A stretch of DNA of 64,000 bases from Desulforamulus reducens MI-1 (GTDB taxonomy: Bacteria > Bacillota > Desulfotomaculia > Desulfotomaculales > Desulfotomaculaceae). The stretch is from the NCBI RefSeq assembly GCF_000016165.1, contig NC_009253.1, forward strand, positions 434,001 to 498,000. Reading direction: 5' to 3'. Made by a program: the position numbers and the translations under genes. This document shows, piece after piece, positions 1-64,000 of the stretch. A model generated the notes under the pieces. That model did not search any database and was not told the DNA's origin. It saw only the letters and a list, made by a program, of their open reading frames with translations. Positions within the stretch are counted from its first letter, which is position 1; every line of letters begins with the position of its first letter.

Positions 1-1
1 C

Positions 2-1081
2 ATCTTTAGAGTTGTTTGCAACGTTAGGGATATTACAGAACTCAATCAATTAAATAAAGAACTAGAACAGGCCCGGGGCTTAAGTCAACATTATCAAAGT
101 CAATTGCGTACTATGAGCTATTTTGGCTCAGACAGAATTGTGATTAAATCGGAAAAAATGAAAGATCTTTTAGGACTCATTATTCGATTAGCCGGGGTTG
201 ATTCTACCATTTTAATCACTGGAGAATCAGGAACAGGTAAAGAATTAATTGCGGAAACCTTATATATTAATAGTAATCGGCGGGATGGGCCATTTATCAA
301 ATTAAATTGTGGGGCAATTCCAGAAAACTTACTGGAGTCAGAACTTTTTGGTTATGAATCTGGTGCCTTTACAGGGGCCAGTAAAGAAGGTAAAGCTGGA
401 TATTTTGAGCTAGCTAACGGGGGAACTCTTTTTCTTGACGAGATTGGGGAATTGCCATTAAATCTTCAGGTTAAACTCTTGCGGGTTTTACAGAGCAGGG
501 AAATTGTCCGTGTAGGCGGGAAAAAACCGCTAAAAATTAATATTCGTATTTTGGCTGCAACCAACCGTAATCTAAAGGACATGGTTGACAAAAAAGAATT
601 TCGCGAGGATTTGTATTACCGTTTAAATGTTGTGCCTGTTAATGTGCCGCCTCTTAGAGAACGGAAGGAAGAAATTACATCCTTTGTCACCCATTTCATG
701 CTGATATTCAATAGAAAATATAAGGTTAATAAAAGGATTACACCAGAAGTGGTTGATCTTTTCCTACGGTATGACTGGCCCGGTAATATCAGGGAACTAG
801 AGAACCTTATTGAGAGATTGATAGTAATTACTACAGGGAATTTATTAACAATAAATGATTTGCCAGCCAATATTAAGGGAAACAATCCAGACAATTTAGC
901 CAGTGTACAAGTTTCTTGTCTTATGCCCCTAAAAGATGCGGTCGAAAGTGTTGAGAAACAGGTATTGGAACGAGCCTATGCAGAGTTCCGTACTATTCGT
1001 CAGATGGCTGAGACATTAAAAGTATCTGCTGCTACTGTTGTAAGAAAGGCAGCCAAATATGGAATTACCCAAGAACTATGA
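2..1081 (+). CDS. Sigma-54-dependent transcriptional activator with PAS-like N-terminus (5' end outside window)
   Basis: Enhancer-binding activator of sigma-54 RNA polymerase; 359 residues are visible. The frame is open back to base 2, so the true start lies upstream. The TTG at 104 would cut the linker and is not a convincing start. The first visible residues (RDITELNQLNKEL) look like the tail of a PAS sensor domain running into a helical linker. Next comes the AAA+ domain with Walker A GESGTGKE, the sigma-54 contact loop GAFTGA and Walker B TLFLDEIGE. The C-terminus is a Fis-like helix-turn-helix (MAETLKVSAATVVRKA). A terminator follows, then two palindromes and a -24/-12 promoter in front of an acyl-CoA operon, so control of that operon is inferred. 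The ligand is unknown. Confidence 0.93.
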   Translation: MFRVVCNVRDITELNQLNKELEQARGLSQHYQSQLRTMSYFGSDRIVIKSEKMKDLLGLIIRLAGVDSTILITGESGTGKELIAETLYINSNRRDGPFIKLNCGAIPENLLESELFGYESGAFTGASKEGKAGYFELANGGTLFLDEIGELPLNLQVKLLRVLQSREIVRVGGKKPLKINIRILAATNRNLKDMVDKKEFREDLYYRLNVVPVNVPPLRERKEEITSFVTHFMLIFNRKYKVNKRITPEVVDLFLRYDWPGNIRELENLIERLIVITTGNLLTINDLPANIKGNNPDNLASVQVSCLMPLKDAVESVEKQVLERAYAEFRTIRQMAETLKVSAATVVRKAAKYGITQEL

Positions 1082-1145
1082 AGTATTCTTAAAAAATACA
1101 ATATAGCTATGCTGATAACAATCAGCTTGTTCATTTAGTTCAGAA

Positions 1146-1176
1146 AAGGGAGGGTATAAACCACTCCCTTTTTTAT
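1146..1176 (+). terminator. Terminator after the sigma-54 activator
   Basis: Inverted repeat AAGGGAG / CTCCCTT with an 11-nt loop, followed by a T run. It lies 65 bases after the activator stop codon and separates it from the downstream operon. Confidence 0.8.
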
Positions 1177-1309
1177 GTTTGTTTGATAAGTGTTTTTTTG
1201 CGTACATGCAATTTTGTAAAAGCCCAGTGAAATAATCTTAACTATTTAATTAAAAATTTTTTGATTTAATGAGAAGAGTAGGCTTGAAAAATAATAATAA
1301 TGTTAATTT

Positions 1310-1345
1310 GTTTCAATATTGAAACGGACACTTCAATATTGAAAC
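1310..1345. promoter_or_regulatory. Two palindromes, putative upstream activating sites
   Basis: A perfect 16-bp palindrome GTTTCAATATTGAAAC at 1310-1325 is followed by a second copy with a 12-bp core (TTCAATATTGAA) at 1332-1343. The centres are 20 bp apart, two helical turns. They lie about 250 bp upstream of the -24/-12 promoter, a normal distance for enhancer sites of sigma-54 activators. That the neighbouring activator binds here is an inference. Confidence 0.7.
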
Positions 1346-1585
1346 AATCAAAAAAAGGTCGTAATTTGCAGCAAAACCAAAAACTAAATATTCTAAATAT
1401 ACTGAAAAGTACCACAACAACTGAAATGAAGAGAAAATAAACCCCTAATTGGTTTAGACAAAATTTTTAAACTTATACAATAGTATGGTGAAATGTTTCA
1501 AAAATGTAATGATCGTTAATAAAGGAACAAATGCTGTTCTATGTTAAAACGCCGAGTTACGGGGATTATTCAATGCAAAACACCT

Positions 1586-1603
1586 TTGGCATAGGCTTTG
1601 CGA
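1586..1603 (+). promoter_or_regulatory. Sigma-54 (-24/-12) promoter
   Basis: TTGGCATAGGCTTTGC has the invariant GG and GC separated by exactly 10 bases and matches the TGGCA...TTGC consensus. Transcription would start near 1613 and read into the acyl-CoA operon. The adjacent sigma-54 activator gene supports it. Confidence 0.8.
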
Positions 1604-1667
1604 ATATCTAAATTTAAATATGCTCTTTGTATAAACCCAAATAGCAACTTTTTTGAGAAGAGAGCCT

Positions 1668-1705
1668 AGAGCCCCAATGATTTTTAATCTATTGGGGCTC
1701 TTTTT
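1668..1705 (+). terminator. Terminator-like hairpin in the operon leader
   Basis: AGAGCCCCAAT pairs with ATTGGGGCTCT and is followed by a T run. It sits about 55 nt downstream of the predicted sigma-54 start and 47 nt before the thiolase gene, so every transcript from that promoter must read through it. It may be an attenuator. No T-box or known riboswitch signature was seen in the short leader. Confidence 0.65.
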
Positions 1706-1751
1706 ATTCAGTTCTCAGAAAAGGTGTGAAAGAAAGAAGTGAGGTGCTGAA

Positions 1752-2930
1752 ATGAAGGAAACTGTAATAGTGAGTGCAGCAAGAACGCCCTTTGGCCGAT
1801 TCGGTGGCGGACTAAAGTCACTAAAGGCTGTGGATCTTGGAGGGATAGCCATTGCTGAAGCAATCAGACGTGCTGGTGTATCCTCTGAGCAAATTGACTA
1901 CGTCTATATGGGTCAAGTTCTCCAGGGTGGATGCGGTCAAGTTCCATCTCGTCAGGCAACCCGCAAGGCAGGTTTGCCATGGGAAGTTCCATCGATAACA
2001 GTAAATAAGGTTTGTTCCTCTGGGTTAATTACCGTATCATTAGCCGATAAAGCAATTCGGCTGGGTGAAATAGATATTGCGGTTGCAGGCGGTATGGAAA
2101 GCATGAGCAATGCGCCCTATTTTCTGCCCGGTATGCGTTGGGGTTCCCGTATGATGAATTCAAGTGCTGTGGATCTGATGGTTAATGATGGGCTTTGGTG
2201 CTCGTTCTATGATAGACATATGGCTATTCATGGATCAGAGGTAGCTAGTGAATTTGGCTTGAGTCGGGAAGCTCAGGATGAGTGGGCATTGCGGAGCCAA
2301 TTATATGCCTCTGATGCAATAAAAGCTGGTCGTTTAAAAGAAGAAATAGTTCCTGTGGAGCTAAAGAGCAAGAAGGGTACAACCATTGTTGATACGGATG
2401 AAGGTCCTCGGGCGGACACTACTATGGAGGGGTTAGCCAAATTACCACCAGTCTTTGACAAGAACGGGACTGTCACAGCAGGTAATGCACCCGGTGTTAA
2501 TGACGGTGCAGGTGCATTGGTTCTTATGTCCCGCGACAAAGCAATGGAACTAGGAATCAAACCCTTAGCCACCATTGTTGGACATGCTGAGGTTTCCCAG
2601 GAAGCTCGTTATATTGCAACTGTTCCCGGTCTGTCTACAATGAAACTTTTACAACAAAAGGGTATGTCCATAGATGATATTGCACTGATAGAGGCTAATG
2701 AAGCCTTTGCAGCCGTAGCTCTGACAAGCGGCAAGATTACTAACTGGGACACCAAACGAGTCAATGTAGATGGTGGAGCAATTGCCTTTGGTCACCCCAT
2801 CGGAGCCAGCGGAGCCAGAATCCTTATGCACCTGGCCTTTGCTCTGCGGGCACGTGGTGGTGGATATGGGATTGCTTGCATCTGTAGTGGAGCAGCCCAG
2901 GGTGATGCCATGATGATTAAAGTTGAGTAG
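1752..2930 (+). CDS. Acetyl-CoA acetyltransferase (thiolase)
   Basis: Thiolase, 392 residues, the normal family length. It condenses two acetyl-CoA or cleaves a 3-ketoacyl-CoA in the cytoplasm. The nucleophilic cysteine is in NKVCSSGL (about C88), the catalytic histidine in FGHPIGASG (about H348) and the second cysteine in CICSGAAQGD (about C378). The ATG is preceded by GAGGTG at good spacing. It is the first gene of a five-gene run with crotonase, acyl-CoA dehydrogenase and a CoA-transferase, downstream of a sigma-54 promoter, which points to inducible short-chain acyl-CoA metabolism. Direction (synthesis or degradation) cannot be told from sequence. Confidence 0.95.
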   Translation: MKETVIVSAARTPFGRFGGGLKSLKAVDLGGIAIAEAIRRAGVSSEQIDYVYMGQVLQGGCGQVPSRQATRKAGLPWEVPSITVNKVCSSGLITVSLADKAIRLGEIDIAVAGGMESMSNAPYFLPGMRWGSRMMNSSAVDLMVNDGLWCSFYDRHMAIHGSEVASEFGLSREAQDEWALRSQLYASDAIKAGRLKEEIVPVELKSKKGTTIVDTDEGPRADTTMEGLAKLPPVFDKNGTVTAGNAPGVNDGAGALVLMSRDKAMELGIKPLATIVGHAEVSQEARYIATVPGLSTMKLLQQKGMSIDDIALIEANEAFAAVALTSGKITNWDTKRVNVDGGAIAFGHPIGASGARILMHLAFALRARGGGYGIACICSGAAQGDAMMIKVE

Positions 2931-2981
2931 CATAAAACCATCATTTCCACAATAAAAATAAATGAATCGGGGGGCAACCAT

Positions 2982-3764
2982 ATGGAATGGAATACCCTTT
3001 TCCTTGAAAAAGAAGGCAATATTGCTTTATTAACCATTAATCGTCCTAAGGCATTAAATGCTCTTAATCCGGAAGTTCTTACCGAACTGGGGCAGGCTGT
3101 TGACGTTATTACTGCTGATGATGAAATATTTGTTGTAATTCTAAAAGGAGCCGGAGAGAAGGCATTTGTGGCTGGTGCAGATATTACAGCTATGAAAGAT
3201 ATGACTGCTCTTGAAAGTCGTGCCTTTGGTATTTTAGGACAGGAAGTATTCAAAAAGTTGGAATATATGCCAAAGCCGGTAATTGCAGCTATCAACGGAT
3301 TTGCCTTGGGTGGCGGCTGTGAGTTGGCCATGGCCTGTGATATCCGTGTAGCCACTGAAAAGAGCAAGTTTGGTCAACCGGAAGTTGGTTTAGGAGTTAC
3401 CCCTGGCTTTGCTGGCACCCAAAGATTGCCTCGCTTAGTGGGTAAAGGTCGGGCCAAAGAACTATTATACACAGCCGACATGATCAGTGCAGCAGATGCT
3501 CATCGCATTGGTTTGGTAAACCATGTGGTAGCAGAGGATCAGTTGCTTGAATTCTGTAAGAGCATGGCCAAACGGATTGCAACCAAGGGACAAATTGCTG
3601 TTCGCCTTTGCAAAGCAGCCGTTGATCAAGGTTTAGAGATGGATGTTGATAAGTCCATGGCCTTTGAGGCTGATATCTTTGCATTATGTTTTGCTACTTC
3701 TGACCAAAAAGAAGGCATGACTGCTTTTGTAGAAAAACGAAAGCCGAATTTCATAGGAAAATAG
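2982..3764 (+). CDS. Enoyl-CoA hydratase (crotonase family)
   Basis: Crotonase-fold protein of 260 residues, usual for short-chain enoyl-CoA hydratases, which interconvert crotonyl-CoA and 3-hydroxybutyryl-CoA. The oxyanion-hole segments AFVAGADI and GFALGGGCELAMACD are present, and both catalytic glutamates are in place (about E114 in GGGCE and E134 in QPEVGLG). GGGGG-type SD precedes the ATG. Second gene of the acyl-CoA operon, 51 bases after thiolase. No 3-hydroxyacyl-CoA dehydrogenase lies beside it, although the pathway needs one. Confidence 0.94.
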   Translation: MEWNTLFLEKEGNIALLTINRPKALNALNPEVLTELGQAVDVITADDEIFVVILKGAGEKAFVAGADITAMKDMTALESRAFGILGQEVFKKLEYMPKPVIAAINGFALGGGCELAMACDIRVATEKSKFGQPEVGLGVTPGFAGTQRLPRLVGKGRAKELLYTADMISAADAHRIGLVNHVVAEDQLLEFCKSMAKRIATKGQIAVRLCKAAVDQGLEMDVDKSMAFEADIFALCFATSDQKEGMTAFVEKRKPNFIGK

Positions 3765-3818
3765 ATTGTTATTATATCCCTGCCAAAAACAATTATTATG
3801 GTTAGGAAGTGATATTTA

Positions 3819-4961
3819 ATGGATTTTAGATTAAACGATGAACAGCAAATGTTTAGAGATACCATTCGTAAATTTGCTCAGAAAGAAATCGCTCCCATCG
3901 CAGCTCAGACTGACAGTACCCATCAGTTCCCTCTGGAGACTTTAAAAAAATTAGCTGATATGGGTTTAATGGGTCTTCCCATTCCAGAAGAATATGGTGG
4001 TGCTGGCTCTGATTATGTAACCTTTGCTATCCTAGTTGAGGAAATTGCCAAGGTCTGCGCATCAACCGCAGTTATTCTATCGGTTCATACTGGTTTAGGT
4101 TGTATGTCTACCTATATGTTTGGTAACGAAGAACAAAAGGAAAGATATCTGAAGCCATTGTGCGAAGGTAAAATGCTTGGCGCATTTGCCCTTACAGAAC
4201 CCCAAGCCGGTTCAGATGCTGCTGCTTTAAAATGCACGGCAGTACGGAAAGGTGACAAATACATCCTGAACGGTAGCAAGATTTTCATTACCAATGGTGG
4301 TTACGCAGATATGTATGTTACCTTTGTACGGACAGACCCAAGCACCAAGAATTACAACGGAGTTACCTGTTTGATCGTGGATAAAGATACACCTGGCTTG
4401 GTCATTGGTAAACCCGAAGAAAAAATGGGCTTGAACGGATCTGCCACAGTAACTTTGACCTTTGAAGACGCTGAGGTACCAGTAGAAAACCGTTTGCTGG
4501 AGGAAGGCAAGGGCTTCAATGTGGCCATGGGCCTTCTGAACGGCGGACGTATTACCATTGGTGCCCAGGGCTTAGGTATTGCCCAAGGCGCTCTTGATTT
4601 AACCATTCCTTATGTAAAAGGTCGTGAACAATTCGGCAAGCCTCTTTCTGCCCAACAAGGAATCCAGTTTATGCTGGCTGATATGGCAACAGAAATTGAT
4701 GCATCACGCCTGTTGATTTATCGTGCTGCATGGCTAAAGAGCAACGGGTTAGAACATGCAATGGAAGCTTCCATGGCCAAACGTTTTGCAACCGACACAG
4801 CCATGAGAGTAACCACTGACTGTGTACAATTGTTTGGTGGCTATGGCTACTGCAAAGAGTACCAAATAGAGCGGTATATGCGGGATGCCAAAATTACTCA
4901 AATCTATGAAGGTGCCAACCAAATTCAAAGATTAGTAATTGCCAAGCAGCTTCTTAAATAA
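3819..4961 (+). CDS. Acyl-CoA dehydrogenase (short-chain / butyryl-CoA type)
   Basis: FAD-dependent acyl-CoA dehydrogenase, 380 residues, full length. Family motifs seen are AFALTEPQAGSD and ITNGGYADMYV in the FAD/substrate region, QLFGGYGYCKEY, and the catalytic base in YEGANQIQRLVIAKQLL (about E364), the position found in short-chain enzymes. It would interconvert butyryl-CoA and crotonyl-CoA using an electron-transferring flavoprotein. No etfAB genes lie in this operon, so the electron partner must be encoded elsewhere. Third gene of the operon. Confidence 0.94.
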   Translation: MDFRLNDEQQMFRDTIRKFAQKEIAPIAAQTDSTHQFPLETLKKLADMGLMGLPIPEEYGGAGSDYVTFAILVEEIAKVCASTAVILSVHTGLGCMSTYMFGNEEQKERYLKPLCEGKMLGAFALTEPQAGSDAAALKCTAVRKGDKYILNGSKIFITNGGYADMYVTFVRTDPSTKNYNGVTCLIVDKDTPGLVIGKPEEKMGLNGSATVTLTFEDAEVPVENRLLEEGKGFNVAMGLLNGGRITIGAQGLGIAQGALDLTIPYVKGREQFGKPLSAQQGIQFMLADMATEIDASRLLIYRAAWLKSNGLEHAMEASMAKRFATDTAMRVTTDCVQLFGGYGYCKEYQIERYMRDAKITQIYEGANQIQRLVIAKQLLK

Positions 4962-5008
4962 TCATAAAAGGGATACCCAATAAATGTAAACGAAAGGGGT
5001 ATGAGTTA

Positions 5009-5989
5009 GTGGCGAAGACAAACAAAAGAATGTCTCTGACCGAAGCCATCAGTATGATTAATGATGGCGACATGCTTACCTTCAGTGGATTTACAATTTG
5101 GCGTCGTCCTATGGCAGCAATTTACGAAATTGTCAGGCAACAAAAAAAGAATCTACATCTTGTGGAAGTGAATTCAGGTACCCATAGTGAAGTACTGATT
5201 GGGGCAGGATGTGTAAAGGTTTGGGAGTCATGCTGGATTGGTCATGAATTATTTGGCAAATTAGGCGCTAACCTTGCCCGCAAGGTTAAGACAGGTGAAC
5301 TTATTGTCAATGATTACAGCCACGTTCATATGGTGTTGCGTTTAATGGCTGGTGCCATGGGCGTTCCCTACTTGCCAACTGCAGCGTCAATGGGTACAGA
5401 TATCCTGAATCCGGAATTTGATACTTTAGCAAACAATGGTTTGCGAAATGGAGAAAACCCTAAAATCCCGGCACAGAAGTATGAATTTGCCAAGGATAAC
5501 TTTTTTGATATGGGAGAACTGCTCCATATTCCCGCTGCACGTCCAGATGTCTGTATTATGTTAGTGCAGCAGGTGGGTGAAGAGGGAACCGTTCGAATCT
5601 CAGGACAAAAATACACAGACGAAGAGGCAGCCAAAGCGGCTGACAAAGTAATTGTGATTGCAGAGGAAGTCGTGCCGGAAGAATATCTCCGTCGGGAGCC
5701 GGATCGTAACCTTTTACCTCCGTATATGGTTGATGCCATAGTTGAGCTGCCAATGGCAGGTCATCCAACTGGTTGCTATGGTAGGTATGAGGTAGACGGG
5801 GACTTTATGCGGAATTTCTATAGCAGCACGAAAACCCAAGAGGGCTTTGATGCTTGGGCTAAAGAGTGGATATTTGATGTTAAGGATCATTTTGAATACC
5901 TGGAAAAACTAGGTGTTAAACGATTAGAAGCACTGCGGGCCAATTCTGCTTTGAGTTATTCAAACAAAGTGAAGAGGGGGGCGAGATAA
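5009..5989 (+). CDS. CoA-transferase subunit A (glutaconate CoA-transferase-like)
   Basis: Alpha subunit of a two-subunit family I CoA-transferase, 326 residues, resembling GctA rather than the shorter acetoacetate-type subunit. It starts at GTG with AAAGGGG nine bases upstream; the ATG at 5001 is closed at once by a stop. The N-terminus (LTEAISMINDGDMLTFSGF) matches the family opening. It is directly followed by the beta subunit. The role would be moving CoA between acids, activating the operon's substrate. Related heterodimers act as acyl-CoA ring hydrolases (IpdAB), so the exact reaction is not settled. Confidence 0.9.
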   Translation: MAKTNKRMSLTEAISMINDGDMLTFSGFTIWRRPMAAIYEIVRQQKKNLHLVEVNSGTHSEVLIGAGCVKVWESCWIGHELFGKLGANLARKVKTGELIVNDYSHVHMVLRLMAGAMGVPYLPTAASMGTDILNPEFDTLANNGLRNGENPKIPAQKYEFAKDNFFDMGELLHIPAARPDVCIMLVQQVGEEGTVRISGQKYTDEEAAKAADKVIVIAEEVVPEEYLRREPDRNLLPPYMVDAIVELPMAGHPTGCYGRYEVDGDFMRNFYSSTKTQEGFDAWAKEWIFDVKDHFEYLEKLGVKRLEALRANSALSYSNKVKRGAR

Positions 5990-6799
5990 ATGAGTAGCCA
6001 TGAGTTTGCCAAACCGGGTGAATACAAAATCATCGATTTACTGGCTGTTTCAGCGGCCAGGGAAGTGAATGATGGCGAAGTGGTATTTGCCGGTACAGGT
6101 TTACCGATGCTGGCTATCATGCTTGCCCAAAAAACAACCTCCCCCGGTGCATATTGCATATATGAAGCCGGTTCGGTTGACGGTAGACCCATTCACCTGC
6201 CCGCTTCCGTTGGTGATGCTCGATGTGTATATGGAGGAGCCATTGCCTCTGGGTTATTTGATGTGTTCAATCAGTTGCATCGTGGTAAGGTAGACCTGGC
6301 ATTCCTAGGTGGAGCCGAAATTGATAAATATGGCAATGTTAATACCACTGCAATGGGAGACTATTTAAAGCCCTCAGCTAGACTAACTGGTAGTGGTGGA
6401 AATGCTGACATTAACTCCTTAGCAAAGCGAACTGTCTTTATGATGGTTCAAGAAAAGCGTCGCTTTGTCGATAATGTTAGTTATGTTACCTCCCCAGGTT
6501 GGAAGATACCTAAATTCCCTGGTCGTGAATTTGTTCCTAAGCAAGAGATCTATGGAAAATTCCACAGGGGGGGGCCCTCTGCAGTTATTACCAATATGGG
6601 TGTTTTCCGGTTTGATCAGGAAACTGGTAAAATGTATCTGGATACTGTTCACCCTGGTTTCAGTGCCCAGGATGTTAAGGATAACTGCAGCTTTGATTTA
6701 GATATTTCTAGGGTCAGTGGAGAAACCAAGCCACCCACTTATCACGAGCTTGAATTGTTGTATAAAGTGATTGATCCAGAGGGGATATTCCTACCATAA
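5990..6799 (+). CDS. CoA-transferase subunit B (glutaconate CoA-transferase-like)
   Basis: Beta subunit of the CoA-transferase, 269 residues, starting at the base after the alpha subunit stop, so the two are surely co-translated. The motif IYEAGSVDGRP places a glutamate near residue 59, where GctB carries the glutamate that forms the CoA thioester; this suggests a true transferase rather than a hydrolase. Last gene of the acyl-CoA operon. No clear terminator was seen directly after it. Confidence 0.9.
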   Translation: MSSHEFAKPGEYKIIDLLAVSAAREVNDGEVVFAGTGLPMLAIMLAQKTTSPGAYCIYEAGSVDGRPIHLPASVGDARCVYGGAIASGLFDVFNQLHRGKVDLAFLGGAEIDKYGNVNTTAMGDYLKPSARLTGSGGNADINSLAKRTVFMMVQEKRRFVDNVSYVTSPGWKIPKFPGREFVPKQEIYGKFHRGGPSAVITNMGVFRFDQETGKMYLDTVHPGFSAQDVKDNCSFDLDISRVSGETKPPTYHELELLYKVIDPEGIFLP

Positions 6800-6985
6800 A
6801 GGAAATCGCCTGTATGTGATATTTACTGACATCAATTAGTTATAATAGAAAATCCAAGGCATATGATATATCCCTTTTGTGTAGACAGTTGGTAAAAACC
6901 TATACTGTTTACACGGGAGGGATATTCTTATGGCAAGGAGAGAATAGGCTTTAATAAAATTTCTGAGAAAAATAAAAATTACTAC

Positions 6986-7164
6986 TTGCCAATGTAGTGT
7001 TATTCGTGTTAATATAACAAATGTCGCCGCGAGGTGATAACAAAAAATTACCACTTGCAAGAAGATAACTGGGAGTGGTAAGATAAGATTCCTGCCGCTG
7101 CTTAAGGTAGTGAGAAAACCACCAAAAACTTTTACTTGAAACAAAGCGAGAGATATGGTAAAAT
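6986..7164 (+). promoter_or_regulatory. Three tandem rRNA operon promoters
   Basis: Three sigma-A-type promoters in series: TTGCCA-N18-TAATAT (6986-7015), TTGCAA-N18-TAAGAT (7055-7084) and TTGAAA-N17-TAAAAT (7136-7164). A box A-like element (GTCTTTGAAAACT) follows near 7200. The rest of 6800-7369 is AT-rich leader with no ORF; it holds a small hairpin at about 7298-7313. Part of this region recurs as a relic at 24261-24417. Confidence 0.75.
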
Positions 7165-7369
7165 AAAATTCCGGTTGCGAGGCCGGAACCAAACAAACGG
7201 TCTTTGAAAACTAAACAGAGATGATGGATGCAAAAGGTCAAGTCAAAAGTCATCGCAAGATGAAACTATGAATGACCACAAAAAACATCCTCGTCAAGCG
7301 TTAAAAGACGCTAGCGAGTAAATCAAGGATAAGTAAAGAGCCAAAAACTCTTTAAAATATTGCGAAATA

Positions 7370-9218
<1,849 letters not shown>

Positions 9219-9798
9219 GGTCAAGAAAGAAAGGGCATACGGTGGATGCCTAGGCGCTAAGGGCCGAAGAAGGGCGCGGTAAGCTGCGAAAAGCCACGAG
9301 GAGCCGCAAGCAGGCATTGATTCGTGGGTACCCGAATGGGGCAACCCGGCGGAGCAAACCTCCGTCACCCTATGCTGAATCCATAGGCATAGAGGAGGGC
9401 ACCCGGGGAACTGAAACATCTAAGTACCCGGAGGAAGAGAAAGAAACATCGAACCCCCAAGTAGCGGCGAGCGAAAAGGGGCGAGCCTAAACCAGAATTC
9501 TTCGGAAATCTGGGGTTGCGGGACCCTCATCACGTGATAACTAGACCTAGTCGAAGACACCTGGAAAGGTGCTGCACAGAAGGTAAAACACCTGTAGACG
9601 AAAGGTTGAACATTACAGAGGAAATCCCAAGTACCGCGGGACACGAGAAACCCCGTGGGAATCAGGGGGGACCACCCCCCAAGGCTAAATACCCATAGCG
9701 ACCGATAGTGAACCAGTACCGTGAGGGAAAGGTGAAAAGCACCCCGGGAGGGGAGTGAAAAAGAACCTGAAACCGTATGCCTACAAACTGTCGGAGCA

Positions 9799-9923
9799 CT
9801 ATTCGAGGTTCGATATTCGAGATTCGAAATTCGAATGCATGTCATATCTTACGGGTCAAGTAAAAAAGACCCTAAAGGAATGCGTGTATCGAACCACGAA
9901 CTTCGAACATCGAACTTCGAAGT
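9799..9923 (+). repeat. Heptad-armed insert in 23S helix 25
   Basis: About 125 nt between CTGTCGGAGCA and TGTGACGGCGTAC, the helix-25 loop where intervening sequences also occur in Salmonella. The left arm is repeated TTCGANN; the right arm is its complement. The core GGGTC-N-GACCC, AAAGGAATGC and ATCGAACCACGAA matches the 16S insert. Removal by RNase III is the known fate of such inserts, inferred here. Confidence 0.9.
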
Positions 9924-10342
9924 GTGACGGCGTACTTTTTGTAGAACGGACCGGCGAGTTACATCTAACGTGCAGGTTAAGGCAGGAAAGCCGGAGCCAA
10001 AGCGAAAGCGAGTCTTAAAAGGGCGAGAGTGTACGTTGGAGTAGACCCGAAACCTGGTGATCTACCCATGTCCAGAGTGAAGCTTTAGTAAAATAAAGTG
10101 GAGGCTCGAACCGACCTTCGTTGAAAAGGAGGCGGATGAGGTGTGGGTAGGGGTGAAATGCCAATCGAACCAGGAGATAGCTGGTTCTCCCCGAAATAGC
10201 TTTAGGGCTAGCCTCGGTGGATGAATAACGGAGGTAGAGCACTGAATGGGCTAGGGGCCTTCACGGGTTACCGAACCCAATCAAACTCCGAATGCCGTTA
10301 TTTTAGAAACCGGGAGTCAGACTGCGGGTGCTAAGATTCGTA

Positions 10343-10381
<39 letters not shown>

Positions 10382-10538
10382 AAAGATATACTAAGTGGAA
10401 AAGGATGTGGGGTTGCTAAGACAACCAGGATGTTGGCTTAGAAGCAGCCACCATTTAAAGAGTGCGTAATAGCTCACTGGTCAAGTGACCCTGCGCCGAA
10501 AATGTAACGGGGCTAAGTATATCACCGAAGCTTTGGAT

Positions 10539-10974
10539 TCTCGAGGTTCGATATTCGAGATTCGATGTTCGAAAGGAAAACTCACATGATAAAAGATTAT
10601 CATGATCTTGAAGTGTACAAGAGGGGATATAAACTGGCTCTTCAAATACACAAAACAACAAAGGGTTTTCCGCAGCATGAGTTGTATGAGATAGGGAGCC
10701 AAATAAGACGTGCGACCGTATCAATACCGCTTAATATAGCCGAAGGATACGGTAGAAAGAACTATGTAGATGATTTTAAGAGGTTCTTAATAAATGCACT
10801 TGGATCCTGTAATGAGGTTGCAGTTTTACTAGATATGATCAAAGACCTTGGATATATATCAGATCAGTATGAAGGTTTTAAAGAGGAATACGATTATCTA
10901 GGAAGGCAACTAAACAAACTGATACAAACTTGGAAATAATCGAATTTCGAAATTCGAATATCGAACTTCGAGAA
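10539..10974 (+). repeat. Heptad-armed insert in 23S helix 45 carrying an ORF
   Basis: About 436 nt inserted in the helix-45 loop, a second classical intervening-sequence site. The arms are the same TTCGANN tandem repeats and their complement as in the other inserts, but the core is replaced by a protein gene (10586-10939). The arms would form a long, nearly perfect stem and likely an RNase III substrate. Confidence 0.92.
10586..10939 (+). CDS. 23S rRNA intervening-sequence protein (four-helix bundle, S23 family)
   Basis: Protein of 117 residues encoded entirely inside the 23S gene. It opens MIKDYHDLEVYKRGYKLA and holds the family hallmarks SQIRRATVSIPLNIAEGYGR and FLINALGSCNEV, as in four-helix-bundle proteins of rRNA intervening sequences. 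The ATG at 10586 has GAAAGGAAAA just upstream; the in-frame ATG at 10565 lies in the repeat arm and is less likely. The family function is unknown; an RNA- or ribosome-binding role is often guessed. It would have to be translated from rRNA precursor or from the excised fragment. Confidence 0.9.
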   Translation: MIKDYHDLEVYKRGYKLALQIHKTTKGFPQHELYEIGSQIRRATVSIPLNIAEGYGRKNYVDDFKRFLINALGSCNEVAVLLDMIKDLGYISDQYEGFKEEYDYLGRQLNKLIQTWK

Positions 10975-11435
10975 TGGTAGGGGAGCGTTCTTACCACATT
11001 GAAGCAGTACCGAAAGGAGCTGTGGAGAGGTAAGAAGTGAGAATGCCGGTATGAGTAAGCGAAAAGGCAGGTGAGAATCCTGCCCGCCGAAAACCTAAGG
11101 ATTTCTGGGGAAGGTTCGTCCGCCCAGAGTAAGTCGGGACCTAAGCCGAGGCCGCAAGGCGTAGGCGATGGACAATCGGTTGAAAATCCGATACCACCAA
11201 AAACCGTATGAGGATGGAGTGACGCAGGAGGGTAAGTTAAGCCAGCGGTTGGAAAAGCTGGTCCAAGCCCGTAGGGTGTAAGATAGGCAAATCCGTCTTA
11301 CATAAAACCTGAGAGGTGACGGGGAGCGAAAACAAGTAGCGAAGTAACTGATCCCAAACTGCCAAGAAAAGCTTCTAACGAGGTAAGTTGGTGCCCGTAC
11401 CGCAAACCGACACAGGTAGGTGGGGTGAGAATCCT

Positions 11436-11467
<32 letters not shown>

Positions 11468-11690
11468 CGGCAAAATGACCCCGTAACTTCGGGAGAAGGG
11501 GTGCCTCGGTATCGTGAAAATTGTACGATTGGAGCGAGAAAAGGCCGCAGAGAAAAGGTCCAAGCGACTGTTTACCAAAAACACAGGTCCCTGCTAAAGC
11601 GAAAGCTGACGTATAGGGGCTGACGCCTGCCCGGTGCTGGAAGGTTAAGGGGAAATGTTAAGGAAACTGAAGCATAGAACCGAAGCCCCA

Positions 11691-11775
<85 letters not shown>

Positions 11776-12026
11776 TTTGGACACTGTCTCAACGAGGGGC
11801 TCGGTGAAATTGTAATGACGGTGAAGATGCCGTCTACCTGCGACAGGACAGAAAGACCCCGTGGAGCTTTACTGTAGCTTGACATTGGGTTTTGGTATTT
11901 GATGTACAGGATAGGTGGGAGACTTAGAAGCTTGCACGCCAGTGTAGGTGGAGTCAGCGTTGGGATACCACCCTTTAGATATTGAAATTCTAACTAAATT
12001 CCATGAAGCTGGAATGAGGACAGTGT

Positions 12027-12059
<33 letters not shown>

Positions 12060-12216
12060 CAAAAGGTAACGGAGGCGCCCAAAGGTTCCCTCAGTGCGGA
12101 AGGAAATCGCACGTTAGAGTGTAAAGGCAAAAGGGAGCTTGACAGCGAGACCAACAAGTCGAGCTGGTACGAAAGTAGGGCTTAGTGATCCGGCGGTTCT
12201 GAGTGGAAGGGCCGTC

Positions 12217-12269
<53 letters not shown>

Positions 12270-12270
12270 C

Positions 12271-12366
<96 letters not shown>

Positions 12367-12371
12367 TACGT

Positions 12372-12414
<43 letters not shown>

Positions 12415-12441
12415 TCGCAGGCGCAGGAAACTTGAGAAGAG

Positions 12442-12473
<32 letters not shown>

Positions 12474-12589
12474 GACCGCTGGTGTACCAGCTATCGTGCC
12501 AACGGTAGTGCTGGGTAACTAAGTCCGGAAGGGATAAGTGCTGAAAGCATCTAAGCACGAAGCCTCCTTCAAGATGAGGTTTCCCACCT

Positions 12590-12713
12590 TCTCGAAGTTC
12601 GAGTTTCGACATTCGATGTTCGAATTTGGGTAAGAATTTTGGGTTGTTAAAAATAAAGACCCAAAAGAAATACTTAGATCGAACTTCGAACCACGAATTT
12701 CGAACTTCGAGAA
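12590..12713 (+). repeat. Heptad-armed insert in 23S helix 98
   Basis: About 124 nt between GGTTTCCCACCTT and GGTAAGATCCCATGAAG, near the 3' end of 23S (helix 98 region). Tandem TTCGANN left arm, complementary right arm, and a core with GACCCAAAAGAAATAC and ATCGAAC that matches the 16S and helix-25 inserts. Confidence 0.88.
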
Positions 12714-12819
12714 GGGTAAGATCCCATGAAGACTACATGGTAGATAGGCCGGGAGTGTAAGAGCAGCAATGTTTTCAGCTGACCGGTACTAATAGATCGA
12801 GTTCTTGACCAAAAACAAG

Positions 12820-12968
12820 CCTTAGGCCATGTGCCATGAGCCGTGAGCTAAGGTTAAGAATATATGACGCAATACTAAATAGCTGTTCAGTTTTGAGAGA
12901 ACATAAATTGTTTGCTCAAAGGAAAAGCCAAAAAGCTCATGGCCCAAGGCCCACAGCCCATGGCTGAC
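12820..12968 (+). repeat. 23S-5S spacer with a second heptad repeat pair
   Basis: The spacer holds a left block (12820-12853) of 7-nt units of the type GCCATGA and a right block (12934-12968) of units such as CCCAAGG and CCCATGG. The blocks are largely complementary if G-U pairs are allowed and would close a loop that contains a box A-like segment. The architecture resembles the TTCGANN inserts, with a different unit. Confidence 0.6.
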
Positions 12969-12996
12969 CTAAAAGTAATACCCAATAGCATAAAGT

Positions 12997-13113
12997 TTCT
13001 GGTGGCGATACCGGAGGGGGTACACCTGTTCCCATCCCGAACACAGCAGTTAAGCCCTCCAGGGCCGATGGTACTTGGAGCTCACGCTCCTGGGAGAGTA
13101 GGTCGTCGCCAGA
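12997..13113 (+). rRNA. rrf: 5S ribosomal RNA
   Basis: About 117 nt with the typical opening TCTGGTGGCGAT, the CCCATCCCGAACAC block, GTTAAGCCC and the closing GTCGCCAGA that pairs with the 5' end. Third gene of the rRNA operon. Confidence 0.95.
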
Positions 13114-13123
13114 GTAATTTTTT

Positions 13124-13162
13124 AACACCCACAGTCATAGGCTGTGGGTGTTGTGTGTTTAT
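13124..13162 (+). terminator. rRNA operon terminator
   Basis: AACACCCACAG pairs with CTGTGGGTGTT around a short loop (TCATAGG), followed by GTGTGTTT. The right half of this hairpin and its tail recur at 24388-24417 in the rRNA-operon relic. Confidence 0.85.
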
Positions 13163-13275
13163 GGGATAGTAATATATTTCATAATTTACTTTTGAAATGC
13201 CTTTGATGTTTCCGTTAATAAACATTCGAGAACACTTCTTTTGTGAAAAAGAAAGCAAAGAATAATAAATATATA

Positions 13276-13349
13276 TTGACTGCTAATAAGGGATTATTTA
13301 TAATGTGTATAAGTTCACTATTATAGAAGCTAGTTCACAATTGTAGAAC
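13276..13349 (+). promoter_or_regulatory. Promoter with tandem operator-like repeats (copy 1)
   Basis: TTGACT-N17-TATAAT at 13276-13304. Immediately downstream are two palindromic units 20 bp apart: GTTCACTATTATAGAAG at 13313 and GTTCACAATTGTAGAAC at 13333. The same promoter and GTTC...GAAC units occur in copy 2 (20394-20467), so they were kept after the duplication. Their position over the start site suggests repression. The nearby IclR or LysR protein could bind here, which is a guess. Confidence 0.7.
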
Positions 13350-13367
13350 ACGCAAAGGGTGTTTAAG

Positions 13368-13399
13368 TTGAAATTAAAGCAGTCGCATATCTGGGTTTG
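13368..13399 (+). pseudogene. Remnant of ridA 3' end (copy 1)
   Basis: A short stretch encodes EIKAVAYLGL, matching the C-terminus EIEAVVYLG of the intact RidA at 20527-20910. Both are followed by similar spacers and then the PLP-enzyme gene. Copy 1 has therefore lost nearly all of ridA by an internal deletion. The rest of 13163-13502 holds the promoter and operator and no gene. Confidence 0.75.
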
Positions 13400-13502
13400 G
13401 ACTATTTTGCATTAAAGATATGAAAATTTTATATACTGTCGTAATTAGGTTGCTGTAAGTTGTGCACTTAAATATATTCCAAAAGTCAAGGGAGAGATTA
13501 TC

Positions 13503-14507
13503 ATGAACTTAGCAAAATTTACTCGGAGACGTTACACAGAGGGACAAACACCAATTGAGTTTTTACCTAATTTTACAAAGGCTCTTGAGGGACCGAACAT
13601 CTATATTAAAAGGGATGACCAACTAGGATTAACTTCTGGGGGTAATAAAACCAGAAAGTTGGAATTCTTAGTGGCAGATGCTCTGGCACAGGGGGCTGAT
13701 ACCCTTATTACCTGCGGAGCAGTACAGTCCAACCATTGTCGACTTACCCTCGCGGCAGCTGTGAAGGAAGGTTTGAAATGCAGATTAGTTTTAGAAGAAA
13801 GGGTTCCCGGTAGCTATAAGCCAGAAGCCAGCGGAAACAACTTTTTGTTTAATCTGCTGGGTGTAGAAAAAGTTAAGGTTGTATCAGGCGGTTCAGATAT
13901 GATGAAGGAAATGCAAATTGTTGCCGACGAATTGGCCGCCGAGGGGCGTAAGGCCTATATAATTCCCGGTGGTGGTTCAAACGAAATAGGTAGTTTAGGA
14001 TATGTTGCATGTGCACAGGAAATTTTCGCCCAACTTTTTGAAAAAGGTTTAAAGATTGATCATATTGTTACTCCCAGTGGTAGTGCAGGAACTCATACCG
14101 GGTTGGTAACAGGATTTTACGGTAACAACTGTAATATTCCTATAACTGGGATTAGCGTTAGCCGTAAAAAACACGATCAAGAAGAATTGGTGTACAGCGT
14201 AATTCAAAAAACTGCCGCCCTTTTAGAGATAAAACAAGAAATCCCGAGGGAAGCTGTAAGTGTATACGATGATTACGTTGGCCCTGGCTATTCCTTGCCT
14301 ACTCCGGAAATGGTTGAAGCGGTACAACTATTGGCCAGAACAGAAGGTATTTTGCTTGACCCTGTATACACTGGTAAAGCAATGTCTGGCTTAATAGGAC
14401 TTGTTCGTAAGGGCTTTTTCAAGAAAGACCAGAATGTTCTATTCATCCATACTGGTGGTTCTCCTGCTTTATATGCTTACACGTCAACTATCCTGGGCAA
14501 CGATTAA
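13503..14507 (+). CDS. PLP-dependent D-cysteine desulfhydrase / L-cysteate sulfo-lyase-like protein (copy 1)
   Basis: Fold-type II PLP enzyme of the D-cysteine desulfhydrase/ACC deaminase family, 334 residues. The PLP lysine is in SGGNKTRKLEFL near residue 50; QSNHCRLT and the glycine-rich phosphate-binding GSAGTHTG follow. Members cleave D-cysteine to pyruvate, ammonia and sulfide; the homologue CuyA cleaves cysteate to sulfite. The neighbouring TRAP importer fits either. Copy 2 at 20986 differs at three residues only. SD GGGAGAG precedes the ATG. Substrate not settled by sequence. Confidence 0.88.
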   Translation: MNLAKFTRRRYTEGQTPIEFLPNFTKALEGPNIYIKRDDQLGLTSGGNKTRKLEFLVADALAQGADTLITCGAVQSNHCRLTLAAAVKEGLKCRLVLEERVPGSYKPEASGNNFLFNLLGVEKVKVVSGGSDMMKEMQIVADELAAEGRKAYIIPGGGSNEIGSLGYVACAQEIFAQLFEKGLKIDHIVTPSGSAGTHTGLVTGFYGNNCNIPITGISVSRKKHDQEELVYSVIQKTAALLEIKQEIPREAVSVYDDYVGPGYSLPTPEMVEAVQLLARTEGILLDPVYTGKAMSGLIGLVRKGFFKKDQNVLFIHTGGSPALYAYTSTILGND

Positions 14508-14684
14508 TAACCGCCATAACATTTCTGCATGGCCGTTATATCACTGGATATCATAAGTGTATAAATTGATGCAAGAAACATTAAATGCTCAAAGGAGGTG
14601 GCGCCTTCTATTTGGATCAACCGTCATAGTCCCAAGAACATTTAGGTTGCAAGAAACATTTCTCTAAAAAGGGGAGGCTAAAAC

Positions 14685-15725
14685 ATGTCAAAAATAACAA
14701 AAATGTTTTCTTTAATGTTGATATTAGTATTCGGTGTGTTTTCTCTGGTTGGCTGTACTTCTGGTGGTAAAGAACAAGCTGGTGGAGACAAAGCTAAGGA
14801 GTCTGAACCTGTTGTAATCAAATTAGCACACGAGAACGTACCCAAACATCCCATGGGACAAGCTTTTATTAAGTTTAAAGAGCTGGTTGAAAGCCGTAGT
14901 AATGGAGCAATAAAAGTAGACCTTTATGATAGTGGTAAATTTGGTAATGCTCGTGAAATTGTAGAAGGTCTACAAACTGGCCAAATCCAGATGGGATCTT
15001 CATCAACTCCAAACTTAGCTCCCTTTTCTAAGGATTTTCTAATTTATGATTTACCATTTTTATTCCCGGATTATGAGTCTACAGATAAAGTTACTGATGG
15101 TCCTATCGGTAAAAAAGCTGCTGCTGCATTAGAATCCAGTAACATTAAAGGCTTAGGTTATATTGAAATTGGCTTCCGTCATATTTTTAACAATGCTAAA
15201 CCTGTAAATACAATGGCTGATCTTAAAGGTTTAAAAATTCGCTCCACTGCCAGTAAGGCTCACATTGCCACATTGAAAGGTTTAGGCGCTAACCCAACTC
15301 CAGTAGCCTGGGGAGAAGTATATACCGCTTTACAACAGAAAACTGTTGATGGTATTGATATTGACTTAAACTTAGCATGGTTTAACAATTTCCAAGAAGT
15401 AAATAAAAATTTAACCTTAGTAAACAGTATATACAGTCCTCACTTGGTAATGATTAATAAAGCATTTTTTGAAAAATTAACTCCAGAAAATCAGAAGATT
15501 GTTACCGAGGCCTTTGAAGAAATCAAAGTATATGAACGTAAATTGATTCGTGACAATGAAAAAATGATCATTGGTAAAATGAAAGAAGCAGGTGTTAATG
15601 TAGTAGAGTTAACTCCAGAAGAAAGACAAAAGTGGGCAGATGCCACTGCTGGTGTGTATGATGAATTTGGCGGTGACATTGGTAAAGATCTGATTGAACA
15701 GGTTAGGGAAACAGTAAAGAAATAG
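14685..15725 (+). CDS. dctP: TRAP transporter solute-binding lipoprotein (DctP family)
   Basis: Extracytoplasmic binding protein of 346 residues. The signal peptide ends in a lipobox (LVGC), so the protein is membrane-anchored. Family features include KLAHENVPKHPMGQA at the mature N-terminus and the conserved GLKIRSTASK and PVAWGEVYTALQQKTVDG segment with the ligand-carboxylate arginine. It delivers an organic acid to DctQM. SD GGGGAGG precedes the ATG. It lies 177 bases after the PLP enzyme, so the ligand is likely that enzyme's substrate or a related acid such as a C3 sulfonate; this is inference. Confidence 0.93.
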   Translation: MSKITKMFSLMLILVFGVFSLVGCTSGGKEQAGGDKAKESEPVVIKLAHENVPKHPMGQAFIKFKELVESRSNGAIKVDLYDSGKFGNAREIVEGLQTGQIQMGSSSTPNLAPFSKDFLIYDLPFLFPDYESTDKVTDGPIGKKAAAALESSNIKGLGYIEIGFRHIFNNAKPVNTMADLKGLKIRSTASKAHIATLKGLGANPTPVAWGEVYTALQQKTVDGIDIDLNLAWFNNFQEVNKNLTLVNSIYSPHLVMINKAFFEKLTPENQKIVTEAFEEIKVYERKLIRDNEKMIIGKMKEAGVNVVELTPEERQKWADATAGVYDEFGGDIGKDLIEQVRETVKK

Positions 15726-15730
15726 TTTCT

Positions 15731-15774
15731 AAAGGAGTAAGGGAGGAGAATGAAATTTCCTTACTCCTTTTTAA
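15731..15774 (+). terminator. Hairpin between binding protein and permease genes
   Basis: AAAGGAGTAAGG pairs with CCTTACTCCTTT and is followed by TT. It sits between dctP and dctQ and would allow more binding protein than permease, a common arrangement. Confidence 0.75.
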
Positions 15775-15804
15775 AAATTAGATCACTTGTTAGGAGAGGG
15801 TCTA

Positions 15805-16332
15805 TTGAGCACTTCAAAATTAAAACTAATATACAATCGGATAGATGAGTATTTATCTTCCGCATTTTTATGCGGCATGATCCTTATTATAGCTATGCAG
15901 GTTTTTAATAGGTACGTTTTACAACATTCATTGGATTGGTCGGAGGAATTAGGACGTTATTTGTTCATTTGGTCGGTATATGTAGGTTGTAGCTATGCTA
16001 TGAAAGAAGATCGCCATCTGGAAGTTACGATATTTAGGCATATGTTTGGCCCTAAAGTAGAGCGAGGACTAATTACAGTTGCTTATTCACTAACAATTGC
16101 CTTCTGCTTATTCTGCGTAGTTTATGGTATTAAAATGCTATTATTTTTACTTGAGACTGGACAGTTGAGTCCTGCTTTGGAAATTAGTATGTTCTGGATC
16201 TATTTAGCAATTCCTGTTGGTATGGGTTTAATGGCTATTAGAACATTTGAACGAATTTGGGGGATGTATTTTAACAGCGACATTAAGTTTTACAATGAAG
16301 CCGACGAATTTATAGACCGTGAGGTGAAATAG
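15805..16332 (+). CDS. dctQ: TRAP transporter small permease (DctQ)
   Basis: Small membrane subunit of a TRAP transporter, 175 residues with four hydrophobic segments and the family stretch NRYVLQHSLDWSEELGRYLF. TTG at 15805 is chosen because AGGAGAGG lies six bases upstream; the in-frame TTG at 15787 overlaps the hairpin tail and has no SD. The 3' end is three bases from dctM, so they are co-translated. Confidence 0.9.
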   Translation: MSTSKLKLIYNRIDEYLSSAFLCGMILIIAMQVFNRYVLQHSLDWSEELGRYLFIWSVYVGCSYAMKEDRHLEVTIFRHMFGPKVERGLITVAYSLTIAFCLFCVVYGIKMLLFLLETGQLSPALEISMFWIYLAIPVGMGLMAIRTFERIWGMYFNSDIKFYNEADEFIDREVK

Positions 16333-16335
16333 AAG

Positions 16336-17619
16336 TTGACTATAGCACTAGTATTTATATCACTAGCTATATTTTTACTGTTAAGTATACCTATTGGTAT
16401 TTCTATTGGACTAAGTGTCCTGGTCGGTATGATTGTTGGTCAAGATTTGCCTACAGCATTTTTAATTCAGAAAATGATTGCTTCACTTGATTCTTTTCCC
16501 CTACTAGCGGTTCCTTTCTTTATTATGGCCGGTGAAATTATGCAAAAAGGTAGTATGGCCCAGAGACTGTTAGCTGTATCTAGGACTTTAGTTGGTCATA
16601 TTACGGGTGGTATGGCTCATATTTCGGTTCTTACGTGTATGTTTTACGGTGCTCTAAGTGGTTCAGCCCCTGCAACAGTAGCGGCGGTTGGCGGAATTAT
16701 GATACCGAGCATGGAAAAAGAAGGATATGACAAACCCTTTTCAACTGCCGTAAATACTGCAGCTGGCTGTTTAGGTGTAATGATTCCACCAAGTGTTCCT
16801 CTAATTATTTATGGCACTACTGCTGGAGTATCTGTAGGGGATCTCTTTATTGCAGGAGTAATTCCCGGACTCTTTGTTGGCATGTTCTTGATGGCAACCA
16901 GTTATATTATTTCAAAGAAAAAAGGTTATAAAGGTAGCGGACAACGTAGTAACTTTAAAGACATGTTAAAAGCACTTAATGAAGCTAAGTTTGCTTTAGT
17001 AGTTCCAGTTATTGTACTTGGTGGTATTTATGGTGGTTTAACAACACCTACTGAGGCAGGGGTTATCGCAGTTATTTATGCTTTCTTAGCAGAAGGATTT
17101 ATTCATCGTGCTCTTAATTGGTCTAAAGTTTATGAAGTAATCAGAGGATCTGCCTTAACTACTGCCTCTATTTTCTTGGTGGTAGCTACTGCTACAGGTT
17201 TAGGTCAAATCCTGATGTTTTATAATGTGCCAGATTTGTTGGTGAACTTTTTAGTAGGAATTTCCGAGAATAAGTATGTACTAATGCCTATCATCCTTCT
17301 TTTTCTCGTGGTAATGGGTACCTTCATGGATGCACTTGCTAACATTTTAATTTTAACCCCATTACTTCTTCCTGTTGTTCAGAAAATTGGAATTGACCCG
17401 GTTCACTTCGGGATAGTAATGATAGTTGTTATATCAATGGGCTTTTTAACACCTCCGGTAGGGGTAAACTTATTTGTGGGCTGTGGTATTAGTAAGTTGA
17501 GAATTGAGGTACTAAGCAAAGCTGTAATACCATTCTTGATTGCTATGTTTATTGCCGTATTGGCCTTGGCTTTTATACCCCAAATAACGCTTTGGTTACC
17601 TAGCTTAATGGTAAGCTAA
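16336..17619 (+). CDS. dctM: TRAP transporter large permease (DctM)
   Basis: Large membrane subunit, 427 residues with about 12 hydrophobic segments, driving sodium- or proton-coupled uptake. Family motifs include VPFFIMAGEIMQKG, GALSGSAPATVAAVGGIMIP and GFLTPPVGVNLFVGC. Start TTG at 16336 with GAGGTG eleven bases upstream, overlapping the end of dctQ. A decayed piece of a second dctM lies at 22041-22222. Confidence 0.93.
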   Translation: MTIALVFISLAIFLLLSIPIGISIGLSVLVGMIVGQDLPTAFLIQKMIASLDSFPLLAVPFFIMAGEIMQKGSMAQRLLAVSRTLVGHITGGMAHISVLTCMFYGALSGSAPATVAAVGGIMIPSMEKEGYDKPFSTAVNTAAGCLGVMIPPSVPLIIYGTTAGVSVGDLFIAGVIPGLFVGMFLMATSYIISKKKGYKGSGQRSNFKDMLKALNEAKFALVVPVIVLGGIYGGLTTPTEAGVIAVIYAFLAEGFIHRALNWSKVYEVIRGSALTTASIFLVVATATGLGQILMFYNVPDLLVNFLVGISENKYVLMPIILLFLVVMGTFMDALANILILTPLLLPVVQKIGIDPVHFGIVMIVVISMGFLTPPVGVNLFVGCGISKLRIEVLSKAVIPFLIAMFIAVLALAFIPQITLWLPSLMVS

Positions 17620-17752
17620 AATTAACTAGGAGCTAAATAATATTTTATATAGGGTAGTCTTTATTACTAGGCTACCCTGGTATAGTCTTCAATGATATAT
17701 TAAACCCTAAGGCAAACATAAATGTTTTATTTATTTTTTCAGGAGGCATTAA

Positions 17753-18988
17753 ATGAAAGTATCCCTAAGTCGTGAAAAAAAAGGAATCTTAGCTGTGGCT
17801 GGGCATGTAGGTTGCGGCCATTGCCATGGTCATGGCAATCAAGCCCAGGACGATTCGGCGGGGTTGGCCACGGTTCTAAAGCTATTTCAAGAGGCTACCG
17901 ATGTATCGTTGATTATAAAAGATATTCGTATTAAAACAGGACTGAACGGATATATAGAGGTAGAAACAGAGGATGGCGGATATGGAAAATCTGTACCTCG
18001 TAGGGGGATTACTCCTAATGAAGCCCGTTTAGCTAAAACACTTATTGGTAGAAAAGCGTTTTGCTCGCAGACCCTTGTTTTAGAGGCTTTTGGTAGGTTT
18101 TACGGTCAAGGAATTAGTGAAACCCCTGTTTCTTTACAAACGGCAATATCTAATGCAGCCTTAGATACTTTTGTAAAATGTTATCCATCTGAGTTTAAAT
18201 TTGGGTATGAAGATTTGGATGGTTCCTGTGGATTAATTGCTGGAGCGGTATTAGATTTTGATGGGATACCAGTGTCAGTGCTAGGTACAGTTAATGCCTC
18301 TATAAATGGAATTGGCCCAAATGAAGATATGGAAGGTAATTCTGCAATCGGAAAAAAAGGTGAAATAATGGCTGAATTAGGTATGGTAACATTACCTACA
18401 GTTGTTATTGAAGCTAAAGTTCATAATGAATTATTTTCCAAAGTTCTTAATGAGGGGACTTTCTTAGTTAAGGCTGATAAGCAACAAGATAATCCCTTTG
18501 TGGCTCATAGTATATTTAATGCAGCTAATGATCTTAACTTCCCAGTTATTATTAGGGAAGATGTTATGGCTAGGGTTCCTGGGGGTATGGAGAAACAGAC
18601 CAGGGAACTAGCAAATAAAATAGTTTGCTTAGGAGAGAATTTAAAAAATGCTCAGTTTTCCCAGGAAAAACTTAACATCCTTGCTGAATTGGCGCTTTTA
18701 ATAAGCCAAGATGGCGGCGGTATTAGTTTTATGTCCAATAAGCTGCACGAAATTATTGGTGGTGCGGGAACATTGCAGGGTACAAGCGCGGTAATTAATT
18801 ACTGTGTACCAAGCGAATATTATAAAGAATACTTGATACCTTTCATCACGGAGGATGATTTGCAAAAATATGTCATGTTAACAAAACAGGCTGTTAAGGA
18901 ACTTTTTAAGGTATTGCCTGATGCAGTTGAACATGCACAGAAACATTGCTGCAGTAGTTCATTGGAAGATCTTGTTCTAAAGTCATAA
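17753..18988 (+). CDS. Conserved protein of unknown function with Cys/His-rich N-terminus
   Basis: Not recognised. 411 residues, no signal peptide or membrane segment, so likely cytoplasmic. The N-terminus holds a dense Cys/His motif, HVGCGHCHGHG, followed by QAQDDSAGLATVLKLF, which looks like a metal or active site. Glycine-rich segments (DGGGISFMSNKLHEIIGGAGT) come later, and the C-terminus has HCCSSS. Strong SD AGGAGG precedes the ATG. It follows the TRAP genes and, in the inferred ancestral order, precedes pdxS. A role in processing the imported substrate is plausible. It does not match the L-cysteine desulfidase family as I know it. Confidence 0.75.
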   Translation: MKVSLSREKKGILAVAGHVGCGHCHGHGNQAQDDSAGLATVLKLFQEATDVSLIIKDIRIKTGLNGYIEVETEDGGYGKSVPRRGITPNEARLAKTLIGRKAFCSQTLVLEAFGRFYGQGISETPVSLQTAISNAALDTFVKCYPSEFKFGYEDLDGSCGLIAGAVLDFDGIPVSVLGTVNASINGIGPNEDMEGNSAIGKKGEIMAELGMVTLPTVVIEAKVHNELFSKVLNEGTFLVKADKQQDNPFVAHSIFNAANDLNFPVIIREDVMARVPGGMEKQTRELANKIVCLGENLKNAQFSQEKLNILAELALLISQDGGGISFMSNKLHEIIGGAGTLQGTSAVINYCVPSEYYKEYLIPFITEDDLQKYVMLTKQAVKELFKVLPDAVEHAQKHCCSSSLEDLVLKS

Positions 18989-19045
18989 ATCAAATGTAAT
19001 AATGATGTGATTTTTATTAAGTAAACGGGAGGATGTTAACAAGTC
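18989..19045 (+). other. Remnant of the pdxS leader (copy 1)
   Basis: The 57 bases after the unknown gene match the leader of pdxS at 22246-22297: both contain AAATGTAAT, TATTAAGTAA and CGGGAGGATGTTAACAAGT. In copy 1 the base after AAGT is C, the GTG start is gone and no PdxS coding sequence follows. It marks the deletion of pdxS from copy 1. Confidence 0.72.
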
Positions 19046-19067
19046 TTAGTCTTAGGGATAAAAAACA

Positions 19068-19112
19068 AAAACCATCTGGTTTTATTAATCAGGTGGTTTT
19101 GTATATTTTTTG
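19068..19112 (+). terminator. Terminator of the copy 1 TRAP operon
   Basis: AAAACCATCTGG pairs with CAGGTGGTTTT and is followed by GTATATTTTTTG. Confidence 0.75.
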
Positions 19113-19226
19113 TTTGTCCCTAATGGCAGGAACAAAGTAAAATAAAGCCAAGGGGGTTGGCAGGCTTTGTTGCTATTTCAAGCCCTATTGGCTGTTAGAT
19201 TGTTAGAATACTAGGGAGGTATGTTG

Positions 19227-20147
19227 TTGAGTCTATACCAATTCCATATTTTTAAAACAGTAGCAGATAAAAAAAGCTTCTCCGGAGCGGCACAAGCCCT
19301 TTATATTTCCCAACCAGCAGTTAGTATGCATATTAAAGCTTTAGAGGATCATTTTCGAACAAAATTATTTGATCGGAACACCCAGCAGGTAACAATTACC
19401 GAAGCAGGACGAATTTTATACAAATATGCTGATAAAATTCTAAATCTAATAGATCAAGCAGAAAATGATATCTCGAGGTTTACCGGGAATATAGAAGGAC
19501 CATTATCCATAGGGGCAAGTTTTACAGTTGGGGAATATGTAATCCCCAAAATTCTTGGAACTTTTAATAAGGAACATCCACAGGTAAGGGCTTTACTTCA
19601 GGTAACAAACACGGAGCAAATCGTTAATCTAGTATTAAAGCAAGAGATAGATTTAGGTTTAATTGAAAATCAGGTAAATAAAACTGAATTGGTTGCGAAA
19701 CCCTTCCTACAAGATGAACTTATTATTGTAATTCCACCGGATTATCCTTTAAGTGAACACCAGTTTATTTCGATGGAGGACCTGGTGGCATTGCCGTTAG
19801 TTATGAGAGAACAGGGATCAGGTACAAGGAAAATAACAGAAGCAAGATTAATTGAGGAGGGTGTAGACTTAAATACCTTAAATATAGTAATGGAATTAGG
19901 AAGTACAGAAGCCGTTAAAGAAGCCGTAGAAGCAGGATTTGGAACAACCATTATTTCAAAGTGGGCAGTTCAAAAAGAATTAAAGTTAGGAACTCTAGTT
20001 CCAGTAAGATTCAAAGATATTTCATTATTTAGAAAGTTTTATTTGATTTACCATAGAGATAAGTTTCAAACTACAGTGGTGGAAGAGTTTATAACCTTTC
20101 TCATATCATTTTGCTCTGGAATTACTTCAATTAAAACGAGTTCATAA
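19227..20147 (+). CDS. LysR-family transcriptional regulator
   Basis: LysR-type regulator of 306 residues. The N-terminal winged helix-turn-helix reads FKTVADKKSFSGAAQALYISQPAVSMHIKALE; the rest is the substrate-binding domain (LSIGASFTVGEYVIP) with CysB/CysL-like character. TTG at 19227 is preferred: GGGAGGT ends at 19220, which leaves no room for the ATG at 19221. Placed between the two cluster copies, it may control them. The effector is unknown. Confidence 0.9.
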   Translation: MSLYQFHIFKTVADKKSFSGAAQALYISQPAVSMHIKALEDHFRTKLFDRNTQQVTITEAGRILYKYADKILNLIDQAENDISRFTGNIEGPLSIGASFTVGEYVIPKILGTFNKEHPQVRALLQVTNTEQIVNLVLKQEIDLGLIENQVNKTELVAKPFLQDELIIVIPPDYPLSEHQFISMEDLVALPLVMREQGSGTRKITEARLIEEGVDLNTLNIVMELGSTEAVKEAVEAGFGTTIISKWAVQKELKLGTLVPVRFKDISLFRKFYLIYHRDKFQTTVVEEFITFLISFCSGITSIKTSS

Positions 20148-20173
20148 TTAAGAGTAACTTTAAGTCCAGAGTC

Positions 20174-20240
20174 ACCAACAAGTCGAGCTGGTACGAAAGT
20201 ACGGCTTAATGATCCAGCGGTTCTGAGTGAAAGGGCCGTC
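20174..20240 (+). pseudogene. 67-nt fragment of 23S rRNA
   Basis: Matches 12150-12216 of the intact 23S gene at 63 of 67 bases with no gaps, including GTCGAGCTGGTACGAAAGTA. It lies between the LysR gene and copy 2 of the duplicated cluster, with no other rRNA around it. Best read as the scar of a deleted rRNA operon. Confidence 0.9.
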
Positions 20241-20260
20241 TCTAAAATAATTTTTGAAAT

Positions 20261-20307
20261 GCTCTCGGTGTTTGTTCCAACAAAACACTCGAGAGCTATT
20301 TTTTTTG
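20261..20307 (+). terminator. Terminator after the 23S fragment
   Basis: GCTCTCG pairs with CGAGAGC, the stem continues with GTGTTT / AAACAC, and a run of eight T follows. A degraded version of the same hairpin occurs in copy 1 at about 13197-13245. Confidence 0.82.
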
Positions 20308-20393
20308 AAAATAGCCTAATCTCTGCCATAGTGACACAAAAATAATTACGAGGTGATATTATCACAAAACAAGTAAAGAATAATTAATTTATA

Positions 20394-20492
20394 TTGACTA
20401 CTAATAAAGGATTATTTATAATATTTATAAGTTCTCTATAATAGAAACAAGTTCATAATAAGAGAACGAAAATAATAGTTCTCAGTAGAAAA
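20394..20492 (+). promoter_or_regulatory. Promoter with operator-like repeats (copy 2)
   Basis: TTGACT-N17-TATAAT at 20394-20422, the counterpart of the copy 1 promoter. GTTC...GAA units follow at 20431, 20451 and 20478. A small palindrome GTGATATTATCAC sits upstream at 20353-20365. It drives ridA and the PLP enzyme. Confidence 0.7.
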
Positions 20493-20526
20493 TTAATAAT
20501 AAAAAAGGTTGAGTGAGGTGCGGGCA

Positions 20527-20910
20527 ATGACAAAAAAAATTATTAAAACCCAAAATGCCCCGGGGGCAATTGGACCCTATTCACAGGCGACATTGGTAGG
20601 AGATTTTTTGTTTGTATCGGGACAGCTTCCCATTAATCCTGAGAATGGTCAAATGCCGGATGGAGATGTTCAAGCACAAACCCGTCAAAGTATTAAAAAC
20701 ATTAAAGGCATTATTGAAGCAGCTGGTGGAACCTTGCAAAATGTGGTGAAAACTACTGTGTTTTTAAAAGATATGAATGAGTTTGCCTTAATGAATGAAG
20801 TATATGCGGAATTTTTCTCAGAAAATCCTCCTGCCAGAGCTGCGGTAGAGGTTGCCAGGTTGCCAAAGGATGCTCGAGTGGAAATTGAAGCTGTTGTATA
20901 TCTGGGTTAG
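20527..20910 (+). CDS. ridA: RidA family reactive-intermediate deaminase
   Basis: 127 residues, the usual family length. RidA hydrolyses enamine/imine intermediates such as 2-aminoacrylate that PLP lyases release. Seen are the opening [25 protein letters not shown], the catalytic arginine in [13 protein letters not shown] and the closing [12 protein letters not shown] at 20527 follows GAGGTG by six bases; the upstream in-frame TTG at 20509 would swallow that SD. The PLP lyase next door would produce exactly such an intermediate. Confidence 0.93.
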
Positions 20911-20985
20911 GCTATTTTACACCGTAAAGCAGGGTGCTGTAAGTTATGCACTTAGAATATTCCAAAAGTCAAGGGAGAGGTTATC

Positions 20986-21990
20986 ATGAACTTAGCAAAA
21001 TTTACTCGGAGACGTTACACAGAGGGACAAACACCAATTGAGTTTTTACCTAATTTTACAAAGGCTCTAGGGGGACCCAACATCTATATTAAAAGGGATG
21101 ACCAACTAGGATTAACTTCTGGGGGTAATAAAACCAGAAAGTTGGAATTCTTAGTGGCAGATGCTCTGGCACAGGGGGCTGATACCCTTATTACCTGCGG
21201 AGCAGTACAGTCCAACCATTGTCGACTTACCCTCGCGGCAGCTGTGAAGGAAGGTTTGAAATGCAGATTAGTTTTAGAAGAAAGGGTTCCCGGTAGCTAT
21301 AAGCCAGAAGCCAGCGGAAACAACTTTTTGTTTAATCTGCTGGGTGTAGAAAAAGTTAAGGTTGTATCAGGCGGTTCAGATATGATGAAGGAAATGCAAA
21401 TTGTTGCCGACGAATTGGCCGCCGAGGGGCGTAAGGCCTATATAATCCCCGGTGGTGGTTCAAACGAAATAGGCAGTTTAGGCTATGTTGCATGTGCACA
21501 GGAAATTTCCGCCCAACTTTTTGAAAAAGGTTTAAAGATTGATCATATTGTTACTCCCAGTGGTAGTGCAGGAACTCATACCGGGTTGGTAACAGGATTT
21601 TACGGTAACAACTGTAATATTCCGATAACTGGGATTAGCGTTAGCCGTAAAAAACACGAACAAGAAGAATTGGTGTACAGCGTAATTCAAAAAACTGCCG
21701 CCCTTTTAGAGATAAAACAAGAAATCCCGAGGGAAGCTGTAAGTGTATACGATGATTATGTTGGCCCTGGTTATTCCTTGCCTACTCCGGAAATGGTTGA
21801 AGCGGTACAACTATTGGCCAGAACAGAAGGTATTTTGCTTGACCCTGTATACACTGGTAAAGCAATGTCTGGCTTAATAGGACTTGTTCGTAAGGGCTTT
21901 TTCAAGAAAGACCAGAATGTCCTATTCATCCATACTGGTGGTTCTCCTGCGTTATATGCTTATACGTCAACTATCCTGGGCAACGATTAA
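20986..21990 (+). CDS. PLP-dependent D-cysteine desulfhydrase / L-cysteate sulfo-lyase-like protein (copy 2)
   Basis: 334 residues, differing from the protein at 13503 by three residues (E/G near 30, F/S near 177, D/E near 222). The DNA is almost identical through the coding region and the 40 bases before it, while the sequence outside is far more diverged. That pattern suggests gene conversion or strong selection. All catalytic motifs are intact (SGGNKTRKLEFL, GSAGTHTG). It follows ridA in one transcript. Confidence 0.88.
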   Translation: MNLAKFTRRRYTEGQTPIEFLPNFTKALGGPNIYIKRDDQLGLTSGGNKTRKLEFLVADALAQGADTLITCGAVQSNHCRLTLAAAVKEGLKCRLVLEERVPGSYKPEASGNNFLFNLLGVEKVKVVSGGSDMMKEMQIVADELAAEGRKAYIIPGGGSNEIGSLGYVACAQEISAQLFEKGLKIDHIVTPSGSAGTHTGLVTGFYGNNCNIPITGISVSRKKHEQEELVYSVIQKTAALLEIKQEIPREAVSVYDDYVGPGYSLPTPEMVEAVQLLARTEGILLDPVYTGKAMSGLIGLVRKGFFKKDQNVLFIHTGGSPALYAYTSTILGND

Positions 21991-22040
21991 ACAATACGGT
22001 TTTGGATGGTTGCTGTAAATTGAAATTTTTAATATAGAAA

Positions 22041-22222
22041 TATGCTCATGATTGGTTCTTATGTGTAGTTTTACGGTGCTCTAAATGGTTCAGTACCTGC
22101 AATAATAGCGGCAGTTGGGGCATTATGATATCCCTTATGGAAAAAAGGATATGATAAGCTTTTCAACTGCCGTTAATACTGCAACGAGTTGTTTAGGTAT
22201 AATAATCCCACCCAGCGTTGAT
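22041..22222 (+). pseudogene. Decayed fragment of dctM (copy 2)
   Basis: The stretch aligns with 16613-16800 of the intact dctM: TTTTACGGTGCTCTAA, GTGGTTCAG-like and GGATATGA...TTTTCAACTGCCGT blocks recur with small deletions and frameshifts. No open frame survives. It is what remains of the TRAP genes in copy 2 and occupies most of the 305-base gap before pdxS. Confidence 0.85.
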
Positions 22223-22295
22223 GTTTTATAACGTTTTGTATTTAAAGGCATGAATTAAATGTAATATTATTAAGTAAGCGGGAGGATGTTAACAA

Positions 22296-23180
22296 GTGCA
22301 AGAACAGGGTACATGGACACTTAAAAAAGGACTGGCTGAAATGTTAAAAGGTGGAGTTATTATGGATGTAACAACACCGGAACAAGCTAGAATAGCAGAA
22401 AATGCCGGGGCTTGTGCAGTAATGGCTTTAGAGAGAGTTCCTGCAGATATTAGAGCTGCAGGTGGAGTAGCTAGAATGGCAGATCCTACTGTAGTATTAC
22501 GAATTATGGATGCTGTTACAATTCCTGTAATGGCTAAGGCAAGAATTGGTCATTTTGTGGAAGCACAGATTTTAGAAGGTTTAGGAGTAGATTATATTGA
22601 CGAAAGTGAAGTTTTAACTCCTGCTGATGAATTATTTCATATTAATAAAAATACATTTAAGGTTCCCTTTGTATGTGGTTGCCGTAACTTAGGAGAAGCA
22701 TTGCGTCGTATTGGCGAAGGTGCTGCCATGATTAGAACTAAAGGAGAGCCAGGTACTGGAAACGTGGTTGAGGCAGTAAGACATTTTCGCCAAGTAAACA
22801 GTGAAATTAAGAAAATAATGAATTTACCTGAAGAAGAGTTAATGACTGTTGCCAAAGAAATAGGTGCACCTTTTGAATTAGTAAAAGTAGTACATCAGAC
22901 GGGTAAATTACCTGTGGTTAATTTTGCTGCGGGTGGAATTGCAACTCCTGCGGATGCTGCGCTTATGATGCAATTAGGTGTTGATGGCGTATTTGTGGGT
23001 TCTGGCATATTTAAGTCTGGAGACCCAATGAAAAGAGCTAAGGCTATTGTAGCTGCTACAACCTATTATAATGATCCCCAGGTTTTGGCTGAAGTGTCTA
23101 AGGATTTAGGGGAACCTATGGTAGGTATTGAGATTCACAATATTAAAGCTGAAGAAAGAATGCAAGATAGAGGTTGGTAG
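22296..23180 (+). CDS. pdxS: Pyridoxal 5'-phosphate synthase, lyase subunit
   Basis: PdxS, 294 residues. It makes PLP from ribose 5-phosphate, glyceraldehyde 3-phosphate and ammonia. Highly conserved blocks are seen: [53 protein letters not shown], and the phosphate site [17 protein letters not shown] start with GGAGGA nine bases upstream. The glutaminase partner PdxT is not adjacent, so this may be a dedicated or second copy, or use free ammonia. Its place beside a PLP enzyme suggests local cofactor supply. Confidence 0.96.
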
Positions 23181-23233
23181 AAAAAAGATTAATGTAAATT
23201 ACAGGGTATTTTTTGGTAGACAAAATTTATCCT

Positions 23234-23284
23234 AAACCCCTATACACAGAGTTAAGAATAAAACTGTGTATAGGGGTTTTTTAG
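23234..23284 (+). terminator. Terminator between pdxS and the IclR gene
   Basis: AAACCCCTATACACAG pairs perfectly with CTGTGTATAGGGGTTT and is followed by a T run. Confidence 0.9.
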
Positions 23285-23300
23285 GTCCCAAGCTGTTGTG

Positions 23301-24041
23301 TTATGCTAATACACTTGAGATTTCATTGGCTTTGCTTTTCAATAGTTCAACCCAATTATTAACCTTATCTGGAGTGAAGCGTGCTTTTGGTCCTGTAATA
23401 CATAAACACGACCATACATCTTTACTGCTATTTATTATGGGTACTGCAATTCCAAAGGATTCCAAAAATCTCTCTTCATCGCTAATGGCATAACCTTGCT
23501 CGCGAATCTTTTGGTATTCTTGTAAAATTGCATCAGGTTTAACTATTGTGTTAGGCGTATGCTTTTTAAATGTATTTGATTTTAATAGTTCTTTTACCCT
23601 TTCAGTATCGTGGTACGCTGCTAATACTTTTCCTACAGCACTAGCATTCATGGGAAATTGAGTACCAATATCCTCAAAATAGCGAACAGGCAGTGGAGAA
23701 TCAATTTTATAGGCGAGAAAAGCATTATCCCCTTCTCTAATGCCTATTGAAACCGTTTCATGTGTAACTTCTGCTACTTGCATGATAATGGGTTTTGCAA
23801 TTTCCCAAATACCTACTCGGTTATTATAAACATTTCCAAGTCTATACATAGTGGGGCCAATTGAGTACTTTTTGGTTTCTGGGTTTTGAAGAATGAAACC
23901 TTGTTTCATCATAATACCTAATGTTTTGTGTACACCACTTTTTACAGTATTCATTTCATTGGCAAGTGCAGTCAGATTCATTTCATAGGGTTCCTCACCT
24001 AATCTATTTAAAATCCAAAGAACTTTTTCTATGCTATTCAT
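23301..24041 (-). CDS. IclR-family transcriptional regulator
   Basis: 246 residues. The N-terminal winged helix (VLWILNRLGEEPYEMNLTALANEM) and the C-terminal effector domain (METVSIGIREG-like, PMNASAVGKVLAAY, GYAISDEER, GIAVPI) are typical of IclR. It faces pdxS convergently and closes the duplicated region. IclR proteins bind palindromes near promoters; the GTTC...GAAC units ahead of the PLP-enzyme genes are candidate targets, untested. Confidence 0.9.
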   Translation of the reverse strand: MNSIEKVLWILNRLGEEPYEMNLTALANEMNTVKSGVHKTLGIMMKQGFILQNPETKKYSIGPTMYRLGNVYNNRVGIWEIAKPIIMQVAEVTHETVSIGIREGDNAFLAYKIDSPLPVRYFEDIGTQFPMNASAVGKVLAAYHDTERVKELLKSNTFKKHTPNTIVKPDAILQEYQKIREQGYAISDEERFLESFGIAVPIINSSKDVWSCLCITGPKARFTPDKVNNWVELLKSKANEISSVLA

Positions 24042-24260
24042 TATAATAGGAAGCCTCCAAGATAGATTACTTTAACAGATATTTTAATATTCGACCCGTT
24101 ATTATTATAACTAATGTAAGCTAAATGTTAACATAATGTTATTACTTCTTCTACCTTTTACAAACCTAAACTTCACAATGATTATTATATTCTTTTAAAC
24201 CTACTGAGGTTAATTGATGATATAAACTTATCTTCTAAATAATAATAAAGTTATATTATT

Positions 24261-24417
24261 ATAACAAATATTGCCCCAAGGTGACAGAGAAAAATACCAC
24301 TTGTGCAAGAAGTTAAACGAAGTGGTAGCTAAAATTCCGTCCGCGAGGCTGGATGTTCAAAACAAATCGAGTAAATCAAGGATGAGTCATAGACTGTGGG
24401 TGTTGTTTATGTTTATG
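24261..24417. pseudogene. Relic of an rRNA operon: promoter/leader joined to terminator
   Basis: Four blocks match the intact operon in order. ATAACAAAT...GAAGTGGTA matches the promoter region 7014-7080. AAAATTCCG...GCGAGGC matches 7164-7185. GAGTAAATCAAGGAT matches 7316-7330. CATAGACTGTGGGTGTTG matches the terminator arm at 13136-13153. All of 16S, 23S and 5S is missing. The rest of 24042-24438 is AT-rich with no gene seen. Confidence 0.8.
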
Positions 24418-24438
24418 TAATTTTATTGAATTCCTTGT

Positions 24439-24830
24439 TTAAGTCATATTAAAGAAGTTCCGCAACAGTTCTAAACCTTTCTCAGTCATAATGGATTCTG
24501 GGTGAAATTGAATCCCTTCCACCGGATAAATTTTGTGTCGGATACCCATAATCGCACCTTCCGATGTCTCAGCACTGATAGTTAAGCACTCGGGTAGAGT
24601 CCTGCTTCATGAGCACACGGTCAACAATTTCGCCCTTGGCTAAAAGTTCTTTGCGAAAAACCCCTGGAAGTAAACCGCAGGAAACAGGTGGTGTAGTCTT
24701 GATGCCGTCAATTTCTAATACAACGTTGCCAATGGTAAACTCAGTTAACTCATTGGCTTCGTTCCAAAGAAGAACGTCAAAGGCCTGGAGCTTGGTTTTC
24801 TTGTGCTTCTCATAGAGACCCCGGTATGTA
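24439..24830 (-). pseudogene. Decayed pab locus: aminodeoxychorismate lyase fragment joined to a PabA/TrpG fragment
   Basis: Read on the minus strand, the first part encodes FDVLLWNEANELTEFTIGN and TTPPVSCGLLPGVFR, the C-terminal region of a PabC-type lyase. The second part encodes [19 protein letters not shown] and [20 protein letters not shown], the C-terminus of a glutamine amidotransferase (PabA/TrpG). They meet near 24604 out of frame. Both genes are truncated, so folate-pathway function is lost here. Confidence 0.88.
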
Positions 24831-25030
24831 ACCTATGTAATTAGATTGCAACCTTTATTTTTACTAACTCAGCTCAGATGACAAGATTTTTATACACAGT
24901 ATTAGAATGCCCAATAAAAAACTATTTGGAGTCTAATGTCATTGAAATAATTAAACAAAGTAAAACGTTTATCTGTACAGTTTAAGGGTGATGCTATATA
25001 CTGGAAAAGAGAGGTGGTAAAATTGGGGAG

Positions 25031-25477
25031 TTGACGTTGTATAGAATTGGGCAATTTGCAAAACTGGCCGGTGTAAGCAGGAGAACGGTGGATTATTATA
25101 CCAAACTGGGACTTTTAGAGCCGGTACGTTCAGAAAGTAATTATCGTTACTATAATCAGGATGCACTTATTCGTTTAAAACTTATTGAGATGCTAAAATC
25201 CCAAAGGCTTACCCTAGAAGAAATCAAAGGTCAAATAGAGTACATAAGTAATGTAATGAATTCTGATAAAAAGAAATATTCTCAGAGAGCTATTGACATT
25301 CAATACTTAAAGGACCAGTTTAAAGTACTGGAAACTCAATTGGGTCAACTACAGCCTATGGTTACTAATATGGAAGCTGGTCAGGCGGCTGCTATGACTA
25401 AACAGGTGTTGATACAAAGCATGACAATTATACAATCTTTACTTTTATACATCAATGAAGCAGCACTTTTTTTATAG
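25031..25477 (+). CDS. MerR-family transcriptional regulator
   Basis: 148 residues. The N-terminal MerR helix-turn-helix (YRIGQFAKLAGVSRRTVDYYTKLGLLEP) and wing (NYRYYNQDALIRLKLIE) are clear, followed by a coiled coil (QYLKDQFKVLETQLGQLQ). No cysteine sensor is present, so a metal role is unlikely. The start may be TTG at 25037, better spaced from GGGGAG, rather than 25031. Spo0M follows by 32 bases and may be co-transcribed. The 200 bases upstream show no other gene. Confidence 0.88.
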   Translation: MTLYRIGQFAKLAGVSRRTVDYYTKLGLLEPVRSESNYRYYNQDALIRLKLIEMLKSQRLTLEEIKGQIEYISNVMNSDKKKYSQRAIDIQYLKDQFKVLETQLGQLQPMVTNMEAGQAAAMTKQVLIQSMTIIQSLLLYINEAALFL

Positions 25478-25509
25478 GAACTTTCTCAAAAAGGAGTGTT
25501 CATTGCCTT

Positions 25510-26475
25510 ATGTTTAAAAAGTTAATGGCTAGCTTTGGGGTAGGAGCGGCTAAGGTTAACTTGTTGTTGGAAAAAGGAAGCTATCGTGTCGGGGAAACTG
25601 TTAATGGTAAGGTGATTGTAGAGGGAGGTAACGTAGATCAGGATATCCAAAGTTTGGATGTGGATGTTCTGATGAGAGTTATTATCAAGGGCAAGGAAAT
25701 CAAACGGGTTTTAGATACCTTTCAAGTTGCACAAGAATTTCACGTGCGGGCCAAAGAAACTAAGGAAATTGCCTTTGAGTATCCAATACCTATACATTAC
25801 CCAATTTCCAAGGGTTCACTTTCCTACTCTCTCATAACTAGGATGGATATCTCCCAGGCTGTAGATACCGATGATAGCGACCCCTTGGTGGTGTTGCCTA
25901 CTCGAGATATGCAACTGGTTTTTGATGCATTTAAGAACTTAGGTTTTAAGGATAAAATTGGTTCCGGTAAAATAGAACAGTATGGACAGCAGTTCGAATT
26001 TATTCCAGGTTCTCTGTTTAATGAGCAGTTAAAGGAATTGGAATTAAAATTCTATTCCGATCCCCATGGAGTAAAACTTTTAATGGAAATAGAAATGAAT
26101 GGGGGCTATATGAGGAATGGCATAGAGCACCATACAGAACTTACCCTCCCTGCTGATTTACTAAGCAGTGGTTCAGTGCAGCAATTGGCTGACCATATTA
26201 AAGTTTTTTTGGAAAACGAATTGACTGTAATTTCTGTACAGGGGCCGCGCATGGCACCCAGTTATCATAATTACCAGCAAACTACCCAGCATGGTTCAGG
26301 CATTGGGGGGTTTATGGGTGGCATGGTTACCGGTATGTTAGGTGGTGTTCTTCTGGGAAGCCTTTTTGATGGCGGAGAAGAGGAGGATTCCAGTGGTATG
26401 ATTGCTGGTGACGATGAAAATGGCTTTGACTTTGGTTTAGGTGATTTTATGGATTTTGGTGATGATGAGTTTTAG
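25510..26475 (+). CDS. Sporulation-control protein Spo0M family
   Basis: 321 residues with the arrestin-like Spo0M domain (VNLLLEKGSYRVGETVNGKVIVEGG) in the first 230. The tail is glycine-rich and then very acidic (GEEEDSS, FGLGDFMDFGDDEF). Spo0M modulates sporulation and cell shape in Bacillus. Full length for the family with its C-terminal extension. The MerR upstream and HtpX downstream suggest an envelope-stress-linked unit. Confidence 0.92.
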   Translation: MFKKLMASFGVGAAKVNLLLEKGSYRVGETVNGKVIVEGGNVDQDIQSLDVDVLMRVIIKGKEIKRVLDTFQVAQEFHVRAKETKEIAFEYPIPIHYPISKGSLSYSLITRMDISQAVDTDDSDPLVVLPTRDMQLVFDAFKNLGFKDKIGSGKIEQYGQQFEFIPGSLFNEQLKELELKFYSDPHGVKLLMEIEMNGGYMRNGIEHHTELTLPADLLSSGSVQQLADHIKVFLENELTVISVQGPRMAPSYHNYQQTTQHGSGIGGFMGGMVTGMLGGVLLGSLFDGGEEEDSSGMIAGDDENGFDFGLGDFMDFGDDEF

Positions 26476-26501
26476 CTTGTTTTAGGGGGAGTTGATAAAG
26501 A

Positions 26502-27341
26502 ATGAATACCATGAAAGTATGGCTGTTAATGGGTGGTCTTTCTATTTTGTTAGTGTTAATGGGAAGTGCTGTTGGCGGCCAAACCGGAGCAGTTGTATTT
26601 TTTCTAATAGCAATGGCTATGAACTTCTTTGGTTACTTTTACAGTGATACAATGGCTATTAAGATGACAGGTTCCTATCCTGTTTCAGAAGCAGAAGCAC
26701 CTGAACTTTACGCAATAATAAGAAGACTGTCCCAGAGGGCGGGGTTGCCCATGCCTAAAGTTTATATCCAACCATCTGACCAACCAAATGCCTTTGCCAC
26801 TGGACGCAACCCTTCCCATTCAGCAGTGGCAGTCACCGAGGGAATACTTCGAATATTGAACCCTTCTGAACTAGAAGGGGTTTTAGCACACGAACTAGCC
26901 CATATCAAGAATAGAGATATCTTAGTTGGAACTATTGCTGCAGCTTTGGCAGGTGCTATTAGTATGATGGCCAATGCGCTGCAATGGGGAGCTATCTTTG
27001 GCATGGGAAGAAGCGATGATGAAGAGGGCGGCAGTATGGCTGGGGGGCTAATTATGGCCTTTATTGCTCCTATAGCAGCCATGGTTATTCAAATGGCCAT
27101 CTCTCGTTCCCGGGAATATATGGCAGATGCCACAGGTGCCAAGATAGCCGGCTCTCCGGACGGGTTATCCAATGCATTGTTAAAGCTGGAATCTGCGGCT
27201 CACCGTATACCGATGGGTGTAAGCCCAGCTACTTCTCACTTGTTCATTGTTAACCCATTATCGGGCGAGTCTTTGGCCAGACTTTTCAGTACTCACCCGC
27301 CCATTCAGGATAGGGTGAATAGATTGCATGGTATGAGATAA
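26502..27341 (+). CDS. htpX: Membrane zinc metalloprotease HtpX (M48 family)
   Basis: 279 residues with two N-terminal membrane segments, the zinc motif HELAH (in [12 protein letters not shown]), a further pair of hydrophobic segments, and the third ligand region [11 protein letters not shown]. HtpX degrades misfolded membrane proteins. It lies 26 bases after Spo0M with its own SD (GGGGGAG). A strong terminator follows. Confidence 0.95.
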
Positions 27342-27364
27342 CATTATTATAATAAAAATTATGT

Positions 27365-27397
27365 TAAAAAAACGGTGCGTGTTCGCACCGTTTTTTA
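27365..27397 (+). terminator. Terminator after htpX, shared with the convergent gene
   Basis: AAAAAACGGTGCG and CGCACCGTTTTTT pair around TGTT; with A and T runs on both sides it can work in both directions. Confidence 0.9.
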
Positions 27398-27401
27398 CCG
27401 T

Positions 27402-28052
27402 TTAAATATACATAATGTATTTCATCATTAACCAAAAGTGACTGAAACTACCAGCCATCACAAAGAGGTGAAACACCTCATGAAAACCAAACCAACCAGG
27501 CACTAGGTTAGGTGGCCATTTAGTACCATAAAAGACTGCTCCCACCGTATAAAAAGCTCCTCCTAATACCATCCAAACAATACCCCCGGTAGTAACTGTT
27601 TGTATTAAAGGCCAAAATGCAATAACAATTAACCAGCCCATAACAACATAGATCAGTGTGGAAAACCAGCGCGGTGCTTCCATCCAAAGGAGTTTTATAA
27701 TAATCCCAACGATGGCCAGTGCCCAAACTCCCACCAGCAGAGAGTATCCCCACCCACCGCGTAGAGGAATGAGGCAAACAGGAGTATAGGTACCAGCGAT
27801 TAGTACGAATATCATCATATGATCGATACGACGTAAAAGGAGTATTCCCTTGGGGGAAAGGGGCAATAAATGATACAAGGCACTGGCAGTGTAAAGCAAT
27901 ATAAGACTGGCTCCGAAAATTGAAAAGGAGACAATATGTAAGGGTTTACCATAAACAACAGCATTATAGACCAATAATATTAAACCAACTACCGATAAAA
28001 AGGCACCGGTCAAATGGCTCAAGCCGCTAAAGGGGTCTCTAATTTTAGCCAT
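27402..28052 (-). CDS. Hemolysin III family membrane protein (PAQR/TrhA)
   Basis: 216 residues with seven hydrophobic segments. Family signatures are seen: the N-terminal DPFSGLSHLTGAF histidine, SALYHL, RRIDHMMIFVLIAGTYTP and the C-terminal GFHEVFHLFVMAGSFSHF with two conserved histidines that bind metal in the PAQR fold. The physiological role is uncertain; TrhA is tied to membrane homeostasis. Confidence 0.93.
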   Translation of the reverse strand: MAKIRDPFSGLSHLTGAFLSVVGLILLVYNAVVYGKPLHIVSFSIFGASLILLYTASALYHLLPLSPKGILLLRRIDHMMIFVLIAGTYTPVCLIPLRGGWGYSLLVGVWALAIVGIIIKLLWMEAPRWFSTLIYVVMGWLIVIAFWPLIQTVTTGGIVWMVLGGAFYTVGAVFYGTKWPPNLVPGWFGFHEVFHLFVMAGSFSHFWLMMKYIMYI

Positions 28053-28302
28053 CTTAATTCACCTCGAGACTAGTATTTATAAAAAACTATTAGAGGATGA
28101 TTTATCCAATCTTTATCATTTTCCTTCTAACATTTATTATACACTAGTAAAAAAATTTTGATTGTTGTACAATTAGTCTTTGTATATACGTAATAATAAG
28201 GTACAAGAATCAGGGGAACTAGCAATGTTGCCTGCCATAATTATGTGGCCCAGAGTAATACTCTTTTTGGCTTTTTCCAGTAGGGAATACATGAATAAAC
28301 TT

Positions 28303-28338
28303 AAAAGAGGCTTTAGCCGGTTGGCTGAAGCCTCTTTT
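28303..28338 (-). terminator. Terminator of hcp
   Basis: AAAAGAGGCTT pairs with AAGCCTCTTTT, located just after the hcp stop when read on the minus strand. The rest of 28053-28377 shows no convincing gene. Confidence 0.8.
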
Positions 28339-28377
28339 AATAAGGAGGTGAACCTTATGATACTGGCAGTTTATCTA

Positions 28378-29685
28378 TTAACCCAGCATTTTAACCAGGT
28401 CGGCGTTGGCATCTCCGGAGATCAGTTGCAGGTTGAAGGTCTTCTGCAGAACTTCTACAACTCCAGGTGTCAAGAATTCAGGTGCCTTAGGTCCGATATA
28501 CATGTTCTTAACACCAAGGCTAAACAGGCCTAACAGAATGGCTACTGCCTTTTGCTCGAACCAGGACAATACAATGCTTAAGGGTAGATCATTGACGCCG
28601 CAATTGAAAGCTTCGGCTAGAGCCAGAGCGATCTTTACCGCAGAACCGGAGTTGTTGCACTGACCCAGGTCGAGGAAACGGGGGATACCAGTGCCTTCAA
28701 TGGTGCCAAAGTCGATATCATTGAATCTGAACTTACCGCAGGAAGTGGTCAGAAGGACACAATCCTTTGGAATAGCCAAAGCCAGTTCTCTGAAGTAATC
28801 TCTGCCCTTGGTGGGAGAGTCGCAACCAGCAATTACAAAGAAACGCTTGATCTTACCAGCCTTCACAGCTTCCACAATTTGGGGAGCCAGGGGCAGTACA
28901 TTTAGATGGTGGAAACCAGTGGTCATGGTTTTTGCTTCTGCGGTCAGATCTTGGGCAGGAGCACCGGGTAAGGAAAGAGCCTTTTCAATTACCGGGGTAA
29001 AATCCATGCCTTCAATTTTCTTAACGCCTTCTAAACCGGTAACACCGAAGGAAAACATGCGGTCACCATAGGTGGCATCTTTCCGAATGGGCATTACACA
29101 GTTGGTGGTGGCCAGGATTGCACCGGGGAAAGCTTCGAAGAGCTTCCTTTGATCGTACCAGGCTTTACCCACATTGCCTTTTAAATGACTGAACTTCTTT
29201 AATTCAGGGTAGCCGTGGGCAGGCAGCATTTCAGAGTGGGTGTAGATGTTAATACCTTTACCTTCGGATTGTTGTAACAATTCTTTTAGAGCTAGTAAAT
29301 CGTGACCGGTCACCAGGATGCACTTACCTTCAACTTTATCGGAAGTGACGGTAACAGGGGTGGGAACACCCAGATTATCCAGGTGAGCCTTGTCCAGCAG
29401 GTCCATGACCTTAACAGTGGCAGTACCCACTTTCAGAGCCATATTGATGGTTTCTTCCAGATTAAAGTTAACGTTGGTTAGGGTAGAGTAGAGAGCTTCT
29501 TGGGTAATTGCATCCACTTCAGCATCGGTGTAACCCAGTTCCTTAGCATGGGTAGCGTATGCAGCTACGCCCTTAAGTGCAAAAATAATGGTATCTTGTA
29601 AGCTGGCAATATTTTCGTCCTTGCCACAGACCCCGATTTTTGTACAGCCGCCTTTGGGAGTTTGTTCACACTGGTAGCAAAACAT
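28378..29685 (-). CDS. hcp: Hybrid-cluster protein (hydroxylamine reductase)
   Basis: 435 residues starting MFCYQCEQTPKGGCTKIGVCGKD, the N-terminal four-cysteine Fe-S motif. Hybrid-cluster ligands occur in TGHD, VMPIRKD, AGCDSPTKGR and DLGQCNNSG. Hcp reduces nitric oxide or hydroxylamine in nitrosative stress. It is shorter than the 550-residue class I proteins, fitting the short class III type. The ATG at 29685 has AGGAGG upstream; the frame runs further upstream but would include the promoter. A CRP-type site lies ahead of it. Confidence 0.95.
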   Translation of the reverse strand: MFCYQCEQTPKGGCTKIGVCGKDENIASLQDTIIFALKGVAAYATHAKELGYTDAEVDAITQEALYSTLTNVNFNLEETINMALKVGTATVKVMDLLDKAHLDNLGVPTPVTVTSDKVEGKCILVTGHDLLALKELLQQSEGKGINIYTHSEMLPAHGYPELKKFSHLKGNVGKAWYDQRKLFEAFPGAILATTNCVMPIRKDATYGDRMFSFGVTGLEGVKKIEGMDFTPVIEKALSLPGAPAQDLTAEAKTMTTGFHHLNVLPLAPQIVEAVKAGKIKRFFVIAGCDSPTKGRDYFRELALAIPKDCVLLTTSCGKFRFNDIDFGTIEGTGIPRFLDLGQCNNSGSAVKIALALAEAFNCGVNDLPLSIVLSWFEQKAVAILLGLFSLGVKNMYIGPKAPEFLTPGVVEVLQKTFNLQLISGDANADLVKMLG

Positions 29686-29740
29686 AGTTAAATTCCTCCT
29701 TATATTTATCGGCCTTGGCCGTGTTTTGTTTTCTGATGTA

Positions 29741-29783
29741 ATCATATCGGAAACCAAAGGAGGAAGATGTGACCAGTATCACA
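29741..29783 (-). promoter_or_regulatory. CRP/FNR-type site at -41.5 of the hcp promoter
   Basis: On the minus strand TGTGATACTGGTCACA (29783-29768) is a perfect TGTGA-N6-TCACA palindrome. A TATGAT -10 hexamer lies at 29746-29741, and the centre-to-centre distance of 32 bp puts the site at -41.5, the class II activator position. HcpR-type CRP relatives are known to regulate hcp in related anaerobes. Confidence 0.75.
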
Positions 29784-29862
29784 CTTTTACAAAAAATATA
29801 GAAAGTTAGAAAAAATCGGCACCGTTAAGGAGGGGAATAATTTTTTCGAAAAAAGATATTTC

Positions 29863-29891
29863 TTGACATCATTAACGTTCCTATCTAATAT
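29863..29891 (+). promoter_or_regulatory. Sigma-A promoter upstream of the TauE gene
   Basis: TTGACA-N17-TAATAT, near consensus, 85 bases before the TauE/SafE start codon. Confidence 0.8.
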
Positions 29892-29975
29892 TATCTTAAT
29901 ACTATATGCAACATACATATATAGGGACATGAGCTACCTAGTTAAAAAAAACATTGCAAAGTATGGGGTGATTAT

Positions 29976-30947
29976 ATGCATTTTCCTGTATCAGGCGTTG
30001 ATGTCCTTCCTTTTATTCCTCCGCTGGTTGCCTTTCTGGTTTCATCCCTAACCGCATCGGCCGGAGTTTCAGGTGCATTCCTACTACTGCCCTTTCAAAT
30101 GAGCGTGCTACACTATACCAGCCCCTCCGTAAGTCCAACAAACTTAATTTATAACATAATTGCCATCCCGGGTGGTTTGTATAGGTATATAAAAGAAGGC
30201 CGTATGGCCTGGCCCCTGACATGGGCTGTTGTGGTAGGAACCCTGCCCGGGGTTTTTTTTGGTGCCTGGGTAAGGATTAAGTACTTACCGGACCCCGGAT
30301 CATTTAAATTATTTGTTGGCTTTGTTTTGATGTACTTGGGTTACCGCCTACTGTCAGAAGTTATGGGGTGGAATAAGAAGGTAAAAGAACAGAACAAATT
30401 TATGCAAAAGAAATTTTCTGAACAGATAGCAAAATTAAAAGAAGAAAACAATCATCGTATGGCTGCAGGACTTCCACCGGAGGCAGTGGTAAAAACCAAG
30501 AAGGTATCTTTAAAGAAGATTGAATATGACTTTTGGGGAGAAACCTATTCCTTTGGTACAATGTCAATTTTAGGTTTAGCCTTGGTAGTGGGACTCATCG
30601 GTGGGATCTATGGCATCGGTGGCGGAGCAATTATTTCTCCTTTCTGTGTCGCTGTTTTAGGTTTGCCTGTTTATACCGTTGCCGGTGCAGCCCTAGCGGG
30701 AACTTTTATTACCTCCATTGCAGGGGTTGTTTATTATCATATTCTGGCCACCACACATCTTGCCAGCAACGCTGTGGTAACACCTGACTGGTTATTGGGT
30801 GCACTGTTCGGAGTTGGAGGTCTTTTGGGAACCTACGTTGGTGCACGTATTCAAAAGTTTCTGCCGGATAGATTCATCAAAGGTATTTTATGTCTTTTAG
30901 TTCTTTTCCTAGCTTTTAATTACATTATCCAGTATTTCTGGAAATAA
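29976..30947 (+). CDS. Sulfite exporter TauE/SafE family permease
   Basis: 323 residues with eight or more hydrophobic segments in two repeats. A long charged cytoplasmic loop near residues 130-185 (KKVKEQNKFMQKKFSEQIAK) splits them. TSUP-family motifs VSPTNLIYN and GIYGIGGGAIISPF are present. These carriers export sulfite or related organosulfur anions. ATG at 29976 has GGGGTG upstream. Export of sulfite would fit a sulfur-metabolising host, but substrate is inferred from family only. Confidence 0.9.
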   Translation: MHFPVSGVDVLPFIPPLVAFLVSSLTASAGVSGAFLLLPFQMSVLHYTSPSVSPTNLIYNIIAIPGGLYRYIKEGRMAWPLTWAVVVGTLPGVFFGAWVRIKYLPDPGSFKLFVGFVLMYLGYRLLSEVMGWNKKVKEQNKFMQKKFSEQIAKLKEENNHRMAAGLPPEAVVKTKKVSLKKIEYDFWGETYSFGTMSILGLALVVGLIGGIYGIGGGAIISPFCVAVLGLPVYTVAGAALAGTFITSIAGVVYYHILATTHLASNAVVTPDWLLGALFGVGGLLGTYVGARIQKFLPDRFIKGILCLLVLFLAFNYIIQYFWK

Positions 30948-31030
30948 AATAAGCATGGTATTTACTGACTTGATGACAGATAATATAATTGGGGTAAAAA
31001 TTCTAAGGTTAAGGCTTTGGGGGAGAGAAA

Positions 31031-31354
31031 ATGATTAGAGCCCTTGTCAAGCTTGGCTGCTTACTTGTCATACCAGCCTTAATAGGGTTGGGAAGCCTAT
31101 ATGCTTTGCTTTACAAACTTCTCACTCTAGTGAATCCAGGATCCTTTCATGGTTTGGCCCCCGATAGCCATAACTTAGATTTCCTGTATTATAGTTTAAA
31201 TAATATTACTACCACCGGCTATGGGGACATTTATCCCCTAACGAAAACGGCGAAATTTCTATCTTTAACTGAAATAATTCTGGGTCTAACATTAGTGTTA
31301 GGGGCAGTAATTTTTGAGTATTTCCGCCAAAGAGGATTGGATAAGAGGTTGTAG
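31031..31354 (+). CDS. Small two-helix potassium channel protein
   Basis: 107 residues: one membrane helix, a pore loop with selectivity filter TTTGYGDIYP, and a second helix (EIILGLTLVLGAVIFEYF). It has the KcsA-like minimal fold and no RCK or cyclic-nucleotide domain, so gating is unclear. Four copies would form the pore. SD GGGGGAG precedes the ATG. Confidence 0.9.
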   Translation: MIRALVKLGCLLVIPALIGLGSLYALLYKLLTLVNPGSFHGLAPDSHNLDFLYYSLNNITTTGYGDIYPLTKTAKFLSLTEIILGLTLVLGAVIFEYFRQRGLDKRL

Positions 31355-31366
31355 CACAGGCCATAG

Positions 31367-31398
31367 GGTTCCTTTTCTTTCTGAAAAGGAATCTTTTT
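31367..31398 (+). terminator. Terminator after the channel gene
   Basis: GGTTCCTTTTC pairs with GAAAAGGAATC, followed by TTTTT. Confidence 0.82.
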
Positions 31399-31486
31399 CT
31401 TACTATTAAATTGTTATTGAAAAACTCCACAAAGTACTTCATAATAAATCTGTTTGGGCAAATTGCCATAGGAGGTGTACACAGAG

Positions 31487-32920
31487 ATGAATCAATATGA
31501 TGTAATTGTGATCGGAGCCGGTCCAGCAGGTATTTTTACTTGCTACGAATTAGCATATAAAGCTCCCCATTTGAAAGTGTTGTTAGTGGATAAAGGGAAG
31601 GACATTTACAAGAGGGTGTGTCCAATATTGCAAAAGAAAATTGTTAAATGTCCACCGCCCACTGAGAAGAAAGAATATGCAGGGTGTAGACCTGCCTGCT
31701 CTATTACCAATGGTTTTGGGGGTGCCGGGGCTTATTCCGACGGAAAGTTTAATATTACCACTGAGTTTGGTGGGTGGATGACTGACTATTTAGCACCTTC
31801 TGAGGTACTGGAATTAATTCATTACGTTGATAGTATCAACCTAAGGCATGGCGCTAAATCGGCCCCCACTGATCCCAATACCCCGGCTGTAAAGGATATT
31901 GAAAAGCGGGGCTTGGGTGCTGGTTTAAAGTTGCTGCGGGCTCAGGTACGCCACTTGGGAACCGAGCAGAACCTGGAAATCTTAAAAAATATTTTTGAAT
32001 ATCTGAAAGATCACATTGATATGAAGTATGAAACCGAAGTAGTGGATCTAATCAACGTACAGGAGGATGACAAGGCATCTGTAAAGGGGATTATTACAAA
32101 GGATAATGAAGAATTCTATGCCAATAAGATTGTGGTAGTTCCTGGGCGGGATGGTTCTGAGTGGTTGTCCACGGTATGTAAAAAGATGGGTCTGGAAATG
32201 ATCAGTAACCAGGTAGACGTGGGTGTTCGAGTTGAAACCCTGAACGCCATCATGGAAGAAATTAATGAACACCTGTATGAAGGCAAATTCATTTACCGGA
32301 CCTCCGTTGGTACCACGGTAAGAACTTTTTGTAGTAATCCTGCAGGTTATGTAGTTATTGAGAACCATAGTGGTGTTATGCTGGCCAATGGACATGCCTA
32401 TAAGGATAAGAATCTGGGAAGTAACAACACAAACTTTGCCCTGTTGGTTTCCCATAAATTCTCATATCCTTTTAATAAACCCATTGAATATGCCAAATCT
32501 ATCTCCAGATTGGCTAATGATTTATCCAACGGCAGTGTGCTGGTTCAGCGATATGGTGACCTCAAGAAGGGTTGCAGGTCTACGGATAAACGCATCAAAG
32601 TGGGATTTGTTGAGCCCACCTTAAAAGAAGCTGAGCCTGGAGATCTAAGTCTGGTTTTGCCTTACAATACCATGAAAAGCATCATGGAAATGATTGAGGC
32701 ATTGGATAAAGTGACACCGGGTATTGCATCTGAGCACACACTGCTTTATGGGGTTGAAGCAAAGTTTTACTCCGCCCGCCCTATACTAACTCCGAACTTT
32801 GAAACCCAGATTGCAGGACTGTATGCCGGTGGTGATGGTGCAGGCATTACCCGTGGCTTGGCCCAGGCCGCTGCCTGTGGGGTGTCCATTGCCAGAGATA
32901 TTATTCAGAAACTAAACTAG
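31487..32920 (+). CDS. FAD-dependent oxidoreductase (COG2509-like)
   Basis: 477 residues with an N-terminal dinucleotide-binding motif VIVIGAGPAGIFTCYELA and a C-terminal FAD motif GLYAGGDGAGITRGLAQAAACG. A cysteine-bearing region (RVCPILQKK, CPPPTEKKEYAGCRPACS) and GGAGAYSDGKFN follow the first motif. This is a widespread family of uncharacterised FAD dehydrogenases; the substrate is unknown. ATG at 31487 is chosen since GGAGGTG ends nine bases upstream; the GTG at 31475 lies inside that SD. Confidence 0.88.
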   Translation: MNQYDVIVIGAGPAGIFTCYELAYKAPHLKVLLVDKGKDIYKRVCPILQKKIVKCPPPTEKKEYAGCRPACSITNGFGGAGAYSDGKFNITTEFGGWMTDYLAPSEVLELIHYVDSINLRHGAKSAPTDPNTPAVKDIEKRGLGAGLKLLRAQVRHLGTEQNLEILKNIFEYLKDHIDMKYETEVVDLINVQEDDKASVKGIITKDNEEFYANKIVVVPGRDGSEWLSTVCKKMGLEMISNQVDVGVRVETLNAIMEEINEHLYEGKFIYRTSVGTTVRTFCSNPAGYVVIENHSGVMLANGHAYKDKNLGSNNTNFALLVSHKFSYPFNKPIEYAKSISRLANDLSNGSVLVQRYGDLKKGCRSTDKRIKVGFVEPTLKEAEPGDLSLVLPYNTMKSIMEMIEALDKVTPGIASEHTLLYGVEAKFYSARPILTPNFETQIAGLYAGGDGAGITRGLAQAAACGVSIARDIIQKLN

Positions 32921-32931
32921 TAAAACAACTT

Positions 32932-32966
32932 AGGGTACTTATTCAATGTAAGTACCTTTTTTATTT
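32932..32966 (+). terminator. Terminator after the FAD oxidoreductase
   Basis: GGTACTTA and TAAGTACC pair, followed by a long T run. Confidence 0.82.
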
Positions 32967-33025
32967 TTTAATCTATTTAAAACTGGGAAAGACTAACTAA
33001 TAATATACTGGAGGGAACAAAAAGC

Positions 33026-33616
33026 TTGAGTAAGGATATTCATACAGAGGCCATTGGTTCCTGGTCCAATCAAAGTGAACTAGAAAAAACCATTTCTGCA
33101 GGGCTTAATGGGCCACCGGAACTAAAGAGGGAAGAAAAAAATAGATATCTAGGACAGTTTAAGGAACGGGTTATTAAAATGTTAACCAAAGGACAGGTCT
33201 CTGAACCTGCCATCTATCCGGAAATCTTAGATGCCCTGAAGGACCCGAGGGCGTCGAAGCTGATCATCAATGGTGATATACCTGAAGTTTTTACGTTAAA
33301 ATATCAAAAACTTGCTAGGCAGCAGGGGAAGCATTATTTCTTGGTGCATGACCCCGCATTACAAGGTAAAACAGGTCTTATCGTTGTAAGTAAGGATGCT
33401 GTGGAGGTCACAGATATAAGTGTACCGGACCGCACAGAGCGTTTAGAAGAGTTAGGGATACCACAGGACCTGATTCTTTTAGCGGGAAAAAAGGTTTGCC
33501 AGAAGTGTTATAACAGGATTGTGCAAGCAGCACCTGAGGAAGCAATTAATTATCAGGTTATATCTTGGTGGGAAGGATTAATGGGTGAGCGATGCCCCGC
33601 CAGCAATGCTCACTAA
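33026..33616 (+). CDS. YueI family protein (DUF1694)
   Basis: 196 residues. The stretch ISAGLNGPPELKREEKNRYLGQFKERVIKMLTKGQV is characteristic of the YueI family, found across Firmicutes with no known function. The TTG start has GGAGGG upstream. The C-terminal extension carries a CQKCYNRI motif and a further Cys, possibly a metal site absent from shorter homologues. No operon partner is evident. Confidence 0.85.
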   Translation: MSKDIHTEAIGSWSNQSELEKTISAGLNGPPELKREEKNRYLGQFKERVIKMLTKGQVSEPAIYPEILDALKDPRASKLIINGDIPEVFTLKYQKLARQQGKHYFLVHDPALQGKTGLIVVSKDAVEVTDISVPDRTERLEELGIPQDLILLAGKKVCQKCYNRIVQAAPEEAINYQVISWWEGLMGERCPASNAH

Positions 33617-33765
33617 ACCCCTTCTTAAAGGGGCTAATATATTATAAAATTTAGACAAGTTAAGCTTTGCATACATACTCATACCATGTAAGATAGAGGT
33701 AAAAGGCAAGGGGCTTTATGGAAAGACATGAGTGGCAAAGAGTACTGGAGAGAAACCGCAAATAA

Positions 33766-33797
33766 TAAAATCCCCCGGAAAACCGGGGGATTTGGCT
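33766..33797 (-). terminator. Terminator of uppP
   Basis: AAATCCCCCGG and CCGGGGGATTT pair around AAAA; A and T stretches flank both sides. Reading from the minus strand it closes uppP. Bases 33617-33765 hold no supported gene. Confidence 0.88.
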
Positions 33798-33799
33798 GC

Positions 33800-34585
33800 C
33801 TAGAAATGGCCGGTAAACTGCGCAATTAGGATACCAATACCCAAAATCCAAACATAGACGGAAAATACCTTTAATGAGCCCCGTTGTAGTATGGCCAACA
33901 TCCACTTAACCGCCACGTAACCAGAAAGGGCTGCTGCAAGGGTACCAGCTAAAAGTGGAACAATCCCTATGGATTCTGCTTGCCCTCCGGCCAGTTTAGC
34001 CCCCTGCAGAACCACTGCACCCAGAATGGCCGGGAGGGAGAGCAAGAAGGAAAAACGGGCGGCGGCTTGCTTATTAATCCCTTGGAACAAGGCTCCTGCA
34101 ATGGTTAGACCAGAACGGGAGATGGCAGGCAGGATAGCAGCACCCTGTAAGGTACCCACCATAAGGGCATCTTTAAAAGAGATTTGATCAATGTCCTTGC
34201 TACCTTTTTTCTTCATATTATCTGCAACCCAAAGAATAGCACCGGTTGCTAAAAACTCCCAGCCAACAGTAATTCCTGTTTTGGAAATTTCTTCAAAAAA
34301 ATCCTCAAAGGAAAGACCGATAATAGCAGTGGGTATGGTGCCGGCAATAATCAGCAGACTTAATCTGCTAAAGGGTCTTTTAATCATATAAACAATATCT
34401 TTCCAGAAAACAACTACAACGGCTAACAAAGTACCTAGGTGCAACATGGTATCCAGAAATAAACCGGCCTCTGATAGGCCCATGAGTTTTCTTCCCAATA
34501 ACAAGTGGCCGGTACTGCTAACGGGCAAAAATTCAGTAAATCCCTGAACTGTACCTAAGATTAGTGCTTTTAATATTTCTTCCAT
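33800..34585 (-). CDS. uppP: Undecaprenyl-diphosphatase (BacA/UppP)
   Basis: 261 residues with about eight membrane segments. Catalytic signatures are GFTEFLPVSSTGHLLL near the N-terminus and ILPAISRSGLTIAGAL in the second half. The enzyme recycles undecaprenyl pyrophosphate for cell-wall synthesis and gives bacitracin tolerance. Length is typical. Single gene with its own terminator. Confidence 0.96.
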   Translation of the reverse strand: MEEILKALILGTVQGFTEFLPVSSTGHLLLGRKLMGLSEAGLFLDTMLHLGTLLAVVVVFWKDIVYMIKRPFSRLSLLIIAGTIPTAIIGLSFEDFFEEISKTGITVGWEFLATGAILWVADNMKKKGSKDIDQISFKDALMVGTLQGAAILPAISRSGLTIAGALFQGINKQAAARFSFLLSLPAILGAVVLQGAKLAGGQAESIGIVPLLAGTLAAALSGYVAVKWMLAILQRGSLKVFSVYVWILGIGILIAQFTGHF

Positions 34586-34709
34586 AGGTCACCTCTAAAA
34601 AATAATTTTAAACCAACATGCCTATTATAGCAGACAATTACTAAAAGAACTCAGGCAAAAATTCAACTCAGATATATTTTATATGTATTCCCCAAAAATG
34701 ATTAAAAGC

Positions 34710-34744
34710 AAAAACCCATGGAGAATTTACTTCCACGGGTTTAC
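34710..34744 (-). terminator. Terminator of terC
   Basis: On the minus strand AAACCCGTGG pairs with CCATGGGTTTT (one mismatch), followed by TTTGC; it lies just after the terC stop. Confidence 0.75.
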
Positions 34745-34770
34745 CTTAGTATTATACATTAGGTAAGTAT

Positions 34771-35448
34771 TTAACAAGTTAATGGGTTGTGTTTCTTCTT
34801 TTTCATCTTTCCATACAATAAGACACCACCCGTAACCACCACCATCACTGTATACTTAAGGAGTGGGGCATTGGTAAAGAAACTGGAAATCATAGGTTCA
34901 TGCAGCATCATTTTGGCAGCTGTCAGTGCAATAACCCCAGCTCCCAGATAAATGATTACAGGAAAACGGTCAACCCATTTTAATAAAAGAGTGCTACCCC
35001 AGACCACGATGGGAACACTGATCAGCAATCCAGAGACCACCAGTAAAAAGCTTCCGTGGGCTGTCCCAGCAATGGCCAATACATTATCCAGGCCCATCAC
35101 AGCATCTGCAATGATGATAGTCCGGATAGCCTCCCAGCGATTGTCGCAGGCCCTAATTTGATCGTGAGATTTTTCTTCTGTTAGAAGCTTATAGGCAATC
35201 CACACCAGCAATAGGCCACCAACCAGCATCAAACCGGGAATTTCTAATAGCCAGACAACGGCCAGGGTTGCCAGTATACGGATCATTATGGCCCCGGCGG
35301 TTCCCCAGAGAATGACTTGCCTTTGATGTTCCTTTGGTACATTCCTTGCTGCCATGCCAATCACGATGGCGTTATCACCGGCTAAAACAAGGTCAATCAG
35401 TACAATTACCAGTAAAGCGGATAAAAAGTCTGCAGTTAAAAATTCCAC
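34771..35448 (-). CDS. TerC family membrane protein, probable metal exporter
   Basis: 225 residues with seven hydrophobic segments and the acidic membrane motifs typical of TerC/YkoY proteins: DLVLAGDNAIVIGMAAR and DAVMGLDNVLAIAG. Related YkoY/YceF proteins export manganese or load it onto secreted enzymes. The yybP-ykoY leader upstream strongly supports a Mn2+ role. It starts with GTG behind GGGGGAGA. Confidence 0.93.
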   Translation of the reverse strand: MEFLTADFLSALLVIVLIDLVLAGDNAIVIGMAARNVPKEHQRQVILWGTAGAIMIRILATLAVVWLLEIPGLMLVGGLLLVWIAYKLLTEEKSHDQIRACDNRWEAIRTIIIADAVMGLDNVLAIAGTAHGSFLLVVSGLLISVPIVVWGSTLLLKWVDRFPVIIYLGAGVIALTAAKMMLHEPMISSFFTNAPLLKYTVMVVVTGGVLLYGKMKKKKHNPLTC

Positions 35449-35483
35449 CTTGTCATCTCCCCCTAGTTAAATATTGGTTAAAA

Positions 35484-35523
35484 AAGGAAAAACGATCTTC
35501 CCTGAATAGGCAAAGATCGTTTA
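35484..35523 (-). terminator. Second terminator in the terC leader
   Basis: AAACGATCTT pairs with AAGATCGTTT on the minus strand, followed by TTCCTTTTTT. It lies between the riboswitch terminator and terC, so terC has two terminators in series in front of it. Confidence 0.7.
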
Positions 35524-35529
35524 AATATA

Positions 35530-35562
35530 AAAAAGACCTTTACCTATAAGTAAAGGTCTTGC
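35530..35562 (-). terminator. Riboswitch expression-platform terminator
   Basis: On the minus strand AAGACCTTTAC pairs with GTAAAGGTCTT, followed by a T run. The left arm is part of the conserved aptamer end GCAAGACC, as in other yybP-ykoY leaders. Confidence 0.85.
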
Positions 35563-35650
35563 TAACAACTGTGCGTTGCCAACAAAGCCGGGGCCTTAAC
35601 CCGAAATGACGACTTTGTTGTAAAAGCTACTCCCCTTTAAGAGATTGTTT
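35551..35650 (-). ncRNA. yybP-ykoY manganese riboswitch
   Basis: Minus strand. The hallmark CTTAAAGGGGAGTAGC opens the aptamer, ATTTCGGGTTAAGGCCCCGG follows, and GCAAGACCTTTAC ends it. These match the yybP-ykoY class, which senses Mn2+ and turns on exporters. It lies directly upstream of terC. Confidence 0.92.
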
Positions 35651-35658
35651 CTAATAAA

Positions 35659-35687
35659 ATAGTATAACAAAGCTTCAGAACTGTCAA
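35659..35687 (-). promoter_or_regulatory. Promoter of the terC riboswitch transcript
   Basis: Minus strand TTGACA-N17-TACTAT, just upstream of the aptamer. Confidence 0.7.
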
Positions 35688-35749
35688 TAGTAATACCTTG
35701 ATTTAGAGAAAGGCTTATATTTAGGACTATCCTTTACTGATTATGAAGA

Positions 35750-36439
35750 TTACTTAAAGAAAAGATAGAGAAGCAGCAAAAGAATAGGTTGATGAGTAAG
35801 ATAAATAAAAAGAGAATGTTGTCCCAATAGGATAAGGGGTTTTGCAAAGGACCAATAAAAAAACCGACTCTTTTTATCAGGATACAATAGCTTACCCAGA
35901 GCGATACCATATAAAAATAGGCCCAGGTAGGGAATTAAAGGATAATAATCCACAGAAAAGAAATCCTTTGATATAAAACCCAGAGGGAATAGAAGGTTTG
36001 TGGATGGGGTCAGTAGTGCTGTGAAATACTGTAAACCAATGATAATCGTTCCGAAAACCATTAGGATACCTGGACTCCAACGGTGAAATATGGGATACAA
36101 AAGTATACTGATGGCTAAAAAATGCAAGATGCCAAAAATAATATTAGAACCTGGAACTGCTATCATTGTGATGATGGTTAATAGTATTGCAATGAAAAGG
36201 AGGTTACGGCCCCTTTTCAGGTTACTTTTACTTAACGAGCAACTAACACCGGCCAGGAGAATAAACAAGGTGGCAGAGGCTTTCCCCGTAAGAAAAATAA
36301 AACCTTCTTGATAATGGATAGGTAGATTATAAAATTCATGTAAGTCGTACATTAAATGAAAGAAGACCATCAAAAGAATGGCTACACCACGTAAAAAATC
36401 CAGTTCCCATAGGCGGTTTACAGTTTTCGACATGAGCAT
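35750..36439 (-). CDS. DUF1624 / heparan-alpha-glucosaminide acetyltransferase-like membrane protein
   Basis: 229 residues with about seven hydrophobic segments. The opening LWELDFLRGVAILLMVFFHLMYD is typical of DUF1624, a branch of membrane acyltransferases; the arginine and histidine in that segment are family-conserved. FGILHFLAISILL and LTHQPILLLLLYLFF match further family parts. Function not established; acetyl transfer across the membrane is the family model. Confidence 0.83.
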   Translation of the reverse strand: MLMSKTVNRLWELDFLRGVAILLMVFFHLMYDLHEFYNLPIHYQEGFIFLTGKASATLFILLAGVSCSLSKSNLKRGRNLLFIAILLTIITMIAVPGSNIIFGILHFLAISILLYPIFHRWSPGILMVFGTIIIGLQYFTALLTPSTNLLFPLGFISKDFFSVDYYPLIPYLGLFLYGIALGKLLYPDKKSRFFYWSFAKPLILLGQHSLFIYLTHQPILLLLLYLFFK

Positions 36440-36523
36440 ACTTCACTTTCTTAGCAAACTTGACTGTATTAGGCCCTTAGTATGCACCATGCATGAAAGG
36501 GCACGAAAGTTTCGGCACAAGTC

Positions 36524-37489
36524 TTAAGAAATATTGAGCCCCATACTCCTGATAACACTTAATTCCCGATCAATTTGGTAGCCAGTAGTGGTTAAGAAGT
36601 TTCCAATAATGACAGCATTGATTCCCGCTGGAAAACCTAGTACTCTTAATTCTCCTAGGGATTCTTTTATACCTCCACCAAATCGAAGAGAAATCGTGGG
36701 TAGAATCAATCTAAAGAGACAAATTGTCTTAATAATATCCTGTGAAGACATAATTTGTTGTCCAGCTAGAGGGGTTCCCAAGATAGGATTAAGAACATTA
36801 ATTGGTACTGAATCTACTCCCAAAGCTTTCAACTCATAGGCCAGTTCCAAGCGTTGTAACATGGTTTCGCCAAGGGAGATAATGCCGCCACTACAAATTT
36901 TTAATCCTGCACTTTGGGCAGATTTTATTGTAGCCACACGCTGCTGATAGGTATGAGTGGTACAAATTCTTTTAAAAAAACTTTCTGCACACTCCAAGTT
37001 ATGGTGGTAGGTAGAAACACCCGCCTTCTTGAGTTGTAAAGCCCTTGATGTATCAAGTAATCCTAAGGAAGCGCACAACTGCAAGGAGGTCTTTTCTCGG
37101 AGTACTTGATAAATTTTAATGACCTCATCAAAATCACGATTGCTAAGATTTTTTCCACTGGTGACGAGGGCAAAGCGGTGAATACCCTTTTCCTCAACCC
37201 TTTTGGCGGCTTCCAATATCGCAACAGAATTAAGCAAAGGGTAAGTCTGGCAGCCCGTTGCGTAATAAACCGATTGGGCACAGAATTTACAATCCTCCGA
37301 GCAACTCCCAGATTTAGCATTTACAATTGAGCATAAATCTATTTTCTTATTGGCAAAATTGGCTGTAACCTGGGCTGCCATTGAAAGTATTTGAAGTATA
37401 TCGAGGTTTTCAGCTTTGGAGAGGTATGCTGCTTCCTGGAAAGTAATACCCTCTCCGCTGTGAATTTTCTCCTGGATTTCAGAAAACAT
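36524..37489 (-). CDS. bioB: Biotin synthase
   Basis: Radical SAM enzyme of 321 residues that inserts sulfur into dethiobiotin. The CxxxCxxC cluster motif is in [12 protein letters not shown]. Conserved [12 protein letters not shown] and SCGGI-like ([13 protein letters not shown]) are seen, and the [11 protein letters not shown] block near the active site. No other bio genes lie next to it, so dethiobiotin comes from elsewhere or from uptake. Confidence 0.95.
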
Positions 37490-37590
37490 GGAGGCCCTCC
37501 TTTATTGTCAACCAAACTATTGATTACAAGTTAACAATAACAAACTACCCAAGATTTTACAATAGGTAATTTTCTTACAAAGGTTTAAAT

Positions 37591-37622
37591 AAAAAAGGAG
37601 CAGTTGTTCACTACTCCTTTTA
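37591..37622 (-). terminator. Terminator of the LUD/MFS operon
   Basis: Minus strand AAAAGGAGTAGT pairs with the facing GCTCCTTTT arm and is followed by a T run, directly after the MFS stop codon. Confidence 0.8.
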
Positions 37623-37626
37623 AGTG

Positions 37627-38949
37627 TTAAACCCTTGAGGAAAGCGGTTTTTCAAATCGCTGATCCTTTTCCGATGCATTATCAGCAATCACTAGGGGAA
37701 CGTCCGGTTTAACCAGGAACCAAGCAATAACTCCGGTTAAGCCAATTCCAGCGGTAAAAACTAATGCTGATTGCCAACCCCAGTGGGTAGCAACAATAGC
37801 TGTCAGTGTTGGAGCAAGTACCCCACCTAAATTACCACACAGATTCATCCAACCAGATACTGTTCCGGTGAACTTCTGCCCCAGATCGTTACAACTGGCC
37901 CAAGAGGCATTGAAGGTAAAGCCCAAAATCCCTAAAGAAAGGGTTAGCCACAAAACGGTTATCATTGGCTTTACTGAAACGGCGGCAAAATAAAGAGCAA
38001 TACTGGAGATGACTAAACCGAGGGAACCAAAATAAACCCGAACCTTGGCAACAGATACTCCACGGCTAACCAGTCGGTCGCTGATAACCCCGGTGGATAA
38101 AGTGGTTATGGCTAGGGCTAACCAGGGGAAAGCAGCCATGATACCCATCTCTTTTAGAGAGAAATGTTGAGCCTCCATGAGATAAATGGGTAACCAAGCA
38201 AGATAAACGTACATGATGTAATCCGCCACAAAATACTGAAAACCAATGGCCCAGAATTGCACGGAATTGATAAACTTTCCTAAAGGAGCAAATTCCTTCT
38301 TCTCGGATTCCATGCTTGCCTGGGAGGTGCCTTCAATAATCTTATCTAACTCTGCTTTATTTACGAAGGGGTGATTGGCTGGATTGTCCCGAGCCAGTAA
38401 CCACCAACCTAGGGCAACAAGGAAGCCAACGGCACCAAACAACCAGAAAACGGCTCTCCAGCCAAAAGCGGTCATGATATACACGGTAATGGCCGGAGCA
38501 AGTACTGGACCTACAAAGGAACCAGCTAGAATAAAAGAGTTAGCTGTACCCCGTTCCTTCTTATTAAACCACTTGGAGACCAGCACGCTGGCCCCTGGGT
38601 AAAGGGGACCTTCTCCAACACCAAAGAGAGCTCGCACAATACCAAAGGTAAGAAAGTTTGAGGCATAGGCTGTCAAAATAGTAAAGCTTGACCACCAACC
38701 GATGGCCAGTGCCATTGCCTTCCGGGCACCAAAACGCTCGGCAATCAGTCCACCGGGTACTTGCATCAGTGAATAACCAATAAAGAATAATGTCTGTACT
38801 AAACCAAACTGAACCTTATCAAAACCAAAATCCTTCATAATCAATGGTCCAGCAACGGATAAATTAACACGATCCATATATGCAACAAAACCAATTAAAA
38901 ATAGGGAAAAACCCAAGATCCAGCGCATGTTCGTGGACTTTTGTGACAT
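37627..38949 (-). CDS. MFS transporter, anion:cation symporter type
   Basis: 440 residues with 12 hydrophobic segments. FLIGFVAYMDRVNLSVAGPLI and the inter-helix motif GGLIAERFGARKAMA, then RALFGVGEGPLYPGA, match the ACS branch that takes up organic acids such as hexuronates or hydroxy acids. Third gene of an operon with two LUD/Fe-S proteins; it lies 22 bases after the second. It likely imports that pathway's 2-hydroxy acid, an inference. Confidence 0.9.
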   Translation of the reverse strand: MSQKSTNMRWILGFSLFLIGFVAYMDRVNLSVAGPLIMKDFGFDKVQFGLVQTLFFIGYSLMQVPGGLIAERFGARKAMALAIGWWSSFTILTAYASNFLTFGIVRALFGVGEGPLYPGASVLVSKWFNKKERGTANSFILAGSFVGPVLAPAITVYIMTAFGWRAVFWLFGAVGFLVALGWWLLARDNPANHPFVNKAELDKIIEGTSQASMESEKKEFAPLGKFINSVQFWAIGFQYFVADYIMYVYLAWLPIYLMEAQHFSLKEMGIMAAFPWLALAITTLSTGVISDRLVSRGVSVAKVRVYFGSLGLVISSIALYFAAVSVKPMITVLWLTLSLGILGFTFNASWASCNDLGQKFTGTVSGWMNLCGNLGGVLAPTLTAIVATHWGWQSALVFTAGIGLTGVIAWFLVKPDVPLVIADNASEKDQRFEKPLSSRV

Positions 38950-38971
38950 AAAAAACCCTCATTTCAATGTC

Positions 38972-40000
38972 TTAAATTTTTAGGCCCACCGGGCAGATGG
39001 TATTGCATTTTTCACAGTCTAAGCAGTAAGTACATTCTTCTTGATAGGGGCTCGATTCGCCACTTAAAAACTTTGACAATATGGCTTTTCGCTTACCTGA
39101 ATAGTGATAACCAAATTTTAGCCCTTTTTTTAAATAGGCAGGACAGTCGACCAGACAACCACCACAATGCAGACATTTTAGAGCGTCAAATTCTCCCTTT
39201 TTCGATGCTGCCATACGTCCGTTATCTACTAAGATCACATAGACTTCTTTAGGGCCATGCATACCTTGTACCATACGGAATTCGATGTCGGCGGTTCTGC
39301 TGGGACCTGAAATAAAGGAAATATAATTAAGTAAGTCCTTACCTAAACCATATATACTTGAAGTCCGACATACAGTCAGTGCATCTTCCAAAGTGGGGAC
39401 GATTTTCTCAACACCCGCAATAACGATATGATTATAGGGTAGGTTGGAGGTTAGACGGACATTGCCTTCGGACTCCAACAGAGCAATGGTGCCGGTCTCA
39501 GCAATGATAGCGTCTGCGCCCGTGATGCCAAAATCAGTTTGGGAAGATTCTTCCCGTATATCATTCTTTAGTTGCAAAAGGTGCTCTTTGTCCATAACCG
39601 ATGTATTAATGGAGGCCATTCTGGGATGTACATCGATAGACAAAGGGGCTACCCTTTCTCCTAAATCTGTTTGAACAAGCTTCACATTTTTTTCTTGCAG
39701 AAACTGGTGTAAATTAATCTCTGTAAAAATTGGGTCTTTACTTATGAGTGCTTTTTGGTTGGTAGATAAAATTTTAAGAACCTGTTCCCGGGCTTCCGAT
39801 GGATCTTTAGCCAGGAAAACTTGACATCCCTTAACCTTAAGCATTGTAGTGGCACGACCAACCATTTTGTTAAGCTCTCTAGCCGTTGAAGATTTTAAAT
39901 TTTGAACTTTCTGTGCTAGGGTGGAATAGTCGGCGAGCAAGGTTTCCCGCTGTGCTTGAATTTGCCCTAATATTTTTTCTGCTTTCGCCGTGGTATTCAT
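38972..40000 (-). CDS. LUD domain / 4Fe-4S protein (LutB-like, short)
   Basis: 342 residues. An LUD domain (ITGADAIIAETGTIALLESEGNVR, VIAGVEKIVPTLEDAL) is followed by two cysteine clusters, CLHCGGCLVDCPAYL and CTYCLDCEKCNTICPVG, for two 4Fe-4S centres. LUD proteins are parts of L-lactate oxidising complexes (LutABC/LldEFG). It overlaps the upstream gene by four bases (ATGA). It lacks the CCG domains, which the larger neighbour supplies. Confidence 0.9.
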   Translation of the reverse strand: MNTTAKAEKILGQIQAQRETLLADYSTLAQKVQNLKSSTARELNKMVGRATTMLKVKGCQVFLAKDPSEAREQVLKILSTNQKALISKDPIFTEINLHQFLQEKNVKLVQTDLGERVAPLSIDVHPRMASINTSVMDKEHLLQLKNDIREESSQTDFGITGADAIIAETGTIALLESEGNVRLTSNLPYNHIVIAGVEKIVPTLEDALTVCRTSSIYGLGKDLLNYISFISGPSRTADIEFRMVQGMHGPKEVYVILVDNGRMAASKKGEFDALKCLHCGGCLVDCPAYLKKGLKFGYHYSGKRKAILSKFLSGESSPYQEECTYCLDCEKCNTICPVGLKI

Positions 40001-42165
40001 TCCTTATTCCTCCTGCCATATGTTTGACTAAGTAGTTGTATTGTATGAAAAACCTGCTGCTTCATATTCTTTTGGGTTATGCCATCCCGAAAATGCAACA
40101 TGCACCCGGGACAACTGGTGGCCAAAATTGTAGCCCCAGTATTTTCAATTGATGTTAATTTTCCTTCATTAATTCGCCTGGATAGGTCATAGTAGTCGAT
40201 GCTAAAGGACCCCCCAAAGCCGCAGCAGGCGTCTGCATCCACCATTTCTTCAAACTTTGCCCCGGGTAGGGTTTGAATCAGTTGTCTTGGTTGTTGTGTG
40301 ATGCCCAGACTCCGAACTAGGTGACAGGGGTCGTGGTAGGTTATTTTCTCAGGTATAGACCCCGGTATTGTTACTAATTCAATATCTTCTATCAAAAATT
40401 GGTTAATGTCTTTGACCTTTTGAGCCAGCTTAATAACTTTTTGTAAGAGTTTGGGGTCATCCTTGGCAAATAATTTGGGGTATTCTTCTTTAAAGGCCAC
40501 AGCACAACTGGGGCAAACAAAGACCAGTGCATCTGTGTCAAATTGGCTATAAATTTCTATGTTCCTTAAAGCCATTTGACGTGAGTAGTTTTTGTCACCA
40601 CTTACAATACCCGGGATACCGCAGCAGAGGTCTTCCTTGGCCAGTTTTACAGCAACCTTATTTTCTCCCAGGACATGTAAAAGGGCTTCCCCCACAGAGG
40701 GTTCTGTATAGTTCACCACACAGCCCGGGAAAAAGGCCACGGTTTTTACAGGGTTTTCAATGGGTTTTGGCTTAGCATTTTCCAAAAAGGACTTTTTCTG
40801 CACCGCAGGAAGTAAGCGTTCACCGGGTAACCCTAAGGATGGTAAAGAAAATCTTGTCTTTACACCTATTTTACTTTTCTTTAATAACGTTCCACCGAAC
40901 GTGGAAGCCACTTTTGTTAATCTTGGTAAGCCCTTGGGCTTGCTAAGTAAAGCTAACATCCTTTCTTTTTTCCAACCCAGTCCCTCCTGCTGCACCTGTT
41001 CTTGACGTAAATTTTTAAGCATTTCCGGTGTATTCATTTGGACCGGGCAGGAGTTTTTACACTTTTGGCAGCCAATGCAGAGTGATAAGCCGCTTTCCAC
41101 GGTCTTTTGAAGATCTCCATGAAAGGCAGTAAATACCAAGCCCCGACCGCCTAAATATTTGTAACCATATTTCTCACCGATCTCAGCATAAATTGGGCAG
41201 AAATTTAAGCAGCTTCCGCAATTGATGCAATAGAGGGACTCAGCAAAACCTTTATCGATGGCCTCTTGTCGACCATGTTTTAGAAATAAGATGTGAACTT
41301 CTTGGGGGCCTTGGCCATGTATTAATTCATCTAATTCAGGATCACAGCAGGTACTGGTACCGGATATAACAGAAACATAGGTTCCGATATCCTGTCCCAC
41401 GCCATAAACTGCAGCAGAACGGACAACCTTTAAAGCATCTTCCAAGGTAGGTACTATTTTTTCTACTCCGGCAATTACGATATGGATTTTTGGCATCATG
41501 GTTACTGCGCGGATATTTCCCTCATTTTCTGTTACAAAAACACTTCCTGTATCGGCTGCTATGGCATTGGCTCCGGAAATGCCAACGTCTGCGTTAATCA
41601 AATAGTCCCGTAATCCCTTACGGGCTGCTACCACCAGGGCCTCATGACTGCATTCCAATTGTGTTCCCATTTCCTTTGAGAACACCTCTGTAACCTTTTC
41701 AATGGGAATATGTATGGCCGGTGCCAGGGAATGACTTGCTTCACTATGGGCTAGCTGATTAATTCGGTCACCAAGATCTGTTTCAATAACTTGAATGTCC
41801 CGTTCTTCTAGGACATGGGTTAAGTTTATTTCTTTTCCGGCATTGGTCTTTGATTTTACCACAACCCCTTGAGGGATGAGGCTTAATAAATGGGCTTGGG
41901 CTTGTTCGGTGGTTTCAGCTACGTAGACATGGCAACCCTTTCTTTCCAGGGAGAGCGTTGCCTTAGAAATCATTTCCTCAAGGTTATCAATACAATGCTG
42001 TTTAATTTGGCGTAGTTCATTGGAAAGATAGGGATAGTTCTTTACCATTTTCTTCATGGCTGGTCTTATGGCGTCAAAGGCTCTGAAACGACCTTTACGG
42101 GAATCGGTATTTTGAAGTCCTAACGCTACTTTATTCTTTTGAATTTTGTCGCTCCGACTTCCCAT
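39997..42165 (-). CDS. Fused LUD / 4Fe-4S / CCG-domain oxidoreductase (LutB-LutA fusion)
   Basis: 722 residues joining what are two proteins in LutABC: an N-terminal LUD domain (GISGANAIAADTGSVFVTENEGN), two 4Fe-4S clusters (CINCGSCLNFCP, CIGCQKCKNSCP), then two CCG domains (DLCCGIPGIVSGD, CPSCAVAF, HDPCHLVRS, DACCGFGGSF, SCPGCMLHF). Such proteins oxidise L-lactate or related 2-hydroxy acids with electrons passed to quinone or Fe-S partners. ATG at 42165 is ten bases from GGAGGTG; the ATG at 42174 is only one base away. Preceded by a T-box leader. Confidence 0.9.
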   Translation of the reverse strand: MGSRSDKIQKNKVALGLQNTDSRKGRFRAFDAIRPAMKKMVKNYPYLSNELRQIKQHCIDNLEEMISKATLSLERKGCHVYVAETTEQAQAHLLSLIPQGVVVKSKTNAGKEINLTHVLEERDIQVIETDLGDRINQLAHSEASHSLAPAIHIPIEKVTEVFSKEMGTQLECSHEALVVAARKGLRDYLINADVGISGANAIAADTGSVFVTENEGNIRAVTMMPKIHIVIAGVEKIVPTLEDALKVVRSAAVYGVGQDIGTYVSVISGTSTCCDPELDELIHGQGPQEVHILFLKHGRQEAIDKGFAESLYCINCGSCLNFCPIYAEIGEKYGYKYLGGRGLVFTAFHGDLQKTVESGLSLCIGCQKCKNSCPVQMNTPEMLKNLRQEQVQQEGLGWKKERMLALLSKPKGLPRLTKVASTFGGTLLKKSKIGVKTRFSLPSLGLPGERLLPAVQKKSFLENAKPKPIENPVKTVAFFPGCVVNYTEPSVGEALLHVLGENKVAVKLAKEDLCCGIPGIVSGDKNYSRQMALRNIEIYSQFDTDALVFVCPSCAVAFKEEYPKLFAKDDPKLLQKVIKLAQKVKDINQFLIEDIELVTIPGSIPEKITYHDPCHLVRSLGITQQPRQLIQTLPGAKFEEMVDADACCGFGGSFSIDYYDLSRRINEGKLTSIENTGATILATSCPGCMLHFRDGITQKNMKQQVFHTIQLLSQTYGRRNKE

Positions 42166-42299
42166 AGCATGCATGCACCTCCAAATAAATTAATTTTAAA
42201 ATGTCAAAAAAGTAAACAAAATTAGCAAAGACTATTTTCAAGAATATTCTGCTTTAAAATGGCGTATAGGCTTTGATTTTACACCTTCAGTGTAGGAGG

Positions 42300-42545
42300 A
42301 TAAAAATATAAAAACCCCTCGTCCCGTAAGGGACGAGAGGCTTTCCCGCGTTACCACCCTAGTTGATAAGTTAGTAAACTTACCCTCTTTATAGCTGTAA
42401 CGGGCATACCCGGTTCGAAGTACTTACTATTTCCATCGAACATCTCCAGGGCGAGATTCAGTAATTTAGCCCACCGTCTTGCACCTTCCGACGGCTCTCT
42501 GCAGAGTTACATTACTTACTATTCCCCATCAGCGATTTGACCATA
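42300..42545 (-). ncRNA. T-box leader, apparent leucine (CUC) specifier
   Basis: Minus strand. Stem I opens GATGGGGAATAGTAAGTAA with CAGAGAGCCGTCGG and GGTGCAAGACGG at the apex. The T-box sequence AGGGTGGTAACGCGGG and a strong terminator (CCTCTCGTCCC / GGGACGAGGGG plus T run) follow. Aligned with the tyrS-type stem I, the specifier falls in CTGAATCTCGCCC and reads CUC (Leu); the UGGU bulge fits a tRNA with discriminator A, as tRNA-Leu has. It lies about 140 bases upstream of the LUD operon with no gene between. Confidence 0.88.
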
Positions 42546-42560
42546 AATTATACATTTGAA

Positions 42561-42589
42561 ATTATATCCAATGGTTAGAATTTTGTCAA
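42561..42589 (-). promoter_or_regulatory. Consensus promoter of the T-box transcript
   Basis: Minus strand TTGACA-N17-TATAAT, a perfect sigma-A consensus, placing the start near 42554 just before the T-box leader. Confidence 0.88.
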
Positions 42590-42725
42590 TATTTTAAAAC
42601 AAATGCCAGAATATTTATACATTTTTTAAGCTGTATTTCTTTGGAGTAATCGCTAAATTCTTTAGAGAATATGTTCACTAGTCCTAGGTTAAAATAACGA
42701 TGAGAAAAACAAAGGGGGGATTTTA

Positions 42726-42881
42726 ATGGCTGGTATAAGCAAATGCTTGTGTGAAGAATGTCAATATAACAGCAACCACGAGTGCCAGGCAGAGAGTATT
42801 GAAGTTAGATCCAGCGGAGATATGAGTGTACAATCCACGGATGGAACCTGCTGCAATACCTTTACACCCCGTTTAGGTTAA
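42726..42881 (+). CDS. DUF1540 small cysteine-rich protein
   Basis: 51 residues with the pattern CLCEECQYNSNHECQAESI and a C-terminal CCNTFTPRLG, matching the DUF1540 family of short, probably metal-binding proteins in Firmicutes, some linked to spores. AAAGGGGGG lies just before the ATG and a terminator follows. Function unknown. Confidence 0.88.
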   Translation: MAGISKCLCEECQYNSNHECQAESIEVRSSGDMSVQSTDGTCCNTFTPRLG

Positions 42882-42888
42882 TATTAAT

Positions 42889-42922
42889 AAAAGACTCTTT
42901 CAGCATATGAAAGAGTCTTTTT
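42889..42922 (+). terminator. Terminator after the DUF1540 gene
   Basis: AAAAGACTCTTTC pairs with GAAAGAGTCTTTT, followed by T-rich sequence. Confidence 0.88.
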
Positions 42923-43013
42923 ACTTTTTTTATTAAAAACGATAATATAGAGATGTAAGTGTTTTGTAATGTTCTTCCAGTATAATTAAAAAAGTAGAAG
43001 TTTATTATATTTT

Positions 43014-43042
43014 TTGACCTAAAGACTGATTAGGATTATTAT
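43014..43042 (+). promoter_or_regulatory. Promoter of the NDH-2 gene
   Basis: TTGACC-N17-TATTAT, ending 52 bases before the start codon. Confidence 0.7.
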
Positions 43043-43094
43043 ATAAAGGGATTGTCTCAATTTGTATATGTTAAATAATTCAGAAGGAGAATAT

Positions 43095-44288
43095 ATGACA
43101 AAAGGGAATATTATAATTCTGGGTGCGGGGTATGGTGGAATTCGGGTTGCCCAACAGCTTAGCAAATTATTAAAAAACCGACAAGATTTTAAAATTATTT
43201 TAGTAAATAAAGACTATTATCATACACTAATGACGCAACTCTATGAACCTGCGGTGGGTACCAAGGCTTGTAGTGATGTAGTTATTCCATTGAGTGAGAT
43301 ATTGGAAGGCTCAAACATTTCTTTGGTGAAGGGAACGGTCTCATTAATTAACTTAAAAGCACGTTCTATTGTTATTAACGACACATCGGAAATTCCCTTT
43401 CAATACTTGGTAATTGCCCTTGGCAGTATGCCAGAGTATTTTGGTATCGAAGGGTTAAAAGAAAACAGCATGAGTTTAAGCAGTTTCGACCATGCTTGTG
43501 ATATTAATAACCGCATTAACGAAATATTGCTGAAGCACAAAGGAAATGGAGAGAAACCTTTAAACTTTGTGGTGGGCGGCGGTGGATTAACCGGTGTGGA
43601 ATTTACTGGAGAGTTAGCTTCATACCTGGAAGAGAAACGGCAGGAATACAATCTTTCCAAAGATCAGTATAAAATAATAATTATTGAAGCAGCCAATCAA
43701 TTGCTTCCCGGGATGTCCGAGGAAACTGCAAATTATGCAAAAGAAACCTTGGAAAAATTAGGTGTAGAAGTGATTATTAGTGATTTAATTAGCAGAGTTG
43801 TACCAGGGTCCCTTCATCTAAAATCCGGTAGAGATATTGAGTTTTCCTTGTTAATATGGGCTGGTGGAATTAGGGGAAGTTCAGTGCTGGCTCAGTCCGG
43901 GATTAAAACAGACAACCGTGGCCGACTGCTGGTAAATGATTACTTACAGTATGTAGATGACCCTACTATCTATGCGGTGGGAGACAGTGCCTTGGTAAAG
44001 GATCCGGAAACCGGTAATCCAGTTCTTCCCACGGCTCAAGCAGCTATGCAGGCAGGTAAAAAGGTAGCTCAAAATATTTACGCTGATATTACTGGTGAAG
44101 ATGTCAAGGTATATAAGCCTAGCTTAATCCTTCTTTGCATAAGTGTAGGAAGAGGAAGGGGACTGGGGGAAAGTAAAAAATTTCGCATTAAAGGTATGAC
44201 AGCGGCCCTATTAAAAAAGATGATTCCCTTAAAATATTATTTTGCTTTAGGTGGATTAAAACTCCTTGGACGCAGAGGAATCAAATAA
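43095..44288 (+). CDS. Type II NADH dehydrogenase (NDH-2 family)
   Basis: 397 residues. FAD-binding IIILGAGYGGIRVAQQL at the N-terminus and NAD-binding VVGGGGLTGVEFTGELA near the middle, then the FAD motif IYAVGDSALV and PTAQAAMQAG. NDH-2 oxidises NADH and reduces quinone without proton pumping; a C-terminal amphipathic region attaches it to the membrane. ATG at 43095 follows AGAAGGAGA; the in-frame TTG at 43062 has no SD. Could also serve other electron acceptors. Confidence 0.92.
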   Translation: MTKGNIIILGAGYGGIRVAQQLSKLLKNRQDFKIILVNKDYYHTLMTQLYEPAVGTKACSDVVIPLSEILEGSNISLVKGTVSLINLKARSIVINDTSEIPFQYLVIALGSMPEYFGIEGLKENSMSLSSFDHACDINNRINEILLKHKGNGEKPLNFVVGGGGLTGVEFTGELASYLEEKRQEYNLSKDQYKIIIIEAANQLLPGMSEETANYAKETLEKLGVEVIISDLISRVVPGSLHLKSGRDIEFSLLIWAGGIRGSSVLAQSGIKTDNRGRLLVNDYLQYVDDPTIYAVGDSALVKDPETGNPVLPTAQAAMQAGKKVAQNIYADITGEDVKVYKPSLILLCISVGRGRGLGESKKFRIKGMTAALLKKMIPLKYYFALGGLKLLGRRGIK

Positions 44289-44361
44289 ATAGATGTTAAA
44301 GGCCCCTGAGGAGGAACTCAGGGGCTCAGGCATTTTCATAAGGTGAAGATGTAAAGCTAAA

Positions 44362-44691
44362 CTAAAACTGTGAGATGGCTTCCATTAGAATAGAACCACC
44401 ATCGTCTTTATATAGGTTTTCTTTGATTAATTCTATCTCTTCCAGGGAAATGTTTAAAAATAAAGCACCATACCGATCGTCTAACCGACGTACAACACTA
44501 ATGGGTATAGAAGCAAAGGGCAAATCAATGACAAAGCTTTCACCAACTTGGATTTCCTTATCACATCGAAAGGATAGGCCAGCATTGCTAAAGGTCAGCA
44601 CCTTTACACCAGTTACTTTTTTCCTATCTAACATGGATTCCATTTCCACCGACCAGTTAACATTCACACGCATAAATGTTCTTTTTCTCAT
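44362..44691 (-). CDS. PilZ-like domain protein
   Basis: 109 residues. The N-terminal RKRTFMRVNV and the later LTFSNAGLSFRC resemble the PilZ c-di-GMP motifs RxxxR and (D/N)xSxxG. The second motif has T where D or N is expected, so ligand binding may be weakened. Single-domain PilZ proteins act as c-di-GMP receptors for motility or secretion. No motility gene lies nearby. Confidence 0.75.
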   Translation of the reverse strand: MRKRTFMRVNVNWSVEMESMLDRKKVTGVKVLTFSNAGLSFRCDKEIQVGESFVIDLPFASIPISVVRRLDDRYGALFLNISLEEIELIKENLYKDDGGSILMEAISQF

Positions 44692-45029
44692 TTTTCCACC
44701 TCAGGCTGTAATTTAGATTATGTTAATAGAATCCAAAAATTCTATATAGGCAATACTTATATATTATAAGTATTGCGTTATTTTGATGCAACAAAGATTT
44801 TGTAAAAGTTTTGTAAAGTTGCCGCCTCTGGTAAGGAATGTTACTCAGAGATTTTTTAGAAATTTAATATTAAAAGGGAAACAATGGTTTCTTCAGTCCA
44901 TAGGAAGGGCGAACTTGCTATAGAAAGGTCATTATTTATAAATATAAGAATTTACTTTTTTAGAAGGATATCTGCTTTTATTGTTTAACTAAATAATTAG
45001 GTTACGATATTTATTAAGGGTGATTTAAT
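44692..45029. other. Non-coding region left of IS copy 1
   Basis: AT-rich, no ORF of note. It contains a perfect 12-bp stem, GCAATACTTATA / TATAAGTATTGC, at 44751-44777. At its right end AAGGGTGA (45016-45023) looks like the ribosome binding site that belonged to the gene now at 46868, before the IS element entered. No known riboswitch was recognised. Confidence 0.6.
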
Positions 45030-46863
45030 CTTGGATTCGGAAAGTAACTTTTAGAAATCCTCTAACGTCAAGGCTTCAAAGTCATTTTTACGTGTAAAAA
45101 TTTTAGCAAAAAAAAGGGTACACCACTCCTTAGCTGGAAATGTTTTAGTGACCAAACCAAATCATTCCAAAGGATGGTGACCCTCTAAAATGATGGTATC
45201 ACAACTTATTACCACAAATCAACTTGAAACTATGTCCCGTCAACAACGACGTAACTTGGAACGCAAATACCAAAAGAAATTAAATTCCCTACAACACCAG
45301 ACTAGCAAAAGCGATCTTCCGCTTAGGTTTGACAATTCGTCTGTAACCGCTTATGGAAGTTTTGGTATACTAGAGGCTTTTAAGAAGGCTGTTGATTTAC
45401 CCGGTATGCTTAAACGGGTCTCTCTTAAGCGGCATCATAACTGTAAATACTCTGATACAGAGTTGTTGGATACGATCATTGATGCCCTCTCATTGGGATT
45501 ATTGCGGTTTTCTCATATGAATGCTCTACAAACTGATCCTGGGTACCAGAAAATTAAGGAAGTAACACAAGTGCCTGACGAGAGCACCTTGCGAAACTTT
45601 GTATCTCTTATATGTGAGCAGGAGGCATTAGACCAATTGTCTCTGGTGAATCAGGAACTGTTATCCTTAAAGGCCAAATGCGACCAATCCCGCGAAGTCT
45701 GGCTGGATATTGACGACAGTGTCCTCACTGTTTTCGGTAAACAGGAGGGATCAAAAGTCGGTTACAATCCCCGGTATCACGGGCGACCTTCCTACAAAGT
45801 AAAAGTAGCGTTTATCTCCGGAACTTGCGAACTGGTCAATGCTGGCTTATATAGTGGGAATGTCGCCAGTAACGGCCAATTTATGGAGTTTCTTAAAGAG
45901 ACACTAGAGATCTTAGCCAACCAGAATATCCTCGTAAAAGGCATACGCATGGATAAAGGTTTTTTTGATGAAGATAACTTCGCCTACCTGGAAGAACAGG
46001 GCATTGAGTATATTTGTAAGGCTAAGCTCACCAGTAATATGAAAAAAGTCATTAAATACCTTGATGATCAGGAACGATGGCAGCCTTTGAGCAACCACTA
46101 CGCTGCAGCAGAAATTACTCTTCCATTGCCTAAATGGTCCAAAGCCCGCAGGTTTGTATTTATCCGTGAAACTCAAGAACCAAAGGTATCTGGTGAGCAA
46201 CTTAACTTTGACCTAAAGACATTTGATTACCAAGTGATAATTACTTCTAGCGACGAGTACAACCCAGAGGAGGTATGGCACCAATACAATAAGCGTTGCA
46301 ATATTGAAAACAAAATTGATGAACTCAAGGTTGGTCTAGGCTTTGAAAAAATGAGTCAGGCAGAGTTGGATCGAAATATAGCCTTTATGTGGCTCAAAGT
46401 ATTATCGTATAACATTCTCAACTGGTTTCGCTTGGTCTTATTGGATGGCAAAGACAGTCGTGCTGAAGTGCCAACTATCCGCCGCAAAATACTGAATGTA
46501 CCTGGGAACATTGTAGGCAACGACCGTTACCGCCATATAAAGTTAGCCCCTAATCCCTGGCTACAAAAGGTTTTGAAAAATGCCAAGGAAAAACTACAAG
46601 AATTTCTCTGCACACAGGCATGGGTTGCAGTAAGTTCCGGTTAAACAAACATCGGACGACCTAAATATCTGGTGTCACTGATCCCCCAAAAGGGGTCTTA
46701 TTAACTGTACCCTAAAACCTAGCCTTTATTGGGGTACTTAGGAGTAATACCATATTCCAGACGCCAAGAATTTCAGAGACCATAAAAACAGTGGTTTAAT
46801 GCCCTAAAATTTGGTTATTTGAGGGATTAAGTCAAGCTCGGGAAGCTACTTTCCGATTTCAAG
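45030..46863 (+). mobile_element. IS1380-family insertion sequence, copy 1
   Basis: 1,834 bp, bounded by imperfect inverted repeats that share TCGGAAAGTA near both ends (left CTTGGATTCGG, right end reading CTTGAAATCGG on the other strand). A 5-bp target duplication TTAAT flanks it (45025-45029 and 46864-46868). One transposase gene. Apparently identical to the element at 57375-59208. It sits between a ribosome binding site and the start codon of an ABC transporter gene. Confidence 0.93.
45190..46644 (+). CDS. IS1380-family transposase (copy 1)
   Basis: 484 residues. The DDE-type core includes LDIDDSVLTVFGKQEG and NPRYHGRPSYKVKVAF, characteristic of IS1380, then IRMDKGFFDEDN with the second aspartate and RCNIENKIDELKVGLGF with the catalytic glutamate. 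Intact and identical to copy 2, so likely active recently. Confidence 0.94.
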   Translation: MMVSQLITTNQLETMSRQQRRNLERKYQKKLNSLQHQTSKSDLPLRFDNSSVTAYGSFGILEAFKKAVDLPGMLKRVSLKRHHNCKYSDTELLDTIIDALSLGLLRFSHMNALQTDPGYQKIKEVTQVPDESTLRNFVSLICEQEALDQLSLVNQELLSLKAKCDQSREVWLDIDDSVLTVFGKQEGSKVGYNPRYHGRPSYKVKVAFISGTCELVNAGLYSGNVASNGQFMEFLKETLEILANQNILVKGIRMDKGFFDEDNFAYLEEQGIEYICKAKLTSNMKKVIKYLDDQERWQPLSNHYAAAEITLPLPKWSKARRFVFIRETQEPKVSGEQLNFDLKTFDYQVIITSSDEYNPEEVWHQYNKRCNIENKIDELKVGLGFEKMSQAELDRNIAFMWLKVLSYNILNWFRLVLLDGKDSRAEVPTIRRKILNVPGNIVGNDRYRHIKLAPNPWLQKVLKNAKEKLQEFLCTQAWVAVSSG

Positions 46864-46867
46864 TTAA

Positions 46868-47845
46868 TTGAAAAGATATATTTTTCTTTTGTTTTTAATT
46901 TTTACTATGAGCTTTGTTGCAGGGTGCGGCAATGCCAGCCAAAACACATCAACTCAAGAACAACTGCCTGAAAAAATAATTATTCAAGCTCCACCGGCAC
47001 CCCCCACTGCATCGCTCCTTAAAATGGTAAATAGTAAACCCTTTGGTGATCAGGTCCAAATTGAATTGATTCTGTATAAGACAGTGGAAGAAGCCACTGC
47101 CCGGGTTATCAAAGGAGAAGCGGACTTTACTATATTGCCCGTAAACACCGCAGCCAAACTTTATAATAAAGGGATTGATATTTCCCTGGACAGCGTGACC
47201 ACCTGGGGAATTCTTTATTTACTTTCCTCAGAGGATGCTATTTCCAAGTGGCAAGATTTGAAAGGGAAGGAAGTCTATGTAGGTGCCCAGGGTGCTAGCC
47301 CCGACATCATTACCCGCTATCTAATGAAAAAGAACAATGTTTCTTCATCCGATGTTGACCTAAAATATGCCAATTCGCCAGAAATAGCTCAAATGTTAAT
47401 TCAGGGCATGATAAAAACGGCTGTACTGCCGGAACCAATGGTTACGCAAGTTCTTAGTAGAAATAAATCTGTGCGGATAAAATTAGATTTTCAAAGGGAA
47501 TGGCAAAGTGTAGAAAAAACCAGTGGCCTTCCCCAAGCTGGTTTGGTAGTGAAAAATAAATTTATCAAAGAGTATCCCTTTGCATGGGCTAACTTTAGAA
47601 AATCCTATCAGCAGGCCTTGGAGCAAACAGTTGCTGATCCTAATTCAGTTGCAGCCCTGGTGGAGCAAAAATTTCAGATTCCAGGACAGGTATTTGTAAA
47701 ATCTATGGCTAGAACCAATTTGAAATTTGTATCTGCAGAACATGCGAGGGCAGATGTAGAGCATTATTTATCCAAACTACTAAGTTTCTCGCCGGATATG
47801 GTGGGAGGAAAGCTACCAGATGAAAAATTCTACCTGGCTAAGTAA
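46868..47845 (+). CDS. ABC transporter substrate-binding lipoprotein (SsuA/NMT1-like)
   Basis: 325 residues. The signal peptide ends in a lipobox (FVAGC). The body (IIIQAPPAPPTASLLKMVNS, EADFTILPVNTAAKLY, GAQGASPDIITRYL) matches binding proteins for sulfonates, nitrate or thiamine precursors. It starts with TTG whose first T belongs to the IS target duplication. No SD remains in front of it: the likely original one (AAGGGTGA) is now 1.8 kb upstream across the IS. Translation is probably much reduced. Overlaps the permease gene by 26 bases. Confidence 0.88.
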   Translation: MKRYIFLLFLIFTMSFVAGCGNASQNTSTQEQLPEKIIIQAPPAPPTASLLKMVNSKPFGDQVQIELILYKTVEEATARVIKGEADFTILPVNTAAKLYNKGIDISLDSVTTWGILYLLSSEDAISKWQDLKGKEVYVGAQGASPDIITRYLMKKNNVSSSDVDLKYANSPEIAQMLIQGMIKTAVLPEPMVTQVLSRNKSVRIKLDFQREWQSVEKTSGLPQAGLVVKNKFIKEYPFAWANFRKSYQQALEQTVADPNSVAALVEQKFQIPGQVFVKSMARTNLKFVSAEHARADVEHYLSKLLSFSPDMVGGKLPDEKFYLAK

Positions 47846-48575
47846 GGGATTATCCTTACTTAGCCTGCTCTTTTTTTTAATCTCTTGGCAATTTATTTCA
47901 AGTTTTTATAACCCCGTATTGCTCCCTTCGCCCTACGAAACGGTTCAGGCTTTGTTGCAGTTGTGTATCAGTGGTAGAATTTGGGAACATACCGTTAATT
48001 CCCTTTTCAGAGGACTGATGGGTTTTATACTTTCTGTTATGGTTGGCATGCCGCTGGGTTTGTTGATGGGGATAAATAACCTTGCCCGCCGTTTTATCCA
48101 ACCCTTTGTAGTAACCCTGCAAGTAGTTCCTGTTATTTCCTGGCTGGTTTTGGCTATGGTTTGGTTTGGCTCCGAGCGGGTTCCTGTATTTGTTGTTGTG
48201 ATTACGACCCTGCCACTGATTATTTTCAATGTGGTTCAGGGGGTTATGAATGTTGAAGCACAATATACTGAAATGGCTAAGGTCTTTAAGGTGAACAAGA
48301 AAGAAGTATTGCTTAAAATATATTTTCCTCAAATACTACCTTATTTTTTGGCAGCTATGTCCTCAGCACTGGGGACCACATGGAAGGCTGTGGCAATGGC
48401 AGAATTTTTAAGTGCCCAGAAGGGTATTGGTGCAGGCATGTCAGTTGCAAGAATTAATTTGGAGACCCAGGAAGTATTTGCCTGGACTCTTTTGCTGGTT
48501 CTGCTGGGGTTGTTAACGGATAATGGGTTACGTCTTCTACAGAAACGCTTGACAGCCTGGAGGGATGACGAGTGA
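47820..48575 (+). CDS. ABC transporter permease (SsuC-like)
   Basis: 251 residues, six hydrophobic segments and the permease EAA-type loop (EMAKVFKVNKKEVLLKIYFPQILPYFLAAM). Family of taurine/nitrate/sulfonate importers. It overlaps both neighbours, so all three genes form one translational unit. Confidence 0.92.
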   Translation: MKNSTWLSKGLSLLSLLFFLISWQFISSFYNPVLLPSPYETVQALLQLCISGRIWEHTVNSLFRGLMGFILSVMVGMPLGLLMGINNLARRFIQPFVVTLQVVPVISWLVLAMVWFGSERVPVFVVVITTLPLIIFNVVQGVMNVEAQYTEMAKVFKVNKKEVLLKIYFPQILPYFLAAMSSALGTTWKAVAMAEFLSAQKGIGAGMSVARINLETQEVFAWTLLLVLLGLLTDNGLRLLQKRLTAWRDDE

Positions 48576-49279
48576 TTGTGATTAAAGGGGTAAGTAAGAC
48601 ATTTAATGGCTCTAAGATATTAGAGGATTTATTCTTCACCCTTGAGACAGGACGGATTACTTGTATATTAGGGCCATCGGGCTCAGGGAAAACCACAACC
48701 CTGCAACTACTGGCAGGGTTGCTACAGGCTGATAAAGGGACTATTTCAGGACTCCAAGGGCTACCCATTAGCTATGTCTTTCAGGAACCTCGTTTATTAC
48801 CCTGGGAAACGGTTGAAGGAAATATGGAATTTGTTCTTAAAAACCAAATTGCCATGCCTCAGCGGCAAAAGGTTATTGAGTGTTATTTGGAATTAATGGG
48901 GCTAACAGCGTATAGGAATTACTACCCCCATACCCTAAGCGGAGGTATGAAACAACGACTGGCTTTATGCAGAGCCTTTGCCTTTCCCCACCAGTTGTTG
49001 TTAATGGATGAACCCTTTAAGTCTTTAGACACCCCCCTTAAAATATCCCTTCTGCAAGAAGTTGCCAAGATGTGGCATATAAATCAAAATACTATTTTGT
49101 TTGTGACCCATGATATAGCAGAGGGGTTGCTATTAGGGCACAAACTACTGGTATATTCAAATAAACCAACTTCGGTACAAAGGGAATTCTTGCTTGATGA
49201 TCCTCTTTGCCAACGAGACTTGTCCAGTCCAACCTTAACAAAGCTATATAGTGAGATTACAAGGTTGCTAAAAAATTAA
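48572..49279 (+). CDS. ABC transporter ATP-binding protein (SsuB-like)
   Basis: 235 residues with Walker A GPSGSGKTT, Q-loop FQEPRLLPW, signature TLSGGMKQRLALCRA, Walker B LLLMDEPF and the H-loop in FVTHDIAEGLLL. GTG start overlapping the permease stop by four bases (GTGA). Powers the importer above. Confidence 0.93.
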   Translation: MIVIKGVSKTFNGSKILEDLFFTLETGRITCILGPSGSGKTTTLQLLAGLLQADKGTISGLQGLPISYVFQEPRLLPWETVEGNMEFVLKNQIAMPQRQKVIECYLELMGLTAYRNYYPHTLSGGMKQRLALCRAFAFPHQLLLMDEPFKSLDTPLKISLLQEVAKMWHINQNTILFVTHDIAEGLLLGHKLLVYSNKPTSVQREFLLDDPLCQRDLSSPTLTKLYSEITRLLKN

Positions 49280-49285
49280 ATAAAA

Positions 49286-49747
49286 TTATTTCTTAATTAG
49301 AGTATTATTGCGAATTGTAAAGACAAAAATTGGGAAGAAAAAGGGAAGAATAAAGCTGACAATTGTCATAACAAGGGCATATCGACTGTACTTATTAAAA
49401 AGACTATAGGTAACAATTGCATAAAATATAAAGTAGGCGATGCTGGCTATAACATTAATAAAGGGGATCAAAGCCAGCAGAGAATAAACCAGTGGGGCAG
49501 CTAGGAGCACCCACTCCATGTGTGGAATGACAAAGCCACATATCCGAATCTCACGAAGTATTTTACCCAGAGGATAGTACTGGACATAGGGAATAAAGGC
49601 TAACCAACTGTGGTCCACCCTCGTTCGTTCAGCCAGTCGGTATAGACCATAACTAAACAACAGATAAAGGCCAGCTGCCACAAGAAGACTAATCACCAGC
49701 GCAAACCCACTGACGGCGAAGAATCCCAATATGCTGTTTTCAATCAT
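49286..49747 (-). CDS. Small membrane protein of unknown function
   Basis: 153 residues with four hydrophobic segments and the pattern HSWLAFIPYVQYYPLGKI between the first and second, seen in many Firmicute membrane proteins of unknown role. ATG at 49747 is six bases from AAAGGAAG; the ATG at 49753 touches it. Convergent with the ABC operon, six bases apart. Confidence 0.75.
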   Translation of the reverse strand: MIENSILGFFAVSGFALVISLLVAAGLYLLFSYGLYRLAERTRVDHSWLAFIPYVQYYPLGKILREIRICGFVIPHMEWVLLAAPLVYSLLALIPFINVIASIAYFIFYAIVTYSLFNKYSRYALVMTIVSFILPFFFPIFVFTIRNNTLIKK

Positions 49748-49832
49748 ATACATCTTCCTTTCTGATTTTTTAGCCTATCTCCCAAGAGGAGGTTTTTAAT
49801 AGGCCTTTGCTTTCCAGAATATGTTTAAGGGA

Positions 49833-49902
49833 TTGAATATGTCCCGGTATAATTGTATGATATGAAATAAATATTACTTGCCGGGGGATATACCCCGGTT
49901 TT
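49833..49902 (+). promoter_or_regulatory. Promoter and leader hairpin of the YbaK gene
   Basis: TTGAAT-N17-TATGAT at 49833-49861, followed by the hairpin CCGGGG / CCCCGG with TTTT at 49881-49902, before the YbaK start. The hairpin could attenuate transcription. Confidence 0.6.
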
Positions 49903-49936
49903 CTCTATGATAATGAATTCAAAGGAGAGTCTTACC

Positions 49937-50401
49937 ATGCCGTTGAATCGAGTAAGGAATTATGTTCAGAAATTTGATGTTGGTCTGCAGCCTATTGAGT
50001 TCTCTGACAGTACCAGTACGGTGGAGGAAGCAGCCAGGGTACTAGGAGTAGAACCGGGTCAAATTGCCAAGTCTATTTTATTCCGGGCAAAGGAACACTT
50101 TGGCCTCTTTGTGACAGCAGGGGATGTACGGGTAAATTTGAAGAAAGTCAAATCATTATTGGGTGCTCGTCCCAAGATGGCCTCCGCAGAGGAAGTTGAA
50201 GAGGTTACTGGATACAGGGTAGGAGGAGTATGTCCCTTTGCCCTAAAACAGGATTTGCCAATTTACTTGGATGAATCCATGAGACGTTTTGATGTAGTTT
50301 ATACTGCCGCAGGGACTCCGCGGTCGGCTCTGCCCATTACCTTTGAACAGCTTCAGGCGGTTACCCGAGGAAATGTGGTGAATGTTCAGGAAGCCGAATA
50401 A
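49937..50401 (+). CDS. YbaK/EbsC family aminoacyl-tRNA deacylase
   Basis: 154 residues of the YbaK/ProX family, which hydrolyse mischarged Cys- or Ala-tRNA-Pro. Conserved residues are in EEAARVLGVEPGQIAKSILFRA (substrate lysine), VNLKKVKSLLGA and GYRVGGVCPFAL. ATG at 49937 follows AAAGGAGAG; upstream in-frame ATGs would overlap that SD. Close to the next transporter gene. Confidence 0.92.
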   Translation: MPLNRVRNYVQKFDVGLQPIEFSDSTSTVEEAARVLGVEPGQIAKSILFRAKEHFGLFVTAGDVRVNLKKVKSLLGARPKMASAEEVEEVTGYRVGGVCPFALKQDLPIYLDESMRRFDVVYTAAGTPRSALPITFEQLQAVTRGNVVNVQEAE

Positions 50402-50429
50402 TAAAATATATATAAAGCAGGTGAAGGAC

Positions 50430-51338
50430 GTGAGTTCCTTTTATAAGGGTGTAGTATTGGCGTTCTTGTCGGCCACTGGTTTTGCTTTTATCCCCATTTT
50501 TGCCCTTTATGCCTATGAAGGTGGTGCCAATGTAACAACGTTACTTTTTCTTCGGTTTATATTGGCGGCACTGTGCTTTTTTACATACCTAGCCCTTAAA
50601 AAGAAGAGCATCTCATTTACCAGAGGTAACTTAAAATACTTGATCTTGTTGGGGGGAGTTATCTATACCCTGCAATCGAACTTATACTTTTCATCGGTAA
50701 AATATATACCGGCATCTCTAGCAGTGTTGTTTTTTTATAGTTACCCGGTATTTGTGGCCGTAACTTCTTCGTTAGTTGATAAGGAAAAATTGACTAAGCA
50801 AATTGTACTTTCAATTGTAATATCCATGCTTGGTTTAATACTGGTTTTGGGCACGTCTTTTGGTAACATTAATATTTTGGGCGTACTGCTGGCCCTAGGG
50901 GCGGGTATCGTTTATACCTTTTATATTGTTTTGGGCAACAGGGTTTTAAAAGATTCGCCAGTCTTAGAAACCAGTGCCTTTATATGTCTATTTGCGGGCA
51001 TATCCTTGGCTGTCATTGGGGTATCCACCGGAACCCTGAATATTCATCTTACTACAAAGGCCTGGCTGGCTGCGGTGGGGGTTTCCCTATGCTGTACTGT
51101 TCTGGCCATTTTTACCTTTTTTCGAGGAATGGAATTAATTGGTTCCACACGAACCTCCATACTGAGTATGGTAGAACCCCTTATCACCATTGTGTTTTCC
51201 GCTCTTTTATTTGGCGAACGGATGACAGCGCTGCAAATATTAGGAGGGGCGGCGGTTTTGATTGGGGCTATACTAGTGGTATTGTCAAGGGAAAAGGAGA
51301 AGCCTGTTTATAAAACAGAGGCCGGCAGCGGGGCTTAA
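50430..51338 (+). CDS. DMT superfamily transporter (EamA)
   Basis: 302 residues with ten hydrophobic segments in two EamA repeats (LAFLSATGFAFIPIFALYAYEGG; LSMVEPLITIVFSALLFGE). Drug/metabolite exporters, often for amino acids. GTG at 50430 is preferred, five bases from AGGTGA; longer in-frame starts reach back into the previous gene. A terminator follows. Confidence 0.88.
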   Translation: MSSFYKGVVLAFLSATGFAFIPIFALYAYEGGANVTTLLFLRFILAALCFFTYLALKKKSISFTRGNLKYLILLGGVIYTLQSNLYFSSVKYIPASLAVLFFYSYPVFVAVTSSLVDKEKLTKQIVLSIVISMLGLILVLGTSFGNINILGVLLALGAGIVYTFYIVLGNRVLKDSPVLETSAFICLFAGISLAVIGVSTGTLNIHLTTKAWLAAVGVSLCCTVLAIFTFFRGMELIGSTRTSILSMVEPLITIVFSALLFGERMTALQILGGAAVLIGAILVVLSREKEKPVYKTEAGSGA

Positions 51339-51348
51339 TAAAGAAACG

Positions 51349-51371
51349 AACGGGTCACGACCCGTTTTTTT
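51349..51371 (+). terminator. Terminator after the EamA gene
   Basis: AACGGGTC / GACCCGTT with a short loop and seven T. Confidence 0.88.
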
Positions 51372-51502
51372 GTATATCTGGAGCTAAGTTTTTCTAACCT
51401 ATATTTGGTATAGACACTAAAAAAAATAAACTAAATGTGTTAAAATTTCTGGCAACATCATAGGATCATACGTGTGAGTATTTTAGAGTGAGGAGGGGTG
51501 AA

Positions 51503-54046
51503 ATGTATTCGTTTAAAACGGTGTCAGTGATTCCAGAATTACCAGAGAAGTTAAACCGTTTAAGTGAGATAGCTCGTAACCTTTGGTTTAGCTGGCATCC
51601 GCAGGCTGAACTGTTATTTAGAGAAGTGGATTCATACCTATGGGAAGAGGTTAATCACAATACAGTTAAATTTTTACTTTATGTTGATACACAAAAATTA
51701 ACGGAAGCTGCAAATAATCCTGAATATTGTAACCTTTATAAAAAGGTAATGAATGATTTTGACCAGTATATGCAGGGAGAAACCTGGTTTGGTAAAACCT
51801 ATCCCGATCAAAACAATCAACTGGTTGCATATTTTTCAGCGGAATTTGGTATACATGAATCTAACCCGGTTTACAGCGGGGGATTAGGTCTGCTGGCAGG
51901 GGACCATAGTAAATCTGCCAGTGATCTTGGCTTACCCTTCGTAGGTGTGGGTATTCTTTACAAGCAAGGTTACTTTTGTCAGCGCATCAACCGAGAAGGC
52001 TGGCAGGAGGCATATTACTCCTTTATGGACTTTAACGAAATGGCTGTGACGCCGGCTGTTCACCCCAAGGGTGGGGATGTCATTATAGCCGTTCGCCTGC
52101 CCGGCAGGGAAGTATTTGTAAAGGTTTGGCAACTGAAAGTAGGGAAAGTGGTACTATATTTTCTGGATACAGATCTAACCCAAAATAGTCGTGAAGATAG
52201 GCTTCTGACCTCTAAATTATATGGGGGTGGTCAAGATACTCGAATTTGTCAGGAGATTATTCTGGGAATCGGTGGAGTCAAGGCCCTACGACAATTGGGG
52301 ATTTCCCCGACAGCCTGGCATATTAACGAGGGTCATGCTGCCTTTATTATTTTGGAACGAATTCGGGAATTAATTCAGAGCAATGTTCCTTTTTCAGTTG
52401 CCAGAGAAGCTGTAAGAGCTAGCACTATTTTTACCACCCATACACCTGTGCCAGCAGGGCATGATGTGTTCAGTGCTGATATGATTGAGCTTTACCTGGG
52501 CTACCTTTATGAAGAATTAAAGTTAGACCGGGAAAGTCTTATGGGGCTTGGCTGGGATCCGGGGCGCCAAAGCTTTAACATGACTATGTTAGCCCTGAAT
52601 CATGCAGCCTTTACCAATGGGGTAAGTTGGCTGCATGGTGAAGTAACTAAACAAATGTTTTCCCACCTGTACCCAGGTATACCGCTGGATGAGATTCCTA
52701 TCCAGTCGGTGACCAACGGGGTGCATACTGAAACCTGGGTTGCCCCGGAAATGCGTCAATTATTTGAAAAATATATAGGCATTGAATGGTCAAGAAATAT
52801 TTCTGAACCATCCCAATGGCAAAGGGTTTATGACATACCGGACCATGAATTATGGGAAAGTCACCAAAGTTTAAAGGGTAGAATGATTAAATTTGTACAA
52901 AACAATATTTATCGCCGCATGGAAAGAAATTTTCAACCCCTGGAGCTTATTCGGGAATGTGCAGGATACTTAAGCAAGGACATATTAACCATTGGTTTTG
53001 CCAGACGTTTTGCCACTTACAAAAGAGCATATCTATTGTTTAATGATAAAGAACGTTTAGCAAGACTGTTGAATAATCCAGAGCGGCCGGTCCAGTTCAT
53101 TTTTGCTGGTAAGGCGCATCCAGCTGATCAACCCGGTCAGGAATTGATCAAGATGATTAATGAAGTTTCTGCGGAGGAACGGTTCAGGGGAAAAATTGTC
53201 TTTGTAGAGGATTATGATATTAAGGTTTCTCGCCACCTATTGCAGGGGGTAGATGTCTGGCTAAATACTCCACGCAGGCCCCATGAAGCCAGTGGAACCA
53301 GTGGTCAAAAGGCTGCTATCAACGGCGTAATCAACTGTAGTATTCTGGATGGTTGGTGGCCAGAGGCCTATAATGGAGAAAATGGCTTTGCCATTGGCAC
53401 AGATAGGGATTACGAGAGTGATGACGTACAGGACAGGGAAGATGCCAGTTCGCTTTTCGATCTATTAGAACAAGTGCTGGTACCTTATTACTACCGTAGG
53501 GTTGAGGAGGTTCCCAAGGAGTGGGTGCGTCGAATGAAAGAGAGCCTTGCTACGATTCCCTGGAATTTTAGTACAGAACGAATGGTTAAAGAATATACCC
53601 AGAGATTTTATCTAAGTGCTGCTCAAAGGGGAATGGACTTGGCAAAGGATCATTGCCAGTTGGCAGATCGGTTGCAGCAACTGAAAAATACTTTAAAGCA
53701 AAATTGGCAGCAGGTGTCCTTTCGTTCAATCAATGTTGAGCAACCAGAGGAGCTCAAGGTTGGGGCTGAAATCTATGTCAAGGCTGAAGTTGACCTGGGT
53801 ATCATAAAACCCGAAGATGTGGTGGTGGAAGTGGTCTACGGGAAAGTCAGTGATCACGGACTAGATCGGATCATGCTAATGCCCATGGCACTGGTCCGGG
53901 CAGCGGATCAGAACAGCTATATATATGAAACCAATATTGTCTTAATAAAGGGAACATCCGGGTACACGGTTCGAATACGTCCAAACGAAAAGAATTTTGC
54001 GCAAATGTTTGAATTACCCCTGGTAAAATGGGTAGATAGCTTTTAA
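51503..54046 (+). CDS. glgP: Alpha-glucan (glycogen) phosphorylase
   Basis: 847 residues, of the bacterial/archaeal alpha-glucan phosphorylase type with an N-terminal DUF3417 region (LPEKLNRLSEIARNLWFSWHP). The active-site stretch with PRRPHEASGTSGQKAAING carries the phosphate/PLP lysine region; AYFSAEFGIHESNPVYSGGLG and TTHTPVPAGHD are conserved. It releases glucose 1-phosphate from storage glucan. ATG at 51503 follows GAGGAGGGGTG; the GTG at 51488 is inside that SD region. No other glycogen gene is adjacent. Confidence 0.95.
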   Translation: MYSFKTVSVIPELPEKLNRLSEIARNLWFSWHPQAELLFREVDSYLWEEVNHNTVKFLLYVDTQKLTEAANNPEYCNLYKKVMNDFDQYMQGETWFGKTYPDQNNQLVAYFSAEFGIHESNPVYSGGLGLLAGDHSKSASDLGLPFVGVGILYKQGYFCQRINREGWQEAYYSFMDFNEMAVTPAVHPKGGDVIIAVRLPGREVFVKVWQLKVGKVVLYFLDTDLTQNSREDRLLTSKLYGGGQDTRICQEIILGIGGVKALRQLGISPTAWHINEGHAAFIILERIRELIQSNVPFSVAREAVRASTIFTTHTPVPAGHDVFSADMIELYLGYLYEELKLDRESLMGLGWDPGRQSFNMTMLALNHAAFTNGVSWLHGEVTKQMFSHLYPGIPLDEIPIQSVTNGVHTETWVAPEMRQLFEKYIGIEWSRNISEPSQWQRVYDIPDHELWESHQSLKGRMIKFVQNNIYRRMERNFQPLELIRECAGYLSKDILTIGFARRFATYKRAYLLFNDKERLARLLNNPERPVQFIFAGKAHPADQPGQELIKMINEVSAEERFRGKIVFVEDYDIKVSRHLLQGVDVWLNTPRRPHEASGTSGQKAAINGVINCSILDGWWPEAYNGENGFAIGTDRDYESDDVQDREDASSLFDLLEQVLVPYYYRRVEEVPKEWVRRMKESLATIPWNFSTERMVKEYTQRFYLSAAQRGMDLAKDHCQLADRLQQLKNTLKQNWQQVSFRSINVEQPEELKVGAEIYVKAEVDLGIIKPEDVVVEVVYGKVSDHGLDRIMLMPMALVRAADQNSYIYETNIVLIKGTSGYTVRIRPNEKNFAQMFELPLVKWVDSF

Positions 54047-54235
54047 AGGAAACATTTCTTCTAACACTATTGGGGGCCTACGGGCCTCCTTTTATATTCA
54101 ATTACTTTTGGTTATATTTACAGGGAGCATTGAAAAAATGAATAAAATTTTAGGTAGTCATAGATCAAACTATGTATTAAAATAGAAAAGATGCAGCTTG
54201 AGTCTGTAATCGTATTTTTAAAAGGGGTTATGGAT

Positions 54236-54577
54236 ATGGAAAAATATTTTGAGAAGATGAAAGAATATCTAAATATGGAGACGGAGATACCTTATGAAGA
54301 ATTTGAAACCTATTTTAAAGATGTCATCGAATTCTTAAGCAAGGATTATCTCAACCTGGCCCAGGAAGAGACTATCAAAGGACGTTTCATCTTGACAATT
54401 CTCATGTCCAACAGTGAGGATCGAGCCAAAAGATTTAAGAACATGGCCAAAAAGTACAAAAAGATTTATGACAAAAGTCATTTATGGGCCGAGGCCCTTA
54501 CATTAAGGCTTCTGAAGATGGGTATGACAAAGGATCAGATTATTCAGGCTGAACAGGAACTAAATGATTCTATCTAA
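54236..54577 (+). CDS. Small acidic/helical protein of unknown function
   Basis: Not recognised. 113 residues, rich in Glu, Lys and Leu and predicted mostly helical (EKYFEKMKEYLNMETEIPYEEF). No membrane segment or cysteine. ATG at 54236 lies eight bases after AAAGGGG; the earlier in-frame ATG at 54230 is too close and the TTG-type starts upstream have no SD. Good SD and a terminator support a real gene. Confidence 0.72.
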   Translation: MEKYFEKMKEYLNMETEIPYEEFETYFKDVIEFLSKDYLNLAQEETIKGRFILTILMSNSEDRAKRFKNMAKKYKKIYDKSHLWAEALTLRLLKMGMTKDQIIQAEQELNDSI

Positions 54578-54584
54578 ATGAAAT

Positions 54585-54624
54585 AAAAAGACGGGGACAA
54601 TCCACAGTTGTCCTCGTCTTTTTT
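54585..54624 (+). terminator. Bidirectional terminator between two convergent genes
   Basis: AAAAAGACGGGGACAA pairs with TTGTCCTCGTCTTTTT (one mismatch), serving the small helical protein and psd. Confidence 0.88.
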
Positions 54625-55405
54625 ATTCTGGTTGTAAGCTACCTATCCGTTGCCCCATTTTTATCTCTATATTGGTAGTTAAACCTTTTGCAGGTATAAA
54701 TGCATCCTTTTGGAAAATCATAATAACAGTGGAACCAAATTCAAACCTACCAATTTCCATACCTTTCTTAATTTCCTGTCCGATAGAAAAATTTGAAACA
54801 ATTTTACCCACACCCAGGGCGCCTACTTTAATGAGGGCAAACTTATAACCCTGTGTGGTTTGAAATATAGTACAAGTACGTTTGTTCTTGGCAAACAAAT
54901 CTTTGATGGTCGTTATACCAAGATTATTAACAGGAAAAACCTTACCCGGAATGTACTTGTGTTTAATGGCTTTTGCAGGGTAGGGCATATGGATACGGTG
55001 GTAGTTTCTGGGACTCAGATATATGTTTAGGTAATAGCCATCTCTAAATTCATGCAACCCCTGATTGGATAATAACTCAGGAATTGAATAAGAATTGTTT
55101 TTAGCTAAAATAATTTTATTTTCCCTAGCATAGCCCAGATCCATAATTTTTCCGTCTACTGGGCTAACCACTACATCCTCACCAGGTGCGATGGGACGAA
55201 GGGTAGGGCAGATATCCCTTACAAAAAAATCTGTTAAACTTTTATATTCTTTGGGGGCTCGTATTTCAGAGCGATTAATTTTATAAAGCCTAATGTAGGG
55301 TTTTATAAGAAACTTGCTGAATCGGCTACGACATGCAAAGTTGAAGGCTTTGCCAAAACTTTTACGGGATATGGAATGTACAGTAACCTTTTTTAATAAA
55401 TTCAA
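54623..55405 (-). CDS. psd: Phosphatidylserine decarboxylase proenzyme
   Basis: 260 residues. The self-cleavage motif FGST (RFEFGSTVIMIF) near the C-terminus gives the pyruvoyl cofactor on serine; YHRIHMPYPAK holds the catalytic histidine and SPVDGKIMD the conserved aspartate. It makes phosphatidylethanolamine. No phosphatidylserine synthase is adjacent. Confidence 0.94.
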   Translation of the reverse strand: MNLLKKVTVHSISRKSFGKAFNFACRSRFSKFLIKPYIRLYKINRSEIRAPKEYKSLTDFFVRDICPTLRPIAPGEDVVVSPVDGKIMDLGYARENKIILAKNNSYSIPELLSNQGLHEFRDGYYLNIYLSPRNYHRIHMPYPAKAIKHKYIPGKVFPVNNLGITTIKDLFAKNKRTCTIFQTTQGYKFALIKVGALGVGKIVSNFSIGQEIKKGMEIGRFEFGSTVIMIFQKDAFIPAKGLTTNIEIKMGQRIGSLQPE

Positions 55406-55508
55406 TTTTCCCAGTCCTTTGCAGTTTTAGTGAATACTTATAAACCACTATAAATTATAACACTATCTTATAAAAGTACTCCAGTTAAATTTTACAGTCT
55501 GATAAGTC

Positions 55509-55537
55509 TTGACCAATAAAAATAAAACAAATATAAT
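55509..55537 (+). promoter_or_regulatory. Promoter of the MgtC-like gene
   Basis: TTGACC-N17-TATAAT, with a short leader (about 15 nt) before the start codon. Confidence 0.78.
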
Positions 55538-55558
55538 ACTGTTTTTGGGGTGATATGA

Positions 55559-56041
55559 TTGTTTATGGATTGGGAAATTTATTTAAGAATTGTTGCTTCT
55601 CTGTTAGCAGGTATTTTTATTGGTTTTGAAAGAACTTTGTATAATAAACCTGCAGGAATTAGAACCTTCTCACTGGTTTGTGTAGGTTCTACCTTGATTA
55701 CCTTGGTTTCTGCCTACGGGGCAGAAAATTTAGGTTATGTGACGGGAGCAAGGGACCCTTTCCGCATTGCTGCCCAAATTGTAAGTGGTATTGGTTTTTT
55801 AGGTGCCGGTGTCATATGGAACAGCAAAAAAGGCGGGATGAAACATGGGGTTACAACAGCGGCTGAGCTTTGGGTTACCTCTGCGGTGGGGATGGCTCTG
55901 GGGGTTGGTATGTACGATCTAGCCCTACTGGTGGTAGTATGTATCTTTATAGCTATCTTTGCCGGTAGAAAACTAGGTAATTATGTAGAAAAAATTGAAA
56001 AAAAGAAATGCAATGCGGAAGATGAAATTGACTTAGAATAA
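55559..56041 (+). CDS. MgtC/SapB family membrane protein
   Basis: 160 residues with four to five hydrophobic segments. GFERTLYNKPAGIRTFSLVCVGSTLITL and VSGIGFLGAGVIWN are the family signature. It is the short form without the C-terminal ACT domain of MgtC. MgtC modulates ATP synthase and magnesium homeostasis. TTG at 55559 lies six bases after GGGGTG. Confidence 0.92.
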   Translation: MFMDWEIYLRIVASLLAGIFIGFERTLYNKPAGIRTFSLVCVGSTLITLVSAYGAENLGYVTGARDPFRIAAQIVSGIGFLGAGVIWNSKKGGMKHGVTTAAELWVTSAVGMALGVGMYDLALLVVVCIFIAIFAGRKLGNYVEKIEKKKCNAEDEIDLE

Positions 56042-56073
56042 AAAACTCCTCTACCCAGGGCAGAGGAGTTTTT
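56040..56073. terminator. Bidirectional terminator
   Basis: AAAAACTCCTCT and AGAGGAGTTTTT pair around CCAGGGC, between the MgtC and CBS genes. Confidence 0.9.
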
Positions 56074-56076
56074 AAA

Positions 56077-56514
56077 TTAAATAGAAACAGGCGACGCAGG
56101 TTGGGAAATCTCGGTTAAAGCTTGGCTTGCTTCATTTTGGTAAATATTTTGGGTGGCTAAATCACCTAGGGCTACCATACCCGTTATCGAACCGTTTTCC
56201 ACCACAGGAAGACGGCGCACCTGACGTTCAGCCATCAGGTTGGCGGCCTCGTGAACATCCATCTCTGGGCTGCCGGTTACCACGCCTGAAGTCATGACAC
56301 TTTGAACTGTGGTGGAAGAAGGATTTTGACCCTGGGATACTGCCCGTAAGGCAATATCACGGTCTGTTACTATACCTACACAGTTTCCATTTTCCACCAC
56401 AGGAATTGAACCAACATTGTGCTGACTCATCAGTTGGGTCGCCTCTTGTATGGATTGTTGGGGGCTGACGGTAGCAATATTTTGAGTCATAATTTCTTTT
56501 AGTTTTTGAGCCAT
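56077..56514 (-). CDS. CBS-domain protein
   Basis: 145 residues made of two CBS motifs (IMTQNIATVSPQQSIQEA; VMTSGVVTGSPEMDVHEA) with GIVTDRDIALRA and RRLPVVENG. Such stand-alone pairs bind adenosyl ligands and act as energy sensors, often called inosine-5'-monophosphate dehydrogenase-related. Target unknown. Confidence 0.92.
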   Translation of the reverse strand: MAQKLKEIMTQNIATVSPQQSIQEATQLMSQHNVGSIPVVENGNCVGIVTDRDIALRAVSQGQNPSSTTVQSVMTSGVVTGSPEMDVHEAANLMAERQVRRLPVVENGSITGMVALGDLATQNIYQNEASQALTEISQPASPVSI

Positions 56515-56609
56515 TCTCTTACCTCCCCAATGATAATTTTTAAAGTTCTATTTTAGAGTACCTATTTTAAGGATTTTTCATTCAAAAAGATTTTTGTTAA
56601 AAAAATAAA

Positions 56610-56633
56610 GAACAGGGTAACCATACCCTGTTC
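56610..56633 (-). terminator. Terminator of the carbonic anhydrase gene
   Basis: GAACAGGGTA / TACCCTGTTC with a short loop, followed on the minus strand by a T-rich stretch. Confidence 0.85.
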
Positions 56634-56654
56634 TAATAATCAAATAACAAGTCA

Positions 56655-57239
56655 TTAAGCTGATTGGCCACTGGGTTGCGAAACTTGTTGGTCATTCTCT
56701 AATAAGTACAAACGGTTATCTTCCAGTTGGTACATCATGGGCGCAACCAAAATTTTAGGATACCTTAAACGCAGTCTGTTAGTTTCCGTTATAAGAAAAT
56801 CCATTTCATTACCAATCTCAAACATTGGAGCAAGGTTCTCAAAATGATCTTCGGCAGCTCTTCTGTTCCAGCCCACTTCAACTAACCCGTCAATGAACTT
56901 CTGCTTTTTGGATTTTAAATTAGCCATACCGCAATTGTTATGACCAATTAAAGCAATGGCCCTAACTCCTCCTACGGCGATGGCATAGGATACTTTGAAT
57001 TCAGAGGTACGTAAATTTCCTGCTCCTGTGCGTATTACATAGGCAAATTTTTCCGGAATATTAAGGCGCTTGCGGTTATCCATACACATACCAATTAATA
57101 TTTCTGCGTGATCATACTTTTTGTCAGACTTTGTAAAGTGCTTGTTAAAGTTGTGATATTCAATTAGATTACCAATGGGAGTGTTTAAATACTGAGGAAA
57201 TATATCCTCCCTTGTGTTTATTGGCACAATCTGGGCCAT
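56655..57239 (-). CDS. Beta-carbonic anhydrase-like protein
   Basis: 194 residues. Zinc ligands and dyad: ILIGMCMDNRKR (Cys, Asp-Arg) and ALIGHNNCGMANL (His-x2-Cys), with RTGAGNLR between. This is the beta-carbonic anhydrase pattern, interconverting CO2 and bicarbonate. The long middle insert (KKQKFIDGLVEVGWNRRAAEDHF) differs from classic plant-type enzymes, so activity is likely but not certain. Confidence 0.88.
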   Translation of the reverse strand: MAQIVPINTREDIFPQYLNTPIGNLIEYHNFNKHFTKSDKKYDHAEILIGMCMDNRKRLNIPEKFAYVIRTGAGNLRTSEFKVSYAIAVGGVRAIALIGHNNCGMANLKSKKQKFIDGLVEVGWNRRAAEDHFENLAPMFEIGNEMDFLITETNRLRLRYPKILVAPMMYQLEDNRLYLLENDQQVSQPSGQSA

Positions 57240-57374
57240 TTGTCACCCCTCCTTTGTTAGCCTTTCCTAATAATTTACCAGAAAAGGCTAAATAATTCAA
57301 CAGTTTGTTGTCATTACTTCATATTTATCATATTGTTAACAACATTATCTTCTATTTTACGACATCAATTTTAA

Positions 57375-59208
57375 CTTGGATTCGGAAAGTAACTTTTAGA
57401 AATCCTCTAACGTCAAGGCTTCAAAGTCATTTTTACGTGTAAAAATTTTAGCAAAAAAAAGGGTACACCACTCCTTAGCTGGAAATGTTTTAGTGACCAA
57501 ACCAAATCATTCCAAAGGATGGTGACCCTCTAAAATGATGGTATCACAACTTATTACCACAAATCAACTTGAAACTATGTCCCGTCAACAACGACGTAAC
57601 TTGGAACGCAAATACCAAAAGAAATTAAATTCCCTACAACACCAGACTAGCAAAAGCGATCTTCCGCTTAGGTTTGACAATTCGTCTGTAACCGCTTATG
57701 GAAGTTTTGGTATACTAGAGGCTTTTAAGAAGGCTGTTGATTTACCCGGTATGCTTAAACGGGTCTCTCTTAAGCGGCATCATAACTGTAAATACTCTGA
57801 TACAGAGTTGTTGGATACGATCATTGATGCCCTCTCATTGGGATTATTGCGGTTTTCTCATATGAATGCTCTACAAACTGATCCTGGGTACCAGAAAATT
57901 AAGGAAGTAACACAAGTGCCTGACGAGAGCACCTTGCGAAACTTTGTATCTCTTATATGTGAGCAGGAGGCATTAGACCAATTGTCTCTGGTGAATCAGG
58001 AACTGTTATCCTTAAAGGCCAAATGCGACCAATCCCGCGAAGTCTGGCTGGATATTGACGACAGTGTCCTCACTGTTTTCGGTAAACAGGAGGGATCAAA
58101 AGTCGGTTACAATCCCCGGTATCACGGGCGACCTTCCTACAAAGTAAAAGTAGCGTTTATCTCCGGAACTTGCGAACTGGTCAATGCTGGCTTATATAGT
58201 GGGAATGTCGCCAGTAACGGCCAATTTATGGAGTTTCTTAAAGAGACACTAGAGATCTTAGCCAACCAGAATATCCTCGTAAAAGGCATACGCATGGATA
58301 AAGGTTTTTTTGATGAAGATAACTTCGCCTACCTGGAAGAACAGGGCATTGAGTATATTTGTAAGGCTAAGCTCACCAGTAATATGAAAAAAGTCATTAA
58401 ATACCTTGATGATCAGGAACGATGGCAGCCTTTGAGCAACCACTACGCTGCAGCAGAAATTACTCTTCCATTGCCTAAATGGTCCAAAGCCCGCAGGTTT
58501 GTATTTATCCGTGAAACTCAAGAACCAAAGGTATCTGGTGAGCAACTTAACTTTGACCTAAAGACATTTGATTACCAAGTGATAATTACTTCTAGCGACG
58601 AGTACAACCCAGAGGAGGTATGGCACCAATACAATAAGCGTTGCAATATTGAAAACAAAATTGATGAACTCAAGGTTGGTCTAGGCTTTGAAAAAATGAG
58701 TCAGGCAGAGTTGGATCGAAATATAGCCTTTATGTGGCTCAAAGTATTATCGTATAACATTCTCAACTGGTTTCGCTTGGTCTTATTGGATGGCAAAGAC
58801 AGTCGTGCTGAAGTGCCAACTATCCGCCGCAAAATACTGAATGTACCTGGGAACATTGTAGGCAACGACCGTTACCGCCATATAAAGTTAGCCCCTAATC
58901 CCTGGCTACAAAAGGTTTTGAAAAATGCCAAGGAAAAACTACAAGAATTTCTCTGCACACAGGCATGGGTTGCAGTAAGTTCCGGTTAAACAAACATCGG
59001 ACGACCTAAATATCTGGTGTCACTGATCCCCCAAAAGGGGTCTTATTAACTGTACCCTAAAACCTAGCCTTTATTGGGGTACTTAGGAGTAATACCATAT
59101 TCCAGACGCCAAGAATTTCAGAGACCATAAAAACAGTGGTTTAATGCCCTAAAATTTGGTTATTTGAGGGATTAAGTCAAGCTCGGGAAGCTACTTTCCG
59201 ATTTCAAG
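57375..59208 (+). mobile_element. IS1380-family insertion sequence, copy 2
   Basis: 1,834 bp, apparently identical to 45030-46863 including ends. The 5-bp target duplication is TTTAA (57370-57374 and 59209-59213), different from copy 1, so the two inserted independently. Same orientation as copy 1. It lies upstream of the YaaR gene in a non-coding gap. Confidence 0.93.
57535..58989 (+). CDS. IS1380-family transposase (copy 2)
   Basis: 484 residues, same protein as at 45190 with the full DDE signature (LDIDDSVLTVFGKQEG, RMDKGFFDEDN, NIENKIDELK). Intact reading frame, no frameshift. Confidence 0.94.
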   Translation: MMVSQLITTNQLETMSRQQRRNLERKYQKKLNSLQHQTSKSDLPLRFDNSSVTAYGSFGILEAFKKAVDLPGMLKRVSLKRHHNCKYSDTELLDTIIDALSLGLLRFSHMNALQTDPGYQKIKEVTQVPDESTLRNFVSLICEQEALDQLSLVNQELLSLKAKCDQSREVWLDIDDSVLTVFGKQEGSKVGYNPRYHGRPSYKVKVAFISGTCELVNAGLYSGNVASNGQFMEFLKETLEILANQNILVKGIRMDKGFFDEDNFAYLEEQGIEYICKAKLTSNMKKVIKYLDDQERWQPLSNHYAAAEITLPLPKWSKARRFVFIRETQEPKVSGEQLNFDLKTFDYQVIITSSDEYNPEEVWHQYNKRCNIENKIDELKVGLGFEKMSQAELDRNIAFMWLKVLSYNILNWFRLVLLDGKDSRAEVPTIRRKILNVPGNIVGNDRYRHIKLAPNPWLQKVLKNAKEKLQEFLCTQAWVAVSSG

Positions 59209-59339
59209 TTTAACTATTTTAGCAAATAGAATACAATTAGTAAGTAAATTTATTGAAAAATTTTCCTCATTGCTAAAAAGGGAAATGGTTATATTTAACG
59301 AAATTTAGTACAAAAGCCATTTGTAAGCGGGGGTATAGT

Positions 59340-59783
59340 GTGAAAATATTAGCTATTTCAGGAAATAAACAACAAGCTGGCCAAACCAGAATTCCTTCGG
59401 CTGTAGTGGAAGGTTCCAAGGCGAATCAGCTATTTACTAAATTGCTGGAGAATGAGGAAAAGGATTATGCCCACAAACAAATTAAAGAAATGGTGGAGAA
59501 AATAAAAGTTGCTGGGAATAAATTAAAATCCGCCGCTACGGAAGAGAATATTAGTGAATATAAAGAAGGTATTAAAGATTATCTTACCTTTGTTTTGAAG
59601 AATTATCACAAATTGCGCCATGACCGTAGTGTTAATTACAGTACAATCTATACCCGGGTAGAGATCATTAATAAAGAAGTAGAGGAACTAACAAACAATC
59701 TTCTAAACGAAGAAAAAAGAAATATTGATGTGGTGGCCGAAGTGGACCGTATTACCGGCCTGATCCTTGATGTTTATATGTAA
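59340..59783 (+). CDS. YaaR family protein (DUF327)
   Basis: 147 residues, mostly helical and charged. The middle part (EYKEGIKDYLTFVLKNYHKLRHDRS) and the ending (VAEVDRITGLILDVYM) fit the YaaR/DUF327 family of Firmicutes, function unknown. GTG start with GCGGGGG upstream. Confidence 0.85.
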   Translation: MKILAISGNKQQAGQTRIPSAVVEGSKANQLFTKLLENEEKDYAHKQIKEMVEKIKVAGNKLKSAATEENISEYKEGIKDYLTFVLKNYHKLRHDRSVNYSTIYTRVEIINKEVEELTNNLLNEEKRNIDVVAEVDRITGLILDVYM

Positions 59784-59805
59784 TGCTACCTAAGAGACCG
59801 GAAAC

Positions 59806-59842
59806 AAAGCATAAGCCCCCTTCCGGGGGGCTTATGCTTTGT
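59806..59842. terminator. Bidirectional terminator
   Basis: AAAGCATAAGCCCCC pairs perfectly with GGGGGCTTATGCTTT around TTCCG. The stop codon of the RDD gene lies within its right arm. Confidence 0.92.
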
Positions 59843-60293
59843 TTAGTTCTTTTGTCGTAGCCAAAGTCCCATTGGTTTTCACAACCATTGTCCTGGCTAA
59901 CATGTCATGAATACCTCTGCCGTACATTAAAATTAGTACCATTGTGGTTAACATCCAAAACATCCAGACGGTTTTGATTACCGGGTAGGTCAATAGGTAA
60001 ACTGGGTAAATAGTAAAACTAAATTCCCGCAGCAGGTAGTGGCCAAGGTGTAATTTATCTCCATTAGCAGTATCAATCTTAATTTTCATTACCCGTTTAC
60101 CCACCGTTTGACCATCCCAGAGCAAATTGAGTAAGACAATGGTAACCAGCAGGATACCCCCGCCAATAGTTTCAAGCATTCGTTGATTATTTTGAGTACC
60201 AAACCATAGATAAACAGGCAGAGTGATGACAACTTTATCAATAATGCGAGCAATTAATCGTTCAAAGGGGCTGGCGTAGGAAACATCGTTCAT
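59832..60293 (-). CDS. RDD family membrane protein
   Basis: 153 residues with three hydrophobic segments and the family motif FERLIARIIDKVVI at the N-terminus (R and D residues), followed by NLLWDGQTVGKRVMKIKID. Proposed as small transporters or sensors; function unknown here. Confidence 0.88.
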   Translation of the reverse strand: MNDVSYASPFERLIARIIDKVVITLPVYLWFGTQNNQRMLETIGGGILLVTIVLLNLLWDGQTVGKRVMKIKIDTANGDKLHLGHYLLREFSFTIYPVYLLTYPVIKTVWMFWMLTTMVLILMYGRGIHDMLARTMVVKTNGTLATTKELNKA

Positions 60294-60561
60294 AGAATTA
60301 TCTCCTCCTTAACTCAGTGGGTTGAGAATTGTTACAAAAGTAACAAAATCGATCAATGATTGCAAGTTTTTTAAAGAGGAATTTGCTTCTATTCTTAGTT
60401 TTTTCTATTAAGACCTAAAAAATTTGTCAATTAATTGTTAAGTTTTGGCTAGAAGTTCAGGAATAAAAGATAGTACCATGATGGGAACCAGTATCACAGT
60501 TAATTTTAATTATGATTTAGTGAGGGTAAAACTGTAAAAAATTTTATGGAGAGTGATTGTT

Positions 60562-61197
60562 ATGAAGATATTAGGTATTGTCGGGAGTAAGAGAAAGAAA
60601 GGAAATACTTCTTGCCTGGTTCAGGCTGCCCTTAAATCTGCCGAAAAAGAAGGAGCGGAGACGGAACTTATTTTTCTGGGGGATTACTCTATAGCTGACT
60701 GTAAAGGCTGTGAAGGATGCAAAAAAACTTATAAATGTGTCATAAAAGATGACATGCAAAAAATATATCCACTTCTTCTAGAGGCAGATGGTATTATTAT
60801 GGGTTCCCCCACTTATTTCTATAATATCACAGCAGATGTTAAAGCTTTTATCGACCGATGCTATAGTTTTGAAGTTTTTGCTGAAGATGACCGATCCTGC
60901 TGGGTAGGCATTGGCGAGGCATTAGGTACAAAATATGCTGCGGTAATAGCTGTTTGCGAACAGCATGATGAAAAATACATGGGATTTACCGCTGAAGCCA
61001 TGGCCAAACCCCTCGTTGATCTGGGATATAGGGTGGTAGATACCGTAAAAACTATTAAGGCCTTTGGTATGGGTGACGTATTAAAGGATGAAAATTCTCT
61101 GAAGCAATCCGAAAGGGCTGGGGAAAGGCTTGCCAAAACAATAAAGCTAAGAAAGGAAATAGAGGTAAAATTAAAGGCTAAGCCAATATGTTATTAA
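60562..61197 (+). CDS. NADPH-dependent FMN reductase / iron-sulfur flavoprotein-like
   Basis: 211 residues of flavodoxin-like fold: GIVGSKRKKGNTSCLVQAAL binds FMN phosphate, GSPTYFYNITADVKAFIDRC follows. A cysteine cluster DCKGCEGCKKTYKCVIKDDM resembles the 4Fe-4S motif of iron-sulfur flavoproteins. Likely an electron carrier or reductase in oxygen stress. ATG at 60562 is eight bases from GGAGAG; the GTG at 60553 sits inside it. Confidence 0.88.
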   Translation: MKILGIVGSKRKKGNTSCLVQAALKSAEKEGAETELIFLGDYSIADCKGCEGCKKTYKCVIKDDMQKIYPLLLEADGIIMGSPTYFYNITADVKAFIDRCYSFEVFAEDDRSCWVGIGEALGTKYAAVIAVCEQHDEKYMGFTAEAMAKPLVDLGYRVVDTVKTIKAFGMGDVLKDENSLKQSERAGERLAKTIKLRKEIEVKLKAKPICY

Positions 61198-61361
61198 TCT
61201 AACAGAAGAAGAATTTTTAACAAACAGTATTAAAACTTTTGACAGGGAATTAAAGCCCTAATTTTTTACTCCCAAATATTATTTTTCTTTGGAGGAAGGC
61301 TTTTTTTGACGGCGAATATTTTGCATAGATATGCGGATTGTGGAAATGGAGGTTCCCTGAA

Positions 61362-62225
61362 GTGACAAGAAAAAAACCGAGAGCGCTTACGGCCCTTTTA
61401 CTGTTACTGGTATTTCTGGTTGGTTGTAACCAGTCAACGGATGAAAACACACAGGTACAGAAGGACGAAGTACAAATGACAGCCACTGCACAAAAAACGC
61501 TAAAAGATAAGCAGGCTACAATGGTCATAAGCGGAAAAATTGAGGCTGTTCAGTCAGCCAATCTGGTCAGTAAAGTAGCTGGCAAGGTTGCTGCAGTCCA
61601 TGTGGACATCGGCAGTACGGTAAAGGTCGGCCAACTGCTGGTTAGCCTTGCCGCAGAAGATAAAGCCGCTGAAGTAGAAGAGTCCGCCACATTGGTGGAA
61701 AAAGCCCAGGTGGAATATGACTTGGCCCTAAAGACCTATCAAAGGGGCAAAGAACTCTTGGCATCCCAGGCTATATCCCAAGCGGATTACGATAACCAGT
61801 ATGAAGGTCCCTATAAAAGGGCGGAGGTGGGACTAAAATCCGCCCAGGCTACTTTAAAGAGGAAACAAATCTCCTATGAGGATATGTTTATCAAAGCCCC
61901 CTTTGCAGGCGTTATTACTGCAAAGAACATTAATCCCGGAGAAATGGCGGGCACCCAAAATGCTCTCTTGTCTCTTGTAAACCTGAGCCAGGTAGTTATT
62001 AAGGGAACTGTTGGTGAAAAGGAAATCAATCAGTTAAAAAACGGACAAGAGGTACAAGCAAAAGTACCAGCTATCCCGGGTAAGACCTTTACCGGTAAGA
62101 TTAGCAACATTGCTCTGGCTGCTGACTCCCAAACAAAGGCTTATCCCATAAAAGTTCAACTGGACAACCCTGGTTATATTATGAAACCCGGTATGTTTGC
62201 TGAGATTGTTATCAATAAAAAGTAG
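61362..62225 (+). CDS. HlyD/RND-type efflux adaptor lipoprotein
   Basis: 287 residues with a lipobox (FLVGC) after a short signal. Lipoyl half-motifs (VAAVHVDIGSTVKVGQLLV; MFIKAPFAGVITAKNINPGE) flank a short coiled-coil hairpin, then a beta-barrel domain. Adaptor for an efflux pump. GTG at 61362 is chosen with GGAGGT eight bases upstream; the in-frame start at 61338 has no SD. Leads a cluster with an EmrA-like protein and an EmrB-like pump. Confidence 0.88.
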   Translation: MTRKKPRALTALLLLLVFLVGCNQSTDENTQVQKDEVQMTATAQKTLKDKQATMVISGKIEAVQSANLVSKVAGKVAAVHVDIGSTVKVGQLLVSLAAEDKAAEVEESATLVEKAQVEYDLALKTYQRGKELLASQAISQADYDNQYEGPYKRAEVGLKSAQATLKRKQISYEDMFIKAPFAGVITAKNINPGEMAGTQNALLSLVNLSQVVIKGTVGEKEINQLKNGQEVQAKVPAIPGKTFTGKISNIALAADSQTKAYPIKVQLDNPGYIMKPGMFAEIVINKK

Positions 62226-62257
62226 TCCTTGATTCTCATTAAAAATCGGAGGTAACG

Positions 62258-62911
62258 ATGAAAAAGAAAAAAATATACCTGGTCATGCTGGTGATGGTGA
62301 TTGCCCTAGCCGCAGTTTCTTATTATTACTGGTACCAGAATACACACTACGTTGCCACAGAAGACGCCAGGGTGGATGGGAATATTATTAAAGTCAGCCC
62401 TCAGTTAGCAGGGCAGATTATCGAATTACCCATTGAAGAGGATCAGTATCTAGAAAAGGGTGAGTTTGTGGGCCGTCTGTCCGATGTAACCTTACAACTA
62501 GGTGCCAACCTCGATTTAACTGTAATCAAAGCACCCATAAGCGGCACTATCATTAAAAAGATTGCCCATGTGGGTGAGATGGCAGCCCCGGGTGTAGCAA
62601 TGGCAGTCATGGCCGACTTAAAGGACCTCTACATTACTGCCAATATTGAGGAAAACAAATTGAACAAAGTAAAAGTGGGTCAGATAGTAGAGTACACCAT
62701 TGATACTTTTCCCGGTGTTCAATTTAAAGGAAAGGTTTTGACCATTGGCAATGCGGCTAATTCTCTCTTTTCACTATTACCTCAGCAAAATTCCGGCAAT
62801 ACCTTTACCAAGGTAACCCAACGAATCCCCGTGAAGATCAGCATCGAGGATTACCACAACAAGCGTCTACTGCCTGGAATGAACGCAGTGATAAAAATTC
62901 ATATTCAATAG
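62258..62911 (+). CDS. HlyD family protein, short EmrA-like adaptor
   Basis: 217 residues: one N-terminal membrane helix (VMLVMVIALAAVSYYYWY), then YVATEDARVDGNIIKVSPQLAGQI, as in EmrA, and a barrel domain. The two lipoyl halves are joined almost directly, without the long coiled-coil hairpin of EmrA (about 390 residues), so it cannot span to an outer-membrane channel. Such short forms fit a cell with little or no outer membrane. Confidence 0.87.
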   Translation: MKKKKIYLVMLVMVIALAAVSYYYWYQNTHYVATEDARVDGNIIKVSPQLAGQIIELPIEEDQYLEKGEFVGRLSDVTLQLGANLDLTVIKAPISGTIIKKIAHVGEMAAPGVAMAVMADLKDLYITANIEENKLNKVKVGQIVEYTIDTFPGVQFKGKVLTIGNAANSLFSLLPQQNSGNTFTKVTQRIPVKISIEDYHNKRLLPGMNAVIKIHIQ

Positions 62912-62924
62912 GGGGGTGTTTTAA

Positions 62925-64000
62925 CTGAGTAATAAACAACCCCCACAAAATCAGGGACAGGGTCCTGTCGGTGGGAATACGGAAAACCAGGCAATCCCCT
63001 GGGGGGCATTGATGATCCTGGTAATCGGGGCCTTTATGGCGATTTTAGACAGCAGTATTGTCAACGTTGCACTGCCTCGTTTTATGACCCTCTTCGGTTC
63101 CTCGGCGGATGAAATTCAATGGATTCTGACCGGCTACATGCTAACCTCCGGAGTGGTGGTGCCCATTACCGGTTATCTGGGGGACCGATTTGGCAACAAG
63201 CGTATGTATATCTGGTCGGTGGCAGCCTTTACCATAGGGTCTTTGCTTTGCGGTCTGGCCTGGAGCACCAATTCTCTGACCATATTCCGGGTCATTCAGG
63301 CCATTGGCGGTGGTATGATTATTCCCATCAGTATGGCCATGATCTATCGTATTATTCCTCGGCAGAAGATAGGTATGGCTCTGGGGATCTGGGGTATTGC
63401 TGCCATTATGGCACCGGCCATTGGTCCTACCCTAGGGGGCTATCTGGTGGATCATTTCAGTTGGCAGTGGATCTTTACCATTAACATCCCCATTGGCATA
63501 GCCGCCATTATGTTGTCCATTGCATACCTGGAAGAAACACCGATACAAAAAAATCTGAAACCGGATATTCCTGGAATTTTATTGAGTTCAGTGGGCTGCT
63601 TTGCACTGCTGTTGGCCCTTAGTGAGGGACAGGATAAGGGATGGACCTCCCAGTATATTGTTACTTTACTGGTTCTATCGGCCTTTACGCTAATTCTCTT
63701 TGTCATGTGGGAGTTGCAAGCACCAAACCCGCTTATCGATATCCGGTTGTTGAATAATCCAGTCTTATCTGCCAGTTTGCTGGCCACTTGCATTGCCACC
63801 ATTGGATTATTCTCGGCGGTTTTCTTAATCCCCATCTATGCTCAAAACCTGCTAGGTTATACTCCAATGGAAACAGGCTTAATGATGATGCCGATGGCCC
63901 TTGTAACCGGCTTCATGATGCCCATTAGCGGTAAGCTGTTTGATAAATTTGGTGCCTTTTGGCTTGGTATTGTCGGGATGTCCATTGTTGTGGGGGTAAC
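62925..64000 (+). CDS. MFS multidrug transporter, DHA2/EmrB type (3' end outside window)
   Basis: 358 codons visible. LVIGAFMAILDSSIVNVALP and ITGYLGDRFGNKRMYI are the DHA2 signatures, then RVIQAIGGGMIIPI and AIGPTLGGYLVDHFSWQWIF. The frame is closed by TAA at 62922. The first codon after it is CTG at 62925, six bases from GGGGGGTG. TTG 63009 and ATG 63012 would cut into the first membrane helix. CTG is the best-supported start, which is unusual. Confidence 0.85.
   Translation, partial: MSNKQPPQNQGQGPVGGNTENQAIPWGALMILVIGAFMAILDSSIVNVALPRFMTLFGSSADEIQWILTGYMLTSGVVVPITGYLGDRFGNKRMYIWSVAAFTIGSLLCGLAWSTNSLTIFRVIQAIGGGMIIPISMAMIYRIIPRQKIGMALGIWGIAAIMAPAIGPTLGGYLVDHFSWQWIFTINIPIGIAAIMLSIAYLEETPIQKNLKPDIPGILLSSVGCFALLLALSEGQDKGWTSQYIVTLLVLSAFTLILFVMWELQAPNPLIDIRLLNNPVLSASLLATCIATIGLFSAVFLIPIYAQNLLGYTPMETGLMMMPMALVTGFMMPISGKLFDKFGAFWLGIVGMSIVVGV

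Follow-up and report, generated by a model that had tools for sequence, protein, structure and literature searches.

The LUD operon of Desulforamulus (formerly Desulfotomaculum) reducens MI-1, which encodes two iron-sulfur oxidoreductases akin to those of lactate systems and an MFS carrier, stands behind a complete leucine T-box, and a lactate-type Fe-S oxidase seems thereby to have been re-wired toward leucine precursor supply. We propose that a duplicated leucine T-box came to control a laterally acquired operon whose products would import 2-hydroxyisocaproate and oxidise it toward leucine, an explanation that, taken whole, we hold at a probability of about 0.4. Judged by sequence, its regulatory claim is solid and its evolutionary claim strong; what happens in the cell is what we infer: the regulation itself, the import, the reaction and its substrate. 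T-boxes are found mostly on synthetase, biosynthesis and transporter genes, and one on a redox operon hints, in a way open to test, at the product of its enzymes.

The leader is located on the minus strand at 42541-42326 of the window, the whole 64,000-nucleotide stretch of DNA that was analysed. It matches Rfam family RF00230 with 151.2 bits (cut-off 93, E 4.9e-34) over the full length of the model (positions 1-219 of 219), contains stem I, antiterminator and terminator, and scores highest among the 19 T-boxes found in the 3,608,104-base genome. A sigma-70-type promoter, TTGACA-17-TATAAT (42589-42561, minus strand), agrees with the consensus at 12/12 bases and is the best of the region. The Rfam alignment places the specifier codon CUC (Leu) at 42455-42453 (minus strand), in the context GAAU-CUC-G-CCC within the specifier loop, and the codon is an invariant column across 11 aligned leucine T-boxes, including those of leuS and ilv-leu; together with the likeness to the leucine T-boxes of the genus, this defines the leader as leucine type. 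The same alignment locates the T-box motif AGGGUGGUAAC, including UGGU, at 42360-42350 (minus strand). The UGGU of an antiterminator pairs with the 3′ end ACCA of the tRNA, and here we take it to imply discriminator base A and hence Leu, not Ser. An intrinsic terminator with a 16-pair stem, a 4-nt loop and TTTTT (42345-42310, minus strand) forms the alternative to the antiterminator. Between the T-box and the first gene neither a second terminator nor a comparable promoter was found. The initial annotation, which had described a full T-box with a consensus promoter, a Leu specifier to be confirmed by covariance model and LUD genes directly behind, is borne out on all these points as far as the sequence allows, and we have little doubt that the operon was placed under leucine control. 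No tRNA-Leu(GAG) gene was located, the window and the scanned loci being devoid of any tRNA.

Many other T-boxes of the genome precede genes where such elements are expected, for instance leuS and ilvD, and a full ilv-leu operon elsewhere is under tandem Ile and Leu T-boxes; therefore, a leucine regulon exists that the LUD operon could join. A degenerate leucine T-box lacking the antiterminator (L018, genome 2012968-2013121; L112 8181-8558) precedes a 126-aa leuA-like fragment, with a cobalamin riboswitch about 500 nt downstream.

The operon comprises three genes of the minus strand, probably Dred_0433 to Dred_0431 as judged from gene order, domain content and the orthologue remarks of the published study. 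LUD1 (42174-39997, 725 aa) has an N-terminal LUD domain (PF02589) followed by a 4Fe-4S pair (Fer4_8) and two CCG domains, according to Pfam; LUD2 (40000-38972, 342 aa), LutB-like, carries the LUD and Fer4_8 domains. The two genes overlap by 4 nt, and the gene of the MFS carrier (PF07690; 38949-37627) begins 22 nt further on. The initial annotation had given 39997-42589, an interval that covers the T-box and LUD1; the operon extends to 37627. Since a terminator with a 12-pair stem and a T-run (37621-37593, minus strand) comes before bioB, this gene falls outside the operon. The spacing to GGAGG and the starts of relatives indicate that the true start of LUD1 may be the second ATG (42165).

Both LUD domains score above the gathering threshold (163 and 165 bits against 22.6). 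LUD1 resembles the quinone-linked L-lactate dehydrogenase LdhH (NF045670) in joining LUD, 4Fe-4S and CCG domains in one chain of about 720 aa, but it reaches 598.1 bits against the curated cut-off of 800, and its partner is a second LUD-4Fe-4S protein rather than LldG/LutC. With LutABC/LldEFG the operon has LUD, Fe-S and CCG domains in common, and a GntR-type regulator is likewise found beside its relatives in another family; those systems, however, consist of three genes under a substrate-responsive repressor, whereas here there is a pair of LUD genes behind a leucine T-box, with CCG fused into LUD1 and no LutC-type gene, and the LutB model gives 287.4 bits against 444.8. Because neither protein reaches the curated cut-offs set for lactate models, they were filed neither as LdhH nor as LutB. 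In the PDB, LUD1 matched only HdrB-like or reductase CCG chains. The nearest model to the carrier, TIGR00893 (galactonate-type), gives 254 bits against 395, which places the protein in the sugar-acid group but under every curated cut-off. A second LdhH/LutB-like locus, conserved in the genus, 34% identical and apparently Dred_0689-90, is present in the genome.

No LUD1 orthologue was found in the eight other Desulforamulus genomes compared, while orthologues with 66-71% identity occur in 19 genomes of another family (f21), probably Desulfosporosinus and a relative in view of a published remark on the closest orthologues (PMC4759654). Three of these 19 operons have the LUD1-LUD2-MFS cassette, with carriers 71-73% identical; in 15 the LIV-type ABC transporter LivKHMGF takes the place of the MFS gene, and the remaining one contains LUD1-LUD2 with neither transporter. 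True orthologues of the carrier came only from the search of this family, its homologues in the neighbourhoods of the phylum sample being only 32-36% identical. A PdhR/LldR-like GntR gene adjoins 16 of the 19 operons, and a TGGT-N3-ACCA palindrome is found about 35 nt upstream of the start codon in three of the four that lack Liv genes; the palindrome is absent upstream of LivK and from the operon of D. reducens. No T-box was detected near any of the 19. The LUD1 tree places D. reducens with the f21 group, at an open fork and not within the clade that bears Liv genes. Going beyond the initial annotation, these patterns make it highly probable that the operon was acquired laterally and that its regulation was exchanged, a leucine T-box replacing a GntR-type regulator. 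If so, one regulator gave way to another once the operon had been transferred, and donor-like and recipient leaders can both still be seen.

The site of insertion can be recognized. In three relatives of the genus (G006, G002, G008) the genes for DUF1624 and NDH are only 180-192 nt apart, and in D. reducens the same two genes enclose bioB, MFS, LUD2, LUD1, the T-box and a short gene for a cysteine-rich product that looks, by eye, DUF1540-like. The initial annotation had called for synteny as a check on a leucine gene lost from this spot; as the gap is empty in the three relatives, the deletion of such a gene from the ancestral site is ruled out. An IS-like element lies further upstream (45030-46863), with a DDE transposase gene (45190-46644) flanked by 21-nt inverted repeats (45030-45050 and 46843-46863).

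Each of the eight other Desulforamulus genomes has, as the DNA closest to the LUD leader (76-82% identical), a leucine T-box placed before an acyl-CoA ligase gene. These leuS-type leaders (RF00230) share with it the CUC specifier, UGGU, the terminator and 76-83% identity; they differ in what they control, ligase and leuS (leuS alone in D. reducens) instead of LUD genes. The seven genomes with a long enough contig have the order rsfS, T-box, ligase, leuS; D. reducens, which lacks a ligase orthologue, has only the T-box between rsfS and leuS. A segment past the terminator of the LUD leader (42256-42230, minus strand) resembles the ligase leaders: for four of the six leaders compared, only 0-4 of 1000 shuffles attained its local alignment score. 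The same shuffle test found no beyond-chance likeness between the post-terminator segment and the leader of the D. reducens leuS. Because that stretch is common to the LUD and ligase leaders and not to the leuS leader of the same genome, the LUD leader most plausibly arose long ago by copying of a ligase-type leader, which makes the T-box paralogous to the ligase-leuS leader, a relation that the initial annotation had not contained; the tree of leaders has support too weak for dating the copying event. Two other origins were discarded. A recent copy of the leuS leader of D. reducens itself is unsupported, the two being 81% alike, which is no closer than most relatives, and not sisters in the weakly resolved tree. 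Arrival of the T-box with the operon is unsupported as well: in the donor-like genomes the orthologous operons have no T-boxes, and the match to the leader is limited to about 60 nt of generic antiterminator. The 64-kb window contains no recognizable remnant of the genus ligase, although a former ligase copy behind the T-box, later replaced by the LUD genes, is conceivable.

A duplicated leader may also land before genes by accident. T-box and promoter could have been captured by chance, the enzymes oxidising some other 2-hydroxy acid under a leucine control of no adaptive value; the visible duplication, the occurrence of the arrangement in a single genome and the IS-type transposase gene (45190-46644) about 2.6 kb upstream of the promoter all agree with such an event. 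Yet the leader, though it has diverged by 17-24% from its relatives, has kept the specifier, the motifs of stem I, the antiterminator and the terminator, which suggests selection for leader function, and we regard chance capture as unlikely.

In the mechanism that we propose, uncharged tRNA-Leu(GAG) would pair with CUC and UGGU and stabilise the antiterminator, so that RNA polymerase would read into LUD1-LUD2-MFS. A 2-hydroxy acid would be taken up through the MFS carrier and oxidised by the LUD pair to the 2-oxo acid, electrons passing through the LUD Fe-S clusters to a membrane acceptor. With 2-hydroxyisocaproate the product would be 4-methyl-2-oxopentanoate, one transamination away from leucine. 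Family and context indicate that the LUD pair probably oxidises some 2-hydroxy acid, a reading that fits the enzyme class, the type of the GntR regulator, the LarA racemase gene beside one orthologue (G234) and the IOR genes (2-oxo-acid:ferredoxin oxidoreductase) that adjoin more distant LUD relatives. A branched-chain substrate fits the LIV-type transporter of 15 of the 19 orthologous operons, and 2-hydroxyisocaproate is the best single candidate, put forward tentatively. Thus, of the initial reading the Leu specifier, the predicted read-through and the absence of a lost leucine gene have held, and 2-hydroxyisocaproate and its import by the MFS carrier keep the rank of proposals. Somewhat more speculative is the wider idea of a LUD clade that oxidises branched-chain 2-hydroxy acids instead of lactate, in which a swap of GntR for a T-box would have given D. 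reducens a tRNA-sensed salvage of leucine from 2-hydroxyisocaproate. Several facts weigh against the explanation. LIV-type transporters are broad, with many substrates besides branched-chain compounds, the MFS carrier belongs to the sugar-acid group under all curated cut-offs, and the presence of the T-box on the LUD operon in only one genome gives selection no backing from conservation.

Lactate itself has to be weighed. The characterised relatives of this LUD clade act on lactate. The operon might accordingly oxidise lactate to pyruvate, and under leucine shortage the T-box would simply lift the level of pyruvate, from which leucine synthesis starts; LUD, CCG and Fe-S domains are combined as in the lactate systems, the neighbours of orthologues include PdhR/LldR-like GntR genes, and the LarA of G234 scores above the lactate-racemase cut-off. 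Nevertheless, pyruvate also feeds valine and isoleucine, for which a signal from leucine only would be odd, and many positions of the LUD domain differ between the clade and the genus-conserved paralogue, each fixed within its group; by sequence, such differences permit another substrate without demonstrating one. Moreover, other candidate lactate routes are present, since Dred_0367-9 have been proposed for lactate oxidation and Dred_0689-90, a LutC/LutB pair, are raised on sulfate with lactate (PMC4759654). We consider the lactate route rather improbable, and the operon suggests that lactate is not the substrate of every LUD protein.

The published proteome has led to a different suggestion. 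Peptides of Dred_0433 were seen only on Fe(III)-citrate, where Dred_0432 was raised, and a role in Fe(III) reduction was tentatively suggested, in a paper whose main text is silent on T-boxes, leucine and amino acids (PMC4759654). The LUD pair would then serve as a module that transfers electrons to reduce Fe(III), consistent with orthologues in other Gram-positive metal reducers (PMC4759654). However, a leucine T-box has no obvious link to iron, the orthologues are tied to uptake systems, a racemase and GntR regulators instead of outward electron transfer, and poor growth with limiting amino acids could account for the detection on Fe(III)-citrate, all of which makes this role very improbable. 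Leucine limitation in those cultures is a possible alternative cause of a signal previously read as iron reduction.

Enzymes for making or activating the organic-acid precursors of amino acids are also under T-box control elsewhere in the genome, where a Phe and another T-box operon contain phenylacetate-CoA ligase and IOR genes; the chemistry there is that of ligase and oxidoreductase, whereas the LUD operon would perform hydroxyacid oxidation. The first (L219) has a Phe-type T-box before a phenylacetate-CoA ligase gene with an ACT-domain gene; the second (L220, genome 3464500-3477500) comprises an Lrp-like regulator, an aminotransferase, a symporter, another phenylacetate-CoA ligase and iorAB, and its specifier looked like GCC, which is puzzling. 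In G384, a genome of another family, a LUD pair, 50% identical, is followed after about 1 kb by a different CUC T-box (L050 10010-10281); behind this T-box comes a gene for a fused isomerase/acyl-CoA ligase, with 54% identity to the genus ligase. The arrangement may be a further hint to the substrate, but as it emerged from about forty LUD loci inspected and polyketide genes occupy the same neighbourhood, the adjacency may be chance.

The comparison also draws notice to the unassigned acyl-CoA ligase that the other genomes of the genus place under leucine control, between the leucine T-box and leuS (L119, L121-L126). It might activate isovalerate for leucine synthesis, and D. reducens either lost it or never had one. 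Apart from the LUD operon, the window contains an rRNA operon (7371-13114) with insertions: the 16S gene, of 1619 nt, has an early hairpin enlarged by about 100 bases, and the 23S gene measures 3594 nt against a model of 2925 positions, with a repetitive insert rich in ttcgaa near 9802-9919.
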